A stretch of DNA of 64,000 nt, taken from the NCBI GenBank assembly GCA_016124955.1, contig WGMR01000003.1, positions 124,001 through 188,000 of the forward strand, in the 5' to 3' direction. Source of the DNA: Alphaproteobacteria bacterium. GTDB lineage: Bacteria; Pseudomonadota; Alphaproteobacteria; UBA9219; RFNS01. Below are positions 1 through 64,000 of this stretch, in pieces. The position numbers were made by a program, and so were the translations under genes. The notes under the pieces were generated by a model. It was not told the origin of the DNA. It searched no databases and saw nothing but the letters and a program-made list of their open reading frames with translations. Numbering within the stretch: position 1 is the stretch's first letter; the number at the start of each line of letters is the position of its first letter.

Positions 1-1496
1 ACGAACCCGACCGCAGGAATTCGGCGGGAATTGATCTTACAGACCCTGTTGAAACCGCGCCGCTGCTTGCAGACATGGCCAAAGTTTGGGCAAAAACGGA
101 AACCGCAAGCAAGATAACCCCCGAACAATTGGAAAACGCCATATCCGAAGCCCAAAAAGGCTACGGAGTTTGGTCAAACAAACCGGTGGCGGAGCGTGCG
201 CAATGCCTTGAGCGGCTGGCCGACCTGCTTGAAAAGAACCGCGCGATGCTTATGGCCGTGCTGGTGCGCGAAGGCGGAAAGACCATAAACGATGCATTGG
301 CCGAATTGCGCGAAGCCGCCGATTTTTGCCGTTACTATGCCGTGCGTGCGGTGGCAGATTTCAAGCCGCGCGAATTGCCCGGCCCTACAGGCGAACGAAA
401 TGTGCTTTCGCTGCATGGGAGGGGCGTATTTGTCTGCATAAGCCCTTGGAACTTCCCGCTCGCGATCTTCATTGGACAGGTTGTGGCGGCACTTGCGGCC
501 GGAAACAGCGTGCTCGCCAAGCCGGCCTCCCAAACGCCGCTGATCGCGCGCCATGCCGTCAGGCTGACGCATGATGCAGGCGTTCCGCAAAATGTACTGC
601 AGCTTATTATCGGCAGCGGCGAGGTGGGCACACAATTGGTGAATGCGCCGGTTACGGCTGGCGTTGCCTTTACGGGTTCGGTCGCCACCGCGCGCAAGAT
701 CAACCGCACGCTTGCCGCCAAGGATGCGCCCATTGTACCGCTTATCGCGGAGACCGGGGGGCAAAACGCCATGATCGTCGATACCTCCGCCCTGCCCGAA
801 CAGGTTGTGGACGATATCATCACAAGCGCATTTCGTTCCGCCGGGCAGCGCTGCTCTGCCTTGCGCGTGCTGTTCCTGCCCGAACCGACCGCCGATGGCA
901 TTTTGACGATGCTGAAAGGCGCGATGCAGGCATTGGTCATAGGCGACCCCGGTCTGCTTTCCACGGATATCGGCCCCGTGATCGATAGCGCCGCGCAAGA
1001 AGGCTTGCTTAAACATGTAGAACGGTTAAGGCATGAAGCGCATGAAATTTTTACCTGCGCCTTGCCCCCCGCCTGCGCGGGCGGTAATTTTGTCGCGCCG
1101 CAAGCATGGCTTATCAAGGATATCACATGGCTGAAGGATGAAGTTTTCGGGCCAATCCTGCATGTCGTGCGCTACAACCCCGTAAAGCTTGCCAAGGTGG
1201 TGGCCGGTATCAATGCCACAGGCTTTGGCCTTACCGGCGGTATCCACAGCCGGATCGAGCAGACCGTCAGCGAGGTTGCCGGAACGCTCCGTGCCGGCAA
1301 CCTATACGTCAACCGGTCTATGATCGGGGCTATTGTTGGCTCCCAGCCGTTCGGCGGCGAAGGGCTTTCCGGCACCGGCCCGAAGGCCGGCGGACCGCAT
1401 TATTTGCCCCGTTTTGCGCTCGAAAGGGTGACATCCATCAACACCACGGCGGCGGGCGGAAACGCCAGCCTGCTGGCCGCAATGGGGGATGGATAA
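1..1496 (+). CDS. putA: PutA C-terminal part: L-glutamate gamma-semialdehyde (P5C) dehydrogenase domain, 5' end outside window
   Basis: The reading frame is open from the window edge and continues upstream of the first ATG (75): the codons from position 3 already read as PutA sequence (NSAGIDLTD). This is the NAD-dependent P5C dehydrogenase half of the bifunctional proline catabolism enzyme, which turns glutamate semialdehyde into glutamate. Visible signatures are SPWNFPLAIF (cofactor-binding fold), the base Glu in ETGGQN (codon at 750) and the catalytic Cys in SAGQRCSA (codon at 852). The end carries the PutA-type QPFGGEGLSGTGPKAGG block. The proline dehydrogenase half must lie to the left. 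A free-standing aldehyde dehydrogenase starting at 75 is possible but unlikely, since the homology extends past that ATG. pyrB follows almost directly on the same strand. Confidence 0.9.
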   Translation, partial: EPDRRNSAGIDLTDPVETAPLLADMAKVWAKTETASKITPEQLENAISEAQKGYGVWSNKPVAERAQCLERLADLLEKNRAMLMAVLVREGGKTINDALAELREAADFCRYYAVRAVADFKPRELPGPTGERNVLSLHGRGVFVCISPWNFPLAIFIGQVVAALAAGNSVLAKPASQTPLIARHAVRLTHDAGVPQNVLQLIIGSGEVGTQLVNAPVTAGVAFTGSVATARKINRTLAAKDAPIVPLIAETGGQNAMIVDTSALPEQVVDDIITSAFRSAGQRCSALRVLFLPEPTADGILTMLKGAMQALVIGDPGLLSTDIGPVIDSAAQEGLLKHVERLRHEAHEIFTCALPPACAGGNFVAPQAWLIKDITWLKDEVFGPILHVVRYNPVKLAKVVAGINATGFGLTGGIHSRIEQTVSEVAGTLRAGNLYVNRSMIGAIVGSQPFGGEGLSGTGPKAGGPHYLPRFALERVTSINTTAAGGNASLLAAMGDG

Positions 1497-1505
1497 AGTG
1501 CTGGA

Positions 1506-2531
1506 ATGCCCGCCCAAAATGTTGGAATATGCGCCCCCATGAGGACAGACCCGGTTAAAGAACTTACCAAGGTCCGCGCAGGGCGGGACGTCAGTTTCTT
1601 CGATCTTTATTCCATGGATCAGGTCAGCGCCAAGGACCTCGATCTCATCATTGCCCTCGCTCGCCGCTTCCGCGAATACCGGACCCACAAATTTTCGCTC
1701 AGCGCAGGCTGTAGCCTGATCAACGCCTTTTTTGAAAACTCCACCCGCACGATGGCCAGCTTTGATCTTTCGGGCAAGCATCTGGGCATGGACACCACAA
1801 GCCTGAGCGGCGCGAATTCGACATCGAAGGGCGAAAGCTACCTCGATACTGCGCTGACGCTTGATGCCTATAACCCGAAAATCATCGTGATACGCGCGCG
1901 CGAATCCGGCGTGCCTGAAATGCTGGCGCGGCATGTGAACGCGAGCATCGTCAATGCGGGCGATGGCTGGCACGAACACCCGACGCAGGGCCTGCTCGAT
2001 GCCTTGACCATCCTCGATCATTTCAAGGCCAGAGATCTTTCCGGCAAAACCGTTACGATCGTGGGTGATATACTTCATTCCCGCGTTTTCGGCTCCCTTG
2101 TTCGCGCACTCAAGAAACTGAAAGCGAAGGTGCGTATTGCGGCACCACAAACTTTTCTGCCGGCTGGTGTCGAGAATTTTGGGGTCAAAACATACTATAA
2201 CGTCGAAGAAGCGCTTACGGGCGCGGATGTCGTTTACGCGCTGCGTGTGCAGGAAGAGCGCGGCGCAGGCGGCTTTATCCCGACGTTGCGGGAATATTCC
2301 AAGATGTACGGCATCAGCCGCAAGCGCATGAACCTTGCGAATAAAACCGCGATCCTGATGCACCCCGGCCCCGTGCGCCGCGATGTGGATGTCCATTCCG
2401 CCCTTGTCACGGTTGACGAACAATCGCACATCACGAAGCAGGTAGAAAACGGCATGGCGGTTCGCAAGGCGCTGATCTGGCTGCTGGCTAACCGCATGGA
2501 CGGCAAAAGAAAGGAGCCGACCCGGAAATGA
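1506..2531 (+). CDS. pyrB: Aspartate carbamoyltransferase catalytic chain
   Basis: Catalyses carbamoyl phosphate + aspartate to carbamoyl aspartate, the committed step of pyrimidine synthesis, in the cytoplasm. The carbamoyl-phosphate loop FFENSTRT lies near residue 70, HEHPTQGLLD near 155 and HPGPVRRDVD near 285; the length (341 or 330 aa) fits the family. Two ATG starts are possible, 1506 and 1539, and neither has a convincing ribosome binding site; the first adds eleven residues of no recognisable homology, so 1539 may be the true one. The gene overlaps pyrC by four bases (ATGA), so the pair is almost certainly translationally coupled. No pyrI regulatory chain is seen. Confidence 0.95.
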   Translation: MPAQNVGICAPMRTDPVKELTKVRAGRDVSFFDLYSMDQVSAKDLDLIIALARRFREYRTHKFSLSAGCSLINAFFENSTRTMASFDLSGKHLGMDTTSLSGANSTSKGESYLDTALTLDAYNPKIIVIRARESGVPEMLARHVNASIVNAGDGWHEHPTQGLLDALTILDHFKARDLSGKTVTIVGDILHSRVFGSLVRALKKLKAKVRIAAPQTFLPAGVENFGVKTYYNVEEALTGADVVYALRVQEERGAGGFIPTLREYSKMYGISRKRMNLANKTAILMHPGPVRRDVDVHSALVTVDEQSHITKQVENGMAVRKALIWLLANRMDGKRKEPTRK

Positions 2532-3814
2532 GCGCGCTTCTCATCAAAAACGGCCATGTGATCGACCCGGCGAACGGCATCGACCGGCAGCAGGATATTT
2601 TCGTGCGCGACGGTAAAATTGTTGAAGTCGGTAAAGCCATTCGGGCGAAAGCCGATCAAACCATCGATGCAAACGGGCTTACGGTTACGCCCGGCCTTAT
2701 CGATTTGCAGGTGCATGTGCGCGAACCGGGCCGGGAAGACCGGGAAACGATTGAAACCGCTTCGCGCGCCGCGCTGGCGGGCGGCGTTACCTCTATCGTC
2801 GCCATGCCGAATTCGACCCCGGCGGCGGACAACCAGACGGTTATTGAATTTGTCATCAAGCGCGCGCGCGATCTTGATTTGATCAATGTTTATCCTTCCG
2901 GCGCTATCACGACCGGGCAGCAGGGCCTGAAGCTGGCGGAAATCAACGAACTGAAGAACGCGGGCGCAATCGCCATCACGGATGACGGCGTCGATGTGCA
3001 AAACGAAGGTCTTTTGCGCCGCGCCATGGAATACGCAAAGACCTGCGGCATCCTGCTCATGAGCCATTGCGAAACCGACGATCTGACGCGGGAAGGCGTT
3101 ATGCATGAAGGTTGGGTTTCGACCCAGCTTGGCTTGCCCGGCACGCCGGCAATTTCCGAAGATTACGCGGTTCGCAAAAACATCATGCTTGCACAGCTGA
3201 CCGGCGCGCGGCTCCATCTGCTTCACAATTCGTCAATCGGCGCGACGCAGGCCATCCGCGAAGCCAAGAAGGGCGGTTACCGGAACATTACAGCCGAAGT
3301 CGCGGTCCAGCATTTCTCCCTGACCGACGAGGAATGTTTTGGGTATAACACCAACGCCAAAATGTACCCGCCGCTTCGCTCAAGGGAACATGTCGAAGCC
3401 ATCATCAAGGGTATCAAAGACGACACCTTCGATGCCTTCACGACTGATCACGCCCCGCATATCGAGCCCGACAAGCTCGAACCGTTCCAGCACGCCGCCT
3501 TTGGCTCAATCGGCCTCGAAACCAGCTTCGCGGTTATGAACACGTATCTTGTGAAGAAGAAACACATATCGCTGCGCAAAGGCATTTCGAAAATGACGAC
3601 CGAGCCCGCCAAAATTCTAGGCGTCAAGAAAGGCACGTTATCGGAAGGCGCGGATGCCGATATCGCCATCTTCGATACCGGTCACAGATGGGTGGTGGAC
3701 AGCAGCAAAGGCCATTCAAAAGCAAAAAATTGCATTTTCGAAGGCAAGGCACTGGTCGGCCGGGCGGCCTACACGATCAAGGGCGGCAAGGTTAAATACA
3801 GCCTGAAGGCATGA
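2528..3814 (+). CDS. pyrC: Dihydroorotase, class I
   Basis: Zinc amidohydrolase that cyclises carbamoyl aspartate to dihydroorotate, acting directly after PyrB. The 428-aa length and the metal motif (DLQVHVREPG near residue 60, with class I HxR) mark it as the class I type, not the shorter E. coli class II type. Later landmarks are MSHCETD, LLHNSS and the FTTDHAPH block near residue 310, which supplies the catalytic Asp. It starts inside the pyrB stop region and its stop is followed after one base by the next gene, so the three genes probably share a transcript. In several bacteria class I enzymes associate physically with PyrB; the coupling here is compatible with that but does not prove it. 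Confidence 0.95.
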   Translation: MSALLIKNGHVIDPANGIDRQQDIFVRDGKIVEVGKAIRAKADQTIDANGLTVTPGLIDLQVHVREPGREDRETIETASRAALAGGVTSIVAMPNSTPAADNQTVIEFVIKRARDLDLINVYPSGAITTGQQGLKLAEINELKNAGAIAITDDGVDVQNEGLLRRAMEYAKTCGILLMSHCETDDLTREGVMHEGWVSTQLGLPGTPAISEDYAVRKNIMLAQLTGARLHLLHNSSIGATQAIREAKKGGYRNITAEVAVQHFSLTDEECFGYNTNAKMYPPLRSREHVEAIIKGIKDDTFDAFTTDHAPHIEPDKLEPFQHAAFGSIGLETSFAVMNTYLVKKKHISLRKGISKMTTEPAKILGVKKGTLSEGADADIAIFDTGHRWVVDSSKGHSKAKNCIFEGKALVGRAAYTIKGGKVKYSLKA

Positions 3815-3815
3815 G

Positions 3816-4580
3816 ATGGATTTCGCCGCGCTGCTTGATGTAAACTCCCTTATTCTTGCATTCACCGGCTTTATCATAGGGATACTTGGCGTTGTCATCG
3901 GCGGCGCAATGTTTTTTGCCGTTCCGCTGATGCAATGGCTGTTTCCACTCGCTTCATTCGGTATCGTCGTCGGTAACATTAAAATGGGGTCGTTCTTCCG
4001 CAGCATCGGTTCAACGATATCCACCCATAAGCACATCGAATATGTCGATAACTTCAAGCTATCCCTTGCCGCATTTTTGGGCACGATTCTCGGCGCTTCG
4101 GCTATTGCCCAACTGGATCAGGCGTGGCTTCTGCCCGCGGTCGTTCTGGCGATTATCCTTGCCCTTCTCGCGCCAAAGCTTGCGCACAAAATCACGAACC
4201 GGACCTTCCATCTCGCCTCCCTGCTCACGGGGATATATGCGGGCTTGTTTGGCGCCGGCATCGGAGTGCTGCTTATTGCGTTGCTGCGCCTGAAACATCC
4301 ATCGGACGAAAAAATCGCGCACGTTAAAATACAGGCGCGCTTCGTTGAATGGCTGCTTGTGATCACGGCCATCGTCACCCACTTCCTGCATGGCAACCTT
4401 GTGACATCCATATGGGTGCCATGGTCAATCGGCGGATTAATCGGCGGTTATACGGGCGGCGTAATGCTCGATAAAATGGGCAAGCTTTCCGGCAAGGTAC
4501 AGAAAATTATTCTGTATGTAGCGTTCGCTTTTGCGTTCATCGTTGCCGCGTTCAAGGCTTTCGATATCGCTCTGTCATAG
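3816..4580 (+). CDS. TSUP (TauE/SafE) family inner-membrane permease
   Basis: A 254-aa very hydrophobic protein with about seven or eight membrane segments. The first segment reads ILAFTGFIIGILGVVIGG and the two halves of the protein each have a Gly-rich helix, the second being GIYAGLFGAGIGVLLIAL, as expected for the internally repeated sulfite exporter TauE/SafE family (formerly DUF81). Members move sulfite, sulfoacetate or other organic anions; the substrate here cannot be read from sequence. It begins one base after the pyrC stop, so it is probably co-transcribed with pyrBC, though a link to pyrimidine metabolism is not evident. It converges on the tRNA-Arg gene, whose 3' end lies nine bases beyond the stop codon. 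Confidence 0.8.
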   Translation: MDFAALLDVNSLILAFTGFIIGILGVVIGGAMFFAVPLMQWLFPLASFGIVVGNIKMGSFFRSIGSTISTHKHIEYVDNFKLSLAAFLGTILGASAIAQLDQAWLLPAVVLAIILALLAPKLAHKITNRTFHLASLLTGIYAGLFGAGIGVLLIALLRLKHPSDEKIAHVKIQARFVEWLLVITAIVTHFLHGNLVTSIWVPWSIGGLIGGYTGGVMLDKMGKLSGKVQKIILYVAFAFAFIVAAFKAFDIALS

Positions 4581-4589
4581 TTGCGCGGC

Positions 4590-4666
4590 TGGCGCACCCT
4601 AGAGGACTCGAACCTCTGACCTGTCGCTTAGAAGGCGACTGCTCTATCCAGCTGAGCTAAGGGTGC
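4590..4666 (-). tRNA. tRNA-Arg (anticodon TCT)
   Basis: The reverse strand folds into a full cloverleaf: acceptor GCACCCT/GGGTGC, D-arm with GCTCAGCTGGAT, anticodon stem GTCGC/GCGAC around loop CTTCTAA (anticodon TCT), and T-arm AGAGGTTCGAGTCCTCT. The discriminator is G and the CCA is encoded. It reads AGA codons (and AGG by wobble). It lies downstream of the NDUFS4-like gene on the same strand. Confidence 0.97.
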
Positions 4667-4729
4667 ATTCCGGCCTTGCGGGAACACTAATCAGTTATCC
4701 CCGCTTGCGCAAACCTGTGCGATGCGGGG

Positions 4730-5047
4730 CTACGGGCTTCTTTCTTCGTCTTGCGGGCGAATGAAGCGAAGGTTTTCGGCAAAGCTGCGCGGCATGATGC
4801 GGCGTTCCTTGGCTTCGACCACGATGTATTCCCACCCCTTGGCGACGGCAAACGCGACAGCCTCTTCCTTGCTGTCGAACCGCAAACGGTTCAACAACTC
4901 GGTCAGCGTATCGCCGGCGCTAACCCAGCCCATAAGCGGTTCCGGAGTGCGCGGCGTTTCGATTTCAGGTTCGATAACCCAGGCATGCGTCTTGGCGCGG
5001 CCCGATTGCATCGCGGTCTTGCTTGGCCGGTAGATACGTACGCGCAT
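4730..5047 (-). CDS. NDUFS4-like accessory subunit of respiratory complex I (ETC complex I subunit family)
   Basis: A short soluble protein (105 aa from the chosen start) of the NDUFS4 / 18 kDa complex I subunit family, found in mitochondria and alphaproteobacteria, where it sits on the peripheral arm of NADH:ubiquinone oxidoreductase. Family signatures are the N-terminal RIYRPSKTAMQSG, WVIEPE, and the middle block MGWVSAGDT followed by LRFDSKEEAVAFA and GWEYIV. The start at 5047 is chosen because GAGGGAG precedes it by four bases and the homology begins there; an ATG 21 bases upstream adds only MKTRGSV. It is placed between tRNA-Pro and tRNA-Arg, all on the minus strand, 23 bases after the tRNA-Pro 3' end, so the three may be one primary transcript. 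No other nuo gene is in the window. Confidence 0.88.
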   Translation of the reverse strand: MRVRIYRPSKTAMQSGRAKTHAWVIEPEIETPRTPEPLMGWVSAGDTLTELLNRLRFDSKEEAVAFAVAKGWEYIVVEAKERRIMPRSFAENLRFIRPQDEERSP

Positions 5048-5070
5048 GACACTCCCTCTCGTCTTCAATC

Positions 5071-5147
5071 TGGTCGGGACGCCCGGATTCGAACCGGGGG
5101 CCTACAGTACCCAAAACTGTCGCGCTACCAGGCTGCGCTACGTCCCG
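5071..5147 (-). tRNA. tRNA-Pro (anticodon TGG)
   Basis: The reverse strand gives acceptor CGGGACG/CGTCCCG, D-arm GCGCAGCCTGGTAGCGC, anticodon stem ACAGT/ACTGT with loop TTTGGGT (anticodon TGG) and T-arm CCCGGTTCGAATCCGGG. Discriminator A; CCA encoded. It stands 23 bases upstream of the NDUFS4-like start codon. Confidence 0.97.
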
Positions 5148-5259
5148 TATTACCCCGGCGCGGCGACCGGAACTGCACTGGCATAGCCAAAAGCCCGCCT
5201 TTCGGCAACTTTAACCCATAGGGCCAAGAAACCGGCCCCGGACCCCTGTAATCTGCCCT

Positions 5260-5781
5260 TCAAGGGCTTAAGGAGGGGTGAATAACCCTATCACCCGGCC
5301 TGAGGCCCAGTTTGGCTGCCGTGCCGCCCTTAAGCTCTAGAACCCCTTTGCCCGGGCTGGCCGAGGTGATCATATCGGTTGAAAGTGGCTGGGTGTTTTC
5401 GGCGATATTGATTATCCGTCCCTCACTATCAAGGAAAAGAATATCAAGCGGTATGTAGGTATTCTTCATCCAGAATGTAAGCCTATTAGGTTCAGGAAAC
5501 AGAAACAGCATGCCAGCATCGTCCGGCATATCCTTCACATACATCAAACCATAGCTTTGTTCGCTCTGATTTCTGGCCACTTCCACATCGAATCGATGGC
5601 TGGTCCCGGCGGCGGTCCGCAATTCGATCGCCGTGTGCTTGAAATCCGGCCTTGGGGTATTGCTGTCGGGGCTTATATGCGGGCTATTGGCATAGAGAAA
5701 CACCGCCGCAAACAGGACGCCAAGCATCAGTAAATAAACCCAAAGATTGCCTCTGCGCCGTGTTTTTCCTATATTTTTCAA
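5260..5781 (-). CDS. DUF192 family membrane-anchored periplasmic protein
   Basis: A single N-terminal membrane anchor (LWVYLLMLGVLFAAVFLY) is followed by a DUF192 domain: ARNQSEQSYGLMY, MLFLFPEPN, FWMKNTYIPLDILFLD and a C-terminal VLELKGGTAAKLGLRPGD. The function of DUF192 is unknown; members are small periplasmic beta-rich proteins. I place the start at TTG 5781, which has AGGA seven bases upstream and gives a classic positively charged N-terminus (KNIGKTRRRGN). The longer frame back to ATG 5859 would run into the divergent secreted-protein gene at 5847 and adds a segment without homology-like character. Confidence 0.8.
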   Translation of the reverse strand: MKNIGKTRRRGNLWVYLLMLGVLFAAVFLYANSPHISPDSNTPRPDFKHTAIELRTAAGTSHRFDVEVARNQSEQSYGLMYVKDMPDDAGMLFLFPEPNRLTFWMKNTYIPLDILFLDSEGRIINIAENTQPLSTDMITSASPGKGVLELKGGTAAKLGLRPGDRVIHPSLSP

Positions 5782-5846
5782 AGTCGTTTTCCTGATTAAG
5801 AAGTTTTTTGTATGATGCCGGGTAGCATATTCGCTTGAGGGTACAA

Positions 5847-6683
5847 ATGACAAATGCAACCAAGTTCATGAGCTCGGTCGCCATCGCGGCAATGCTGTGC
5901 GCGGGCGGCGCCCATGCGCAGAATGTCGCGGTCCCCTATACGCCTGACAATAGCGCGGACGAAGTACCCTCACTCGGCTTTGCGCCTGCAGCTCCCATCA
6001 AGCAAGCACCCGTCCCCACGGCCGAAACCGATACGAAAAAAACCCAAGTCGATACCGCGGTCAATGCCGCGCCGCAGCTGCCAAACCCCAAGGTTGATCT
6101 TGATTACAACCTTCAAAACATACCGGCTGAATCGCAGGATATCGTCAAACGCGTAAGGGAAGTGACTAGGCAGAAATATATGCAAGCCATAAACAGCTTG
6201 CCCAAAAGCAAAACGGAATTTCTGGATGTTCCAGAAAATGTAAATGCTACATTAGGTAACACGGTCAAGAACGGCAGCAATCTTACTGTTACGGGTATTG
6301 CCAAGCGATGGTCAAATCAGGATCTTATGATGATAGCCGCAAAAACCGGTTTTAACCCCGAGGAAGCTGCACAAAAATGCAGGCTTGCAGCCGGGGGCGT
6401 AGTGGAAACCGACAAGGGCGCTTACATTATTAACGTAACAGAAGATTTGCAGGGCACTACGACCTTTGAAGGCGTTGTTAAAACCGTAAGCATCATGCCT
6501 TCGGCTTTGTGCAATCCGCCATCGTCGCCTCCGAAAGATGTTGGCGCCATCGTCAGGGTTGGCAAAAAATATGTTATTGCCCTGCCCGGCGCTACGCAAT
6601 GTACGCCGCCGCGCACAATAAGCGGCAGTGCGCGCATTAGCTATGAATATGACGGGAACGGCGTTGGCCGCTGCACGTACTGA
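5847..6683 (+). CDS. Secreted protein of unknown function
   Basis: I do not recognise this family. The protein (278 aa) starts with a clear Sec signal peptide, hydrophobic VAIAAMLCAGG ending in AHA-Q, so it is exported to the periplasm or outside. Residues about 25-75 are Pro/Ala/Thr-rich and look disordered. A charged helical stretch (DIVKRVREVTRQKYMQAI) follows, then a beta-rich, Gly-rich C-terminal half holding four Cys that could form disulfides in the periplasm. The ATG at 5847 has GAGG six bases upstream; a TTG 12 bases earlier is less likely. It is divergent from the DUF192 gene and convergent with the hydrolase gene, so it appears monocistronic. Confidence 0.7.
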   Translation: MTNATKFMSSVAIAAMLCAGGAHAQNVAVPYTPDNSADEVPSLGFAPAAPIKQAPVPTAETDTKKTQVDTAVNAAPQLPNPKVDLDYNLQNIPAESQDIVKRVREVTRQKYMQAINSLPKSKTEFLDVPENVNATLGNTVKNGSNLTVTGIAKRWSNQDLMMIAAKTGFNPEEAAQKCRLAAGGVVETDKGAYIINVTEDLQGTTTFEGVVKTVSIMPSALCNPPSSPPKDVGAIVRVGKKYVIALPGATQCTPPRTISGSARISYEYDGNGVGRCTY

Positions 6684-7568
6684 TCAGCGCTGGCTAATAT
6701 CCGTTTTCTTGTCCTGTGCCAGCCCGGTGGCATCATCCGGGGTAAGCCCTTCAATAAACTTCATGATGGCCTGCCTGACTTCCAAATCATAAACATCGCT
6801 GTGCCCGAGCCCGGGTACAAAAACACCCTGCTTGGGTTCGTTTGCGGCAGCCAGAAGCTTGCGCCCGAATTTCGCAGGCACCACGAGATCGGAAAGACCA
6901 TGCACGATCATAAGCGGCATATGAATGTTCTTGATCTTGTTTATCGATTCAAAACGGTCACGCATCAGGTAATAGACCGGCAAGAACGGGTAGCGCCATG
7001 ACCCAACCTCCGCCGTCGAGGTATAGGGCGATTCAAGTATCAATCCCAGAGCACGGTATTCGGTGGCCATCTGCGTCGCAACGCCGGTGCCCATGGATTC
7101 GCCGTACAAAACAATATGATCACCGCCGAGGTCGTGGGCCTTCAGCCAATCGAGTACGGAACGGGCATCGTCATAGAGCCCCTTTTCCGAAGGCACACCC
7201 GGGTTCTGACCGAAGCCACGGTAGCCAACCATCATGACGCCATAACCCGCATCAATCCATGGCCGTACTTTGTAGTTGCGATAACCGGCATGTCCGGCGT
7301 TGCCTTGGGTAAAAACTATTGTCTCCCGGTCCGGCGTACGCGCGGGCGTGTACCAGCTCGTGATCCGCAGGCCATCGGCAGTCAGTGTTTCAACCGGCTG
7401 TAGTTCGGGAACCTGCCATTCGGAAGGAACGAAACTTGTCTTATCCGGAAAATACATCAGGTTGCGCTGCAGCAAAACGAGTGCAATGCAAAAAACTGCG
7501 TAAGCTGTCAAAAGCGTTAGCAGTAAATGCTTGATTTTACTTCGCGCGATGTACTGCACATCAACCAT
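6684..7568 (-). CDS. Membrane-anchored alpha/beta hydrolase (ABHD17/BEM46-like)
   Basis: An N-terminal membrane anchor (LLLTLLTAYAVFCIALVLL) is followed by an alpha/beta-hydrolase fold with FTQGNAGHAGYRNYK (oxyanion-hole region), the nucleophile elbow GESMGTG near residue 155, the acid in VHGLSDLVVP and the catalytic His in GLGHSDVYD. All three catalytic positions are present, so it should be an active serine hydrolase, probably an esterase or acyl-thioesterase facing the periplasm or membrane surface; the substrate is unknown. It starts ten bases after the msbA stop on the same strand, which suggests co-expression with the lipid flippase and perhaps a role in lipid or envelope metabolism. 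Confidence 0.85.
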   Translation of the reverse strand: MVDVQYIARSKIKHLLLTLLTAYAVFCIALVLLQRNLMYFPDKTSFVPSEWQVPELQPVETLTADGLRITSWYTPARTPDRETIVFTQGNAGHAGYRNYKVRPWIDAGYGVMMVGYRGFGQNPGVPSEKGLYDDARSVLDWLKAHDLGGDHIVLYGESMGTGVATQMATEYRALGLILESPYTSTAEVGSWRYPFLPVYYLMRDRFESINKIKNIHMPLMIVHGLSDLVVPAKFGRKLLAAANEPKQGVFVPGLGHSDVYDLEVRQAIMKFIEGLTPDDATGLAQDKKTDISQR

Positions 7569-7578
7569 AGATTCATAT

Positions 7579-9348
7579 TTACCAGTTATCTATTAAGTTA
7601 CCCTGAATGCCATAGAGCTTGGCATAGGTCCCGCCGCGTTCCATCAGCTCTGTGTGTGTGCCCTGCTCCACCGCCTGACCGGCTTGCAAAACAACAATCA
7701 GATCGGAATCCACGATGGTGGAAAGTCTGTGCGCAACAACAATTGTCGTGCGCCCCACTTGCAAACGCCGCAGCGCATTTTGCACGGCGCGTTCGGACTC
7801 GTTATCGAGCGCGGATGTCGCCTCATCCAGCAAAAGCACGGGCGCATTGCGCAGCATCGCGCGGGCAATGGCAACACGCTGCCTTTGTCCGCCCGAAAGC
7901 TTTACGCCAAGCTCGCCAACCATTGTAGCATAGCCTTCGGGCAGCTGTTTGATAAAGCCGTCTGCAAAGGCCGCTTCTGCCGCCGATTCAATTTCACTAT
8001 CGCTCGCATCGGGTTTGCCATAGGCGATATTGGCGCGGATGGTATCGTCAAACAGCGCCGTTTCCTGGCTGACAAGCGCAATGTGATCGCGCAGGCTTTC
8101 CAGCGATAAATCCCGGACATCGTGCCCGCCGACCGTTACCTTGCCTTGCTGCACATCATAGAAGCGCGGAATCAGATTTATGATCGTCGATTTACCGGAA
8201 CCCGAAGCGCCGACGATCGCGACCGTCTTGCCATTCGGCACCGTAATGGTGATATCGCGTAGCGCTTGCGTACCATCGGGATAACTAAAGCTCACACCTT
8301 CTATGCCGATGCTGTAATCACTGGTCTTGAGCGATTTCGCCGTCGTGCTGTCAACAATGGACGGCTTGATGTCAAATACGGAAAACAACCGCTCTGCTGC
8401 CGCAAGGCCGCTTTGCAGTTGTGCGTTCATCTTTGCCATGCGCTTCATCGGGTCGTAGGCGAGAAGAAAGGCGGTGATGAAGGAAAACAACTCGCCCGGC
8501 GTGCTGCTGCCGTTCATGACCTGGTTCCCGCCATAAACGATAACGGCGGCGATCGCGAACCCGCTTAGCAGTTCGGATATAGGGTTTGAAAGCGCGCTGA
8601 CACGATAGCCCTTCAGGCAAAGTTCAAAGATTTTTTCGGTGATCTTCTTGGCATAGCCGCTTTCCTTGGTTTCCATGCCATAGGCCTTGACGTGGCGTAT
8701 GCCCTGGAACGTCTGGCTTAGAAAAGATGCAAAATGACCGATTTCATGCTGCGTGCTCGATGAAACCCGGCGCATGCGCTTGCCCAGCTTGGCTACCATG
8801 AGGGCGGAGGGCGGAAATACAAGAAACGAACCAAGCGCGAGCTGCCAATCCTGATAGAACATAACACCGATCAATATCGCGAGTGTCAGACCGCCACGGA
8901 ACGAGCTGGTCATGCACTCGCCCACGGCCTGTCGCATGACGCCGACATCGTTGGTCATGCGTGAAATCAGCGTTCCCGATGCGTTGGCGTGGTAAAAAGA
9001 AAGATCGGCATCGAGCAAATGTCTGTATAGATCTTGTTGTGCATCGGTGATGATGCGCTGGCCAATCTTGTTCATCATCACCGTATGAACATAGGTTGCA
9101 CCCCCGCGTATGGCGAAGATAAGCAAAACGGCAACCGCCACTTCCAGCACAAGCATGGTGCTGCCCTGCTTCATGACATGGTCGATAATCGGTTCCATCA
9201 TCTTGGCCATGGCGCCGGTCATGATCGCGGCAATGGCCATAAAAAATGTTGCAAGTGCTAAGTCGGGAATGTGCCGGATCAGATACTGCCTGAACAGACG
9301 CGCGATCAGCTGGGATGACGGGGTATGGTGCTTCTTGGGGGATGACAC
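7579..9348 (-). CDS. msbA: MsbA-like lipid flippase, ABC exporter (TMD-NBD half transporter)
   Basis: A 589-aa half transporter with six membrane helices in the first about 320 residues and a nucleotide-binding domain after that: Walker A GASGSGKST near residue 380, signature LSGGQRQRVAIARA, Walker B VLLLDEATSALD and switch His in VVAHRLST. Length and domain order match MsbA, which as a homodimer flips lipid A core across the inner membrane using ATP; other multidrug-type half exporters look similar, so the substrate is inferred. The start is GTG 9348 with a weak ribosome site. It is divergent from the patatin-like gene and is followed by the alpha/beta hydrolase. Confidence 0.85.
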   Translation of the reverse strand: MSSPKKHHTPSSQLIARLFRQYLIRHIPDLALATFFMAIAAIMTGAMAKMMEPIIDHVMKQGSTMLVLEVAVAVLLIFAIRGGATYVHTVMMNKIGQRIITDAQQDLYRHLLDADLSFYHANASGTLISRMTNDVGVMRQAVGECMTSSFRGGLTLAILIGVMFYQDWQLALGSFLVFPPSALMVAKLGKRMRRVSSSTQHEIGHFASFLSQTFQGIRHVKAYGMETKESGYAKKITEKIFELCLKGYRVSALSNPISELLSGFAIAAVIVYGGNQVMNGSSTPGELFSFITAFLLAYDPMKRMAKMNAQLQSGLAAAERLFSVFDIKPSIVDSTTAKSLKTSDYSIGIEGVSFSYPDGTQALRDITITVPNGKTVAIVGASGSGKSTIINLIPRFYDVQQGKVTVGGHDVRDLSLESLRDHIALVSQETALFDDTIRANIAYGKPDASDSEIESAAEAAFADGFIKQLPEGYATMVGELGVKLSGGQRQRVAIARAMLRNAPVLLLDEATSALDNESERAVQNALRRLQVGRTTIVVAHRLSTIVDSDLIVVLQAGQAVEQGTHTELMERGGTYAKLYGIQGNLIDNW

Positions 9349-9376
9349 GTGCGATAGCTAACTTGGCTGGAGGTCA

Positions 9377-9406
9377 TTGAAAGGAAACAGATTCTTCCGC
9401 TATCAT
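9377..9406 (+). promoter_or_regulatory. Predicted sigma70-type promoter of the patatin-like gene
   Basis: TTGAAA at 9377-9382 and TATCAT at 9401-9406, each five of six to consensus, are separated by 18 bases. They lie 47 bases before the patatin-like start codon within the divergent interval with msbA. Prediction by pattern only. Confidence 0.5.
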
Positions 9407-9453
9407 AAGGAAGTTTAAAGCTTTTTCCACACACATCTGCGTATCATGGGGTT

Positions 9454-10437
9454 ATGCCCGATAACCGCACTATATCGGTACCGAACCGCAAAATCGGCCT
9501 AGCGCTCAGCAGCGGCATGGCCCGGGGTTGGGCTCACATAGGGGTAATCCGGGCACTTACCAACATGGGCTTCAAGTTCGATGTTGTAGCCGGCTGCTCG
9601 ATCGGCTCGCTTGTGGGTGGCGTTTATCTGGCTGACAAGATCGATGTGCTTGAAGATTGGGCCCGAAGCCTGAACAAAATGAAGATCGTCAGTTACCTTG
9701 ACCTTAAGGTGCGCAGCGGCGGTTTAATCTCGGGCGCCAAGCTTCTCGACGAAATCAAGCACTATATCGGCGATACCACTATCGAACAGCTGCCGCAGCG
9801 CTATGTGTCGGTGGCGACCGATCTGGTAACGGGCCACGAAATATGGCTGGAGCGCGGGCCGCTTGCAGAAGCCATGCGTGCCTCCTTTTCGCTCCCGGGC
9901 GTATTCCCGCCAATCCGGATAGACGGTAGATGGCTGGTTGATGGCGCACTGGTCAACCCGCTGCCCGTCAGCGCCTGCCGCGCCATGGGCGCAGATATGG
10001 TCATTGCAATCAACCTCAACGCAGATATCATTGGCAAGGTGCGTCGGCCGGGCGGCGAAGTATCGAGCGCAACCGGGTTTGACCTGCTAAACCTTGTAGA
10101 AAGCACACAGGAGCTGGAAAACAAGATGCACGGGCTTGACCCCCTGACCCGCCGGGTATTCAGGCGCGAACACGATAACCCGAGCCTTTTCGGCGTTATG
10201 ACCGCATCTCTTAACATCATGCAGGACCGTGTAACGCGATCCCGCCTAGCCGGCGACCCGCCGGACGTGCATATAGCCCCGCGGCTCGGCCATATAGGCC
10301 TGCTCGAATTCGACCGCGCCCCCGAAGCCATTCGCGAAGGCGAACAGGCGGTCGAACGCAAGAAGCATGAACTTTTTGACGCCCTCGGTGTACTTCTATC
10401 CAGTTCAGGCAAGACCAAGCCGCCCTCAACGCCCTAA
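9454..10437 (+). CDS. Patatin-like phospholipase (RssA/YchK type)
   Basis: The 327-aa protein has the patatin Ser-Asp dyad: the glycine-rich oxyanion loop in ALSSGMARGWAHIGV near residue 20, the nucleophile elbow GCSIGS near residue 50 and the DGALVNPLPV block near residue 168 that carries the catalytic Asp. Members hydrolyse acyl chains from phospholipids or related esters; the bacterial short patatin group (RssA-like) has mostly unknown substrates. The family is cytoplasmic or membrane associated, and no signal peptide is visible. The K+/H+ antiporter gene follows after 12 bases on the same strand, so the two are probably in one operon. Confidence 0.88.
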   Translation: MPDNRTISVPNRKIGLALSSGMARGWAHIGVIRALTNMGFKFDVVAGCSIGSLVGGVYLADKIDVLEDWARSLNKMKIVSYLDLKVRSGGLISGAKLLDEIKHYIGDTTIEQLPQRYVSVATDLVTGHEIWLERGPLAEAMRASFSLPGVFPPIRIDGRWLVDGALVNPLPVSACRAMGADMVIAINLNADIIGKVRRPGGEVSSATGFDLLNLVESTQELENKMHGLDPLTRRVFRREHDNPSLFGVMTASLNIMQDRVTRSRLAGDPPDVHIAPRLGHIGLLEFDRAPEAIREGEQAVERKKHELFDALGVLLSSSGKTKPPSTP

Positions 10438-10449
10438 GGACCAAATCAG

Positions 10450-12282
10450 GTGGAATTACTTTACGGCATTTTGCTGATCAGCAGCATCCTTGCGATCGTG
10501 AGCATTGCCACGAGCCTGATTTCCTTCCGCTATGGCGCGCCGCTGCTGCTTTTGTTTCTTGTGGTTGGCTTGCTGGCCGGCAGCACGGGCATAGCGGGCG
10601 AGCAGTTCTCCGACCCGCAAACGGTATTCGTTATCGGGTGCATCGCGCTCGCGACCATTCTGTTCGAAAGCGGTTTTACAACCCAATGGCGCAGCTACCG
10701 GCTCGCCGCCTGGCCCGCGCTGACCATGGCGACGTTCGGCGTACTTATAACAGCCGGGATCGTAATGGTGACTGGCGTTTACGTGCTTGACCTCGGTTGG
10801 CTCGAAGCGGCTTTCCTTGGTGCCGTACTAAGCTCGACCGACGCGGCGGCCGTTTTCTTCCTGCTCCGCGTTGGACGTATTACAATTCGTGACCGCGTTC
10901 GCTCGACGCTGGAAATTGAATCCGGCACCAACGACCCCATGGCGATCATGCTTACGCTCGTGCTGGTCGAAATCGCAACGATACTAACGGCCACAGGAGA
11001 AGCTATAACACCCACTTATGCCGAAATTTTTGGGCATTTCGTCAAGGAATTATTTATCGGCTCCATTGTTGGCTATGTAGGCGGCAGGGTTATCGTACTT
11101 GTGATCAACAAGCTGAATTTTGAATCCAGTCTTTACCCGCTCATCAGCCTTGTAATCGCGCTTTTTGTGTTCGCGCTTTCGGGCAAGCTGGAAGGCTCCG
11201 GTTTTCTTGCCATCTACATAGCAGGATTGACGGCAGGCAACAGCAGGCTGCGTAATTCACAGAATGTACGCCGTTTCCATGAAGGCATAAGCTGGCTTAG
11301 CCAGCTCACGATGTTCCTTGTCCTTGGCATGATGGCCGATCTTGGCCGGCTGATCACCATGGCCCTTCCCGCTCTTGGCATTGCTGCGGTGCTGATATTC
11401 GTGGCCCGGCCGCTCGCGACCTTCCTCTGCCTTTCGCCCTATAAGTTCACACCCGCAGAAACAAGCTTTGTCGGATGGGTGGGTTTGCGCGGCGCGGTTT
11501 CCATTTTGCTGGCGCTGCTGCCGCTTATGGCCCATGTCGAGAATGCCGAGATTGTTTTTTCCGTCACATTCCTTGTGGTGGTCTATTCGCTGCTTGTGCA
11601 GGGCTGGACGATTAAAAAGGTTGCGCAGACACTTAACCTGATCGTGCCGCCGCACACGGGCCCTGTCCGGCGCATGGAATTCGAGCTTCCGACCGGCAGC
11701 AACCTTGAGCTGGTAGCCTACAACGTGCATCCGGACAGCCTGATCGCCCGCGGCGCGCCGTTGCCGGCATGGAGCCACGCCGTGCTCGTACTGCGCGATG
11801 GGCGCCCGCTTGCGCTCTATGACGACCCGTGGAAATTGCAGGAAAACGACCAGGTTTACTTCTTCACAGACCCTTCACGGCTGCCGGTGTTTGACCGCCT
11901 GCTTGGCGCACCGCTTAAGGATTACGAGAGCGAACGAAAATTCTATGGCGATATCGTGCTTGAACCGACCGTAAAATTTTCGGAGCTCACGGGTATATAC
12001 GGCCTGCGGATTGACGGCGTGAACCAAGACCTGACGCTCGCGGAACTATTCGAGCTGGAATTCAAGAAAAGCTATGAAGTTGGCGACCGTCTGCGCATCA
12101 GCAGGTTTGAGCTGATTGTACGTGCAATCGAAGAAAACAAGATAAAATCAATCGGCCTTGCGCTTATGGCACCCGATCTGCGCGATCAGATCATCGGCCA
12201 CGGCAGCCCCGCCCGGCGCTTTATCAGGAAAATCAGAAGCATGCTGCTGGCGTCACGCATCCATAGCAGCGATGATAGCTAG
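10450..12282 (+). CDS. Potassium/proton antiporter, CPA1 family with regulatory C-terminal domains (CvrA/NhaP2-like)
   Basis: The first about 390 residues form a multi-helix cation/proton exchanger domain with the ion-binding region SSTDAAAVFFLL near 125-140 and ESGTNDPMAIML near 157. After that come a TrkA-C-like nucleotide/ion-sensing domain (about 405-485) and a CorC/HlyC-like domain (about 500-590), the architecture of the CvrA/NhaP2 group that exports K+ (or Na+) in exchange for protons and controls cell volume. The start is GTG 10450 with AAGGA eight bases upstream. Its stop overlaps by four bases the stop region of the convergent unknown gene. Confidence 0.88.
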   Translation: MELLYGILLISSILAIVSIATSLISFRYGAPLLLLFLVVGLLAGSTGIAGEQFSDPQTVFVIGCIALATILFESGFTTQWRSYRLAAWPALTMATFGVLITAGIVMVTGVYVLDLGWLEAAFLGAVLSSTDAAAVFFLLRVGRITIRDRVRSTLEIESGTNDPMAIMLTLVLVEIATILTATGEAITPTYAEIFGHFVKELFIGSIVGYVGGRVIVLVINKLNFESSLYPLISLVIALFVFALSGKLEGSGFLAIYIAGLTAGNSRLRNSQNVRRFHEGISWLSQLTMFLVLGMMADLGRLITMALPALGIAAVLIFVARPLATFLCLSPYKFTPAETSFVGWVGLRGAVSILLALLPLMAHVENAEIVFSVTFLVVVYSLLVQGWTIKKVAQTLNLIVPPHTGPVRRMEFELPTGSNLELVAYNVHPDSLIARGAPLPAWSHAVLVLRDGRPLALYDDPWKLQENDQVYFFTDPSRLPVFDRLLGAPLKDYESERKFYGDIVLEPTVKFSELTGIYGLRIDGVNQDLTLAELFELEFKKSYEVGDRLRISRFELIVRAIEENKIKSIGLALMAPDLRDQIIGHGSPARRFIRKIRSMLLASRIHSSDDS

Positions 12283-12977
12283 CTGTCGCGCTTCGGTAAA
12301 AACCCGCCGCCAATCCTGAGAATAAGAAAGCCGAGCACGAAAAGCGCAATCGGCACGGCCAGCGCCATTGCAATGGCATGGCGGAGCTGGGCCTGCAAAT
12401 CAGCCTGCCAGCGGCTCAGCACATCCTGAACATTCATCGCCCCGGATGGCCGGAACATAGCTGCAAAACGGAATCTGTCGCTTGTGTCGGCCTGGTTATG
12501 CTGCGAGGCGGGAACGGGGATGATATCCTTGCAAGGCACGGAGGCCGGCAAAAAGTTTTTGACAAAGAAGCGCGGGTTTACGCCCGTGCGATACATAAAA
12601 TATTCGATCTTGTGCACCGGTTGATAATCCTTCATTTCCGTGTTCACAATATTGAGCACCTGACACCAGACCTTCAACAAATTCCGGTTCTTCAGTTCAT
12701 CGACAAGATCGGCCCCTTCAAGTTTTGCAAATTCGGCTGCCGAGAAGCGGGGCTTGACATCGGGGTTGCGTTCTTTCTCATCGGCATACTCCTTCTGGAG
12801 GCTTTTAAATTCCGGCACGTATTCCTGTTCCCACCTTTGCGGGGCCGTAAAATCTTTATGCAACCCGCCAAGGAAGTACATGAGGCCGTTTGCCCCCACC
12901 CACAAAATACTGATGAGCAGCCACGCAATAAAAAAATTACGCCCAGCGTTGGATTTTTTGATTTTACCGGCAACCAT
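12279..12977 (-). CDS. Unknown protein with two membrane segments flanking a periplasmic-sized domain
   Basis: Not recognised. The 232-aa protein has an N-terminal membrane helix (FFIAWLLISILWVGANGLMYF), a soluble middle of about 150 residues that is charged and mostly helical and contains two Cys (WCQV and VPCK), and a C-terminal helix (AIAMALAVPIALFVLGFLIL) followed by a short positively charged tail. With both ends in the cytoplasm the middle would face the periplasm. It lies 43 bases after the end of the five-gene sugar operon on the same strand and could be its last member, but nothing in its sequence ties it to glycan synthesis. Confidence 0.7.
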   Translation of the reverse strand: MVAGKIKKSNAGRNFFIAWLLISILWVGANGLMYFLGGLHKDFTAPQRWEQEYVPEFKSLQKEYADEKERNPDVKPRFSAAEFAKLEGADLVDELKNRNLLKVWCQVLNIVNTEMKDYQPVHKIEYFMYRTGVNPRFFVKNFLPASVPCKDIIPVPASQHNQADTSDRFRFAAMFRPSGAMNVQDVLSRWQADLQAQLRHAIAMALAVPIALFVLGFLILRIGGGFLPKRDS

Positions 12978-13020
12978 TCATCACCACCCGTTCAAATAGC
13001 CGAGACGTTATTAGCACATT

Positions 13021-14244
13021 TTATACAGAGCTTGCATAATCAGAAACAGGGGCTGAAGCCTCGCTCCTGACCTTCTTAACCAAGGCAATAACCTCAGAGA
13101 TCCAGCGCTCGGGGTTAAGAAGCTCCATGGTGCGTAAACGCCCGGTTTCACGGTCAGAAGGCTCCGTTTGGGCCTTGGCGATATAGCCCCTTACCTTGCC
13201 GCGCCAGTCTTTATCCGACCATTGAAAGCTCATAAAATTGGGCAGGCCCGAGAAATGTTCGGCATAAAAATCATTGCTGTCGGTTATCGAACAGCCCATG
13301 GTTTTCATGGCTTCATAAATACGTTCATGCGCGCCATATCTGAAATAGGGATTTGTGTTAATCACACATTTGGAGCGCCGGTACCGCTGATAAGCCTTAC
13401 CCGCCGCTTCACCCGGCAGGAATATGGCCCTGCAGCCCGTTTTATCAATATGATCCCAGCCGTTGCCGATGATGACTACACCCTCAACGCCCTTGATCGC
13501 CTGCACCATATGCGTAGAGCGCCATGCGCGCACATATTCATCCAGCATACGAACAATAAAAACAAATGCCTTCCAGTTTTTCGGATCATCGAGAAGTGCG
13601 CCTTGGTCCTTCATGCGCGCCTGCACCAGATCGGTAAGATAGGCGTCGGTGCGCGCACATACGATCGGGATCAAATCCTGGATAATTGCGCGAACTTCGC
13701 TGCTCGCTTCACTGAATTTTTTTACGACTTTGCCTATGGCCACGCCGCTTTTCAGATATAGCGCACCGATATCCCGCTCGTTCCAAGGCATGTCGGCATA
13801 GAATGGATGCGTTTGCGGCGCCGCCATGGGCAACAGGGCGGTCGGTTGTTTGCTTTTGATATATTGCTTCTGCACATCATAGAAATCCCGGTAATAATAG
13901 CAATTGATCACGTAAGAGGTATCGATTGCATGATTACCAAGATTATAAAACGGATGATCGAACATCAGGGAAAGGAAGGGGATCTTCAGCTCCTCCCACA
14001 GATTACCCTTCTTGCCTTGCAACGTGGAGCCGACACCGGCAAAGGCAAAGGCAAAGATGACCTGCCTTGTGCGCAGTATATTCATGGTCTTTTCCAGACC
14101 GTTGGCGGCACGTAAATCCACAATCTCGGTTTTAAAATTATAAGGCTGCAGCATTTCGCGAACCCCGCAGCTTGCACTCAGCAGGGCCTGGTTGGCGTTC
14201 TGGCCAACGAAAGCAAGCACGGTGGGCGCATCGTAACTCATCAT
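13021..14244 (-). CDS. Putative glycosyltransferase of the CgeB-like GT-B type
   Basis: A 407-aa soluble protein. The C-terminal third has the look of a GT-B nucleotide-sugar-binding domain: a run IKGVEGVVIIGNGWDHI is followed by YRRSKCVINTNPYFRYGAHERIYEAMKTMGCSITDSND, which resembles the CgeB/Glyco_trans_1_2 signature in which an R/E pair precedes a Gly and a return to the sheet. (That run is quoted in parts: INTNPYFRYGAHER, then IYEAMKTMGCSITDS.) The N-terminal half starts with a Rossmann-like strand (TVLAFVGQNAN). It overlaps the upstream GT2 gene by four bases. Assignment is by motif resemblance only; donor and acceptor are unknown. ATG 14241 is an alternative start. Confidence 0.6.
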   Translation of the reverse strand: MMSYDAPTVLAFVGQNANQALLSASCGVREMLQPYNFKTEIVDLRAANGLEKTMNILRTRQVIFAFAFAGVGSTLQGKKGNLWEELKIPFLSLMFDHPFYNLGNHAIDTSYVINCYYYRDFYDVQKQYIKSKQPTALLPMAAPQTHPFYADMPWNERDIGALYLKSGVAIGKVVKKFSEASSEVRAIIQDLIPIVCARTDAYLTDLVQARMKDQGALLDDPKNWKAFVFIVRMLDEYVRAWRSTHMVQAIKGVEGVVIIGNGWDHIDKTGCRAIFLPGEAAGKAYQRYRRSKCVINTNPYFRYGAHERIYEAMKTMGCSITDSNDFYAEHFSGLPNFMSFQWSDKDWRGKVRGYIAKAQTEPSDRETGRLRTMELLNPERWISEVIALVKKVRSEASAPVSDYASSV

Positions 14245-15650
14245 TTTACCCTGGTTACCGGTTTCTTCCTGGAAGCCCTAGCTGATAGCATTTGCCTATG
14301 CCGCTTGTAAGCCTCCTCCCGAATGGCCCGCAGGCGAGCGTGCAGCCCCCGAGGAGCGGAATTAAGGAATGGCTCCAACATCATGATATGGCTGGTATAT
14401 ATGGCTTTTAGGTCCATGCTCCGTGACCCTGTGTGCCGACGGTATAGATAGAGCGGCTCCGGAATAACCTCCAGCTTATAGCCGGCCAGCACTGCCCGGG
14501 TTTGCAGTTCGTAATCCTCAAACACAAAGCCGGATTCGTTTTTAAAACCGCCCAATTCAAGGAATGCCTTTCGCCTGTAAAGGGCGTTCGTATCGCCAAG
14601 GCAATTCACATAAGCCGCAAGGGCCGGGCATCCGCCTACGGGCGTCCAGCCGACACCGACAACCGGGTGTTTTTTGTCGCGTGTTGGCAGCTGCGCCACG
14701 GGCGGCGGATCAATGTCGGACGCCGGATGAAGCCCGGGAATACAAGTCAGAATGTCCGCTTTGCCGGTTGCCGCTGCCGTGGCAAAACATTCCAACTCAT
14801 GCGCCAGCGCGATATTATCGTCATCGCCAAAGAAGATGTATTGTGACTTTGTTGCCTTAACCGCAAGCATGCGCGCCGCCGCCGGACCGGCATTGTCTTG
14901 CCGCAGCCAGCGCCATTGACGTTTCTTGAATGCCGCCCGCCATTTCTTCTCAAGCTGCGCAACGCGCCTGTCTGTGCTGCCGTCATCAACAACAATGAGA
15001 CTAAAATTTTTATAGGTTTGCCGTTCGTAGGATTCCAGGGCTTGCTGCAGCTCCCTTGGTCGGTTGAACGTGGGAAGGCACACGCAAATACCCGGCAAGC
15101 CCGCCCTTCCCGCTTTCTTCCGTACAGACCGGGAATGAAGTTTTGTAAGGAGATCGCGCAGCGTTGCGCGGTTACCAAGCGTAGCATCGGCATTCTCTAT
15201 CGCCCTGCGCTCAATAAAATCCTGTTCAATCGCGGTTCGGCCATATGGCAGAAGGCCGGAAAATTTACGCGGCAAGCCAAGCGGCTTTCCGCCATATAGC
15301 ATAATCTTCACCCGTCTGCCCCAAAGGCCCTGATTGCGGGCCAGAAGGGCGTAAAAAGCCGCATCCGGACAATCAAGAAAAATGACAACATCGGACCGCG
15401 TTTCCCTGAGCGCCTGATAGGCGCATAAGCTTAGCAGCGGCAAGAAGCCATGCCCGGCCTTAAGTTTTCCGGATGCATAAATCAATCGAACGGGGTTTTT
15501 AGACCGCGCGCGAGCGGGCTTTACGGCTATGTCGATCGCCACGACAGCGTGGCCAGCCTGAAGCAGCGCGCCGCACACATCATCCAGCTTCTTCGCGCTA
15601 CTTACGCGTGAGCTATCCAGTACAATACAATATGATTGTTTTGGTCGCAT
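14241..15650 (-). CDS. Two-domain glycosyltransferase: N-terminal GT-B-like module plus GT2 domain
   Basis: Residues from about 165 to the end form a GT2 (GT-A fold) enzyme: CLPTFNRPRELQQALESY opens it, followed by IVVDDGSTD, DNAGPAAARM and the metal-binding FFGDDDN. The first about 160 residues form a separate Rossmann-like module (CIVLDSSRVSS, VVIFLDCPDAAF, ending FIERRAIENADATLGN) that resembles the N-terminal half of a GT4/GT-B protein; a like module opens the GT8 protein at 25885. The start at ATG 15650 is chosen because the frame upstream would overlap the methyltransferase gene; a second ATG four bases upstream is in another frame. It sits between the methyltransferase and the CgeB-like gene in a tight operon. 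Confidence 0.82.
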   Translation of the reverse strand: MRPKQSYCIVLDSSRVSSAKKLDDVCGALLQAGHAVVAIDIAVKPARARSKNPVRLIYASGKLKAGHGFLPLLSLCAYQALRETRSDVVIFLDCPDAAFYALLARNQGLWGRRVKIMLYGGKPLGLPRKFSGLLPYGRTAIEQDFIERRAIENADATLGNRATLRDLLTKLHSRSVRKKAGRAGLPGICVCLPTFNRPRELQQALESYERQTYKNFSLIVVDDGSTDRRVAQLEKKWRAAFKKRQWRWLRQDNAGPAAARMLAVKATKSQYIFFGDDDNIALAHELECFATAAATGKADILTCIPGLHPASDIDPPPVAQLPTRDKKHPVVGVGWTPVGGCPALAAYVNCLGDTNALYRRKAFLELGGFKNESGFVFEDYELQTRAVLAGYKLEVIPEPLYLYRRHTGSRSMDLKAIYTSHIMMLEPFLNSAPRGLHARLRAIREEAYKRHRQMLSARASRKKPVTRVK

Positions 15651-15655
15651 GCATG

Positions 15656-16366
15656 CTATCTTTTCGGTGTTGATCGCCCTTTGTTCTGATCGACTGCAAA
15701 CGGCTCGAAATGCCACCAGCCGCGTTCATCCTCGGCGGTTTTCTGATACACGACAATATTAGCACATGCGGTTTCGCGGCGCTGCAACGCGTAATTCTTG
15801 TCTATAAATGAGATGGCGGTCTTCGTGGAAGGCATCCAGTAATCATCGAACACCAGAATGCCGTTTTTGCCTAAAAGCTTTTCCGCATAAAAGAAATCAA
15901 GCATAATTGCGTCGAACCTGTGGTCGCCATCGATATAGATAAAATCAAACCGCTCCCGCGCTTTCAGAAGCTGCGGCAATCCGAAATGCGAAAACTCTTC
16001 CATCCAGACATGCATCGATTTTGCACCAGCCTCTTCGACCTTGCGCAGGCCGATCCCATGCCAGGCCGTAAGCTCCCACGGATCCATGGATGTCAAACGG
16101 GCGTCCGGCTTTGCCTTTAGGAGCGCGCCAAGCATAAACAGCGTTGAAAACCCGTAGGCGAAGCCGATTTCTAGGCATCGTGCCGGCTTATGCTGTGCAA
16201 TAAGTTCGGCCATGGCAATGCCTTGCCCCGGCGTTATGCGCGTCGTGGCATCCATACGATACGTCGAGCCATCATGCCCCTTCTGTTCGGCTTGGCTGTA
16301 TAGCGCGCACAAACAGCTTGCAGCTTCGGGGGCCAGAACGGGGCTATTCAGTAGATCGGAATTCAT
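15656..16366 (-). CDS. SAM-dependent methyltransferase, Methyltransf_24 type
   Basis: A 236-aa class I methyltransferase. Motif I is CLEIGFAYGFSTLF near residue 65, the acidic ribose-binding residue is in LTSMDPWE, and the family's IYIDGDHRFDAI and GGxLVFDDYW-like motifs follow (here NGILVFDDYW). These proteins are common in sugar and surface-glycan clusters and often act as O-methyltransferases; the substrate is unknown. ATG 16366 is taken as the start; a GTG nine bases upstream would add three residues. It lies between the epimerase and the GT2 gene with gaps of only 19 and 5 bases. A second methyltransferase of the same family lies at 28223-28939. Confidence 0.82.
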   Translation of the reverse strand: MNSDLLNSPVLAPEAASCLCALYSQAEQKGHDGSTYRMDATTRITPGQGIAMAELIAQHKPARCLEIGFAYGFSTLFMLGALLKAKPDARLTSMDPWELTAWHGIGLRKVEEAGAKSMHVWMEEFSHFGLPQLLKARERFDFIYIDGDHRFDAIMLDFFYAEKLLGKNGILVFDDYWMPSTKTAISFIDKNYALQRRETACANIVVYQKTAEDERGWWHFEPFAVDQNKGRSTPKR

Positions 16367-16385
16367 TGCACACACATATCGAAAT

Positions 16386-17462
16386 TTATTTCAAAATTGG
16401 CTCAAGGATGGCCCTGTCTTTTTCAAGCCATGCAAAAATTTCATCAAGTATGACGGAAACCTTGCGTTTCGGCTTCCACCCGGTTGCTTTCGTGACAGCG
16501 GCATTATCCGTAACGTAATAAGGAATATCCGCCGGACGTGTTTTCTTATCTGCCCTAACAGATATCTTTTTTCCGCGGCTTGCGCACAAATCGGTTAGTT
16601 CGCGCAAAGAGACGCTGATATCCTGCCCGCCGCCTGCATTAAAAACCATGCCGTTTAATTTATTCAAATTCCTGAGCTGGCAAGCGATAAGATCATACAA
16701 ATCTGCCACGTGTAATATATCGCGCACCTGCATGCCCTTGCCGCCAAACCCGCTATAGGAAAGCTTGCCGCCATACAGGTGCCGCGCAGCCCACAGCACA
16801 ATGAAGCCTTGATCAACCTTGCCCATTTGCCACGGCCCCGTGAGCACCCCGCAGCGGTTGATAACAGCCCGCATTCCATATGCCGCCGCATATTCCTGCA
16901 CCAGCATTTCAGCCGCCAGCTTGGTTGCCCCGTACAGCGAACGTACGCCGCAAATCGGGAATTCATCCGAAATGCCGCGTGCCGACCAGCCCACCCCCTT
17001 TTTTCCTGGCGCAATAACAAGCCGGTTTTTCTTTTCGATCAAAGGCAGGTTGCGCAATGCGGCAATGGGGTACACTCGGCTCGATGACAAGAACACCGTA
17101 TCGGCCCTATGCCGGCGGGCCGCTTCCAGCGCATTGAAAGTGCCTGTAAGATTTGTGTTGATCAGATAACGCGGATCGCCGTCATACCCGGCATGCACCG
17201 AAGGTTCCGCCGCACAATCAATCAGCAAATCGAACCCATCAACGGCTGCAAGATCTTCGGGACAGCGAATATCGCCATGAACAAACCCAACCCCGGCCTT
17301 GCGCAGGCGCGGAAGCGTCAGCTCGCTGCCGCGACGCTTCAGATTATCGAAGGCAAAAACATTGGCGCGGCCATGTTCGCGCTTAAGCATGATGGCTATG
17401 TTGGAGCCAACAAAACCGGCGCCGCCCGTCACCAGAATATTTTTGTAGTTATTGACAGCCAT
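16386..17462 (-). CDS. NAD-dependent nucleotide-sugar epimerase/dehydratase (extended SDR)
   Basis: The 358-aa protein opens with the dinucleotide-binding motif VTGGAGFVGSN and the acidic FAFDNLKRRG, and has the active-site pair in LYGATKLAAE near residue 178 with the Ser region FLSSSRVYP before it. The pattern SSSRVY and the later GKGMQVRDILHVADL resemble CDP-tyvelose/CDP-paratose 2-epimerases more than UDP-galactose 4-epimerases. It therefore probably changes a sugar stereocentre in an NDP-sugar made by the neighbouring decarboxylase or imported from elsewhere; the exact substrate cannot be told. Its ATG follows the UXS-like stop codon with no spacer base, a sign of coupling. Confidence 0.8.
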   Translation of the reverse strand: MAVNNYKNILVTGGAGFVGSNIAIMLKREHGRANVFAFDNLKRRGSELTLPRLRKAGVGFVHGDIRCPEDLAAVDGFDLLIDCAAEPSVHAGYDGDPRYLINTNLTGTFNALEAARRHRADTVFLSSSRVYPIAALRNLPLIEKKNRLVIAPGKKGVGWSARGISDEFPICGVRSLYGATKLAAEMLVQEYAAAYGMRAVINRCGVLTGPWQMGKVDQGFIVLWAARHLYGGKLSYSGFGGKGMQVRDILHVADLYDLIACQLRNLNKLNGMVFNAGGGQDISVSLRELTDLCASRGKKISVRADKKTRPADIPYYVTDNAAVTKATGWKPKRKVSVILDEIFAWLEKDRAILEPILK

Positions 17463-18416
17463 TTATGCCCCGGCAAACAAGGACCGGAAATATTCGATCG
17501 TGGGCTTCAACCCTTCCCGCAGCGGAATAGCAGGTTCCCAGCCGAGGGCCGATTTTGCCAGGCTGATATCAGGCCGTCTTTGCTTCGGATCATCCGGTGG
17601 CATTGGTTTCTTTTCGATCTTCGATTTGGATCCGGTCATCTCGATCACTATCTCCGCCAATTCGCGGATGGTAAATTCACCGGGGTTACCGATATTAACG
17701 GGGCCGGTAAAATCATCGCCCGTGTCCATAAGCTTCATCAAACCGCTGACCAGATCATCCACATAACAGAAGGAGCGGGTTTGCTGGCCGTCGCCGAAAA
17801 TGGTGATAGGCTTGTTTTGCAGCGCCTGCACGATAAAGCTGGATACCACGCGTCCGTCATTCGGGTGCGTACGCGGTCCGTAGGTATTGAAAATACGCGC
17901 CACCTTGATGGGCATCTTGTGCTGGCGGCGATAATCAAAGAACAGCGTTTCAGCACAGCGCTTGCCTTCATCATAACATGCGCGCGGCCCGATCGGATTG
18001 ACGTTGCCCCAATATGATTCGATTTGCGGATGAACAGACGGGTCACCATAGACTTCGCTGGTCGAGGAAAGCAGTATCTTTGCCCGTCTGCGCTTGGCGA
18101 GCCCGAGCATGTTGATCGAGCCCATGACACTGGTTTTCGTGGTTTGTACCGGGTCAAACTGGTAATGGATCGGCGATGCCGGGCAAGCGAGGCTATAAAT
18201 TTCGTCAACCTCCACATAAAGCGGGAAGGTCACATCATGCCGCGCCAGCTCGAAATTCGGGTTGCCCAGCAAATGGTGAACGTTTTCACGCGTGCCTGTA
18301 AAAAAATTATCGACACAAAGGACGGAATGCCCCTGCTTCAGTAAACGTTCACATAAATGCGACCCGATGAAGCCGGCGCCGCCGGTTACCAACACCCGCT
18401 TATAACTACGCTGCAT
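17463..18416 (-). CDS. UDP-glucuronate decarboxylase (UDP-xylose synthase) type enzyme
   Basis: Extended SDR of 317 aa with [49 protein letters not shown] and the catalytic block [13 protein letters not shown], a set of motifs typical of UDP-glucuronate decarboxylases, which use NAD to make UDP-xylose from UDP-glucuronate. Later landmarks are [24 protein letters not shown] and [11 protein letters not shown]. Length equals soluble bacterial UXS enzymes. It is the first gene of the five-gene operon running to 13021 and lies downstream of motB. UDP-xylose or a 4-keto-pentose would then be an expected building block of the glycan. Confidence 0.88.
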
Positions 18417-18494
18417 GATTCCACCGCAACCTATTGAATTTCAGACATTTATTCAGATATAGGCCGGGAATGCAAGCCCACGCCTAAGCAGCGG

Positions 18495-19577
18495 TTATTG
18501 CACGGTGATGGGGATGGCCCCGCCTTCGGATGCCGATGATTTCTGGCTTCTAAGCAGCACAAAGCTTATGCGGCGGTTAAGCGGCGATAGCGGGTCGGAG
18601 GGGTTCAGAAGCTCGGTATCCGCCTTGCCGACGACACTGGCGATACGATCCGGCGGCATACCGTAATCTATCAGCGCCCTGCGGCTCGCATTGGCGCGGT
18701 CGCTTGAAAGCTCCCAATTGGAATAGCCGTCGTCGCGTCTGAACGGGTTGCCGTCCGTATGGCCGGTAATCGCGATGCGGTTGGGCATTTTCTGGGTCAC
18801 CTGCGTGATCTGCTGCATCAACTTTTTACCGGCTTCCGAGAACACGGAGCTGCCGAGCGGGAACATGGCTGTTTGCTCCTGATCCACAATTTGTATGCGG
18901 AACCCTTCTGCGGTTCTGTCCATCACAAGGTTGCGGCGCAGCTCGCTAAGCTCGGGTACCGATTGAATGGCCTGCCGCAATTCCTGCTCGGCTTGCACAA
19001 ATTCGGCTTCTTCCAGTTGGGCGGCGATGCTTTGCTTCTGCTCGGTCGTTAACGCAACTTTCTTTGCCTGTTTACCCGTATCGTCGAGCGCAACCTTGGG
19101 TAACACCACGTTATTTTTGCTGTTACGCCCTTCAAGCATTAGGTAGCTGGCGGAATCCCCGCGGGTTTTATTTTTGTCTTGCAAAAGATTGGTTTTATCA
19201 ACCGCGCTTACCGGGGATTTTAAAGCAAGCTGCGATCCGCTTGATGTGACCGAACGACCGCCAAGCGTGCCGCCTGAACCGCTGGTGAGGGAATGGCTTG
19301 CGACCTGCGGGTCGAAATAGCTTGAAAGGCCTTCCTTTTGTACCGGCGTGGTTGCGACAAGCATCCAGAGCAGCATAAAAAACGCCATCATGGCTGTTGC
19401 AAAATCGGCGTACGCAACCTTCCACGCACCATGGCCGCTGAGCGCTTTTTTGATGCGCTTGCGTTTGGCAACCCTGACAAGAACAATTTCAACCGGTTTG
19501 CCGTTTCTATATGTGTTCTGCCAGCGTTGATCGGACGAGCGGCTATTCGGCGGCCGCGCTGATGACATAAACGGCAT
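18495..19577 (-). CDS. motB: Flagellar motor stator protein MotB
   Basis: The protein (360 aa) has the MotB hallmark near residue 48: a single helix after WKVAYADFATAMMAFFMLLW, with the essential proton-binding Asp in YADFATAM. A linker of about 140 residues follows. The OmpA-like peptidoglycan-binding domain (about 225-350) shows ITGHTDGNPF, SNWELSSDRANA, and NRRISFVLL. It is inner-membrane anchored and fixes the stator to the cell wall in the periplasm. motA is not adjacent. The linker is Ser/Gly/Lys-rich and longer than in E. coli. Its position between two glycosylation blocks hints that the glycan genes serve the flagellum, as in other alphaproteobacteria, but this is inference. Confidence 0.92.
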   Translation of the reverse strand: MPFMSSARPPNSRSSDQRWQNTYRNGKPVEIVLVRVAKRKRIKKALSGHGAWKVAYADFATAMMAFFMLLWMLVATTPVQKEGLSSYFDPQVASHSLTSGSGGTLGGRSVTSSGSQLALKSPVSAVDKTNLLQDKNKTRGDSASYLMLEGRNSKNNVVLPKVALDDTGKQAKKVALTTEQKQSIAAQLEEAEFVQAEQELRQAIQSVPELSELRRNLVMDRTAEGFRIQIVDQEQTAMFPLGSSVFSEAGKKLMQQITQVTQKMPNRIAITGHTDGNPFRRDDGYSNWELSSDRANASRRALIDYGMPPDRIASVVGKADTELLNPSDPLSPLNRRISFVLLRSQKSSASEGGAIPITVQ

Positions 19578-19771
19578 TAGCTACCACCATGCTTGAGGAG
19601 GCAGAATGACAACTAAATCATTGCTGTATGCAAACTATGCCAAATCAATATTAAGAAAGCGCAAGGGAATACAATGCGGTTTGCTAAAATACTTCGATAA
19701 TTTGCTTTGAAAATCCGTGCGCCGGGTATGACAAATTTGGCGATTCCGGAAAAGTCAGCTCAGAGGCTGTG

Positions 19772-21079
19772 CTACGCCGCACCGACATCCGACAGGAAAT
19801 CCAGCGCTTGCGCCAGATCCGTCAGAATATCATCGGCATCTTCTAGCCCGATCGAAAGCCGAAGCGTCCCCGGCCCTACGCTTACGAGCGCCTTTTCCTG
19901 CTCATTGAGCTGCCTGTGCGTCGTGGTGTCTGGGTACACGATCAGGGATCGGGTTTCTCCGATATTAGCAAGGTGGGTAAACAATTTCAGCCGCTCGATC
20001 AACTTGGCTGCAGCCGGGCGCCCGCCTTTCAGATCGGCGAGCAAGATCGCCCCGGTGCCGCGCGGCAAATATTTTGCAACGCGTTCTTTTTCCGGGCTAT
20101 CCGGCAGCCCGGCATATTTCACTGAAGCAATAGCAGGATGTTTCTGTAAATATAAGGCTACCTTCATGGCGTTGCTCACATGCCTGTCCATACGCAACGG
20201 CAAGGTTTCGATGCCCGTGATAGTCAGGAAAGCATTCATGGGCGCAAGCGCCGGGCCTTGCACGGTCAGGTTCTGGCGCAGCAAAACCGCCAGCGCCTTC
20301 TTGCCATAGGTATCGATAAGCGGCGGCGTTCCTTTTCTCGGATGCGGTTTGCCGAGCGCCGGAAAGCGATCATCCTTTGCCCAATCGAAATGACCGCTAT
20401 CGATGATAATGCCGCCGATGGAATTACCATGGCCATTCAGATATTTTGTACAGGAATGGATGACAATATCGGCCCCGTGCTTGAAGGGTTGGCACAGGTA
20501 GGGGGAAGCCATCGTGTTATCGACGATGAACGGAATATGATGCTGCTTCGCGAGTTTCGCGATCCCTTCAAAATCCGCCACAAGATTATCCGGGTTCGAA
20601 AGTGATTCCAGGAATATAGCTTTTGTTTTCGGCGAAATTTGCGCGGCGAAGCTGGCGGCATCGGCCGGGTTCGCCCATTTTACCTTAATGCCGTATTTCG
20701 TGAAAATTCCCGTGAACAGGGCATAGGAACCGCCAAACACGTTGGGCACCGCGATAAGCTCGTCGCCCGGCCCCAGCAGCGCATCAATGATCAACATGGT
20801 CGCGGACTGGCCCGAAGCCACAGCCACGGCGGCAAGCCCGCCCTCCAGCGCCGTTATGCGCTCTTCCAGAACCCGCGTGGTCGGATTCCCGCAGCGGGTG
20901 TAGTTGAACCCTTCCAAATCAGCCCAGGCAAAAAGCGCCGTCGCCTTATCGAGGTTTTCAATGGCGTATGATGCTGTTTGATATACCGGGGTCACTGCAG
21001 CCCCGGTTACGGGATCAGGGCGTGCGCCGGCGTGGATCGCCAGTGTCGAGAAGCCGGGTGCTTCTGTCTTTTTTGCCAT
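19772..21079 (-). CDS. metY: O-acetylhomoserine sulfhydrylase (OAH aminocarboxypropyltransferase)
   Basis: A PLP enzyme of the Cys/Met metabolism family; the 435-aa length and the lysine motif IHSCTKYLNGHGNSIGG fit the MetY subgroup, which makes homocysteine directly from O-acetylhomoserine and sulfide. Other landmarks are TRCGNPTTRVLEERI, ASGQSAT and SLSNPDN; the C-terminus ends with RLSIGLEDADDI. The start is strongly supported by AAGGAGGG six bases upstream. It is the last gene of the metF-metE-metB-like-metY operon, ten bases after its upstream neighbour, and so is expected to be under the SAM-II-like leader. Confidence 0.92.
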   Translation of the reverse strand: MAKKTEAPGFSTLAIHAGARPDPVTGAAVTPVYQTASYAIENLDKATALFAWADLEGFNYTRCGNPTTRVLEERITALEGGLAAVAVASGQSATMLIIDALLGPGDELIAVPNVFGGSYALFTGIFTKYGIKVKWANPADAASFAAQISPKTKAIFLESLSNPDNLVADFEGIAKLAKQHHIPFIVDNTMASPYLCQPFKHGADIVIHSCTKYLNGHGNSIGGIIIDSGHFDWAKDDRFPALGKPHPRKGTPPLIDTYGKKALAVLLRQNLTVQGPALAPMNAFLTITGIETLPLRMDRHVSNAMKVALYLQKHPAIASVKYAGLPDSPEKERVAKYLPRGTGAILLADLKGGRPAAAKLIERLKLFTHLANIGETRSLIVYPDTTTHRQLNEQEKALVSVGPGTLRLSIGLEDADDILTDLAQALDFLSDVGAA

Positions 21080-21089
21080 GGATCCCTCC

Positions 21090-22253
21090 TTATATCTTTA
21101 AAGCCTGCTCCAGATCAGCCTGCAGGTCATGAACGTCCTCAATGCCAACCGAAAGTCGTACAAGCCCCTCATCCATTCCCATTTCCTTTTGCGCAGCGGC
21201 AGGAACGACCGCGTGGCTCATGGCCGCCGGGTATTCAATCAGACTTTCGATCCCGCCAAGGCTGATAGCGAGCGTGAACAGCTTGCATTTCTTCAGCATG
21301 GCTTCAGCCGCCTTGCGGCTACCCTTCAGCTCGATTGAAATCATGCCGCCGAAATGCCGCATCTGCTTTTTGGCCAGCGCATGCTGTGGATGGCTGGCAA
21401 GGCCGGGATAGAACACGCGGCCAACTTCCGGCCTGCTTTCGAGCCAGGCTGCGAGCTTCATCGCATTTTCACAATGGCGCTGCATACGCACGCCCAGCGT
21501 TTTAAGGCCGCGATGCATCAGGAAACTATCGAACGGCCCCGCGATACTGCCGACAGCGTTCTGGATATAACCGATTTTGTCCGCAAGCTCTTGGCGGGCC
21601 GCAACGGCAACGCCGCCCACGACATCGGAATGACCGCCTATATATTTGGTGGCCGAATGCACCACAATATCCATGCCCAAATCCAGCGGCTTTTGCACCC
21701 AAGGCGAAGCGAAGGTGTTGTCAACGACCGTAAGGATATTCCGCTTCTTTGCCTGGTCTGCGATAGCGGCAAGGTCCACGATCCTTAAAAGCGGATTGCT
21801 GGGGCTTTCGACCCAGATCATCCGCGTTTCCGGCTTGATGACGGCCCCAAGCGCGGCCGGGTCGCACAGATCAGTATAGGTCACGCTAAGCTTGGCGGAA
21901 TGACGGCGTACACGCTCGAACAGGCGATGCGTGCCGCCATAAACATCTTTCGTCGTAACGATGTGCGAACCCGGCTCAAGCAGTTCAAGCACGGCGGCCT
22001 CGGCCGCCATACCGGAAGCAAAGGCAAACCCACCGGCGCCGCCCTCAAGTGCCGCTATAGCTCCCTCAAAGGCAAAACGGGTGGGATTATGGCTGCGTCC
22101 GTAATCGAAACCCTTATGGATGCCCGGGGCTTCCTGCGCGTAGGTCGAGGTTGCATATATTGGGGTTATGACGGCGCCCGTAGCCGGGTCATGCGCCTGC
22201 CGCGCATGAATGGCGCATGTATCGAAGCCGCGAACCAGATCTTCTTTTTTCAC
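21090..22253 (-). CDS. Cystathionine gamma-synthase / gamma-lyase family PLP enzyme
   Basis: A 387-aa PLP enzyme of the trans-sulfuration group. Visible signatures are YGRSHNPTRFAFE, ASGMAAEAAV, the substrate loop VYGGTHRLFERV, VESPSNPLL and the PLP lysine in VHSATKYIGGHSDVVGG. The sequence does not decide between cystathionine gamma-synthase (MetB, forward) and gamma-lyase (reverse trans-sulfuration); the methionine operon context and the presence of metY next to it favour a methionine-related role. The start codon is GTG 22253. It stands between metE (60-base gap) and metY (10-base gap). Confidence 0.85.
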   Translation of the reverse strand: MKKEDLVRGFDTCAIHARQAHDPATGAVITPIYATSTYAQEAPGIHKGFDYGRSHNPTRFAFEGAIAALEGGAGGFAFASGMAAEAAVLELLEPGSHIVTTKDVYGGTHRLFERVRRHSAKLSVTYTDLCDPAALGAVIKPETRMIWVESPSNPLLRIVDLAAIADQAKKRNILTVVDNTFASPWVQKPLDLGMDIVVHSATKYIGGHSDVVGGVAVAARQELADKIGYIQNAVGSIAGPFDSFLMHRGLKTLGVRMQRHCENAMKLAAWLESRPEVGRVFYPGLASHPQHALAKKQMRHFGGMISIELKGSRKAAEAMLKKCKLFTLAISLGGIESLIEYPAAMSHAVVPAAAQKEMGMDEGLVRLSVGIEDVHDLQADLEQALKI

Positions 22254-22313
22254 GCTTCTTGCCCCTGCTCCATTGTCGCCCCGCAGCCAAAGCCGCGGGG
22301 CGGATGGATCGCA

Positions 22314-24665
22314 TCAGGCCGCCTTGTCTGCGTTCACTTTCGCTTTGCCCTTAGGCAATTTGAATTGCTCGCGCAGAACGCGGGCGGCAGTTACCATGTT
22401 TGCCAGTGCGGCCTTGGTTTCAGGCCAGCCACGGGTTTTAAGACCGCAATCCGGGTTTACCCAGATCCGCTCGACCGGCAGCAGCTTTGCCGCCTTTTCG
22501 ATCAGGTCCTTCATTTCATCGACCGATGGAACGCGCGGACTGTGGATGTCATAGACGCCAGGACCGATTTCGTTCGGATACTTGAAATCGACGAATGCGT
22601 TCAACAGTTCCATCTGCGAACGTGCGGTTTCAACCGAGATGACGTCGGCATCCATCCCGGCGATTGCCGTGATGATGTCGTTGAACTCGGAATAGCACAT
22701 ATGCGTATGGATCTGCGTATCGTCGCGCACATCCGCACCGCACAGACGGAAGCATTCCACCGCCCATTCGATGTATTCGGGCCTTTTGGCGCTTTGCAGC
22801 GGCAAGCCTTCGCGGATCGCGGGCTCGTCGATCTGGATCGCCGCAATACCCGCCTTTTCAAGGTCCAGCACCTCGTCGCAGATCGCAAGCGCAATCTGAC
22901 GGCAGGTTACCGAACGCGGCTGATCGTTACGCACGAATGACCATTGCAGAATGGTCACCGGGCCGGTCAGCATGCCCTTGACTGGTTGCGCGGTCAGGGA
23001 TTGCGCGAACTTGGTCCAGCGTACCGTCATCGGGCCCTTGCGGGTGATGTCGCCGAAAATAATCGGCGGCTTCACGCAGCGCGAACCGTAGGACTGCACC
23101 CATCCGTTGCCCGTAAAGGCAAAGCCCTGCAGCTGTTCACCGAAATATTCGACCATGTCGTTGCGCTCGAACTCGCCATGCACAAGCACATCAAGGCCCG
23201 CTTCTTCCTGCCACTTGATGGTCTGGCGGGTCTGTTCTTCAAGGAACGCATCATATTCCGCTTGCGTCTTGCGGCCTGCCCGCCAATCGGCGCGGGCGGC
23301 ACGGATTTCCTTGGTTTGCGGGAAAGAACCGATCGTGGTGGTCGGCAACCCCGGCAAATCAAGCCGCTTGGCCTGCGCCACGCGGCGCTTTTCATACGGG
23401 CTGTTGCGGTTGGCCTGCTGCGAACTGATCGCTTGAACGCGCTGCTTGACCGTAGGGTTGTGGATACGGGCGGAGCTTCGGCGCGCAGCAATGGCTTCAC
23501 GGGAAGCCGCGATCGCCTGCTCGGCTTTCGCGTCCGCACCGCTGGCCGCCTTGGCCAGCGTCGCGATTTCGTCAAGCTTCTGCGTTGCGAAAGCAAGCCA
23601 GCTTTTCAGCTCGTCATCCAGCTTGGTTTCGACAGAAAGATCGATCGGGCTATGCAACAGCGAGCAGCTTGGCGCAACCCACACGCGGTCAGCGCCAAGC
23701 GCCTTCACGGCCTTCTGCACTTGCTTAAGCGCGCCATCAAGATCGGCGCGCCAGATGTTACGGCCATCGATCACACCGACCGAAAGCACGGTCTGGGCAG
23801 GAAGCGCCTTAAGCACGGCATCAAGCTGGCCGGGGGCGCGCACCAGATCGATGTGCAACGCTTCGGTCTTCAGGCCGCAAGCCGTTTCAAGGTTCTGTTC
23901 AATCGTGTCGAAGTAGGTCGCCAGCACGATCTTCGGGCGCTTCTGAAGCGCCGTCAGCGTCGCATAGGCCTGCGACAGTGCCTTTTGCACCGCCGGGCTC
24001 TTATCGAGCGCGAGCACGGGCTCGTCGATCTGGACCCATTCGGCCCCGGCCGCCGCCAGCTTTTCAAGGATCTGGCTATAGACGGGAAGCAAGCGCGGCA
24101 GCAAAGCCAACGGATCGCTCTGATCACGGCATTTACCGACAGAAAGAAAGGTCACCGGGCCAAGCAGGACCGGGCGCGTCGTGATGCCGAGCGCCTTGGC
24201 TTCCAGGAATTCATCAACCGGCTTCGTGCTTGAAAGCGCGAACTGCTGATCGGATTCGAACGCGGGAACGATGTAGTGATAGTTGGTATCGAACCACTTG
24301 GTCATCTCAAGCGCGGGAACGTCCTTGGGGTTATCGCTCTTGTGCTGATGACCGCAGCAGCTGTCCTGATGGCCCCTGGCCATGGCAAAATAGGTGTGCA
24401 GATCGGCTTTGCCGCCGTATGCGGCCGGGATAGCGCCCGTTAACATGATTGTATCGAGCACATGGTCATACAGGGTAAAATCGTTCGAGGGAATCTGGTC
24501 GATGCCCGCATCTTTTTGCAACTTCCAGTGGCGCGCACGCAGCTCCTTGGCTGTTGCCTGAAGTTGCTCTTCGGTTTGCTTGCCGGCCCAGTACGCTTCC
24601 AGCGCTGCCTTGAGCTCACGCTTGAGACCGACGCGCGGAAAACCAAGATTCGTTGCCAAAACCAT
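22314..24665 (-). CDS. metE: Cobalamin-independent methionine synthase
   Basis: Transfers a methyl group from methyltetrahydropteroyl-glutamate to homocysteine, the last step of methionine synthesis, without B12. It is slightly longer (783 aa) than E. coli MetE (753 aa). The N-terminal half begins ATNLGFPRVGLKRELK and the catalytic C-terminal half has TTIGSFPQT, the zinc ligands His and Cys in IHTHMCYSEF and a third ligand Cys in VNPDCGLKTRGW. The folate donor is supplied by MetF, encoded 18 bases upstream. MetE is expensive and oxidation-sensitive, so the SAM-responsive leader in front of the operon makes sense. Confidence 0.97.
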   Translation of the reverse strand: MVLATNLGFPRVGLKRELKAALEAYWAGKQTEEQLQATAKELRARHWKLQKDAGIDQIPSNDFTLYDHVLDTIMLTGAIPAAYGGKADLHTYFAMARGHQDSCCGHQHKSDNPKDVPALEMTKWFDTNYHYIVPAFESDQQFALSSTKPVDEFLEAKALGITTRPVLLGPVTFLSVGKCRDQSDPLALLPRLLPVYSQILEKLAAAGAEWVQIDEPVLALDKSPAVQKALSQAYATLTALQKRPKIVLATYFDTIEQNLETACGLKTEALHIDLVRAPGQLDAVLKALPAQTVLSVGVIDGRNIWRADLDGALKQVQKAVKALGADRVWVAPSCSLLHSPIDLSVETKLDDELKSWLAFATQKLDEIATLAKAASGADAKAEQAIAASREAIAARRSSARIHNPTVKQRVQAISSQQANRNSPYEKRRVAQAKRLDLPGLPTTTIGSFPQTKEIRAARADWRAGRKTQAEYDAFLEEQTRQTIKWQEEAGLDVLVHGEFERNDMVEYFGEQLQGFAFTGNGWVQSYGSRCVKPPIIFGDITRKGPMTVRWTKFAQSLTAQPVKGMLTGPVTILQWSFVRNDQPRSVTCRQIALAICDEVLDLEKAGIAAIQIDEPAIREGLPLQSAKRPEYIEWAVECFRLCGADVRDDTQIHTHMCYSEFNDIITAIAGMDADVISVETARSQMELLNAFVDFKYPNEIGPGVYDIHSPRVPSVDEMKDLIEKAAKLLPVERIWVNPDCGLKTRGWPETKAALANMVTAARVLREQFKLPKGKAKVNADKAA

Positions 24666-24683
24666 CGTAATACCCTTCCTTCG

Positions 24684-25622
24684 TTACGGTTGTACCTGTT
24701 GCTTATCTTTATCTGGCGCGAGCTTTTCACATATCGCCGAAACCAGCTCGCTCTTGTTCAGCGCATAAAAATGAAAGTCATTCACGCCCTCACGGTCCAG
24801 CACTTCGCACAGCTCCGTAGCATGCGCGACCGATTCCCCAAACAGGGCTTTTTCATCCCCGCCATGCTTTTCAAAACGAGCCCCGAAACCGGCCGGAACA
24901 AGCGTGCCGCATCCCTTTGCAAAGCGCGTTATCTGTTCAATGTTGTGTACGGGCATGATGCCCGGCACCAGTGCGACCTTTATGCCCGCGGCCGCAACCT
25001 TATCACGGAAACGCAGGAATGTTGCAGGCTCAAAGAAAAACTGGCTGATGGCGATGATGGCGCCCGCTTCGACCTTGCGCTTCAGGTGATCAAGGTCCTG
25101 TTGGGGCGATTGGGCCATGGGATGGACATCGGGGTATGCGCCCACCGCAACATCGAAGCCGTATTTGCCGTGCAAATCCGCGACAAAATCAACCGTGTTT
25201 TCATACGCGTCCGCCGGGGCCGGATCGCCGCTCTCAACGGCATCGCCGCGAATAGCAACGATACGCTTGATGCCAAGCTTCCGGTATTCGCCGAGCACCT
25301 GTTCGATCCGGGCGCGGCTCAGCCTTGAAAAAGCAATATGCGGCGCGACGGCAAGATCAAATTTTTTGCGTATGGTGCTGACAACTTCATAAGTTCCGTC
25401 AACCGCGGAACCGCCCGCGCCGCATGTGATCGTCACATGGTGCGGGTTCCATTGCGCAAGATCGCCGATCGCCTGCAGCAGCTTTTCTGCGCCGGCTTCG
25501 GTTTTCGGGGGAAAGAATTCGAAGGAGATTCCCGTCCGCGCTTCAGGCACGCCGTTCTCCGTATAGTGGCCTGCGTCTGTTTCCGGTGCTTGGAAACGCG
25601 CAGTCGCCTGGAAAAAAGACAT
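24684..25622 (-). CDS. metF: 5,10-methylenetetrahydrofolate reductase
   Basis: A FAD-dependent TIM-barrel enzyme (312 aa) that reduces methylene-THF to methyl-THF for MetE. Landmarks are ISFEFFPPKTEAG, VTITCGAGGS, IKRIVAIRGD, ISQFFFEPATFLRF and LVPGIMPVHN. The ATG at 25622 follows a GGAG seven bases upstream that is part of a hairpin (see the terminator entry). It is the first gene of the methionine operon and the direct target of the leader riboswitch. Confidence 0.96.
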   Translation of the reverse strand: MSFFQATARFQAPETDAGHYTENGVPEARTGISFEFFPPKTEAGAEKLLQAIGDLAQWNPHHVTITCGAGGSAVDGTYEVVSTIRKKFDLAVAPHIAFSRLSRARIEQVLGEYRKLGIKRIVAIRGDAVESGDPAPADAYENTVDFVADLHGKYGFDVAVGAYPDVHPMAQSPQQDLDHLKRKVEAGAIIAISQFFFEPATFLRFRDKVAAAGIKVALVPGIMPVHNIEQITRFAKGCGTLVPAGFGARFEKHGGDEKALFGESVAHATELCEVLDREGVNDFHFYALNKSELVSAICEKLAPDKDKQQVQP

Positions 25623-25627
25623 AAAAA

Positions 25628-25662
25628 AACTCCGCAGTCCGAAACGAGGGAGCCACAGAGTT
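25628..25662 (-). terminator. Hairpin plus U7 at the metF start: terminator or ribosome-site sequestering stem
   Basis: On the minus strand AACTCTGTGG (25653-25662) pairs over ten base pairs, including G-U pairs, with CTGCGGAGTT (25628-25637) around a 15-base loop. Seven T follow (25623-25629) and then the metF ATG. The GGAG Shine-Dalgarno sits in the 3' arm. The element could act as an intrinsic terminator, as a translational block, or both; it lies directly downstream of the SAM-II-like aptamer and is its probable expression platform. Confidence 0.6.
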
Positions 25663-25669
25663 GATCTGC

Positions 25670-25725
25670 GACGCTTTAGCTATTGATAACGCGGTAGCAA
25701 GCTGCCCACTCAAAGCCCGCGAGTT
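25670..25725 (-). promoter_or_regulatory. SAM-II-like riboswitch aptamer in the metF operon leader
   Basis: The leader RNA has the layout of the SAM-II (metA-type) aptamer known from alphaproteobacterial methionine genes. A P1 stem CGCGG/CCGCG (25717-25723 with 25690-25694) encloses a loop with TTTGA and GCTTGC. It is followed by a joining strand GTTATCAAT and the conserved GCTAAAG that closes the pseudoknot. Order, spacing and conserved words agree with what I remember of the family; a covariance-model search was not possible. SAM binding should lower expression of metF-metE-metB-like-metY. SAM-V, which shares the core, is the alternative. Confidence 0.72.
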
Positions 25726-25741
25726 CACCATGAACTTCTGT

Positions 25742-25772
25742 ATTTTAAGCTTATTCCTGCTTAGCATGTCAA
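25742..25772 (-). promoter_or_regulatory. Predicted promoter of the methionine operon
   Basis: A perfect TTGACA (25767-25772) and TAAAAT (25742-25747, five of six) with a rather long 19-base spacer. Transcription would start near 25735, a few bases before the P1 stem of the SAM-II-like aptamer, giving a leader of about 110 bases. Confidence 0.55.
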
Positions 25773-25884
25773 CCACTTCATGGCACCCAGTCCACCACCG
25801 CACATCACACAATCAACATGAGAAATATCCTGTAATACATTGGTATAGAATAAATATATGTTCATCTGAATAACAGCATAACCA

Positions 25885-28158
25885 CTAATGGTCCCATAGC
25901 GACTGCACCAGTTTGGCCAAAAGGTTATATTCCTGCGCAAAAGCATGGCCCGAATATTGAGGTAACCACGGCTTTTCCTCGCCCATAAAGTGATAGATGG
26001 CAGGGTTATTTTTAAGGCCATCATATTGCCCGGGATCCATGCAGTAATGCGGCATATGGTGCGGGCGGGCGCGTTCGTTGAAGTTCCATTTCGGCGCCAG
26101 CGCCTTCCAGCGGCCCTTAAGCGCCATGTTCAGGGATGATTGATCCCAATAATGCAACGTATCCGGCCATCCGAGCGGCGGATTTTGCGGGTTCGCCGGG
26201 TCGCGATAATGGATCGCGCTTGGCCGCGCATCAAAATGCTTGATCCATTTGACCGCCTGGTCCGTAACCTTATCCGCCCGCCAGTTTTCCAGATCCATCA
26301 ACAGCATGCCCGAATTAAATTGGTCGCCGCCGAATTGCTCCAGAAACTGCGTCTCAAAAATAAAGAACGGGTCTGCAACCGCCCCAACCGGGCAATCTTC
26401 AAGATCAGAATGCCATAATTCATCGACCGCGCTACGCACGATCACATCACAATCCAGGTATATAACCCTTTTAAGATCGGATAGATAATCGGGAATGAAA
26501 ACACGTGTGTACATCGACATGCTGCGGTTCCCGTGCAGCGGCCGCGCCGCGACCTTTACATCCAGCTCTGATCTGCATGCAACAAAGTTTAAAGTTTGGC
26601 CGAAATGCTGCGCGATTGCCTGAAGCCGTTTTATGTTTTCCGGCCGCAGGGCTGAAATAATATAAATATCAACCCGCTTGGCATGCGCCGAACATATCGA
26701 AGCAATCACGACGCTGGCCTGTAATACGTAATTATCATCCGGGCAAATAACGAATGCAGGCGTGTCACCTGCGGGTTTGCCTGCGAACAACGGATGGCGC
26801 TTTGTAGCGCAAGAAGCAGCCGGGTAGCGCCCGGGATGCGCCCGGATACCGTTCAGCGGGCCGCGCGCCGCAAGCAGCAAAGGCCGCATCGCTTCCGGCA
26901 GATGCTGTGCGATAATTCGCAGCTCATCCTTCTGAACATCAAATGGCGCGACAGCGTAGCGCTTTTTGGAAAGCGCAATCACTTCAGGCACACATTCGAT
27001 GCGGCGCCCTTCGCCAAGCGCCTTGAGCAACAAGGCGGCTTTGGATAACCCCGGGTTAGCACCAGACAGTTCTTTATAAGCGTCACGGCGCACACAAAAT
27101 TCGCCTGCGCCCAACAGATTGAGAAAACTGTTCAGCAATAAATCTCCGCCGTAAAATAGCCAGTTCACCGGCAAGCGTCGCTGTTCGTTTTTCGAACGTG
27201 GCGGCAGATAAGCGCAAGCGCGCGGGTGAATATCGTAGCGCGGATCGATACCCTGCGGCATCGTCAGAGCATCGGCGCCGTGTGCGGCAGCGGTAGCAAG
27301 AACCGCAATGGCATCAGGCAAAAGGATGCCATGACCGTCCAGAAACAGCAGATAATCACCCTTTGCCTTGTCTGGCCCCGCAACAATTTCAAAATTCTTG
27401 CTTGTCTGGACCTTGAGTGCATCGACAGCTTCCTGAGTATCGGCCCCTTCCAGACAAACGGAAAAAAACGGGGCTTTAGCCTCTTGCCGCTTTCTTCCAA
27501 GACCGCGCAGCCATTTTCCCCACGGCTCACCGCTATCACCGCCAAGAACCCCAGCGACCTTGGGCGCATTCCAGCCGGCGCCCTGCATCCATGCCAGACA
27601 TTCCGGATCCGTAGAAAGCACCGCATCGGCCGTCGCGACTGACTGCCTTTCAAAATAATCAATCTCGAAATCCGTACGCGGGGATGGCGGCAGGCAGTTC
27701 GCCTGCTCAAGCCAGCGCATACGCGTGCCATCCGCTGCCACGACAATCGGCGTTTCCGGAAATGCCAGACCGAGCTTTCTGGCCTGACAAGCGAACCATG
27801 CCGCACCGAAACCGTGTTGAAATACAATCAGATCAAAATTACGCTCACGCAGCCAGTTGTAGGTACATAAGGACTGAACGGGTATGTACCAGTTGTTTTC
27901 GCGGAACTGCCCGCGTAATTTTTCATATGCGTATTGTCTCGCTTTCTTCTTTTCATTATCCGGGTGATTGAGCGGCTGGAACCGCGGTGCGGCATAGACC
28001 GTAAGATCCAGAAGCGTTGTTTGCCAGCCGTCCGCCGTCAAAAGCTTTGCAAGCTGCGCGGCGCTAGGTATGGCCTCCGCACTGCTATCGCTCACGAGGC
28101 ACACAGACCTGCCCCTACCGGCATTTGTTATCTTACCGCTTAGCTGCGTATGGCTCAT
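25885..28158 (-). CDS. Multi-domain glycosyltransferase: GT-B-like module, GT2-like module and C-terminal GT8 domain
   Basis: The C-terminal about 290 residues are a GT8 (GT-A fold) enzyme like LPS galactosyl/glucosyltransferases: FVICPDDNYVLQASVVI opens it, the metal motif is YLDCDVIV, then FNSGMLLMDLENW, WDQSSLN and a C-terminal IYHFMGEEKPW. The first about 200 residues form a Rossmann-like module (VCLVSDSSAEA, DLIVFQHGFGAAW, DYFERQSVATADAVL). Between them lies a GT2-like stretch with KAKGDYLLFLDGHGILLP, possibly degenerate because no clear DxD is seen. The start is uncertain: ATG 28158, or GTG 28194. It follows the methyltransferase with a 28-64 base gap. Donor sugars are unknown. Confidence 0.8.
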   Translation of the reverse strand: MSHTQLSGKITNAGRGRSVCLVSDSSAEAIPSAAQLAKLLTADGWQTTLLDLTVYAAPRFQPLNHPDNEKKKARQYAYEKLRGQFRENNWYIPVQSLCTYNWLRERNFDLIVFQHGFGAAWFACQARKLGLAFPETPIVVAADGTRMRWLEQANCLPPSPRTDFEIDYFERQSVATADAVLSTDPECLAWMQGAGWNAPKVAGVLGGDSGEPWGKWLRGLGRKRQEAKAPFFSVCLEGADTQEAVDALKVQTSKNFEIVAGPDKAKGDYLLFLDGHGILLPDAIAVLATAAAHGADALTMPQGIDPRYDIHPRACAYLPPRSKNEQRRLPVNWLFYGGDLLLNSFLNLLGAGEFCVRRDAYKELSGANPGLSKAALLLKALGEGRRIECVPEVIALSKKRYAVAPFDVQKDELRIIAQHLPEAMRPLLLAARGPLNGIRAHPGRYPAASCATKRHPLFAGKPAGDTPAFVICPDDNYVLQASVVIASICSAHAKRVDIYIISALRPENIKRLQAIAQHFGQTLNFVACRSELDVKVAARPLHGNRSMSMYTRVFIPDYLSDLKRVIYLDCDVIVRSAVDELWHSDLEDCPVGAVADPFFIFETQFLEQFGGDQFNSGMLLMDLENWRADKVTDQAVKWIKHFDARPSAIHYRDPANPQNPPLGWPDTLHYWDQSSLNMALKGRWKALAPKWNFNERARPHHMPHYCMDPGQYDGLKNNPAIYHFMGEEKPWLPQYSGHAFAQEYNLLAKLVQSLWDH

Positions 28159-28222
28159 TGGGTTTGCCGGCTTATCAGACAAATATGAAAACACTGGTCA
28201 CCATGTTTAGAAGGTGCCCGCA

Positions 28223-28939
28223 CTACCAGCGCTGGTGAAAGAGCCGGCCCACTGCCCCCACAGTATTATGAGTATTGGGGTGATACACAAGCCCCATGCC
28301 GGACGGCGTACGATGCAGCATATAACCGTGCTTGGTGTAATCCTTAAAGATACTCCAGAAACTGTCGGCTAGATGCCAATTGATAACGTCATGGAAGAAA
28401 ATGCACCCCTGCTTCGTCAGAAACGGTTTTACCCCGTTATAGTCTGCCGTCTGCTGGGTTTCGGTATGAAGCCCATCAACCAGCACCATGTCTATTGCGC
28501 CATCCAAATATTGCTCGGCAACATGCGGAATATCCTGCGGCGACTCAGCCTGCACAACCTGCGCCTTTAGCTTAAAACGGCTGATAAATTTCTGGCTTAA
28601 CTTCATTCCCGTTCTTACGTCATCACCTTCCGTAAGATTATCAATCGCGACAAGCTTTGCGTTCGGAAAAATCATGGATAGCGCGAGCGCACTCCAACCG
28701 AAGGCGTTACCTATGACAAGAATGGTTTTAGGTTCATAAACAGTTGCAAGGATTTCAAACATGTGCAGTTCGGCAAAAGACAACCCGCCGCCTACGCGAA
28801 GATAGTATTTTTTCTTCCGGAAGCCAGTGAACGGGGCATCTCTAGCACCACCACAATGATATGGGTTGAGCGAAGTATGGACGGTATATCCCTCTTGCTC
28901 GTAAGCCTCGATCAAGGAAAAAAGATAGTGACGCTTCAC
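28223..28939 (-). CDS. SAM-dependent methyltransferase, Methyltransf_24 type
   Basis: A 238-aa class I methyltransferase with motif I ILVIGNAFGWSALAL near residue 78, the acidic VAIDNLTEG, MVLVDGLHTETQ and CIFFHDVINWHLAD. It is related to the 15656 protein and, like it, is embedded among glycosyltransferases, so O-methylation of a sugar is a reasonable guess. The start is GTG 28939. It lies 15 bases after the B12-binding radical-SAM gene and upstream of the GT8 gene on the same strand, giving a three-gene operon. Confidence 0.8.
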   Translation of the reverse strand: MKRHYLFSLIEAYEQEGYTVHTSLNPYHCGGARDAPFTGFRKKKYYLRVGGGLSFAELHMFEILATVYEPKTILVIGNAFGWSALALSMIFPNAKLVAIDNLTEGDDVRTGMKLSQKFISRFKLKAQVVQAESPQDIPHVAEQYLDGAIDMVLVDGLHTETQQTADYNGVKPFLTKQGCIFFHDVINWHLADSFWSIFKDYTKHGYMLHRTPSGMGLVYHPNTHNTVGAVGRLFHQRW

Positions 28940-28954
28940 GAACCAACCCGCCGC

Positions 28955-30301
28955 TTAAGCGTCGCGCAAGGTCTGCGCCAGTTCGCGCCACTTTTTCCCG
29001 CCGTCGGTCGATATTTCGTAAGGCGAACCGGTCTTGGTGCCGGGGAAGTTCTTGTGCACGGCTTCGGTATCGACATTTTCGAGCGGCGTGCCTTCGATAA
29101 CCGCTGTACCCGATTCCTGATAGGTATCGAACGGCAGTGAAGCGATGAACTTTTTGGTATCAAGCATTTGTTCGCGCGTTTCGCCGGGCAGGCCATAGGT
29201 GAATGTGCCGTGCACCGTAATGCCGACACGCTTGCATTCAAGGATAGCCTTGCGGGCGTAATCGAGATCAAGATGCTTGTTGACGATATTATCGACCACC
29301 CACTGGTTGCCTGACTCAATGCCGATTTTGACCCCGAAGCACCCCGCATCCTTCATGATCTGCCAGCTTTCAAGGCGGCAGGTATCGGCGCGGCACATAG
29401 CCGACCACGGCACATTGATCTTTTCCATAACCTTGCACATGTTCAAGACATGCTTGTTGCCGAGGTTGAACGTGTCGTCATCGAAGTAGATGGATTTAAA
29501 CTTGTAACGGCCGACAATATCTTCAAGAAAGCCTTGCATATAATCCGGGCTATAATGACGCACCGATCGCTTGTTGTCGCCGTACGGATCATCGCCCGTC
29601 ATCGTTGCGGGCCAGACACAAAAGATGCATTTGAAAGGGCAACCACGGCTTGACCACACATGTGCATGCGGCGCGATTTGCCCCATCGGGTTGCCGTCCC
29701 AGTAACGATGCGCAATCGTATCGTCGTAATACGGGTAAGGTGCAGCGTTCATTTCTTCAAGCGTCAGCAAATTGCTTTCCAGCACACCTTCGGCGCCTTG
29801 AATGACCTTGACCGACCCCTTTTCATATTCGCCCTTGATGCAGGCTACGATCGGGAAATCTTCCAGAATTTTGCTAGCCTTGCTGCTGATCGGCCCGGCA
29901 AGCGCAATCCGCGTATCGGGCAGCATCTTCTTGATTTTCCGGATCAGTTGCCCGTCATGCTCCCAACTCGGCGTGGCAGACTCGATAATGATCACATCGT
30001 ATTTTTCTTCCTGCAAATGCTTGAAATAACTGTCATAGCTTTCACGCAAAGCGATCGAATCGCGCATCGTGGTTTTGGCGCCGGTCTCGCGGCCCGCATA
30101 GGTGGTCGCGTAACCCATAAAGAACGGATACGGCAGGTAATCGAGAAAAACATATTTGTCGGGCGAACTGCGTATGTAGATCGTATGCGGCCAGCGTGAA
30201 CCCGCACGCACTGCGCCCAACGTCAGACCCTTCGCAAGCTGCTCAGGATCAGCCGTGGCAGGATCGGGCCAATATGGCGGGTTACTGAAAAGGACTTTCA
30301 T
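28955..30301 (-). CDS. B12-binding-domain radical SAM protein
   Basis: The N-terminal about 190 residues look like a cobalamin-binding Rossmann domain (KVLFSNPPYWP, IIIESATPSW, RIALAGPISSKASKIL, CIKGEYEKG), but the DxHxxG cobalt-ligand motif is not present. The radical-SAM core follows with the [4Fe-4S] motif in SSRGCPFKCIFC (Cx3Cx2C) near residue 220, IYFDDDTFNLG and GVKIGIESGN. Proteins of this build occur in polysaccharide and secondary-metabolite clusters, catalysing C-methylation or rearrangement. The start at 30301 is backed by GGAG eight bases upstream; a longer frame adds 16 residues without homology. First gene of the operon with the methyltransferase and GT8 gene. Confidence 0.82.
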   Translation of the reverse strand: MKVLFSNPPYWPDPATADPEQLAKGLTLGAVRAGSRWPHTIYIRSSPDKYVFLDYLPYPFFMGYATTYAGRETGAKTTMRDSIALRESYDSYFKHLQEEKYDVIIIESATPSWEHDGQLIRKIKKMLPDTRIALAGPISSKASKILEDFPIVACIKGEYEKGSVKVIQGAEGVLESNLLTLEEMNAAPYPYYDDTIAHRYWDGNPMGQIAPHAHVWSSRGCPFKCIFCVWPATMTGDDPYGDNKRSVRHYSPDYMQGFLEDIVGRYKFKSIYFDDDTFNLGNKHVLNMCKVMEKINVPWSAMCRADTCRLESWQIMKDAGCFGVKIGIESGNQWVVDNIVNKHLDLDYARKAILECKRVGITVHGTFTYGLPGETREQMLDTKKFIASLPFDTYQESGTAVIEGTPLENVDTEAVHKNFPGTKTGSPYEISTDGGKKWRELAQTLRDA

Positions 30302-30432
30302 ATGGCGCTCCAAAAAGGGTCGCGAACAAACCGGGTGAAAAAATAGCAATTGCCCGATTCAGGGCCGTAAACTAACATTTGCATTAGTACCGGCTTTTCG
30401 GCCCCCTTTCAACCAGAATACACCCCTGAAAC

Positions 30433-31287
30433 ATGCTGCCGCTTTCGGTCTATATCCCTTGCTACAATGGCGAAAAGTACATCGCCCGTTGCCTCGAATC
30501 CCTTCTTGCGTCAGACCCCGCCCCTGATGAAATCTTGCTGATCGATGACGGCAGCACCGACAAAACGGCGGAAATTGCCAAGCGCTACCCGGCCATTCGC
30601 CTGATCCAGCAGGAAAAGAACAAGGGACTGGGAGCCGCACGAAACCGCGGCTTGCAGGAAGCCAGAAACAAATTTGTCGCTTCAATCGATGCCGATGTCA
30701 TCGTCGCAAAGGACTGGTGCGCACAATGGCAGGTCTTGCTGCAGGAATTCCCGGGCGCGATCATATATGGCGGGCATCTGGAAGAAACCGTGAAAGTCAC
30801 GCTGGGCGACCAGTGGCGCTGCAAACACATGCAACAGAACCAGGGCCGCCGCGCGATCCTCAACCCCTATCATGTCTGCGGATCCATCACGCTCGTGGAC
30901 AGAAAGGTGATCCTCGGCCTTGGCGGCTTCGACGAGCGCATGCGTGCGAACGGGGAAGATTGCAACATATGCCATCGCGTTCGCTCGAACGGCGGCATGA
31001 TCGTGTACGACCAAAGGCCGCAGGCATTCCACCTGCGCGAAGATACGCTAAAAAGCGCCCTGCATACCCACTGGGCATGGTACCGCCATCCTTGGGTTAT
31101 TCTGTTTCCCATTCGCACATGGCGCGCCCTTTATGATCTGCTGCGCGTCCGGCTGTGGCACAACTGCATGCGCGCCCTTCGCGCTGACTGGCGCGATAAA
31201 GACTGGCCCATGATGTTTATAAGCCTTCTTTCTCTGCCGCATCACACATGGAAGGAAGTGCGGGCGTTTCTTCGCCAACGCCGCTAG
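30433..31287 (+). CDS. GT2 family glycosyltransferase
   Basis: A 284-aa GT-A enzyme: VYIPCYNGEKYIARCLESLL at the N-terminus, ILLIDDGSTD, GLGAARNRGL, the metal-binding SIDADVIV near residue 78, GGFDERMRANGEDCNIC and a C-terminal helix rich in Trp/Arg (HWAWYRHPW) that may touch the membrane. It transfers a sugar from an NDP-sugar to an unknown acceptor. It is divergent from the radical-SAM gene and convergent with the GT41-like gene, two bases apart, so it is a single-gene unit. Confidence 0.88.
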   Translation: MLPLSVYIPCYNGEKYIARCLESLLASDPAPDEILLIDDGSTDKTAEIAKRYPAIRLIQQEKNKGLGAARNRGLQEARNKFVASIDADVIVAKDWCAQWQVLLQEFPGAIIYGGHLEETVKVTLGDQWRCKHMQQNQGRRAILNPYHVCGSITLVDRKVILGLGGFDERMRANGEDCNICHRVRSNGGMIVYDQRPQAFHLREDTLKSALHTHWAWYRHPWVILFPIRTWRALYDLLRVRLWHNCMRALRADWRDKDWPMMFISLLSLPHHTWKEVRAFLRQRR

Positions 31288-31289
31288 CG

Positions 31290-33245
31290 CTATTCCGACA
31301 GGATTTGCCTGATCACCGGGTTAAAGCGCTGCGCAAAGCCTTCAACATCAAAGGCGTGATTGCTTCCGGTCTTCAAGGCTTTTCTGATCTGCCTTCTTAC
31401 CTTGCCGCGCGCCTTTGCGTCGCGCCCGAATTTCACGGCGATCGAAACATAATCCTCAACCGTTTCTGCAATTCCATCTTCCGCGCCAACGGCCAAGAGA
31501 TGCGAAACCGCCTGACACCCGCGCTGCGTGTTGCAGCGTTTTGCCACAATGGGCACTCCGCCAAGCAACGGTTCCGTTATCGCCATGTTGCCGGTAAACG
31601 GAAAGGCATCGAGATACACATCGACCGTTGTCATCAGGTTTATTATGTCATTTCTGTGCATCGGCCTCAGCACGCGAATTCTTTTGATCATGTCGCTGTC
31701 TTTTGCGGCCTTCATAAAACGCTGGATCAGAATATAATCCGAAAGGTTGCTGCTGTGCAGATGCCAGTTGGGGCTGTAGGGCAATATCGCCAAAGAAGAG
31801 TTCGGCACCTGGCGCAAAATTTCGCACCACGCTTCAATGACATCCGTCGAATATTTCAGCATCGCGGATGTGCTGGCATAAAGCACTTGTGATTTATCGA
31901 CATCAAGACTTTTGCGGTTAAACTGGCCCTGCGACCGGACCAAATCACCCGCATAATCAAAAACCTGCATCGGGCCGGGAAATACATAAACATTCGGCTC
32001 CCCATACGCCGTTTTCGGGTCACGGCCCGGCGGCTCCGTATATTCACTTGTAATCATGGTATCGATGGTATCCGGCATGCTTGCGCTGGCGACGGACCAG
32101 CATGCAAGCGTAGCCTGTCGCCGCGCCAGGCGCGTGGAGGACAACATTGAACATTTCTCGCCAAAAAGAATCACATCGGCCAGTAGCATCAAATCCAGAT
32201 TTTCTTTGCGAATAAGCTCGACGCTTTCCTTCAAGCCATGCCCTTTCAAAATAACGAGGCGGCTCCAGTACGGGCTGATTATTCCCAAAAACCGGTTTTT
32301 TATTGGCACGTGATCGTCCGTTAAATAACTGAAATAACCGGCGAACCTGCTCTCGACCGGGTTTGCGCTAAAAACAATAATTTCGGCATCCAGCTCCTGC
32401 ATAGCGCGCAAATGCGCAAGCAGCATGTAATGCTCATGCATCCGCAAAACGCCCATGACAAGGATGCCGATCTTGGGTTTCTTCTTGTTCTTAACGACGG
32501 ACGGCGTCCACGGCTCGACTTCCTGCAAAATTTGCATATAGGCCTGCCTGACCCGGCCAAATGCCTTCATCAGATCAAGTGCTTCATGGTCAAGCGTATA
32601 GATACCGGCAATATTAATCATCTCCGGTATATCGTTTAGCAATAGCTTCTGCTGTGAGCTTTCCAAGCCGGGCAGGCAATCCGCAAAGTTGGTCCATTCA
32701 CGCGCAGAAAAAACGTAATGTGCGTCCGCGTCTTCTTGCGTGAAAAAAATGCTGCAATATCTCAGCCAGTATCGCAAAAAACGCAGTCCGAATTTGCCGC
32801 GATAATGTTCGGCGGTGGCCGCCATGCCGGTTTTGTAAGCGGGCGCCAGAATTTCGCAAACCAGCAGCGCACGCATGGCTTCATCCGTGTCCGGCCGCTC
32901 AATCAGGACTTTTGCCGCAGAATTCAGAAGTTCGCTTTCGGCCGGCTCTTGCGGCAACAAATTTATGGCGGAGCCGTAATAGCCGGCATAAAACCAGTTA
33001 TGCGCCTCCACCAAACGCCCGCCATGAACTTCGGTGATCGCATCCAGCGGAGCGGTCAGATAGAGGCCCGCAAGTTCAAGCCGCAGACCGCGCAGGCAAG
33101 CAACCTCTTCGTCGGTGGCATTGAAGTCACGAAGACAGGCACGGATTTTTTGAAGCAATTCGACCAGCTGAGCGCGCTGATTCTGGGCATCCGGATGGGC
33201 TGAAACGACGACCTTATTGGCAGCCTGCAAATTTCCTGTATGCAT
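31290..33245 (-). CDS. GT41-like protein (O-GlcNAc transferase / SPINDLY related)
   Basis: The C-terminal about 270 residues resemble the catalytic region of OGT/SPINDLY-type GT41 enzymes: SSLAILPYSPNW, RIRVLRPMHRNDI, and the nucleotide-sugar signature VDVYLDAFPFTGN followed by TEPLLGGVPIV. The N-terminal about 250 residues are helical and TPR-like in position but without a clear TPR consensus; a Rossmann-like half begins at KPKIGILVMGVLRMHEHY. Such enzymes O-glycosylate Ser/Thr of proteins, including flagellins in alphaproteobacteria, which would suit the nearby motB. The start is ATG 33245 (the frame also allows TTG 33248). Confidence 0.7.
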   Translation of the reverse strand: MHTGNLQAANKVVVSAHPDAQNQRAQLVELLQKIRACLRDFNATDEEVACLRGLRLELAGLYLTAPLDAITEVHGGRLVEAHNWFYAGYYGSAINLLPQEPAESELLNSAAKVLIERPDTDEAMRALLVCEILAPAYKTGMAATAEHYRGKFGLRFLRYWLRYCSIFFTQEDADAHYVFSAREWTNFADCLPGLESSQQKLLLNDIPEMINIAGIYTLDHEALDLMKAFGRVRQAYMQILQEVEPWTPSVVKNKKKPKIGILVMGVLRMHEHYMLLAHLRAMQELDAEIIVFSANPVESRFAGYFSYLTDDHVPIKNRFLGIISPYWSRLVILKGHGLKESVELIRKENLDLMLLADVILFGEKCSMLSSTRLARRQATLACWSVASASMPDTIDTMITSEYTEPPGRDPKTAYGEPNVYVFPGPMQVFDYAGDLVRSQGQFNRKSLDVDKSQVLYASTSAMLKYSTDVIEAWCEILRQVPNSSLAILPYSPNWHLHSSNLSDYILIQRFMKAAKDSDMIKRIRVLRPMHRNDIINLMTTVDVYLDAFPFTGNMAITEPLLGGVPIVAKRCNTQRGCQAVSHLLAVGAEDGIAETVEDYVSIAVKFGRDAKARGKVRRQIRKALKTGSNHAFDVEGFAQRFNPVIRQILSE

Positions 33246-33330
33246 CAATACGTGGTCCCGTCAATGAATAGACCGCAGAATATATGGGCAATCCAGCCAG
33301 AATGTCTATAGATCACTTGCAGAATCTTAT

Positions 33331-34161
33331 ATGGCAGAGCATCATTCCGGCATGAAAAAAGAGCCCTGCCGTCTATGCGGAGAACCCACAGAATTTTATG
33401 CAAAGAAACTTACGCTTGGCAAGCATCAGGTTGCCTACTTCCAGTGCAGTGGCTGCGGCTCGTTGCAGACGGAAAAGCCATATTGGCTCAGCGAGTCATA
33501 CGCGGCGGGGCCGGGCATCGGGAATGATGTCGGGGCCGGTCAACGCTGTATGCTGCTTTCCCTGAAGCTATCTGCGTATTTTCACATACTCAGCATCGAC
33601 CACGAGCAGCCAATCCTGGATTACGGCGCAGGTTCCGGGCTGCTCACCCGGCTGATGCGTGATCGTGGATACAATGTGCTCGCTTACGACAAGTATGTGA
33701 CCCCCTACTTCGCCGACAAATTCCTTGGCGCGCCGGATAGCCGGCCATGGAAAGCAATTCTCACGACCGAAGTGTTCGAGCATATGGAGCAGCCCGCCGT
33801 GGAAATACGCGGATTTTTTGCATCGAACGTCGATTATATTTTCTTTACAACCGAGTTGTGGGAAGGCCAGGGCATAGATTGGTGGTATATTGACGGCAGC
33901 CAGCATATTTTCTTTTACACGCACAAAGGGCTGGAAAAGATCGCACAGGAACACGGCTACGCTTTTTATAATTTAGGCAACCTCAAGCTGTTTGCGAAAC
34001 AGGCCAAAATTAGCCCCGAAGATATCCATGGCATCACGAATACGCAGCACATAGATCAGCTTGCCGCCAGCCTTCTGGCCGAACATCTGAAGCACCCCTT
34101 TAAATGGGTAAATAAAGATTTTGAGATAGTAAGGGGTCAGCCCATATCCGCCAGTCCCTAG
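33331..34161 (+). CDS. SAM-dependent methyltransferase with N-terminal zinc ribbon
   Basis: Two CxxC pairs (CRLC at 13-16 and CSGC at 39-42) form an N-terminal zinc-ribbon-like element. A class I methyltransferase domain follows with motif I ILDYGAGSGLLTRLM near residue 93, the acidic LAYDKYV, and ILTTEVFEHMEQP, the Methyltransf_23 pattern. Relatives are C- or O-methyltransferases in deoxysugar biosynthesis (TylC3-like layout), but the substrate here is not known. The start could also be ATG 33352. It is divergent from the GT41-like gene and 61 bases ahead of the radical-SAM gene on the same strand. Confidence 0.8.
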   Translation: MAEHHSGMKKEPCRLCGEPTEFYAKKLTLGKHQVAYFQCSGCGSLQTEKPYWLSESYAAGPGIGNDVGAGQRCMLLSLKLSAYFHILSIDHEQPILDYGAGSGLLTRLMRDRGYNVLAYDKYVTPYFADKFLGAPDSRPWKAILTTEVFEHMEQPAVEIRGFFASNVDYIFFTTELWEGQGIDWWYIDGSQHIFFYTHKGLEKIAQEHGYAFYNLGNLKLFAKQAKISPEDIHGITNTQHIDQLAASLLAEHLKHPFKWVNKDFEIVRGQPISASP

Positions 34162-34222
34162 CGCTCTTGCGCAACAGGCATAACACTTATACTTTTAGCA
34201 TATCCATGAAAGACAAATACAC

Positions 34223-35557
34223 ATGACCCAAAAAACATCATCTCCGACATTCTGTGCATTACCCTGGGTGCACATGTTTACCAGGCCAAATGGCGATGCC
34301 ACGATTTGCTGCGTGGCCCAAAAGGACATTCATGACGCCGAAGGCAAGGTGATGAGCCTGCGTACGCACACGCTTGAAGAAATATGGAACAGCGAAGATT
34401 ATAAAAGCATCAGGCGCGATCTACTTGATGGCAAGCAAATTCCGCACTGCGCCGTTTGCTACCAGAACGAGGGGCGGGGCATCTTAAGCTATCGCGACTG
34501 GGCCAATGTAAACTTTAAGAATCTCAAAAGCGGGCAAACGCTGGTTGAACGGGTCGATAACTCCATCGCCGCCGGCCTCACCGCCGAAAAGCCCGTCTAT
34601 TTCGATCTGCGGCTCGGGAATATTTGCAATTTGCGTTGCCGCAGTTGCGACCATTTGCACAGCTCGCAAATTGCACGCGACGCCGTCCATGTCGCTTGGG
34701 ATCGCTCGCGGAGCATAACGCCCGAAACGCATCACCGTTTTGCGGACGTTGGCGACGATTGGTCGCTTGCGGAACAGTTGCTGGGCGAGCTCACGGAATT
34801 TTGCCATGAAACCGAATCCATACAAATCGCGGGCGGTGAACCGACCCTTAACCAGACCCAGCAAAAGCTGCTGCAGTACTTTGTCGATAGCGGCAAAGCC
34901 CCAGAAATCAACCTGACGGTATGGACCAACTTCACGAATTTGCGCGAAGATGCCTTCACCCTGTTCTCGCAATTCAAGAAGCCCGCAGTTTTCCTGAGCC
35001 TCGATGGTTACGGCAAGACCGTGGAATACATTCGTTTCCCCGTAAAATGGAAAACAATCACCGCAAACTTTGCTGCCGTGAAGGCCCGCTTCCCGAAATT
35101 GTGGTTTCACGCCTCCCCCGTGTTTCAGGCCTATAATGCGCTTGATATTACGTTATTGCTGGAATGGTGCGTCGAAAACGGCATTGTTCCGCATTTGAAC
35201 AATATTTTGTCCGGGCCGGAATATCTGCAAGCCAAGCTGCTGCCGCAGGAAGCGCGCAATCTGGCTGCCGAACGGCTTGAAGCCTTCATGGCCAAGCATG
35301 CCGGCGAGCCCTTGTTCAAGCAAAGCGGGTTTAACCACGACGCCCCCGCCGTATGCGCATACCTGCGCAACGCCGCAGACCCGGGCACGCCGGAAGATAT
35401 CGAAAGTTTTGTGCGCTACACGAATGATCTCGATCAATCGCGCAAACAGAATATTCGCGAAAGCCTGCCCGAATTGTTCGAGATATGGCACCGCCACAGA
35501 CCGTGGGATGACGGCGCACATCGCTTTCTTGAAACTGAAAAGGCCGTAAACCAGTAG
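34223..35557 (+). CDS. Radical SAM protein with N-terminal twitch/SPASM-like cysteine segment
   Basis: The radical-SAM core starts near residue 130: DLRLGNICNLRCRSCDH holds the Cx3Cx2C cluster motif, and IQIAGGEPTLN is the GGE motif. Before it, residues 10-90 carry the kind of Cys pattern that normally forms an auxiliary cluster at the C-terminus of SPASM/twitch enzymes (FCALPWVHMFTRPNGDATICC, later HCAVC); this block thus precedes the core. A further Cys lies near the C-terminus (APAVCAYL). Known relatives modify peptides or act in anaerobic maturation; in this setting a role in sugar or protein modification is possible but unproven. Confidence 0.82.
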   Translation: MTQKTSSPTFCALPWVHMFTRPNGDATICCVAQKDIHDAEGKVMSLRTHTLEEIWNSEDYKSIRRDLLDGKQIPHCAVCYQNEGRGILSYRDWANVNFKNLKSGQTLVERVDNSIAAGLTAEKPVYFDLRLGNICNLRCRSCDHLHSSQIARDAVHVAWDRSRSITPETHHRFADVGDDWSLAEQLLGELTEFCHETESIQIAGGEPTLNQTQQKLLQYFVDSGKAPEINLTVWTNFTNLREDAFTLFSQFKKPAVFLSLDGYGKTVEYIRFPVKWKTITANFAAVKARFPKLWFHASPVFQAYNALDITLLLEWCVENGIVPHLNNILSGPEYLQAKLLPQEARNLAAERLEAFMAKHAGEPLFKQSGFNHDAPAVCAYLRNAADPGTPEDIESFVRYTNDLDQSRKQNIRESLPELFEIWHRHRPWDDGAHRFLETEKAVNQ

Positions 35558-35562
35558 CGCAG

Positions 35563-36654
35563 CTATGCAGTCACGCGCTCTTCGCCCGCCTTGCCGTGCA
35601 AATCTTTCTGGAACGCCACAATTTCTTCCAACGTCTTCTCGATCGTGTACTGGCGTTTCCAGCCGGGATAATGTTGTTCGAACCTGCGCGTATCGCTGAT
35701 CCACCATATATGATCGCCCTTGCGGCTCGTGGGGTTATAATCCCACTGCATGGGCCTGCCGGTCAGCTTTTCGCAGTGCGTAATGGCTTCCAGCATCGAA
35801 CAGTTGGCAAACCGCCCGCCGCCGATGTTGTACACTTGCCCGGTAGCGGGTGCGCTAAAGAATTCCCAGAATGCTGTGATCAGATCATGGGCGTGAATAT
35901 TATCGCGGACCTGCTTGCCCTTGTAGCCAAAAACCGTATAGGGCTTGCCGGTCACAGCGCAATGCGCAAGATAGGCCAAAAAACCGTGCAGCTGGGCACC
36001 GGAATGGCTCGGCCCCGTCAGGCAGCCGCCCCGAAAACAGGCGGTTTTCAGACCAAAATAACGGCCATATTCCTGTACAAGCAAATCGGCTGCTGCCTTC
36101 GATGCGCCAAACAGGCTGTGCAGGGTTTGATCGATGCTCATGCCCTCATCAAAGCCATGGCCTGAATAGGGGGAGTTGCCGTCACATTCCCAGCGCGTGG
36201 GCATTTCATAAAGGCGGATCATATTGGGCCGGTCGCCATACACCTTGTTCGTGCTGGTGAATATGAAAACGGCATCCGGGGAATGCTGCCGCGTCATTTC
36301 CAGCATGTTCAGGGTCCCGGTTGCGTTTACGGAAAAATCCGTAAACGGCTCCCGTGCCGCCCAATCATGCGATGGTTGAGCCGCCGCATGAATAATAACC
36401 GCTATATCCTTGCTATAGCGGGTAAAAACTGCTTTCAAGGCATCGAGGTCTCGGATATCAAGGCTTTCATGTTTATAGGACTTTAGATCCTGTTCGAGGC
36501 GGCTGCGGTTCCAGGCGATGCTCGCGCCATCCCCGAAAAAATAGCTGCGCATATCGTTATCAATACCGACAACATCAAACCCCTTATCGGCAAAATACCG
36601 CGCGGCTTCGGATCCAATCAGCCCGGCTGCCCCGGTGATCAATGCAACGCTCAC
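35563..36654 (-). CDS. NAD-dependent epimerase of the CDP-tyvelose/paratose 2-epimerase-like group
   Basis: An extended SDR (363 aa) with [44 protein letters not shown], the active-site block [28 protein letters not shown] and [12 protein letters not shown]. These motifs resemble tyvelose-epimerase-like enzymes. The catalytic Tyr of YxxxK is Phe (FGASK) while the Lys stays. The start is GTG 36654, chosen for GGAGG just upstream and because homology begins there; an ATG at 36711 adds an unrelated Cys-rich stretch. It converges with the radical-SAM gene with a five-base gap and lies downstream of tRNA-Lys. Confidence 0.8.
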
Positions 36655-36720
36655 ATCCACCTCCGCACTTTCAGAACAGGCGGGGCATGACAATCCCGCA
36701 TAAAAAAACAACTAAACGAA

Positions 36721-36796
36721 TGGTGACCTCGGCGGGGCTCGAACCCGCGACCCCCTGATTAAAAGTCAGATGCTCTACCGGCTGAGCTACGAGGTC
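36721..36796 (-). tRNA. tRNA-Lys (anticodon TTT)
   Basis: The reverse strand folds with acceptor GACCTCG/CGAGGTC, D-arm GCTCAGCCGGTAGAGC, anticodon stem CTGA/TCAG with loop CTTTTAA (anticodon TTT) and T-arm GCGGGTTCGAGCCCCGC. Discriminator A, encoded CCA. Confidence 0.97.
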
Positions 36797-36822
36797 ACAC
36801 GCGCTTATGACAAGAGTTTGGG

Positions 36823-36851
36823 AAAATAGGCGCCAGCGGCGGGCAGGTCAA
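36823..36851 (-). promoter_or_regulatory. Predicted promoter of tRNA-Lys
   Basis: TTGACC (36846-36851) and TATTTT (36823-36828) with a 17-base spacer, 27 bases before the mature 5' end of the tRNA. Pattern-based. Confidence 0.5.
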
Positions 36852-36888
36852 CAGCCAAGCCCTATGCCAAAGCCTCAAAACCGGCCCT

Positions 36889-37452
36889 TTAATCCCTTAC
36901 TTCAGGTTTGACCCTGCGCCGCCCGTCCGGCTCTGCAAACCGCTGGGCCAGCTTCTTGGCGATTCGGGGGCTTACAAAATGGCTGATATCGCCGCCAAGG
37001 CGGGATATTTCCTTCACAAAGCGGGATGATATGAACTGCGTTCCTTCGGTTGCAGCAAGGAAGATGGTCTCGATTTCCGCGTTCATGCGATAATTCATGG
37101 CCGCCATCTGGATTTCATATTCAAAATCCGAGACGGCGCGCAGGCCGCGAATGATTACGCTGGCGCCCTGATCGCGCGCGAAATGCATCAAAAGATTATC
37201 GAATGGCAAAACGGTGATGTTTTTTACACCGTGGCGGGCAAGCGTATCGACTTCCCGCTTGACCATATCGACGCGCATGCGCGTATCGAACAACGGCTCC
37301 TTGCCCGCGTTGCGGGCAACGCCCACGACCAGCTTATCGACCAGTTTGGAAGCGCGCTGGATAAGATCCATATGACCGAGCGTAATCGGGTCAAACGTGC
37401 CCGGATAGAGGCCGGTACGGTGGCCTTTATGCGGTTTCCGGGGCGGCACCAT
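36889..37452 (-). CDS. coaD: Phosphopantetheine adenylyltransferase
   Basis: Nucleotidyltransferase that joins 4'-phosphopantetheine and ATP to dephospho-CoA in CoA synthesis. The domain starts at [17 protein letters not shown] (with the ATP-binding TxGH motif), and ends with the signature [21 protein letters not shown]. The frame is open up to 37503, but a start there would overlap gyrA by 77 bases; ATG 37452 leaves a 26-base overlap and a 187-aa protein and is preferred, with a possible AGAGGA upstream. The C-terminal tail ([16 protein letters not shown]) is longer than usual. Translation probably depends on ribosomes finishing gyrA. Confidence 0.92.
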
Positions 37453-40141
37453 CGCCTTGATCCTCTTCATCATCGAGCCAGGCAACCGAAACAACTTTTT
37501 CATTTTCCTCGATGCGGAACATCGTCACGCCCTGCGTCTGGCGCCCGGCGATACGCACATCCTTGACGGGCATGCGGATAATCTGGCCGCCATCCGTCAC
37601 CAGCATAACATCGGCATCGTCGCTGACCGAGAAGGACGCCACGATATTGCCGTTGCGCCCCGACATCTTCATGTTCCAGATACCGGAGCCGCCGCGGTTG
37701 GTAACGCGGTATTCGTAGGCCGAACTGCGCTTGCCATAGCCGCGCTCCGCCACCGTAAGAATAAACTCTTCCTGCTTGCCCATTTCCTCGAAACGCTCAG
37801 GAGTCAGCGTAATCGCGTCCGTCACTTCTTCGTCGCTATCGCCAACCTCCTCGTCTTCCTGATTACGGAGCGCCTTGGCCTGCTTGAGGTATGCAATACG
37901 TTCTTCCGCCGTCGCACCGACATGGCGCAGCACCGACATCGAAATAACCTCATCGTTCTTGCCAAGCTTGATCCCGCGAACACCTACGGATGTGCGGCCC
38001 GAAAATACGCGCACGTCAGCGATCGCAAAGCGCAGACATTTGCCTGAACGTGCCGAAAGCAGCACATCGTCGCTTTCCGAACAGGTCTGCACCGCGATCA
38101 GCTTGTCGCCTTCCAAAAGCTTCATGGCGATGATACCGCTGGGGCGAACATTGCTGAAATCGGAAAGCTGGTTGCGGCGCACGGTACCGGCCGAGGTCGC
38201 GAACACGACATTAAGCTTGTTCCAGCTTTCCTCATCTTCCGGCAAATGCATAACGGTCGTGATCGCTTCGCCCTGCTCGAGCGGCAGCAGGTTCACGAAA
38301 GCCTTGCCGCGCGCTTGCGGGCTGCCAAGCGGCAACTTATAGACCTTGAGCTTGTACACCTTGCCAAGCGAGGAGAAGAACAGCATTGGCGTATGCGTGG
38401 AAGCGATGAATATCTCGCTGACAAAATCCTCGTCGCGTGTGCTCATACCCGTCCGGCCCTTGCCGCCACGCTTTTGCGCGCGGTAGGTGGAAAGCGGAAC
38501 GCGCTTCACATAACCGGCATGGCTGACGGTAACGACCATATCTTCGCGCTGGATCAGGTCTTCGATATCCGTTTCGAACTCCTGTTCTTCTATTTGCGTG
38601 CGGCGCGGGGTCGCGAACTTTTCACGCACTTCGCTCAGCTCCGCTTTCATAATATCGAGCACGCGCTGGCGGTTTGCCAGAATATCGAGGTAATCCTTGA
38701 TGCGCTCCACCACGTCCTTGAGCTCGTTCCCGATCTTTTCGCGCTCAAGCCCGGTCAGCCTGTGCAAACGGAGATCGAGGATCGCCTTGGCCTGCGCCTC
38801 GCTCATTTTATAAACGCCGTCCTTGATGCTGTCCGGCTCGTCCACCAGCGCGATCAGCGGCGCGACATCCTTTGCGGGCCAGGCCCGCTCCATCAATTGC
38901 TGCTTCGCGATTTGCGGATCGCTGGCCTTGCGGATCAGGGCAATAACCTCGTCGATATTCGCAACCGCAACGGCAAGGCCGACCAAGGTGTGGGCGCGAT
39001 CGCGCGCATGGCCCAGCTCATATTCGGTGCGGCGGTTGATAACCTGTTCGCGGAAATCGGCAAAGGCCTTGATGATGTCCTTCAGGTTCATCATCTCCGG
39101 CCGGCCGCCGTTCAGCGCCAGCGTGTTGACCCCGAAGCTGCTTTGCAGCGGCGTGTGTTTGTAAAGCTGGTTGAGCACGATATCGGCCATCGCATCGCGC
39201 TTCAGTTCAATCACAAGGCGAACGCCGTCGCGATCGGATTCGTCGCGGATATCGGAAATGCCTTCGATCACCTTTTCCTGCACGCATTCGGCGATGCGCT
39301 CGATCAGCCGAACCTTGTTCACCTGATAGGGAATTTCGGTGACTACGATCGCCTGCCGGTCCTTGCGGATATCCTCAACTTCGGTTTTCGAGCGAATGAT
39401 GACCGAACCGCGGCCGGTATGGAACGCCGTACGCGCGCCGGCGCGGCCCAGAATGATGCCGCCGGTCGGAAAATCGGGCGCCGGTACGATTTCGATCAAC
39501 TCGTCGATGCCGATGGCCGGGTTATCGATATATGCCACGCAGGCATCGCATACTTCACCCAGATTATGGGGCGGAATATTGGTAGCCATGCCGACGGCAA
39601 TGCCGTTCGCACCGTTCACAAGCAAATTCGGGAAACGGGATGGCAGCACGACGGGTTCGTTATCGTTGCCGTCATAGTTCGGCTGGAAATCGACCGTATT
39701 TTTGTCGATGTCATCGAGCATGACCTCGGCGGATTTTGCGAGGCGTGCTTCGGTGTAACGCATGGCGGCCGGCGGGTCGCCGTCCATCGAGCCGAAATTA
39801 CCCTGTCCATCGACGAGCGGCAGGCGCATGGAGAAATCCTGCGCCATGCGGACCATCGCGTCATAGATCGCGCTATCGCCATGGGGGTGATACTTACCCA
39901 TGACATCACCGACGATGCGCGCCGATTTTTTATAAGGCTTGGTGCTGTCGTACCCGCCCTCCTTCATCGCGTATAAAATACGGCGATGGACCGGCTTCAA
40001 CCCGTCGCGCACATCGGGCAATGCGCGCGAAACGATTACGCTCATGGCGTAATCCAGATAGGAACGCTGCATTTCCTCTTCGATAGAGATCGGCGCTATA
40101 TCGGATGGCGGCGGGGTTTCTGCGGCGTTGTTCTGGGTCAC
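37427..40141 (-). CDS. gyrA: DNA gyrase subunit A
   Basis: The breakage-reunion subunit of gyrase, 904 aa. Landmarks are [17 protein letters not shown] near residue 26, the quinolone-resistance region [14 protein letters not shown] with Ser89 and Asp93 at the positions of E. coli Ser83/Asp87, and the catalytic Tyr128 in MRYTEA. The C-terminal beta-pinwheel has the GyrA-box-like [12 protein letters not shown] near residue 560. An acidic tail ends the protein. The wild-type-like Ser/Asp pair gives no sign of quinolone resistance. The start is GTG 40141 with no strong ribosome site. Confidence 0.97.
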
Positions 40142-40248
40142 GTTCTGCTACTTAAAACCAATAGGAATCATGGGGAAAATCTTCAGCCGCAAACTAGCAT
40201 TTCACCCAAGCCAAAACAAACAAAAAATCCTAAAATATGCCAATAATA

Positions 40249-40926
40249 TCAATTAGTTATATGGCCATCTTTAAGCTCGAGAACCCTGTCCATTTTTGCG
40301 GCCAATTCAAGGTTATGGGTGGCCATCAAAAGGCCCAATCCGCGCTCTTTCACAAGCCCGCGCAAAAGGTCAAAAACATGGTCCGCCGTATTGTGGTCCA
40401 GATTGCCTGTGGGTTCGTCCGCTACCAGAAGCCGGGGGTCATTGGCCATGGCCCGTGCAATGGCCACGCGCTGCTGTTCCCCGCCCGAAAGACGGGCCGG
40501 GCGATGGCTGGCGCGGGGCGTCAGCCCGACCAACCCAAGCAATTCATCCGCGCGGGCGCCCGCCTTGCGGTCGCCCTGCCCCGCCACGATTTGCGGAAGC
40601 ATGATATTTTCCCGCGCCGAAAATTCGGGCAGCAAATGGTGAAACTGGTAAACGAAGCCTACATATTCGCGGCGCAGCGCCGTACGCTCGTCATCCCGTG
40701 CACGGCATGCGTTCTTGCCGCCCAGGATAACATCGCCGCTGGTTGGCTGCTCCAGCAGCCCCACACAATGCAGCAGCGTGGATTTTCCCGCCCCGGAAGG
40801 GCCAACAAGCGCGACAAGCTCCCCGGCCTCAATGCGCGCATTGCAGCCGCGCAGGACATCAAGCCTGTTGCCGCCCTGTTCGAACGTCTTAACCAGATTG
40901 TTAATTATGAGGACAGTCTCACTCAT
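40249..40926 (-). CDS. lolD: Lipoprotein-releasing system ATP-binding protein
   Basis: An ABC ATPase of 225 aa: Walker A GPSGAGKST, LLPEFSARENIMLP (a LolD/MacB-type motif), signature LSGGEQQRVAIARA, Walker B LLVADEPTGNLD and switch His in MATHN. With LolC/E it extracts outer-membrane lipoproteins from the inner membrane for LolA. It overlaps the 3' end of the permease gene by eight bases. No lolA or lolB is in the window. Confidence 0.93.
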   Translation of the reverse strand: MSETVLIINNLVKTFEQGGNRLDVLRGCNARIEAGELVALVGPSGAGKSTLLHCVGLLEQPTSGDVILGGKNACRARDDERTALRREYVGFVYQFHHLLPEFSARENIMLPQIVAGQGDRKAGARADELLGLVGLTPRASHRPARLSGGEQQRVAIARAMANDPRLLVADEPTGNLDHNTADHVFDLLRGLVKERGLGLLMATHNLELAAKMDRVLELKDGHITN

Positions 40927-42163
40927 AGCGTAGCGCCTCTACCGGGTCGAGCCGGGCGGCACGCCATGCGGGATAGATGGTCGCGAGGAAGGAAAGCGCC
41001 AGCGCGATCGCAACGACCTGCAGCACCTCGCCCCATTCCAGAACCGCAGGTAATTGTGAAAGAAAATAGATTTCGGCAGAAAATAAATCGGTTCCCGTCA
41101 AGTTCTGCAGCAACTGGCGGATCGCTTCGATATTGCTGGCGAACAAAACGCCAAGCAGCGTGCCCGCCGCGGTGCCCACAAGCCCGATACTGGCGCCGCT
41201 TAGAAAGAAAATGCGCATAATGCTGCCGCGGGTCGCGCCCATGGTGCGCAAAATCGCTATATCCCCCCCCTTATCCTTCACCAGCATAATCATGCCGGAA
41301 ATGATGTTGAAAGCGGCCACGAGAATAATCAGCGTCAGAATAAGGAACATGACGTTCCGCTCAACCTGCAGCGCGTTCACGAAGCTGGCATTGGTTTGCT
41401 TCCATGTCAGCAGCCGCACGGGCACATCGAGTGCGCCGATAAGCCGTTCATAGACGTTATTGAGGTTGTGCGGGTCCTGCACAAATACCTCAAGCGAGGT
41501 GACGGCGTTATCGAGCCTGAAGAACACTTGCGCCGTTTCAAGCGGCATGAAGATATAACTGTTGTCATATTCGAACATGCCTACATCGAATATCGCCGCC
41601 ACGGGGTAGGAACGGTAGCGCGGCATGGAGCCGAAGGCGGTGACCCGGCTTATGGGCGAAATGAGCGTAACTTTGTCGCCGACATTCACATGTAGCCTGC
41701 CCGCCATGCGCTGGCCTATGGCGATATGGTCTTCGGTAAAATCATCGAGCGAGCCTTCAACAATATGGCCGGAAATGGTCGGCCTTTGTTTGAAATCCTG
41801 TTGCGAAACGCCGCGAATCATTGCGCCGCTGGCGTTGCCGTTCTGGCTCACAAGCGCCTGTCCGTCGATCGAAGGCATCACGGCCGCAACCCCTTCGAGG
41901 CCGCGCAGCCGCACAGCCTGCGCGTCGTAATCGGTCATCTGGCCTTGCATAGCATAGACGTTCATGTGGCCATTCAGACCGAGCACACGTTCGAACAATT
42001 CCTGCCTGAAGCCGTTCATGACGGCCATAACGATGATCAGCGTCGCAACGCCCAGCGCAATGCCGAGCAGCGAGAACCATGTAATGACCGAAATAAAACC
42101 TTCCTGCCGCTTGGCGCGCAGATAGCGCATCGCCACCTTGCATTCGAAGGGCGAAAACAGCAT
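40919..42163 (-). CDS. Lipoprotein-releasing system permease, LolC/LolE family
   Basis: A 414-aa permease: short N-terminal part with AMRYLRAKRQEGFISVI (the LolC/E signature), one membrane helix (WFSLLGIALGVATLIIVMAVM), a large periplasmic domain of about 200 residues, and three C-terminal helices with MRIFFLSGASIGLVGTAAG. Only one such permease is found next to lolD, so it may form a homodimer (LolF-like) or pair with a LolE encoded elsewhere. ATG 42163 shares one base with the proS stop (TGATG), which fixes the start and shows coupling. Confidence 0.9.
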   Translation of the reverse strand: MLFSPFECKVAMRYLRAKRQEGFISVITWFSLLGIALGVATLIIVMAVMNGFRQELFERVLGLNGHMNVYAMQGQMTDYDAQAVRLRGLEGVAAVMPSIDGQALVSQNGNASGAMIRGVSQQDFKQRPTISGHIVEGSLDDFTEDHIAIGQRMAGRLHVNVGDKVTLISPISRVTAFGSMPRYRSYPVAAIFDVGMFEYDNSYIFMPLETAQVFFRLDNAVTSLEVFVQDPHNLNNVYERLIGALDVPVRLLTWKQTNASFVNALQVERNVMFLILTLIILVAAFNIISGMIMLVKDKGGDIAILRTMGATRGSIMRIFFLSGASIGLVGTAAGTLLGVLFASNIEAIRQLLQNLTGTDLFSAEIYFLSQLPAVLEWGEVLQVVAIALALSFLATIYPAWRAARLDPVEALRYE

Positions 42164-43701
42164 CAGTAAGCCCGCCCGAAAATGACATCCTGTGTCGCAG
42201 GCTTGCCGGTCAGCACACATTTGCCTACCTTGCCATCCTGATCGAACGGAATGCAGCGGACCGTTACGCCGTGTTTTTCGGCATATGCGAGCGAGGCGGC
42301 ATCACCCGACCATTTGGCGCGCACAAAGCCTTGCCCGCCGGTGAAGCTGCTATCGGCATCCTTGCCGAAATAGGCTTCAAAATCGGCGAGGGTCAGGACA
42401 TCCGTCGTCGTGCGCGCTTTCTGGTAGGCAAGCGCGACATCGAACATGCCTTTTTGTATTTCCGCCAGTTCCTTGGCCGCGCCAGCGACAAAAATATCGG
42501 CCGGGTCGAAACGCTTGCCGCCCGCAAGGTTGTCGCGCCGCGTCACGCATACCTTGCCGCCTTCGATATCCCGCATCCCCACTTCCAGCAAAAGCGGAAC
42601 GCCCTTCTTGATCCATTCCCAGCGCTTTTCGGCGCCGGGCATATCGCGCGTATCCACCCTGACGCGCAGCGGCTGCCCGCCATAACCGGTTGCGCGCAAG
42701 CCTTCGGCCACCTTGTTAATATAAGTCATGACCTTGGCATTATCGTCGCCGCCGCGGGTAACGGGAACGATAACGATCTGCTGCGGCGCAAGCCGCGGCG
42801 GAACCCGCATGCCGTCATCGTCAGCATGCGTCATGATCAAAGCCCCGACCATGCGCGTGGACATTCCCCACGAAGTCGTATGGGCAAATTCAAGGCCGCC
42901 TTCACGCGTCTGGTACTGAATGCCCGCCGCCTTGGCGAAGTTTTGCCCCAAATAATGCGACGTGCCCGCCTGCAACGCCCTGCCATCCTGCATCATGGCT
43001 TCGATGGAAAGCGTGCTGACGGCGCCGGGGAAACGTTCCTGTTCGATCTTTTCGCCGGCAATAACCGGCACCGCGCACATTTCCTCGACAAACGCGCGAT
43101 AGACTTCAAGCATTTGCTTGGTTTCGCGCATAGCATCATCATAATCTTCGTGCGCCGTATGGCCTTCCTGCCAAAGAAATTCAACGGTACGCAAAAAGAT
43201 GCGCGGGCGCATTTCCCAGCGCACGACATTCGCCCACTGGTTTATCAGCACGGGCAGATCGCGATAGGATTGCACCCATTTCGCGAACGCTTCCCCGATC
43301 ACGGTTTCGGATGTAGGCCGCACGACCATCGGCTCTTCAAGCGGCGCATCGGGCGTAAGCACGCCGTCTTTCATTACCAGCCGGTGATGGGTTACAACCG
43401 CCATTTCCTTGGCGAAGCCTTCGACATGCCCGGCTTCCTTCTGGATGTAGCTGAGCGGAATAAAAATCGGGAAATAGCAGTTTTCGTGTCCGGTTTCCTT
43501 AAAACGTCGGTCAAGATCGCGCTGCATGTTTTCCCAAATGCCATAACCCCAAGGCTTGATAACCATGCAGCCGCGCACGCCCGACATTTCCGCCATATCG
43601 GCGGCCCGCACGACCTGCTGGTACCACTGCGCATAATCTTCGGCGCGCGTGGGCGTGACCGCTGTTTTGGGCTTCTTTTGCTTTGCCTGTGGGGCGTTCA
43701 T
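42163..43701 (-). CDS. proS: Prolyl-tRNA synthetase, archaeal/eukaryotic-like (type 3) form
   Basis: Charges tRNA-Pro. The protein (512 aa from ATG 43701) lacks the bacterial editing insertion and shows the type 3 set of motifs: KPWGYGIWENMQRDLDRRF, GFAKEMAVVTHH, VRPTSETVIGEAF, WEMRPRIFLRTVEFLWQEG and a C-terminal extension with RCIPFDQ and CVLTGKP. It ends in a Tyr carboxylate (FGRAY) as in Thermus ProRS. Alphaproteobacteria typically carry a shorter type 2 enzyme of about 440 aa, so this form is unusual. AAGG lies eight bases before 43701; the frame allows an earlier ATG at 43728. Confidence 0.93.
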   Translation of the reverse strand: MNAPQAKQKKPKTAVTPTRAEDYAQWYQQVVRAADMAEMSGVRGCMVIKPWGYGIWENMQRDLDRRFKETGHENCYFPIFIPLSYIQKEAGHVEGFAKEMAVVTHHRLVMKDGVLTPDAPLEEPMVVRPTSETVIGEAFAKWVQSYRDLPVLINQWANVVRWEMRPRIFLRTVEFLWQEGHTAHEDYDDAMRETKQMLEVYRAFVEEMCAVPVIAGEKIEQERFPGAVSTLSIEAMMQDGRALQAGTSHYLGQNFAKAAGIQYQTREGGLEFAHTTSWGMSTRMVGALIMTHADDDGMRVPPRLAPQQIVIVPVTRGGDDNAKVMTYINKVAEGLRATGYGGQPLRVRVDTRDMPGAEKRWEWIKKGVPLLLEVGMRDIEGGKVCVTRRDNLAGGKRFDPADIFVAGAAKELAEIQKGMFDVALAYQKARTTTDVLTLADFEAYFGKDADSSFTGGQGFVRAKWSGDAASLAYAEKHGVTVRCIPFDQDGKVGKCVLTGKPATQDVIFGRAY

Positions 43702-43767
43702 GGGGAAAACCTTGGCGCTGAAATGCAAGGCGCATAGTCTAGGAAACCGGCTAGAATCTGTCCACTG

Positions 43768-44199
43768 CTATGGCGCCGGCTGCAAACACAGGACCGCGAG
43801 CTGCTCCTGCGCAGGATCGGTGAGCGGTTGCCCGTTATACGTGACCCGATCTCCCGAAAGCACGATCTTACCAAGGTCGATTTCACTGCCCGCCAGCTTG
43901 TCGAACGGGTAATCGGTGCTTGGCAGCCATTGCACGATGTCCGGGGTCAGGTTGATGGTGATGTCCTCCGGTAGTTTCATGGTTTGTGTACCCGCCAGAT
44001 CCGCGGGCGCAACAGCTTTGCCGTGTGCATCAACGCCGGGCTGGTATTCCACATCCGGCGCGGGGAAATGCCTGGTAAGGTACTGGCACGCCGCATGGTC
44101 GATCACCACGGTCTGCGGCTCTGCCTTGGCGCAGCCGAAAGGCGTAAGCGGCCAGACCAGCAGCACGAAGAAGGTAGCGGCGCGTTTCAGTTTTTTCAT
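43768..44199 (-). CDS. Small exported protein of unknown function
   Basis: Not recognised. A 143-aa protein with a signal peptide (KKLKRAATFFVLLVWPLTPFG) followed by CAKAEP; the C could be a lipobox Cys (TPFGC) or cleavage could follow AKA. The mature part contains AACQYLTRHFPAPDVEYQPGVD (here only the start HAACQYL and FPAPDVEYQPGVD are notable), MKLPEDITINL and a C-terminal LAVLCLQPAP, leaving two further Cys that may pair. Its ATG overlaps the valS stop by four bases (ATGA), so it is translated together with valS; the reason for that linkage is not evident. Confidence 0.7.
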   Translation of the reverse strand: MKKLKRAATFFVLLVWPLTPFGCAKAEPQTVVIDHAACQYLTRHFPAPDVEYQPGVDAHGKAVAPADLAGTQTMKLPEDITINLTPDIVQWLPSTDYPFDKLAGSEIDLGKIVLSGDRVTYNGQPLTDPAQEQLAVLCLQPAP

Positions 44200-46871
44200 G
44201 CTGACAGGCTTTTATGGGCGGCGTTAAGTTTCGCGAGCGTCGCTTCGGCCTCCGCCTTGCGTTCACGTTGCTCTTCTACCACCTCGGGCGGGGCCTTGGC
44301 CACAAAATCCTCGTTGGCCAGTTTCTTCTCCAGCTTGGCGATTTCGGCTTCCAGCCGGGCGCTTTCCTTCTTCAGCCGGGCTCGCTCCTGCTCCAGATCG
44401 ATCACATCCGCCAGCGGAAGGATCAATGTCATGCCGTCCAGCACTTCTTGCGCGCTGCCTTTCGGCGCCTGCGTCGTGAAATCGAACTTTGATATGCGCG
44501 CCATTCTGCCGATTACATCGCCATAATGTTCGAGAATGGCGCGTTGCGCCGCATTGGCATCCTTGATCATCAGCGGCACCATCGCGCCTGCCGGAACATT
44601 AAGCTCGTTGCGGACCGAGCGCACGGCTGAAATGGCGCGGATCACGAGGTTCACTTCGCCTTGCGCCTTCTCGTCCTGCAGGCTCGCGGGCAAATCGGGC
44701 CATTCGGCTTTCATCAGCATGCCGTTCGTGCCGCCAAAGCTCGGCCAGAGTTCTTCAGTGATAAAGGGCATTACCGGGTGCAACATGCACAGCATTTGGG
44801 CAAAAACCCAGGCCGTGACAGCGCGGGTTTCAGCCTTGACTACCCCGTCATCGCCCGCAAGCAATGGCTTGGTAAATTCAAGATACCAATCGCAAAACGT
44901 GTTCCAGACAAAACCGTATGCCGTGTTGGCAACAAGATCGAACCGGTAGCCGTCCATCAGCCCGGCCAGATGCGCGGTCAAGGCCGTTGTTTCACCAATA
45001 ATCCAGCGGTTGATGACATGCCTGGCCTGCGCCGGGTCAAAACCCTGCTGCCATTCGCAGCCGTTCATCTGGCAATAGCGTGCGGCGTTCCAGATTTTGG
45101 TGGAAAAATTGCGGTTACCTTCAATACGGCTAACCGCGAGCTTGATATCCCGCCCCGGCGTTGACATGGAAGCAAGCGTGAAGCGCAACGCATCACAGCC
45201 GTATTTGTCGATCACATCAAGCGGGTCGATTACATTGCCCTTGGTCTTGGACATCTTCTGTCCCTTTTCATCCCGCACCAGCGCATGGATGTAAATTTTA
45301 CGGAACGGCACGTCACCCATAAAGTGGATGCCCATCATCATCATGCGCGCGACCCAGAAGAAGATGATATCGAAACCCGTGACCATCGTATCGGTCGGGT
45401 AATAGCGTTGCAGCTCTGGTGTTTTTTCCGGCCAACCCAGTGTGGAAAACGGCCATAGGCCGGATGAAAACCACGTATCGAGCACATCTTCGTCACGCTT
45501 CAACGCAACGGCCTTGCCGTAATGCTTGTGCGCCGCCGCCGCCGCATCGGCTTCGCTTTCGGCCACAAACACTTCGCCGTCTTCGCCGTACCATGCCGGG
45601 ATCTGGTGGCCCCACCACAATTGCCTGCTGATGCACCAGGGCTGGATATCCCGCATCCAGGCGTAATAGGTATTGGTCCATTGTTCGGGGAAGAATTTGG
45701 TTTTGCCTTCTTCTACGGCCTTGATCGCGGGCTGTGCCAGCGTTTTTGCGTCCGCATACCATTGTTCGGAAAGCCAAGGTTCGATCACCACGCCGGAACG
45801 GTCGCCGTGCGGCACCACATGGGTAATGGGTTCGATTTTATCGACAAGCCCCTGCTCTTCCAGGTCCGCGATGATGCGTTTGCGCGCCTCATAGCGATCA
45901 AGCCCGCGATATTGTTCGGGGCAATTATCGTTCAAACAGGCGTGCTGGTCGAACAGGTTGATCAACCCGCCATCTTTCTGGCAAGTGAAATAATCCTTTT
46001 CGCGGTGGCGGCGCCATACTTCAAAGTCGTTGAAATCGTGCGCGGCCGTAATCTTCACGGCGCCGCTGCCCTTTTCCGGGTCCGGATATTCGTCGGCGAT
46101 CACAGGGATCTTGCGGCCCGTAAGCGGCAATATCACCAACTTTCCGACAAGGTGCTTATAGCGTTCGTCATCCGGGTGAACGGCAACCGCGCCGTCACCC
46201 AGCATGGTTTCGGGCCGCGTAGTAGCGATACAGAGGAATTTTTCCGGGTCTTCCGCCAGCGGGTAGCGGAAATGCCACATATTGCCCTTGATCTCGCGCT
46301 GCTCGACCTCAAGGTCGGAAACGGCCGTGAGCATCTTCGGATCCCAGTTCACGAGCCGCTTGTCGCGGTATATCAGCCCCTCGCCGTGCAACTGCACAAA
46401 AACTTTGGTAACGGCTTTGCTTAGCCCCTCATCCATCGTGAAGCGTTCGCGCGCCCAATCCGGCGAAGCGCCGAGCCGGCGCAGCTGCCGCGTGATGGTA
46501 CCGCCCGACTGTTCCTTCCACTTCCAAACTTCGGCCAGAAATTTCTCGCGGCCCATATCGCGCCGGTTCTGGCCCTTTTCTGCCAGCTGGCGTTCGACCA
46601 CCATTTGCGTCGCGATCCCGGCATGGTCGGTGCCCGGCTGCCACAGCGCGTCACGACCGCGCATGCGCTGATAGCGGATCAGAATATCTTGCAACGTAAA
46701 TGTAAGCGCGTGGCCCATATGCAGGCTGCCGGTCACGTTCGGCGGCGGCATCATGATCGTATAGGGCGTGCGGTTCGTACCCGGCTGCGCTGCGAAAGCG
46801 CCGGTTTTTTCCCAATCGGGGTAATGCTTGGCCTCGGTTGCCGCCGGGTCGTAGGTTTTATCGATAGGCAT
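44196..46871 (-). CDS. valS: Valyl-tRNA synthetase
   Basis: A class I synthetase of 891 aa. The HIGH-like motif is PPPNVTGSLHMGHALTF near residue 43 and the KMSKS loop is QKMSKTKGNVIDPLD near residue 530. The editing (CP1) domain lies between them (TTRPETMLGD), and a C-terminal coiled coil starts near 820 (ARLKKESARLEAEIAKLEKKL), as usual for ValRS. The true start is ATG 46871; the codon before it in the frame is TTG. The small exported protein overlaps its stop; popZ is 51 bases upstream. Confidence 0.97.
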   Translation of the reverse strand: MPIDKTYDPAATEAKHYPDWEKTGAFAAQPGTNRTPYTIMMPPPNVTGSLHMGHALTFTLQDILIRYQRMRGRDALWQPGTDHAGIATQMVVERQLAEKGQNRRDMGREKFLAEVWKWKEQSGGTITRQLRRLGASPDWARERFTMDEGLSKAVTKVFVQLHGEGLIYRDKRLVNWDPKMLTAVSDLEVEQREIKGNMWHFRYPLAEDPEKFLCIATTRPETMLGDGAVAVHPDDERYKHLVGKLVILPLTGRKIPVIADEYPDPEKGSGAVKITAAHDFNDFEVWRRHREKDYFTCQKDGGLINLFDQHACLNDNCPEQYRGLDRYEARKRIIADLEEQGLVDKIEPITHVVPHGDRSGVVIEPWLSEQWYADAKTLAQPAIKAVEEGKTKFFPEQWTNTYYAWMRDIQPWCISRQLWWGHQIPAWYGEDGEVFVAESEADAAAAAHKHYGKAVALKRDEDVLDTWFSSGLWPFSTLGWPEKTPELQRYYPTDTMVTGFDIIFFWVARMMMMGIHFMGDVPFRKIYIHALVRDEKGQKMSKTKGNVIDPLDVIDKYGCDALRFTLASMSTPGRDIKLAVSRIEGNRNFSTKIWNAARYCQMNGCEWQQGFDPAQARHVINRWIIGETTALTAHLAGLMDGYRFDLVANTAYGFVWNTFCDWYLEFTKPLLAGDDGVVKAETRAVTAWVFAQMLCMLHPVMPFITEELWPSFGGTNGMLMKAEWPDLPASLQDEKAQGEVNLVIRAISAVRSVRNELNVPAGAMVPLMIKDANAAQRAILEHYGDVIGRMARISKFDFTTQAPKGSAQEVLDGMTLILPLADVIDLEQERARLKKESARLEAEIAKLEKKLANEDFVAKAPPEVVEEQRERKAEAEATLAKLNAAHKSLSA

Positions 46872-46925
46872 CAATAATTAATAGGCGACTTTCAGGCCGC
46901 TCTGCAACCTTATGTTTTACAGGAG

Positions 46926-47579
46926 TTATTGGTCCGTGATACGACGGGAAATACGCTTGATCTCTTTTTCGACCGCCTTTTCGACCACCCCCGGCAGGTT
47001 TTGATCGAGCCAATGCTTGACCATAGGCCGCAAAAGTTCGAGCACCATGTTCTCCAGCGTCCGGTTACCATCGCCGACGGGCATCGCGCCAATCAAGGCA
47101 TCTTGCTGATTTTGCAGCGCGTTCGCGAGGCCTGAAAAAGCCGATTTCGCAGCAGCCGCTGCATCGTCCGAAACCAGCGGGTCTTCGGGCGGCGGCGGTT
47201 CGACCGGAGCGGGTTCTGGCTCGGGTGCAGGCGGCGCAGGTTCGGGTTCGGGTTCCGGAGCAGGCGGCGGCGCTTCAGCAACCGGGGCAGGCGCGGCTTC
47301 GGTTTCGTTTACATCGACAACCGCGCCATCGTCCGTGACCATTTGCGTCAGCTCCAGTATGTCATCGACACTCTCGGCTTCCGGCTCTGTTTTTTCGGGC
47401 TCTGCCATGACTTCCTGAGCTTCTGCTTCCGGGGGGTCCTCTTGGGGTTCTTCCTTGGCGGGTTCTTCTTCGGGGGCCGCCTCTTCCTTGGGTTTGTCTT
47501 CGGAAATGATTTTACGAATGGAGGCGAGTATTTCCTCCATGGATGGTTCTTGGTTTCCGTCTTTTTGTGCCTCGGCCAT
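46926..47579 (-). CDS. popZ: PopZ-type polar organising protein (DUF2497)
   Basis: Cytoplasmic scaffold of alphaproteobacterial cell poles. The three-part design of PopZ is clear: a conserved N-terminal helix (SMEEILASIRKIISEDK, residues 13-29), a long Pro/Glu-rich acidic linker (about 30-150), and a conserved C-terminal oligomerisation region (LENMVLELLRPMVKHWLDQNL and VVEKAVEKEIKRISRR). In Caulobacter PopZ anchors ParB-bound centromeres and recruits cell-cycle kinases. The position next to valS and tolC is the one usual in alphaproteobacteria and is a good taxonomic marker. Confidence 0.92.
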   Translation of the reverse strand: MAEAQKDGNQEPSMEEILASIRKIISEDKPKEEAAPEEEPAKEEPQEDPPEAEAQEVMAEPEKTEPEAESVDDILELTQMVTDDGAVVDVNETEAAPAPVAEAPPPAPEPEPEPAPPAPEPEPAPVEPPPPEDPLVSDDAAAAAKSAFSGLANALQNQQDALIGAMPVGDGNRTLENMVLELLRPMVKHWLDQNLPGVVEKAVEKEIKRISRRITDQ

Positions 47580-47655
47580 TAGCGAATCGCGTCACCTAAA
47601 GGTTAAGTTGCGGAGTTTAGTACCTGTATGCAGCTTTGCAACCCGCTAGGTAGCG

Positions 47656-49002
47656 CTAGTCGCCAACCCCGATCCATTTTCCGCTGTTTTCTTCGTAATA
47701 GGCCGTCGGGTCGTAAATGGCCACGGGCAGGTCCAAAGCCTTGGCGGTTAGGCGGCCAACAGCCGCCTTGACCTGATAAACCGCAACCACCATATCGCGC
47801 TCGGCCCCCACAAGCTGCACACGGGCATCGAGCAATTCCTGTTCTGCATCCAGTGTATCAAGCACCGTGCGGGTGCCCACGGCCGCTTCTTGCTTGACGC
47901 CATCAAGCGCCAGCTCCGCCGCCTTAACCTGCGCTTGCCGGGATTCGATAGCCGCCCGCCCGGTCACCAGCGCCTGCCAGGCCGAAATTGCGGTTTCGCG
48001 GGCAAGCCGCACTGCTTCATCATATTCGAGCTGGCGCTGACCCGCTGTCTGTTTGGCGGCGCGTATGCGGGAATAATCGGTCCCGGCGCGGTAAAGCGGA
48101 ATGGTCGCACGTGCGCCGATGGTCAACGAATCCGCCTCGTGCGGCCCCGTGAAACTTGCATCCCAATCGCGCTGCGCGCTACCGACGAGGCTGATTTCGG
48201 GCAAAAGACTGCCTTCCGCCTGCGTCACCAATTCCTTGGCCTGATCGATACCGTGTTCGGCCGCCACAACGCTCGGGTTATTGTACTGCGCCATCTCGGT
48301 CGCTTCCGGCAGCGTTTGCGGTGTGGCCAGCTCGACCTGCGGACGGGAGATATTGCGAGGCTCGTTCCCCACAAGCCGCAGATAATTGGATTGGGAAATC
48401 TTCAGATTGCCTTCGGCCTGGATCCGGTCCGATGTCGCACGCGCAAGGCGGGATTCCGCCTGGCTCACGTCCGTGCGCGTTACCTCGCCCACTTCAAAAC
48501 GGTCCTGCGTCGCTTCAAGCTGACGGCGCAATACCTCTTCGTTGTTTTTGGAAAGATTGAATACCGCAAGGTCGCGGTACACATTCATATAGGCCGTGGC
48601 GGTATCAAGCAGAAGGGATTGCTCGGCCCCCTGCAAGGTCGCGCGGGCCGCCAGCACTTGCTGTTCTGCTGCGCTGACGCCCGAAGAGGTACGGAAGCCA
48701 CGGAATAGAGGCTGCGAAAGCTCAATGCCGACCGAGCGCGGCTGCCTAACATCACCGCCATTGCCGGGCGCGCGCGTCTGGCTCGTGCGCGCAACCGAGG
48801 CCGAGCCATCGATCGTCGGCCGATAACCGCCGAGCGCCTGCGCCACCTGTTCATCGACGGCGCGCAGCTCGGCTTGCGCCGCTTGCAGCCGCGGGCTGGT
48901 CTGGTAGGCTTTCACGAACGCCTCACCCAGCGTTTCAGCGCGCACAGGCGCGCCAATCAGGAATAAAGCTGCGGTAAGCAGGCCTGCATAGCGCGGTTTC
49001 AT
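47656..49002 (-). CDS. tolC: TolC family outer-membrane efflux/secretion channel
   Basis: A 448-aa outer-membrane factor with a signal peptide (LTAALFLIGAPVRA) and the two internal repeats of long helices typical of TolC: AFVKAYQTSPRLQAAQAEL near the start and the paired AYMNVYRDLAVF / LVTGRAAIESRQAQV segments; QTAGQRQLEYDEAV and GTRTVLDTLDAEQELLDARV are TolC-type signatures. It works as a trimer with ABC or RND pumps. Its ATG (49002) shares one base with the rhodanese stop (TGATG), which rules out the longer frame that reaches 49098. Confidence 0.92.
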   Translation of the reverse strand: MKPRYAGLLTAALFLIGAPVRAETLGEAFVKAYQTSPRLQAAQAELRAVDEQVAQALGGYRPTIDGSASVARTSQTRAPGNGGDVRQPRSVGIELSQPLFRGFRTSSGVSAAEQQVLAARATLQGAEQSLLLDTATAYMNVYRDLAVFNLSKNNEEVLRRQLEATQDRFEVGEVTRTDVSQAESRLARATSDRIQAEGNLKISQSNYLRLVGNEPRNISRPQVELATPQTLPEATEMAQYNNPSVVAAEHGIDQAKELVTQAEGSLLPEISLVGSAQRDWDASFTGPHEADSLTIGARATIPLYRAGTDYSRIRAAKQTAGQRQLEYDEAVRLARETAISAWQALVTGRAAIESRQAQVKAAELALDGVKQEAAVGTRTVLDTLDAEQELLDARVQLVGAERDMVVAVYQVKAAVGRLTAKALDLPVAIYDPTAYYEENSGKWIGVGD

Positions 49003-49331
49003 CAATATTGCTCCATTGCCGTGTCGATACGCGCGGCCCATGCATCGATCCCGCCCGTCAGATTGCTTACATTCGTATAGCCGTTCTGCCGCAGCCACGC
49101 ACAGGCACGCGCACTACGCCCGCCATGATGGCAATGCACAACGATAAGCCTGTCTTTCGGCAACTCGCCAACCCTCTCCGGCAAACTGCCCATCGGGATA
49201 TGCGTAATCGTCGGCATGCGGCAAATCGCAAGCTCCTTGTCTTCGCGCACATCAAGCACAACCGGCGGCTTGTCGCCTTTCAGCAAATCGCTCAGTTCCT
49301 CGACTTCTATCGCATCGGGTGCGTTTTCCAT
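49002..49331 (-). CDS. Single-domain rhodanese-like protein
   Basis: A 109-aa rhodanese domain: VVLDVREDKELAICRMP, HIPMGSLPERVGEL and the active-site loop VVHCHHGGRSA with the catalytic Cys, then AWLRQNGYTNVSNLTGGIDAW. Such small proteins move sulfane sulfur or act in thiol chemistry; the partner is unknown. The start at 49331 follows from the domain boundary and a 10-base gap to pcm; the open frame upstream to 49541 lies inside pcm and is not coding. Coupled to tolC through a one-base overlap. Confidence 0.88.
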   Translation of the reverse strand: MENAPDAIEVEELSDLLKGDKPPVVLDVREDKELAICRMPTITHIPMGSLPERVGELPKDRLIVVHCHHGGRSARACAWLRQNGYTNVSNLTGGIDAWAARIDTAMEQY

Positions 49332-49341
49332 GCCGTTACTC

Positions 49342-50025
49342 CTAAAACGTAAAGCCAGACCGAGGCTCGAACCCCGGGAGGTAGGGGCTGTTCGCGTCGA
49401 ACAGTTCGCGCGACGAAATCTGGCCATGATGTTTTTCATAGCGGCGCGCCTTGCCCGTGCCCGTTTTGCCCGTGCACACGACAGCCATAAGCCTGCCGCC
49501 TTCGGCCAGTTGCGCCATAAGCGCTTCCGGCACTCCAGCAACCGCGCCGTTCACGATGATAACATTATAAGGCGCACGACCCGCATAGCCTTCGGTCAGG
49601 TTACCGGGCGTAAGTTGAACATTGTGGATGCCGAACTTGTTCAAATGAGTTGCGGCCTGCTGTAAAAACACTTCGCTCTGTTCAAGCGCAACAACCTCGC
49701 CCGCCATGCCCGCAAGAACGGCGGCGGAATATCCCTGCCCGCAGCCGACATCGAGCACACGGTCCTGCGCGTCGATTTCGGCTTCCTGCAACAATCTGCC
49801 GAACACCATCGGTTCAAGCAAAAAGCGGCCGGGGCCGATGGCGACATCCTCGTCAATATAAGCGATGCCCTGCACGGCGGCGGAAACGAACAGTTCGCGC
49901 GGCAAACGCTCCATCGCCATGAGGATGCGTTCGTCCGTCACCTTGTTCGGGCGCAACTGGCTTTCGACCATGTTACGGCGAGCGGCATCGAAATCGGCGG
50001 TTTTTGCGAGGGCGGTATCAAGCAT
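49342..50025 (-). CDS. pcm: Protein-L-isoaspartate O-methyltransferase family protein
   Basis: A 227-aa class I methyltransferase of the PCMT family: FDAARRNMVESQLRPNKV at the N-terminus, the motif I region VLDVGCGQGYSAAVLAGMAG near residue 85, and YNVIIVNGAVAGVP. Classical PCMT repairs isoaspartyl residues. In this alphaproteobacterial subgroup the region normally T-S-G in motif pre-I differs (RFLLEPMVFGRLLQ), so repair activity is inferred from family only. It heads the pcm-rhodanese-tolC unit and is divergent from tRNA-Cys. Confidence 0.87.
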   Translation of the reverse strand: MLDTALAKTADFDAARRNMVESQLRPNKVTDERILMAMERLPRELFVSAAVQGIAYIDEDVAIGPGRFLLEPMVFGRLLQEAEIDAQDRVLDVGCGQGYSAAVLAGMAGEVVALEQSEVFLQQAATHLNKFGIHNVQLTPGNLTEGYAGRAPYNVIIVNGAVAGVPEALMAQLAEGGRLMAVVCTGKTGTGKARRYEKHHGQISSRELFDANSPYLPGFEPRSGFTF

Positions 50026-50199
50026 GCGTGCATCCTAGTTAAACTTTGCAAATAATTGTTTAAGCTAACCTTTCCACTGCATACATGGCAATGAGAGCAG
50101 CAATTTACCAGCCATATTTAGCGAAACTGTGGCAGGCTTGACCCAACCCCCTTAGAAATCATAGTTTCTGCCCTCCCCGTAGCAATACGGGGGAATGGC

Positions 50200-50273
50200 G
50201 GCGCGGTGGCAGAATGGCGATGTAGAGGACTGCAAATCCTCGTATGCCGGTTCGATTCCGGCCCGTGCCTCCA
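50200..50273 (+). tRNA. tRNA-Cys (anticodon GCA)
   Basis: Cloverleaf on the plus strand: acceptor GGCGCGG/CCGTGCC (one G-U pair), anticodon stem GAGGA/TCCTC with loop CTGCAAA (anticodon GCA), T-arm GCCGGTTCGATTCCGGC, discriminator T and encoded CCA. It is the only plus-strand gene between 35558 and 59023. A GCAA-capped hairpin (50175-50192) lies just upstream. Confidence 0.96.
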
Positions 50274-50277
50274 AATA

Positions 50278-50709
50278 CTATGAATATAATTCTTGCGCAC
50301 GGGCTTCAAAAGCATCCACCATTCTCCCGAACGCCTGTTCGAAGAACACGCCCATAAGCCCGCTAAGCAGGCTGGAGCGAAAATCGAAATCGACATAGAA
50401 CGAAAGCTTGCATGATTTGCCCGGCGCGGGGGCAAACTCCCATTTGTTCGCCAGATGCGTCAATGGCCCGCCGCCGTAATCGACCTCGATCCGTTTGCCG
50501 GGCTTCAACGTTACGTGGGAGCGAAAGTTTTCGCTGAATGCCTTATAACCGATCACAAGATCGGCGGTGACATTATTGCCCTTGCGCTCGAGCACATGCG
50601 CCGTGCGACACCATGGCAAAAATTCTGGATAGCGTTCGATATCCGCCACAAGGTCATACAATTGCTGCGGCGTATAGGGCAGAACCCGTTCTTCGGAACG
50701 TTTCGGCAT
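50278..50709 (-). CDS. COQ10/RatA-like START-domain protein (ubiquinone-binding)
   Basis: A 143-aa single START/SRPBCC domain: YTPQQLYDLVADIERYPEFLPWC at the N-terminus (the COQ10 signature YPEFLPWC), VTADLVIGYKAFSENF, and a C-terminal helix FFEQAFGRMVDAFEARA. In mitochondria Coq10 binds ubiquinone and supports respiration; the E. coli relative RatA was described as a ribosome-binding toxin. Its place at the end of the lipA-lpd-pdh series is a common alphaproteobacterial arrangement and favours the quinone role. It starts three bases after lipA and converges with tRNA-Cys with a four-base gap. Confidence 0.88.
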   Translation of the reverse strand: MPKRSEERVLPYTPQQLYDLVADIERYPEFLPWCRTAHVLERKGNNVTADLVIGYKAFSENFRSHVTLKPGKRIEVDYGGGPLTHLANKWEFAPAPGKSCKLSFYVDFDFRSSLLSGLMGVFFEQAFGRMVDAFEARAQELYS

Positions 50710-50712
50710 GGT

Positions 50713-51663
50713 TCACGTGCCGGCGGCCATTTGCGCATCGCGCGCAGCCCGAAGCTTCGCGAAATCATCGCCCGCGAAATAGGAAGAGCGCGTCAGCGGC
50801 GAACTTGAAACCATCAGAAAACCCTTGCCGCGCGCCATCGTGGCATAGGCCGCGAATTCTTCCGGCGTCACGAAGCGATCCACGGCCGCATGCTTGATAG
50901 TAGGCTGTAAATACTGGCCGATGGTCAGGAAATCGACATCGGCGGCGCGCAAATCATCCATCACCTGTCCCACTTCCTCCTTGGTTTCGCCAAGCCCGAC
51001 CATGAGGCCGGATTTGGTAAAAAGCGAAGGATCAAGCTCTTTCACCCGCTTGAGCAGCGCAAGCGATGTGAAATAGCGCGCGCCTGGGCGGATCGTGGGG
51101 TAGAGCCGCGGCACGGTTTCAAGATTATGGTTGAACACATCGGGCCGCGCGGCCGTTACCGTTTCAATGGCGCCGTTCTTTTTCATGAAATCGGGCGTCA
51201 GGATCTCGACCGTGCAGCCGGGCGATGTTTCGCGCAGCCGTGCAATGGTGCGCGCGAAATGCTCCGCGCCGCCATCGGGCAAATCATCGCGATCAACCGA
51301 GGTGATGACGACATGATTAAGCCCCATCTTGCCCACGGCTTCCGCCAATCTATCAGGTTCGTGCGGATCGAGCTGGTCGGGCCGCCCGGTGGCCACGTTG
51401 CAGAAGGCACAGGCGCGCGTGCAAACGGAACCGAGGATCATGAAGGTCGCATGCTTGTGCTTCCAGCATTCGCCGATATTCGGGCATGCCGCTTCTTCGC
51501 ACACGGTCACGAGCTTCAACTCCCGCATCAGCTCGCGCGTTTCGTGGTATTCGCGGCTCGTGGGCGCCTTGACCCGTATCCATTCCGGCTTGCGCTGGAT
51601 GGGGTTATCGGGCCGGTGCGCCTTTTCCGGGTGGCGTTGCTTGGGGGGTAATGTGCCGTCCAT
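50713..51663 (-). CDS. lipA: Lipoyl synthase
   Basis: Radical-SAM enzyme (316 aa) that inserts two sulfurs into octanoyl groups on E2, H protein or the E1-beta lipoyl domain. Both clusters are visible: the auxiliary Cx4Cx5C in [12 protein letters not shown] near residue 56 and the radical-SAM CTRACAFC near residue 82; the RSSY motif that ligates the auxiliary cluster appears near the C-terminus (LTRSSYFAG). The gene lies 12 bases after lpd, so lipoate synthesis is co-transcribed with the enzymes that need it. Confidence 0.97.
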
Positions 51664-51675
51664 AGCCCTATTATA

Positions 51676-53073
51676 TCACATATGAATAACCCGCCCATAC
51701 GCATCCAGCACGGCTTCGTGCATGGCTTCGGATATGGTCGGGTGCGGGAATACGGTGTGCATCAGCTCTTTTTCCGTGCTTTCCAGCGTTCTGGCCACGG
51801 TATAGCCCTGGATCATCTCGGTCACTTCGGGGCCGATCATATGCGCGCCGAGCAGCTCACCTGTTTTGGCATCGAACACGGTTTTGATAAGCCCCTCGGC
51901 CTCGCCCATCGCGATCGCCTTGCCGTTGCCGATGAAGGAAAAGCGCCCGGTCTTCACCTGATGCCCCGCTTCCTTCGCCTTCGCTTCGGTTAGCCCGACG
52001 CTGGCGATCTGCGGCGAACAATAGGTGCAGCCGGGAATGTTCTTGGTGTCGAGCGGGTGAACATCTTTCTGTCCCGCAATTTTCTCGACACATATAACGC
52101 CTTCGTGGCTTGCTTTGTGCGCAAGCCACGGTGGACCCGCCACGTCGCCGATGGCATAGACGCCCGGCTCGCCGGTCGCGCACCATTTATCGATCACGAT
52201 ATGGCCGCGATCGATCTTGACCATCGTATTTTCGAGCCCGAGATCTTCGGTGTTGCCGTCAATACCCACGGCCATGATCACGCGATCGAACACAAGCTTT
52301 TCCTTCTTGCCGCCAACCTCGATGCTGGCGGTAACCTGATGGCTGCCTTTCTCGAGCGCCTTGAGCGTCGCGCCGGTGAAGATACGCATGCCCTGCTTTT
52401 CAAACGCCTTGCGCGCGAGTTTCGAAATTTCCTCGTCCTCCACGGGCAAAATGCGGTCCATAACCTCAACCACCGTCACCTGCGCGCCCAGCGATTGATA
52501 AAAACTGGCGAATTCGATGCCGATCGCGCCGGAGCCAACAACCAGAAGCGATTTCGGCATGGCTTCAGGCACCATCGCTTCCTTGTAGGTCCAGACCAGC
52601 TTGCCATCGGCCTCAAGCCCCGGCAACGAGCGCGCCCGCGCACCGGTTGCGATAATAATGTGCTTGGCGGTTACCTCGGCCACCTTGGCGCCATCCCTGG
52701 TTACCCCAACCTTGCCCTTACCCATAAGCTTGGCGTGGCCATCGATTACATTGACCTTGTTTTTCTTCATCAGATGTTTCACGCCGCCGGAAAGTTGCGC
52801 CGCCACCTTGCGCGAACGTTCAACGATCTTCTTAATATCAAAGCTGAAGTCTTTGACTGTAAAGCCAAAATCACCGGCATGGCGCAACAGGGAAGCAATT
52901 TCGGATGAGCGCAGCAGCGCCTTCGTCGGTATGCAACCCCAATTGAGGCAAACGCCGCCAAGATGCGCCCGCTCCACAAGCGTAACCTTCATGCCAAGCT
53001 GGCTTGCCCGGATGGCGGTGACATAACCGCCCGGCCCGCCGCCGATGATCAAAACATCCGTTTGCTCGCTCAT
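51676..53073 (-). CDS. lpd: Dihydrolipoyl dehydrogenase (E3)
   Basis: A 465-aa flavoprotein disulfide reductase that re-oxidises the lipoyl groups of the pyruvate dehydrogenase complex. FAD-binding GGGPGGYVTAIRA at the N-terminus, redox pair in GGVCLNWGCIPTKALL near residue 45, NAD-binding VVGSGAIGIEFASFY near 180, second FAD motif VYAIGDV near 310 and the catalytic His-Glu in HPTISEAMHEAV near the C-terminus. It begins directly at the stop of the small membrane protein gene (53074), within the pdh operon. Confidence 0.96.
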   Translation of the reverse strand: MSEQTDVLIIGGGPGGYVTAIRASQLGMKVTLVERAHLGGVCLNWGCIPTKALLRSSEIASLLRHAGDFGFTVKDFSFDIKKIVERSRKVAAQLSGGVKHLMKKNKVNVIDGHAKLMGKGKVGVTRDGAKVAEVTAKHIIIATGARARSLPGLEADGKLVWTYKEAMVPEAMPKSLLVVGSGAIGIEFASFYQSLGAQVTVVEVMDRILPVEDEEISKLARKAFEKQGMRIFTGATLKALEKGSHQVTASIEVGGKKEKLVFDRVIMAVGIDGNTEDLGLENTMVKIDRGHIVIDKWCATGEPGVYAIGDVAGPPWLAHKASHEGVICVEKIAGQKDVHPLDTKNIPGCTYCSPQIASVGLTEAKAKEAGHQVKTGRFSFIGNGKAIAMGEAEGLIKTVFDAKTGELLGAHMIGPEVTEMIQGYTVARTLESTEKELMHTVFPHPTISEAMHEAVLDAYGRVIHM

Positions 53074-53340
53074 TTATTCTCCGCTTCTGCGCGCCCGCCA
53101 TATATTCCGTATGACCGGCAATGACAATGTTGAAAGCACATATCCCAGAACCGGCACCAGCGCACCGAGCCAAGGATATTCCATGTTCAAGGCCAGCAAA
53201 AGCACCGCAGCCGCGCCATAAGTAATAACCGCAATGGTCAGCCGCCGTGTCCAGCTCGTTTCCCACGCCTTGTCGGATTCCACGCGGCGGTTGCGCGCCT
53301 CGATTTCCAGCACGCGCCGCTCAAGCTCGCCATCCGCCAT
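53074..53340 (-). CDS. Small two-helix membrane protein in the pdh operon
   Basis: Not recognised. It has 88 aa: a charged N-terminal helix (GELERRVLEIEARNRRVESDKAWE), two hydrophobic segments (LTIAVITYGAAAVLLLALNM and WLGALVPVLGYVLSTLSLPVI) and a basic tail (RNIWRARRSGE). The reading frame is real judging by the tight fit: its start follows pdhC by two bases and its stop touches lpd. It may anchor or modulate the complex at the membrane, but nothing in the sequence proves it. Confidence 0.75.
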   Translation of the reverse strand: MADGELERRVLEIEARNRRVESDKAWETSWTRRLTIAVITYGAAAVLLLALNMEYPWLGALVPVLGYVLSTLSLPVIRNIWRARRSGE

Positions 53341-53342
53341 GA

Positions 53343-54626
53343 TTAAACAACCAGGCTGTAGGCCTGCTCGATCAATTTCTTGAAGGCGGCAAGGAATTCA
53401 GCGCCGACAGAACCATCGACCGAGCGATGATCGACCGAAAGCGTGCAGGTCATGACATTGGCAACCACGATTTGCCCGTCACGCACGACCGGGCGTTGTT
53501 CACCCGCGCCGACGGCAAGGATGCAGGATTGCGGCGGGTTGATGATGGCCGAGAATTCCTTGACCCCGAACATACCGAGATTGGAAATCGTGAAACCGCC
53601 GCCCTGGAATTCCTCGGGCCTCAGCTTGTTATCACGCGCGCGGACCGCAAGATCCTTCATTTCCGTGGAAATCTGGGCAACGGTTTTGGTGTCCGCGTTC
53701 TTGATAATCGGTGTGATCAGGCCGTTATCGGTCGCAACCGCGACGGAAACATCGCAATTCTTGTATTTAATGATCGCCTCGTCCATCCACGAAGCGTTCG
53801 CCGCAGGCACCTGCCGCAACGCCAGCGCAACGCCGCGAATGATCAGATCGTTTACCGAAACCTTCACGCCTTCGACGCTGTTCAGCTTTTTGCGCAGCGC
53901 GAGCAGCTCGTCGATCACGCAATCGACGGTCAGATAGAAATGTGGAATGGTCTGCTTGGCTTCCAGCAGGCGGCGCGCAATCACCTTGCGCACGCCGTTG
54001 TTCGGGATCGCTTCGTAAGGCATGCCGAGCTTATCGGCCAGGTCGCGCGCATCGATCGAAGATGTTGGGCCAGGTGATGCCGCGGGTGCGCTTGCCGGGC
54101 CGGCGGCGCGCTGGCCGCCGGTTTTGGCCGCGCCTTCAACATCCGCGCGGACAATACGGCCGTTCGGACCCGTGCCCGCGATGGATTTAAGATCGACGCC
54201 CGATTGTTCCGCCACGCGGCGCGCCAGCGGGCTTGCGAACACCCGGCCGCCATCGCTGCCGTTACGGGACGGCGTGGCAACCTGTTGCGGAGCCGCCTGC
54301 ATTTGTGCCTTGGGCGCTTCGGGCTTTGCGGCTGCAGCTTGCGGTTTTGCCGCGCTTCCGCCTTTGATATCGGCGGCGCTTTCGCCGTCTTCAAGCAGCA
54401 CAGCGATGGGCGTGTTGACCTTGATGCCCTGCGTGCCCGCTGCGATCAGGATTTTACCGAGCTTGCCTTCATCGACAGCCTCAACTTCCATCGTCGCTTT
54501 ATCGGTTTCGATTTCGGCGATGACTTGCCCGGCCTTCACCTCGTCGCCTTCCTGCTTCAGCCAACGCGCGAGGTTCCCCTCGGTCATGGTGGGTGACAGC
54601 GCAGGCATGAGGATATCAACGGGCAT
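53343..54626 (-). CDS. pdhC: Pyruvate dehydrogenase E2, dihydrolipoamide acetyltransferase
   Basis: Core subunit of the complex, 427 aa. Lipoyl domain at 1-80 with the modified Lys in [12 protein letters not shown]; an Ala/Pro-rich linker; peripheral subunit-binding domain near 128-165 (FASPLARRVAEQSGVDLKSI, GTGPNGRIV); a second linker; and the catalytic domain with the HxxxDG motif in DHRSVDGSVGAEF near the end. Only one lipoyl domain is present here, but E1-beta supplies another. Confidence 0.96.
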   Translation of the reverse strand: MPVDILMPALSPTMTEGNLARWLKQEGDEVKAGQVIAEIETDKATMEVEAVDEGKLGKILIAAGTQGIKVNTPIAVLLEDGESAADIKGGSAAKPQAAAAKPEAPKAQMQAAPQQVATPSRNGSDGGRVFASPLARRVAEQSGVDLKSIAGTGPNGRIVRADVEGAAKTGGQRAAGPASAPAASPGPTSSIDARDLADKLGMPYEAIPNNGVRKVIARRLLEAKQTIPHFYLTVDCVIDELLALRKKLNSVEGVKVSVNDLIIRGVALALRQVPAANASWMDEAIIKYKNCDVSVAVATDNGLITPIIKNADTKTVAQISTEMKDLAVRARDNKLRPEEFQGGGFTISNLGMFGVKEFSAIINPPQSCILAVGAGEQRPVVRDGQIVVANVMTCTLSVDHRSVDGSVGAEFLAAFKKLIEQAYSLVV

Positions 54627-54652
54627 GGCTTTTCGTCAGGCTGGGTAAAAAA

Positions 54653-56053
54653 TCAGGCGGCTTGACGATAGCAGACTTGGCGCACAGCGGAAATAATGTT
54701 TTCGGGCTGCGGAAGGGCCAGTTTTTCGAGGTTTGCCGCATAGGGCAGAGGCACATCCATCGCACAGACACGGGCCACGGGCGCATCGAGGTAATCGAAC
54801 GCCTGCTCCATCATCAGGGCCGCCATTTCGGAGCCAATACCGGCATAGGGCCAGCCTTCTTCGGCGGAAACGAGGCGGCTGGTTTTCTTCACGCTGTTGA
54901 CGATGGTTTCAGTATCAAGCGGGCGCAGCGTGCGCAAATTGATCACTTCGGCGCTGATGCCTTCCTTGGCCAATTCCTCGGCCGCCTCGAGCGCGAAGCC
55001 GACCATGCGTGAAAATGCCGTGATCGTCACATCCGTGCCTTCGCGCATCACCAGCGCCTTACCGATGGGCACGGTAAAATCGGGGTCGTCCGGCACATCG
55101 AACGTGCTGCCATACATCAATTCATGTTCAAGGAAGATGATCGGATTCGGGTCGCGGATTGAGGATTTCAACAACCCCTTAGCATCTGCAGAGCTATAGG
55201 GCGCAACCACCTTCAAGCCCGGGCAATGCGCATACCAGCTCGCATAGCACTGGGAGTGCTGCGCCGCGACGCGTGCCGCCGCACTGTTAGGGCCACGGAA
55301 AACGATCGGGCAACCCATCTGACCGCCTGACATATAAAGGGTCTTGGCAGCAGAGTTGATAATCTGGTCCATCGCCTGCATGGCAAAATTCATGGTCATG
55401 AATTCGATAATAGGACGCAGGCCGCCGAACGCAGCGCCTACACCAAGCCCGGCGAAACCCATTTCGGTTATGGGCGTATCGATCACGCGCTTCTCGCCAA
55501 ATTCCTGCAACAAGCCCTGGCTGACCTTATAAGCGCCCTGATACTGCGCGACCTCTTCACCCATCAGGAACACGCCTTCGTCGCGGCGCATTTCTTCCGC
55601 CATTGCATCCCGTAGCGCATCGCGCACCGAAAGCTGGATGAATTTGTCATACTGCTTTTCGACATAGGTAGCAGGCATTGCGGGCTGCTGCGAGGCTTTG
55701 GGCGCGGCGGGCACACAGGAAGGCTCAACGAACGGCGCGGTTTCGTGGGCCTGTTCCGCAATCAACGGCACAACGGAAAGCGCAGGCTTTTTGGCATCGA
55801 CGGCAGATTCATCCTCGCTGCGCAAGCTGGCGATAGGCGTATTGACCTTCACGCCTTCGGTGCCTTCGGCAATCAGGATCTTTTCCAGCACGCCTTCATC
55901 AACGGCTTCGACTTCCATCGTCGCCTTATCGGTCTCGATCTCCGCAATCACCTGCCCGGCTTTGACCTCATCGCCCTCACGCTTCAGCCAGCGGGCGAGC
56001 TTGCCTTCGGTCATGGTCGGCGAAAGCGCCGGCATAAGAATGTCTATTGGCAT
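54653..56053 (-). CDS. pdhB: Pyruvate dehydrogenase E1 beta subunit with N-terminal lipoyl domain
   Basis: The first about 80 residues are a lipoyl domain almost identical in motif to that of E2 ([25 protein letters not shown]). After a Pro/Ala linker (about 85-130) the E1-beta part starts ([18 protein letters not shown]) with [20 protein letters not shown] and [15 protein letters not shown] lipoyl domain on E1-beta is known from some alphaproteobacteria such as Zymomonas and rhizobia and is not an assembly artefact: the reading frame is continuous. The gene lies between pdhA (11-base gap) and pdhC (26-base gap). Confidence 0.96.
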
Positions 56054-56064
56054 GCCTGTACTCG

Positions 56065-57075
56065 TTATTCCTTGAGGACGTCGGTCCAGAGTTCGGACGG
56101 GTCGGGTTCCGGGCTTTGCTGCGCGAATTCGACCGCTTCCTTCACCATTTGCTTGATCTCTTTTTCGATTTCCTTGAGCTCGTCTTCGGAAACCAGCCTG
56201 TTATCCAGCATATGTTTGCGGAGCGTTTCAATCGGGTCGCGTTCATTGCGCATATGATCGACCTCTTCCTTCGACCGGTATTTTGCCGGGTCCGACATAG
56301 AATGGCCGCGATAGCGGTATGTCACCATTTCAAGCAAGTACGCGCCCTTGCCGCTGCGCGCGTGATCAAGTGCGGCCTTGGCGGCGTTACGGACTTCAAG
56401 CACGTTCATGCCATCGACTTTCATGCCCGGGATGCCGTAGGCCTCGCCGCGCCGCCACAGTTCACCCGCCGCATGGCGTTCCTGGCTGGTGCCCATGCCG
56501 TATTTGTTGTTTTCAATCACGAACACGACCGGCAGCTTCCACAGCGCGGCCATGTTGAAACTTTCATAGACCTGCCCCTGGTTCGCCGCGCCGTCACCCA
56601 GATAGGTGATGCAGACACCGTTGTCGGCCTTGTATTTATGCGAGAAGGCCAAGCCGGTCCCGATCGGCACCTGCGCGCCGACGATCCCGTGCCCACCGAA
56701 GAAATTCTTTTCGCGGCTGAACATATGCATCGAGCCGCCCTTGCCGCGCGAATAACCTCCAATGCGGCCGGTCAGCTCCGCCATCACGCCCCTTGGGTCC
56801 ATGTCGGATGCAAGCATATGGCCGTGGTCGCGGTATGACGTGACAACAGTATCCTGCGGCAACTGGAGCGATTGAATACCGACGACGACAGCTTCCTGCC
56901 CGATATAAAGGTGGCAGAACCCGCCGATCATCCCCATGCCATATAGCTGACCCGCTTTTTCTTCAAAACGGCGTATCAGCAACATGTCACGAAAGAATTT
57001 CAGGTACTCAGCAGCACTTGCGCCTGGCTGTTGATTTTCAGCCGTAACCGCCGAAGGCGGCCTCACTAGTTGCAT
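56065..57075 (-). CDS. pdhA: Pyruvate dehydrogenase E1 alpha subunit
   Basis: Thiamine-diphosphate-binding subunit, 336 aa. The ThDP motif [23 protein letters not shown] ends in [11 protein letters not shown] (short parts: [10 protein letters not shown] and ENNKYGMG); the His-containing phosphorylation-loop homologue is [14 protein letters not shown], and [11 protein letters not shown] lies near residue 57. The start at 57075 is supported by GGAG six bases upstream and by homology; the frame upstream to 57210 carries no homology and includes the promoter. Confidence 0.96.
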
Positions 57076-57193
57076 GCGTATCTCCCGAAAATTTGGGACG
57101 GCCCATAATCCGCCCTCAATTTTTGTTGCCGCTTGAATAATCCGTAAAGGGCTGCTTTGCAAGCGGCAAACACCCGACTTCGGAACCACGGGG

Positions 57194-57222
57194 ATTATAA
57201 CGCAAATCACTAATAATTTCAG
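57194..57222 (-). promoter_or_regulatory. Predicted promoter of the pdhA-pdhB-pdhC-lpd-lipA-coq10 operon
   Basis: A perfect TATAAT (57194-57199) and CTGAAA (57217-57222, four of six) with a 17-base spacer lie about 120 bases before the pdhA start codon. The leader of about 110 bases holds no motif that I recognise. Pattern-based. Confidence 0.55.
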
Positions 57223-57275
57223 TAAGGCCGCGCGGCTAAATAAATAAAATGCCGTTTATGCTGCAGTGCGGTAAG

Positions 57276-57599
57276 TTACTTTTCCTGTTCCTTTTCCGCC
57301 TCAAGGATGATGATCTCGTTCGGTTTGGCATAATTCAGTTTTGCCCTGCTCTGCTCATCAAGCATGTCCGGGTCCACGCCATCGGGCTGCATAAGTTGCA
57401 CGCGACGCTCAAGCTCGACACGATCTTTTCGCACCTGCGATAAAAATTGCTGCGCCTCGCGAACCTGATTCTGCAGCTGCAACATGGCGATCATACCGCG
57501 ATCACCCTGCACGGCGTGATAGACAAAATACCCCACGATGCAGGCGCCGATAACGGAGCCCACCAAGGTCCTGATTTGTTTGCCTGACCAGCGTTGCAT
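57276..57599 (-). CDS. ftsB: FtsB/DivIC-like septum formation initiator protein
   Basis: A bitopic cell-division protein: short cytoplasmic N-terminus (QRWSGKQ), a membrane helix (LVGSVIGACIVGYFVYHAV), then a coiled coil (IAMLQLQNQVREAQQFLSQV) and a C-terminal LDEQSRAKLNYAKPNEIIIL as in the DivIC/FtsB family. It follows enolase, the conserved neighbour of ftsB in proteobacteria. ATG 57599 is taken as start (107 aa); a GTG at 57623 would add eight residues. Low overall similarity is usual for this family. Confidence 0.85.
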   Translation of the reverse strand: MQRWSGKQIRTLVGSVIGACIVGYFVYHAVQGDRGMIAMLQLQNQVREAQQFLSQVRKDRVELERRVQLMQPDGVDPDMLDEQSRAKLNYAKPNEIIILEAEKEQEK

Positions 57600-57667
57600 T
57601 TGAAAAGCCAGTGACTTGCCCACGATTCTGCAAGTTTAGCTTGAATGCACACCCATGCGAAGGGGGC

Positions 57668-58954
<1,287 letters not shown>

Positions 58955-58973
58955 TTACATGCTGAATATGCTT

Positions 58974-59001
58974 TTGTTGCAGGTGCTCATAGCGTTATAA
59001 T
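58974..59001 (+). promoter_or_regulatory. Predicted promoter of ribD-ribA
   Basis: TTGTTG (58974-58979) and a perfect TATAAT (58996-59001) with 16 bases between, giving a leader of only about 15 bases. That is too short for an FMN riboswitch, and none is seen. Pattern-based. Confidence 0.5.
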
Positions 59002-59023
59002 CGTCCAGAGGCAATAAGCAACC

Positions 59024-60013
59024 ATGACCCTTTCTAGAACCGTACTTTCGGATGCCATGCGCCTTGCCATCGAGGAGGCAAGAACCTGGATCGGCGCGAC
59101 CGCGCCAAACCCGCCGGTTGGCGCGGCAATCCTCGATCAAAACGGAAAAACCCTTTCTCTCGGCGTACATCAAAAGGCAGGCGGCCCGCATGCGGAAGCC
59201 GCGGCCATCGAACAATGCCGCGAAGCGGGCACGCTCAAGCATGCACATACGCTGGTCGTGACGCTGGAGCCTTGCAACCATTTTGGCAAAACCCCGCCAT
59301 GCACCGAAACCATCATCGCGGCGGGCATACCCAATGTGGCGTACGGCACGCCTGACCCGAACGCGGATGTCGCTGGCGGCGGCGCACAGCGTTTGCGTGA
59401 CGCGGGGCTTCAAGTCACCGCCGGCATCCTTGAAAACGAATGCCGCCAGCTGATCGCCTATTTCGCACACTGTAAAACCTTGCATCAGCCATGGATCACC
59501 ATCAAGCGCGCCTTCACGGCCAGCGGCTCGATGGTCCCGCCCGCCGGGCAAAAAACCTTTACTTCCTCCACCTCGCTTGCGCTCGCCCACAAGATGCGCA
59601 AAGCGGCCGATGCGATTATGACCGGAAGCGGCACCGTTCTTTCCGACAACCCCGAATTCACCGTGCGTCACACGACTGACCACGCCGGTATTATGCGCGA
59701 TCTCGCGATCATCGACCGTCGCAGGCGCGTGCCCACCACCTATATCAGCGCGGCAACCGGCAGACGGCTTAACTGCGCGCTATACGATACGCCCGAAGAA
59801 GCGATGAAAATCATATACGGCACCGGCAAACGGCATATCCTTGTGGAAGCCGGGCCGACCCTGTCGGATTATTTGATCAAGGCAGGTATATGGACCCTGT
59901 GCATGGATATCCATCAGGGCGAACCCGATACCGTGCACTACACATTCAACCCCGATGCGGCTATACCGTTCGATATAACCGGCTTCACGATAGACAGCAT
60001 ACTCCCCAACTAA
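59024..60013 (+). CDS. ribD: Bifunctional riboflavin biosynthesis deaminase/reductase
   Basis: The N-terminal cytidine-deaminase-like domain has the zinc motifs HAEAAAI near residue 50 and PCNHFGKTPPCTE near 85; the C-terminal NADPH reductase domain begins near 155 (WITIKRAFTASGSMV) with ADAIMTGSGTVLSDNP and VEAGPTLSDYLI. Together they carry out the second and third steps of riboflavin synthesis. The reductase part is a little short (329 aa in total against about 360), mainly at the C-terminus. The stop overlaps the ribA start by one base (TAATG). Confidence 0.92.
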   Translation: MTLSRTVLSDAMRLAIEEARTWIGATAPNPPVGAAILDQNGKTLSLGVHQKAGGPHAEAAAIEQCREAGTLKHAHTLVVTLEPCNHFGKTPPCTETIIAAGIPNVAYGTPDPNADVAGGGAQRLRDAGLQVTAGILENECRQLIAYFAHCKTLHQPWITIKRAFTASGSMVPPAGQKTFTSSTSLALAHKMRKAADAIMTGSGTVLSDNPEFTVRHTTDHAGIMRDLAIIDRRRRVPTTYISAATGRRLNCALYDTPEEAMKIIYGTGKRHILVEAGPTLSDYLIKAGIWTLCMDIHQGEPDTVHYTFNPDAAIPFDITGFTIDSILPN

Positions 60014-60585
60014 TGACAGTAGAGCATAAGGCAACAGCCGCCCTTCCCACACGCCATGGCGAGTTTACCGTTCAGGCCTACACCTGCGACCGCGGGATAG
60101 ACCACCTCGCGCTTGTTTCCGGCACCATAGCGGCCGCGCCGCTCGTGCGCCTGCATTCCGAATGCGCCACGGGTGATATATTCGCCTCCCGCCGCTGCGA
60201 TTGCCGCGATCAACTTGATACCGCGCTTGCTGCGGTTGCAGAAAAAGGCGGCATCATCATTTATCTGCGTGGTCATGAGGGCCGCGGAATTGGCCTTGCC
60301 AACAAAATCAGGGCTTACGCGCTGCAGGATGAAGGCGCGGATACGGTCGATGCCAACCTGCATCTCGGCATGGCCGTCGATGACCGCGATTATTCGGTCG
60401 CGGCCGAAATTTTGAAACATCTTGGCGTCAGCAAGGTCAGGCTGCTCACCAACAATCAGAAAAAGGTTGAAGCCCTAGAAGGTAGCGGCATCGTCATCAC
60501 CGAACGCGTGCCGCTATGGATTGCATCCAACCCGTACAACCAGGCGTATCTGGCAGCAAAGCGCGACAAGATGGGGCACTTGTAG
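60013..60585 (+). CDS. ribA: GTP cyclohydrolase II
   Basis: The first riboflavin enzyme, 190 aa, with the zinc-binding SECATGDIFASRRCDC near residue 52 (three Cys), the GTP-binding YLRGHEGRGIGLANK near 92, and the conserved RLLTNNQKKVEAL. It is a stand-alone enzyme without the DHBP synthase domain that often precedes it; ribB, ribE and ribH must be elsewhere. ATG 60013 is fixed by the overlap with ribD. It converges with pyrG with two bases between the stops. Confidence 0.95.
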   Translation: MTVEHKATAALPTRHGEFTVQAYTCDRGIDHLALVSGTIAAAPLVRLHSECATGDIFASRRCDCRDQLDTALAAVAEKGGIIIYLRGHEGRGIGLANKIRAYALQDEGADTVDANLHLGMAVDDRDYSVAAEILKHLGVSKVRLLTNNQKKVEALEGSGIVITERVPLWIASNPYNQAYLAAKRDKMGHL

Positions 60586-60587
60586 TC

Positions 60588-62231
<1,644 letters not shown>

Positions 62232-62280
62232 TCATCAAAGTTATCCGAAAAACTTCGCCTGCTCTCCTTTTGTCCTTCGC

Positions 62281-62628
62281 CTATTGCCCGAGCGGAACTT
62301 GCGGCACCGCGGGCGCGTCCGCCGGCATCGGCTCCGTTTGTTCGACGGGCGCGGGCTGGCTCAGGGCGCTGGTCGGGTTTTCATCGGTCTTGTTATGGCT
62401 TGCAAGCACGGCAAGCAAAAGGCTGGTGACGATGAAACAAGCGGCTAGGATCGCGGTCGTGCGCGTCAAAAGGTTGGCCGAGCCGCGTGCGGTAAAAAGG
62501 CCACCCATAGTGCTGCTGCCGCCCCCGCCTACCAGCCCGCCGCCGTCCTGCGAAGTGCGCTGCAAAAGGATAACCCCGATCAGCGCAACAGCAAGCAACA
62601 GGTGAATAACGAGAACGACCGCATCCAT
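62281..62628 (-). CDS. secG: Protein translocase subunit SecG
   Basis: A small SecYEG partner of 115 aa: first helix VVLVIHLLLAVALIGVILLQ, the conserved QRTSQDGGGLVGGGGSSTMGGLFTARG loop (here QDGGGLVGGG and FTARGSANLLTR), second helix ILAACFIVTSLLLAVLA, and a Pro-rich tail. ATG 62628 is preferred, with GGAG eight bases upstream; the frame runs back to 62676 through the leader hairpin. Two alternative hairpins precede it (see regulatory entry and finding). Confidence 0.93.
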   Translation of the reverse strand: MDAVVLVIHLLLAVALIGVILLQRTSQDGGGLVGGGGSSTMGGLFTARGSANLLTRTTAILAACFIVTSLLLAVLASHNKTDENPTSALSQPAPVEQTEPMPADAPAVPQVPLGQ

Positions 62629-62641
62629 TGCAAAAACTCCA

Positions 62642-62732
62642 TAAAAAAACCAAGCCGCGCCACGATTGTCGGGCACGGCGAAAGTGGAAAACCTTTACGG
62701 GGAAGCCCCGTGCCGGTAACCCGTGGCACGGG
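62642..62732 (-). promoter_or_regulatory. Leader of secG with two alternative hairpins, attenuator-like
   Basis: Segment A (62725-62732, CCCGTGCC) pairs with B (62707-62714, GGCACGGG); segment C (62672-62678, CCGTGCC) pairs with D (62655-62661, GGCGCGG) to make a stem followed, after five bases, by seven T (62643-62649). B and C can also pair with each other over seven base pairs, which would break both. The C-D stem is followed by the secG Shine-Dalgarno GGAG. Confidence 0.45.
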
Positions 62733-62793
62733 CGGATTTAGTATCACTATTTGCCGCAAAGGGCAATTGCCATGAAACGCCGGTTTGAAGCGC

Positions 62794-63540
62794 CTAGCGG
62801 CAGCGATCCGCGATAGCCCAGAAGCCATCGGCATTGAGGCTGGCGCCGCCAACAAGCGTCCCATCGACCTGCGAAAGGGCCATGATACCGGCTGAAGTAT
62901 GCGGGGTGATGGAGCCGCCATAAATAACCTGCACAACCTCCCCCGTCGCACCGAGCGCCTTGCGAATCGCCCCATGCATTTCCTGGATTTCGTTTTCAGC
63001 CGGCGTCGTACCCGAACCAATAGCCCAGACAGGTTCGTAAGCCACAATAAGGCTTGAGGTTTGATAACGGGATGGCAGTGATTCCTTAAGCTGCTTGGTA
63101 ACAAATTCGACAGCCCCGCCGCTTTCCCGCGTCGGCCTGTCTTCCCCGACGCAAACGATCGCGGTCAGTCCGGCCTGCTGCGCAGCCGCAACTTTTTCGG
63201 CCACAAACTGGCTGGTTTCGCCATGGCCATTGCGCCGTTCGGAATGGCCAAGAATAACGTATTGGCAGCCAATATCGACAAGCATGCCCGCGCTGATATC
63301 GCCTGTGTAGGCACCATGATTGGCGGTATGACAATCCTGCGCGCCAAGCTTGATATGCGAGCCAGCCAGCACCTCGGCCACAGGCCAAAGCAAGCTATAG
63401 GGCGGGCATACAACCACGTCATAGCCTTCAGGCTTATGGGCGGCGGCTTTTTGCGCCAGATCGGTGGCTAGCTGCACGCCAGACGTAATGCGGCCATGCA
63501 TTTTCCAGTTAGCAATAACGATTTTGCGCCTGTGGGCCAT
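62794..63540 (-). CDS. tpiA: Triosephosphate isomerase
   Basis: A glycolytic TIM-barrel enzyme of 248 aa: catalytic Lys in IANWKMHGR, catalytic His in ILGHSERR near residue 97, catalytic Glu in VAYEPVWAIGSG near 168, and the phosphate-binding IYGGSITPHTSAG and VGGASLNADGF. Divergent from the PpiD-like gene. No strong ribosome site precedes its ATG. Confidence 0.97.
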   Translation of the reverse strand: MAHRRKIVIANWKMHGRITSGVQLATDLAQKAAAHKPEGYDVVVCPPYSLLWPVAEVLAGSHIKLGAQDCHTANHGAYTGDISAGMLVDIGCQYVILGHSERRNGHGETSQFVAEKVAAAQQAGLTAIVCVGEDRPTRESGGAVEFVTKQLKESLPSRYQTSSLIVAYEPVWAIGSGTTPAENEIQEMHGAIRKALGATGEVVQVIYGGSITPHTSAGIMALSQVDGTLVGGASLNADGFWAIADRCR

Positions 63541-63630
63541 GGGAAAAAACCGGGGGAAAGGAGTTATTGACGATAGATCAAGGTTTTATCATGTTGCGGG
63601 CTATGTGCAAACAGCTTTAAGGTAACCCCC

Positions 63631-64000
63631 ATGCTTCGTCAGATGCGCCACATATCGCAGACTTGGTTGATCAAGCTGCTGCTTCTTTTCCTTGTCGCGA
63701 CATTCGCGATATGGGGTATTGGCGATATTTTCCATGGCAACCCGGCAAAACGCGGGGCCGCAAAGATCGGCGGTGTTGAAATCAGCGCCCAGGAACTCGA
63801 AACGCAATTCCAGCGCGATTACCAGCAAATGCGCCAAATCGCAGGCCCTGATTACAGCGTCGCCGACGCCAAGCGGGACGGCATGCTGGAACGCAGCGTA
63901 CAAAATATGATCCAACAAAGCCTGTTCGATCAGGAAGCGGCACGGCTCGGGCTTACCTTCAGCAACCTGGAAGCCGTGAAGATGATCCGCGCCATCCCCG
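63631..64000 (+). CDS. PpiD-like periplasmic folding chaperone (SurA N-terminal type), 3' end outside window
   Basis: The frame is open to the window edge, giving the first 123 residues. A single membrane helix (IKLLLLFLVATFAIWGIGDIF) after MLRQMRHISQTW is followed by KIGGVEISAQELETQFQ and further helical sequence typical of the SurA_N domain of PpiD, an inner-membrane-anchored chaperone that helps proteins emerging from SecYEG. The parvulin domain would lie downstream. AAGG stands eight bases before ATG 63631. The location next to secG and tpiA fits this role. Confidence 0.85.
   Translation, partial: MLRQMRHISQTWLIKLLLLFLVATFAIWGIGDIFHGNPAKRGAAKIGGVEISAQELETQFQRDYQQMRQIAGPDYSVADAKRDGMLERSVQNMIQQSLFDQEAARLGLTFSNLEAVKMIRAIP

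Follow-up and report, generated by a model that had tools for sequence, protein, structure and literature searches.

Several lines of evidence suggest that the SAM-II riboswitch family includes an architectural variant that is widespread and falls short of the cut-off when scored with the standard model. On the minus strand of the window, by which we mean the whole 64,000-nucleotide stretch of DNA analyzed here, the metF leader (25736-25623) is a predicted SAM-II-family aptamer located directly 5' of a metF-metE-metB-metY unit. We consider the leader to be best explained, with a probability of roughly 85%, as a riboswitch that senses SAM and acts in cis, belonging to the SAM-II family but bearing an additional helix, P3, with SAM binding being predicted from the sequence. 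Judged from the copies that we aligned, this P3-bearing form is a predicted element that recurs in many Alphaproteobacteria, where it precedes methionine and sulfur genes.

The metF Leader and Its Gene Unit

The four genes follow one another in the same orientation, separated by 18, 60, and 10 bases (table 1). Profile searches give MetE 1174 bits, the MetB-like product 519 as a cystathionine gamma-synthase (cut-off 513), and the MetY product 500 as an OAH/OAS sulfhydrylase (cut-off 495). MetF scores 276 against a curated cut-off of 294, which places it below one such cut-off, and it is the single methylenetetrahydrofolate reductase (MTHFR) match (2e-74) among the 147 downstream genes scanned with Pfam. 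The four-gene methionine operon described in a first-pass annotation of this DNA, made from the sequence alone, is thus borne out by the profile scores, and its proposal that one putative riboswitch governs all four genes together is supported by position. Each of the sequence words on which that annotation relied occurs on the minus strand, and their order is the one it gave. Structure in the leader extends from about 25736, where P0 begins, to the metF start at 25622, and the originally proposed interval of 25670-25725 is too short.

The window loop is GCTTTGAGTGGGCA, in which a C at 25715 replaces the common A before TTT; across copies this base is A in 215 of 222 and C in 4 of 222. The first two bases of the P2a 3' strand overlap the extended form of P3, and 3' of this strand a stretch runs to CUGCGGAGUUUUUUUAUG, where metF starts with AUG at 25622. 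The alternative hairpin uses the P3 3' strand, buries the Shine-Dalgarno (SD) sequence, and is terminator-like together with the T-run. It is not listed by a simple terminator scan, its loop being larger than the limit of the scan. A simple promoter scan passed no candidate; there is a TTGACA at 25772-25767 but no pair that passes.

Table 1. Predicted Elements of the metF Leader and the Genes Downstream (Window Coordinates)
Feature	Positions	Strand	Basis
P0 hairpin AGTTCA-TGG-TGAACT, immediately 5' of P1	25722..25736	-	Sequence; enriched in P3-type copies; pair types vary among copies
P1 CGCGG (25721-25717) / CCGCG (25694-25690), enclosing pseudoknot loop GCUUUGAGUGGGCAGCUUGCUA	25690..25721	-	Sequence, SAM_alpha alignment, covariation
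Third-strand word CUUUGA (usual AUUUGA)	25710..25715	-	Sequence; UUU role from PMC6061858
TTTGA word	25714-25710	-	Sequence
P2a 5' strand GGGC	25704..25707	-	P2a pairing tests across copies
GCTTGC word	25702-25697	-	Sequence
P2b 5' strand CUUGC	25697..25701	-	SAM_alpha alignment; UUGC invariant in homologues
GTTATCAAT	25690-25682	-	Sequence
Linker UUAUCAAUA, nine bases, between P1 3' strand and GCUAAAG		-	Sequence
P2b 3' strand GCUAAAG, SAM pocket strand	25674..25680	-	SAM_alpha alignment; GCUAAA invariant among aligned copies (A1)
P3 hairpin GUCGCAGA-UCAAC-UCUGUGGC, between P2b and P2a	25652..25672	-	Parsing of copies, shuffle test, folding
P3 core CGCAGA/UCUGUG	25670-25665 and 25659-25654	-	Extendable to GUCGCAGA/UCUGUGGC
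P2a 3' strand GCUC, partner of GGGC with one G-U pair	25650..25653	-	Class-level tests; window assignment from sequence
Alternative hairpin AACUCUGUGG (25662-25653) / CUGCGGAGUU (25637-25628)	25628..25662	-	Folding
GGAG Shine-Dalgarno, 7 bases 5' of ATG	25630..25633	-	Sequence
Seven-T run between alternative hairpin and metF ATG	25623..25629	-	Sequence
metF, methylenetetrahydrofolate reductase	24684..25622	-	ORF and profile searches
metE, B12-independent methionine synthase	22314..24665	-	ORF and profile searches
metB-like, cystathionine gamma-synthase	21090..22253	-	ORF and profile searches
metY, O-acetylhomoserine sulfhydrylase	19772..21079	-	ORF and profile searches

Relationship to Known SAM Riboswitches

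At gathering scores, an Rfam scan of the window returns tRNAs only. In a permissive cmscan against all of Rfam, RF00521 (SAM_alpha) matches the 331-base leader over its full model length at 24.6 bits (E 0.0012), below its gathering cut-off of 36 bits, and other copies score 22.8-35.8 bits. The SAM-II long loop model RF01726 gives 15.9 bits against a cut-off of 44, and SAM-V (RF01826) has no match in the leader up to E 10. The window scores under the SAM_alpha cut-off because its architecture differs. Its P1 closes the pseudoknot loop and shows covariation, the words UUUGA, CUUGC, and GCUAAA follow in order, and methionine genes lie downstream. The P2 loop does pair with a 3' strand, but that strand is located after P3 and not, as in SAM-II, directly after GCUAAA without an insertion. 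The first-pass annotation had held that its reading would fall if neither Rfam model matched above threshold and the stems did not covary; the former is what we find, whereas covariation is strong. Its assignment to the SAM-II family agrees with the pocket words, the subthreshold Rfam match, and the comparative data. Its suggestion of a variant is supported, mainly in a way it did not foresee, since the difference lies chiefly in P0 and the hairpin inserted between P2b and P2a, neither of which it had seen, and the loop base that it stressed is a minor, rare change. The minimum free energy (MFE) of the window leader is no better than that of shuffled sequences (z -0.23), as expected because a pseudoknot is invisible to the MFE method.

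The P3-type leaders share with SAM-II (RF00521) P1, the UUU third strand, the CUUGC/GCUAAA pocket, the pseudoknot loop, and methionine genes downstream. They differ from it in having P3 between P2b and P2a and P0 before P1, in scoring under the cut-off, in having few U-tracts, and in a regulon that also takes in cysG, cysH, and sulfite reductase. The long loop model has the same pocket words and no P3. As originally described, SAM-II consists of P1 and P2 only (Corbino 2005; PMC1273637), and P3 is absent from it according to Huang and Lilley (PMC6061858). We found no description of an inserted P3 or P0 in the searchable main texts of openly available papers. SAM-V resembles the P3-type in its SAM pocket, in a helix named P3, and in translational control. 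In SAM-V, however, P3 follows the P1 3' strand and precedes the pocket strand, a place occupied in the window by only the nine bases UUAUCAAUA.

Comparative Evidence for P3, P0, and a Displaced P2a

The 226 copies that we parsed were grouped according to their P1 and the sequence following GCUAAA, which yielded 162 P3-type copies (non-redundant), 34 of a tandem type located upstream (P1 GCGCC/GGCGC), 15 classic copies, and 13 unassigned. A hairpin starting 2-4 bases 3' of GCUAAA with a pair score of at least 6, our definition of P3, is present in 80% of P3-type copies as opposed to 7% with shuffled downstream sequence, and a P0 hairpin abutting the 5' side of P1 is present in 78% as opposed to 28%. 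Neither is enriched over shuffles in the classic SAM-II copies (n = 15), where the corresponding values are 20% versus 19% for P3 and 27% versus 21% for P0.

The position of P2a, the outer helix of the pseudoknot, follows from pairing between its loop strand and the bases right after P3. At least 4 pairs form in 73% of 145 copies, compared with 38% (maximum 47%) after partner shuffling, and none of 300 partner shuffles reaches the observed mean. At the classic place there is no excess over shuffles in the P3-type (mean 2.11 vs. 2.10), whereas classic copies from the same searches average 5.9 there. The two strands change together, as in CGGAGC/GCUCCG, GAGC/GCUC, CAGGAUC/GAUCCUG, CGGAA/UUCCG, CAGA/UCUG, and UGGG/CCCA; copies with the loops UGUC, CGAACAGC, and AGAGC have no clear P2a, and counting at a fixed register is weak since the register varies. 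Across P0, P1, P2a, and P3 in 37 diverse copies, both sides change in 18 of 19 pairs (0 of 500 shuffles), a count for which the P0 and P3 strands were picked beforehand as paired, so that the unbiased tests are the P3/P0 shuffles and the P2a partner shuffles. The comparison establishes a predicted architecture comprising P0, P1, and the pocket words, with P3 directly 3' of the pocket strand and itself followed at once by the P2a strand.

Distribution and Downstream Genes

The leader core of about 60 bases is conserved at 82-88% identity in at least 10 genomes of the same order. A covariance model of this core (R1) has matches in 23 of the 33 genomes from the order and, at E <= 1e-7, in 92 of 385 genomes of the class, counts that include some classic SAM-II copies; the pocket words are invariant in 31 aligned copies. 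Nearly all of the 96 stretches recovered by a pattern scan of named genomes are alphaproteobacterial, from Rhodospirillales, Kiloniellales, Nisaea, Thalassobaculum, Rhodoplanes, Minwuia, Kordiimonadales, and MAGs named Micavibrio. For the family f2 copies in the window's order, the best Rfam model is RF01726 at 32-34 bits. In a survey of about 200 proteobacterial genomes, SAM_alpha was reported in Rhizobiales and Rhodobacterales only, with 0 of 9 Rhodospirillales (Leyn 2014; PMC4239095). Its targets there were metY, metA, metX, metC, hom, and metW (PMC4239095).

The genes downstream of the P3-type are mostly those of methionine synthesis and sulfate assimilation. By Pfam, the first genes after 147 P3-type copies include 27 Cys/Met PLP enzymes (metZ/metY), 20 CysG, 9 ABC transporters (judged by eye to be MetN-like), 8 PAPS/APS reductases, 5 MetA, 4 OsmC, 4 ALAD, 2 sulfite reductases, 2 rhodaneses, and single cases of MetE, MetF, NlpA, and homocysteine methyltransferase. 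An early idea that copies in the window's order precede unrelated genes was partly dropped, as sulfur genes dominate across the class. It is also countered by metA following two of the small ORFs of unknown family (L012, L045), which leaves several cases in the order outside this account.

With RF00521, the genome that contains the window has three places: the window itself, a copy ahead of its only MetA gene, and a copy on contig C7. The C7 copy, at 318317-318375 (-) (L057), precedes a protein of about 300 aa without a Pfam match, and a similar protein lies 3' of a P3-type copy in L245; this family of unknown proteins may belong to the SAM regulon. In another genome of the same family (G002; L037, L068), a classic SAM-II that scores 38.1 bits, over the cut-off, precedes metE, with a metF match about 3 kb further on, and a separate copy elsewhere matches R1 at 68 bits. 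Classic and P3-type forms thus seem exchangeable ahead of the same genes in this case.

Predicted Ligand and Proposed Switching Mechanism

In SAM-II and SAM-V, SAM is held by the UUU, the UU of CUUGC, and CUAAA (PMC6061858). These bases are unchanged here, which makes SAM the expected ligand, predicted to bind in the P2b triplex as in those classes. A five-T run occurs within 110 bases in 29 of 162 P3-type copies, 29 of 34 tandem-upstream copies, and 13 of 15 classic copies, and the expression platforms of the P3-type appear to be mostly of the ribosome-site kind. Complementarity between the SD region and the P3 3' strand (score of at least 6) occurs in 46% of 39 close-start leaders, against 7% of shuffles; therefore the P3 3' strand is common to P3 and to an SD-sequestering helix. 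In the window, the terminator hairpin (about -16 to -17 kcal/mol) is an alternative to P3 (-11.0 kcal/mol), with P3 forming first in the growing transcript and the later hairpin being the more stable.

P3 is likely to be the helix that switches, given that its 3' strand has the SD region as a second possible partner and that, in the window, this alternative pairing with the SD-containing arm is followed by seven T before metF. Without SAM, the 8-pair P3 would form first and keep the shared arm occupied. With SAM, a stabilized P2a could take GC (25653-25652) from the foot of P3, reducing it from 8 to 6 pairs, and the terminator/SD hairpin could then win over the weakened P3 and turn the operon off. 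Based on the gene content, we infer that high SAM probably turns the metF-metE-metB-metY operon off.

Alternative Explanations

The opposite polarity, in which SAM locks P2b-P3-P2a, keeps the terminator/SD hairpin from using the P3 3' strand, and so favors expression, seems to us rather unlikely. P3 and the sequestering hairpin are indeed mutually exclusive, and P3 is compatible with the ligand-bound pseudoknot, which on a literal reading points to SAM-ON rather than SAM-OFF. In the window, the terminator hairpin is also the more stable of the two when no ligand is present. Against this, the downstream genes make methionine and reduced sulfur, and a genetic OFF switch has been proposed for SAM-II (PMC1273637). 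The ligand-free ensembles, in which about half of the leaders favor P3 and half the SD pairing, do not fix the default state. A change of ligand to SAH or another SAM relative would have a precedent in the SAM aptamer variants that switched to spermidine (PMC10853860), and the window carries the rare C before UUU; given that the pocket bases are those of SAM-II and that the gene contexts are methionine and cysteine rather than SAH recycling, we regard it as quite improbable.

The architecture itself could be read otherwise. An ordinary SAM-II, with P2a right after GCUAAAG and P3 as an incidental hairpin of the expression platform, would account for the alignment of the whole Rfam model and for the 3-pair GGC/GCC at the classic place in copies with a GGGC loop. 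The partner-shuffle covariation test nevertheless led us to reject a classic-position P2a in the P3-type, as the loop covaries with the bases after P3 and not with those at the classic place, where true classic copies pair well, and this reading is improbable. Highly improbable is an intermediate between SAM-II and SAM-V, which the first-pass annotation had offered with regard to SAM-V. The two forms share a helix named P3, and SAM-V also acts on translation (PMC6061858). Their P3 insertions nonetheless sit at different positions in the chain, that of the window coming after the pocket strand, and the leader has neither a SAM-V match nor a hairpin between P1 and GCUAAA; in addition, SAM-II is without P3 (PMC6061858). 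Finally, a score under the Rfam gathering threshold and the lack of an MFE excess would be consistent with a chance resemblance and no regulatory RNA, which is scarcely credible given the conservation and covariation in more than 100 copies ahead of sulfur genes.

Implications

Having favored a P3-bearing, SAM-sensing member of the SAM-II family, we propose only tentatively, at somewhat under even odds, that the P3-type forms a SAM riboswitch subclass of its own, one not described before. Such a subclass would be sorted apart from SAM-II by covariance models, would carry its expression platform on an inserted helix inside the pseudoknot, and would control both methionine synthesis and the assimilation of sulfate in orders of Alphaproteobacteria believed to be without SAM-II. 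The P3-type provides candidate riboswitches in several alphaproteobacterial groups, Rhodospirillales-like ones among them, and adds genes for siroheme, APS/PAPS reductase, and sulfite reductase to the regulon. It suggests a route by which a small pseudoknot aptamer takes a switching helix into its own core, a test case for the evolution of expression platforms, and a revised covariance model would gain many members lost at the present cut-off.

Tandem Copies and Neighboring Open Reading Frames

Terminator-type SAM-II-like aptamers (P1 GCGCC/GGCGC) lie 73-125 bases upstream of a P3-type copy in 26 of 34 such (B-type) copies, at loci including L130, L184, L182, L300, and about 22 others. The passages that we found of a 2022 survey describe 44 tandem SAM-II, in some of which a terminator precedes a platform of the ribosome-site kind (PMC9481103). 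This is the same arrangement, and the reported tandems probably overlap with ours. Those passages mention no inserted P3 or P0, and the window copy is single. At L145, two near-identical P3-type leaders (3844-3892 and 5083-5131) lie 1.2 kb apart, apparently ahead of PAPS-reductase and CysG genes. Two contigs from MAGs labelled Actinomycetota and Coriobacteriia are among the pattern-scan matches listed and carry P3-type copies (L110, 3339-3386 and 7177-7224; L180, 1556-1603), for which transfer or misbinning is possible.

Several small proteins recur behind P3-type leaders. One family of small ORFs with a motif like VARAIVDNxxG lies right behind the leader in L012, L045, L006, L007, and L096, in two cases just before metA; the L096 member is without a Pfam match. 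Glutamate-cysteine ligase was considered as the identity of another downstream family (L131, L153) and dropped for want of Pfam backing. A protein of about 75 aa (containing GLALRERGGFRFFAADPRFRLLDGSRFRRL), for which the one member scanned has no Pfam match, is the first gene after many P3-type copies, among them L242, L243, L244, L249, and L264.
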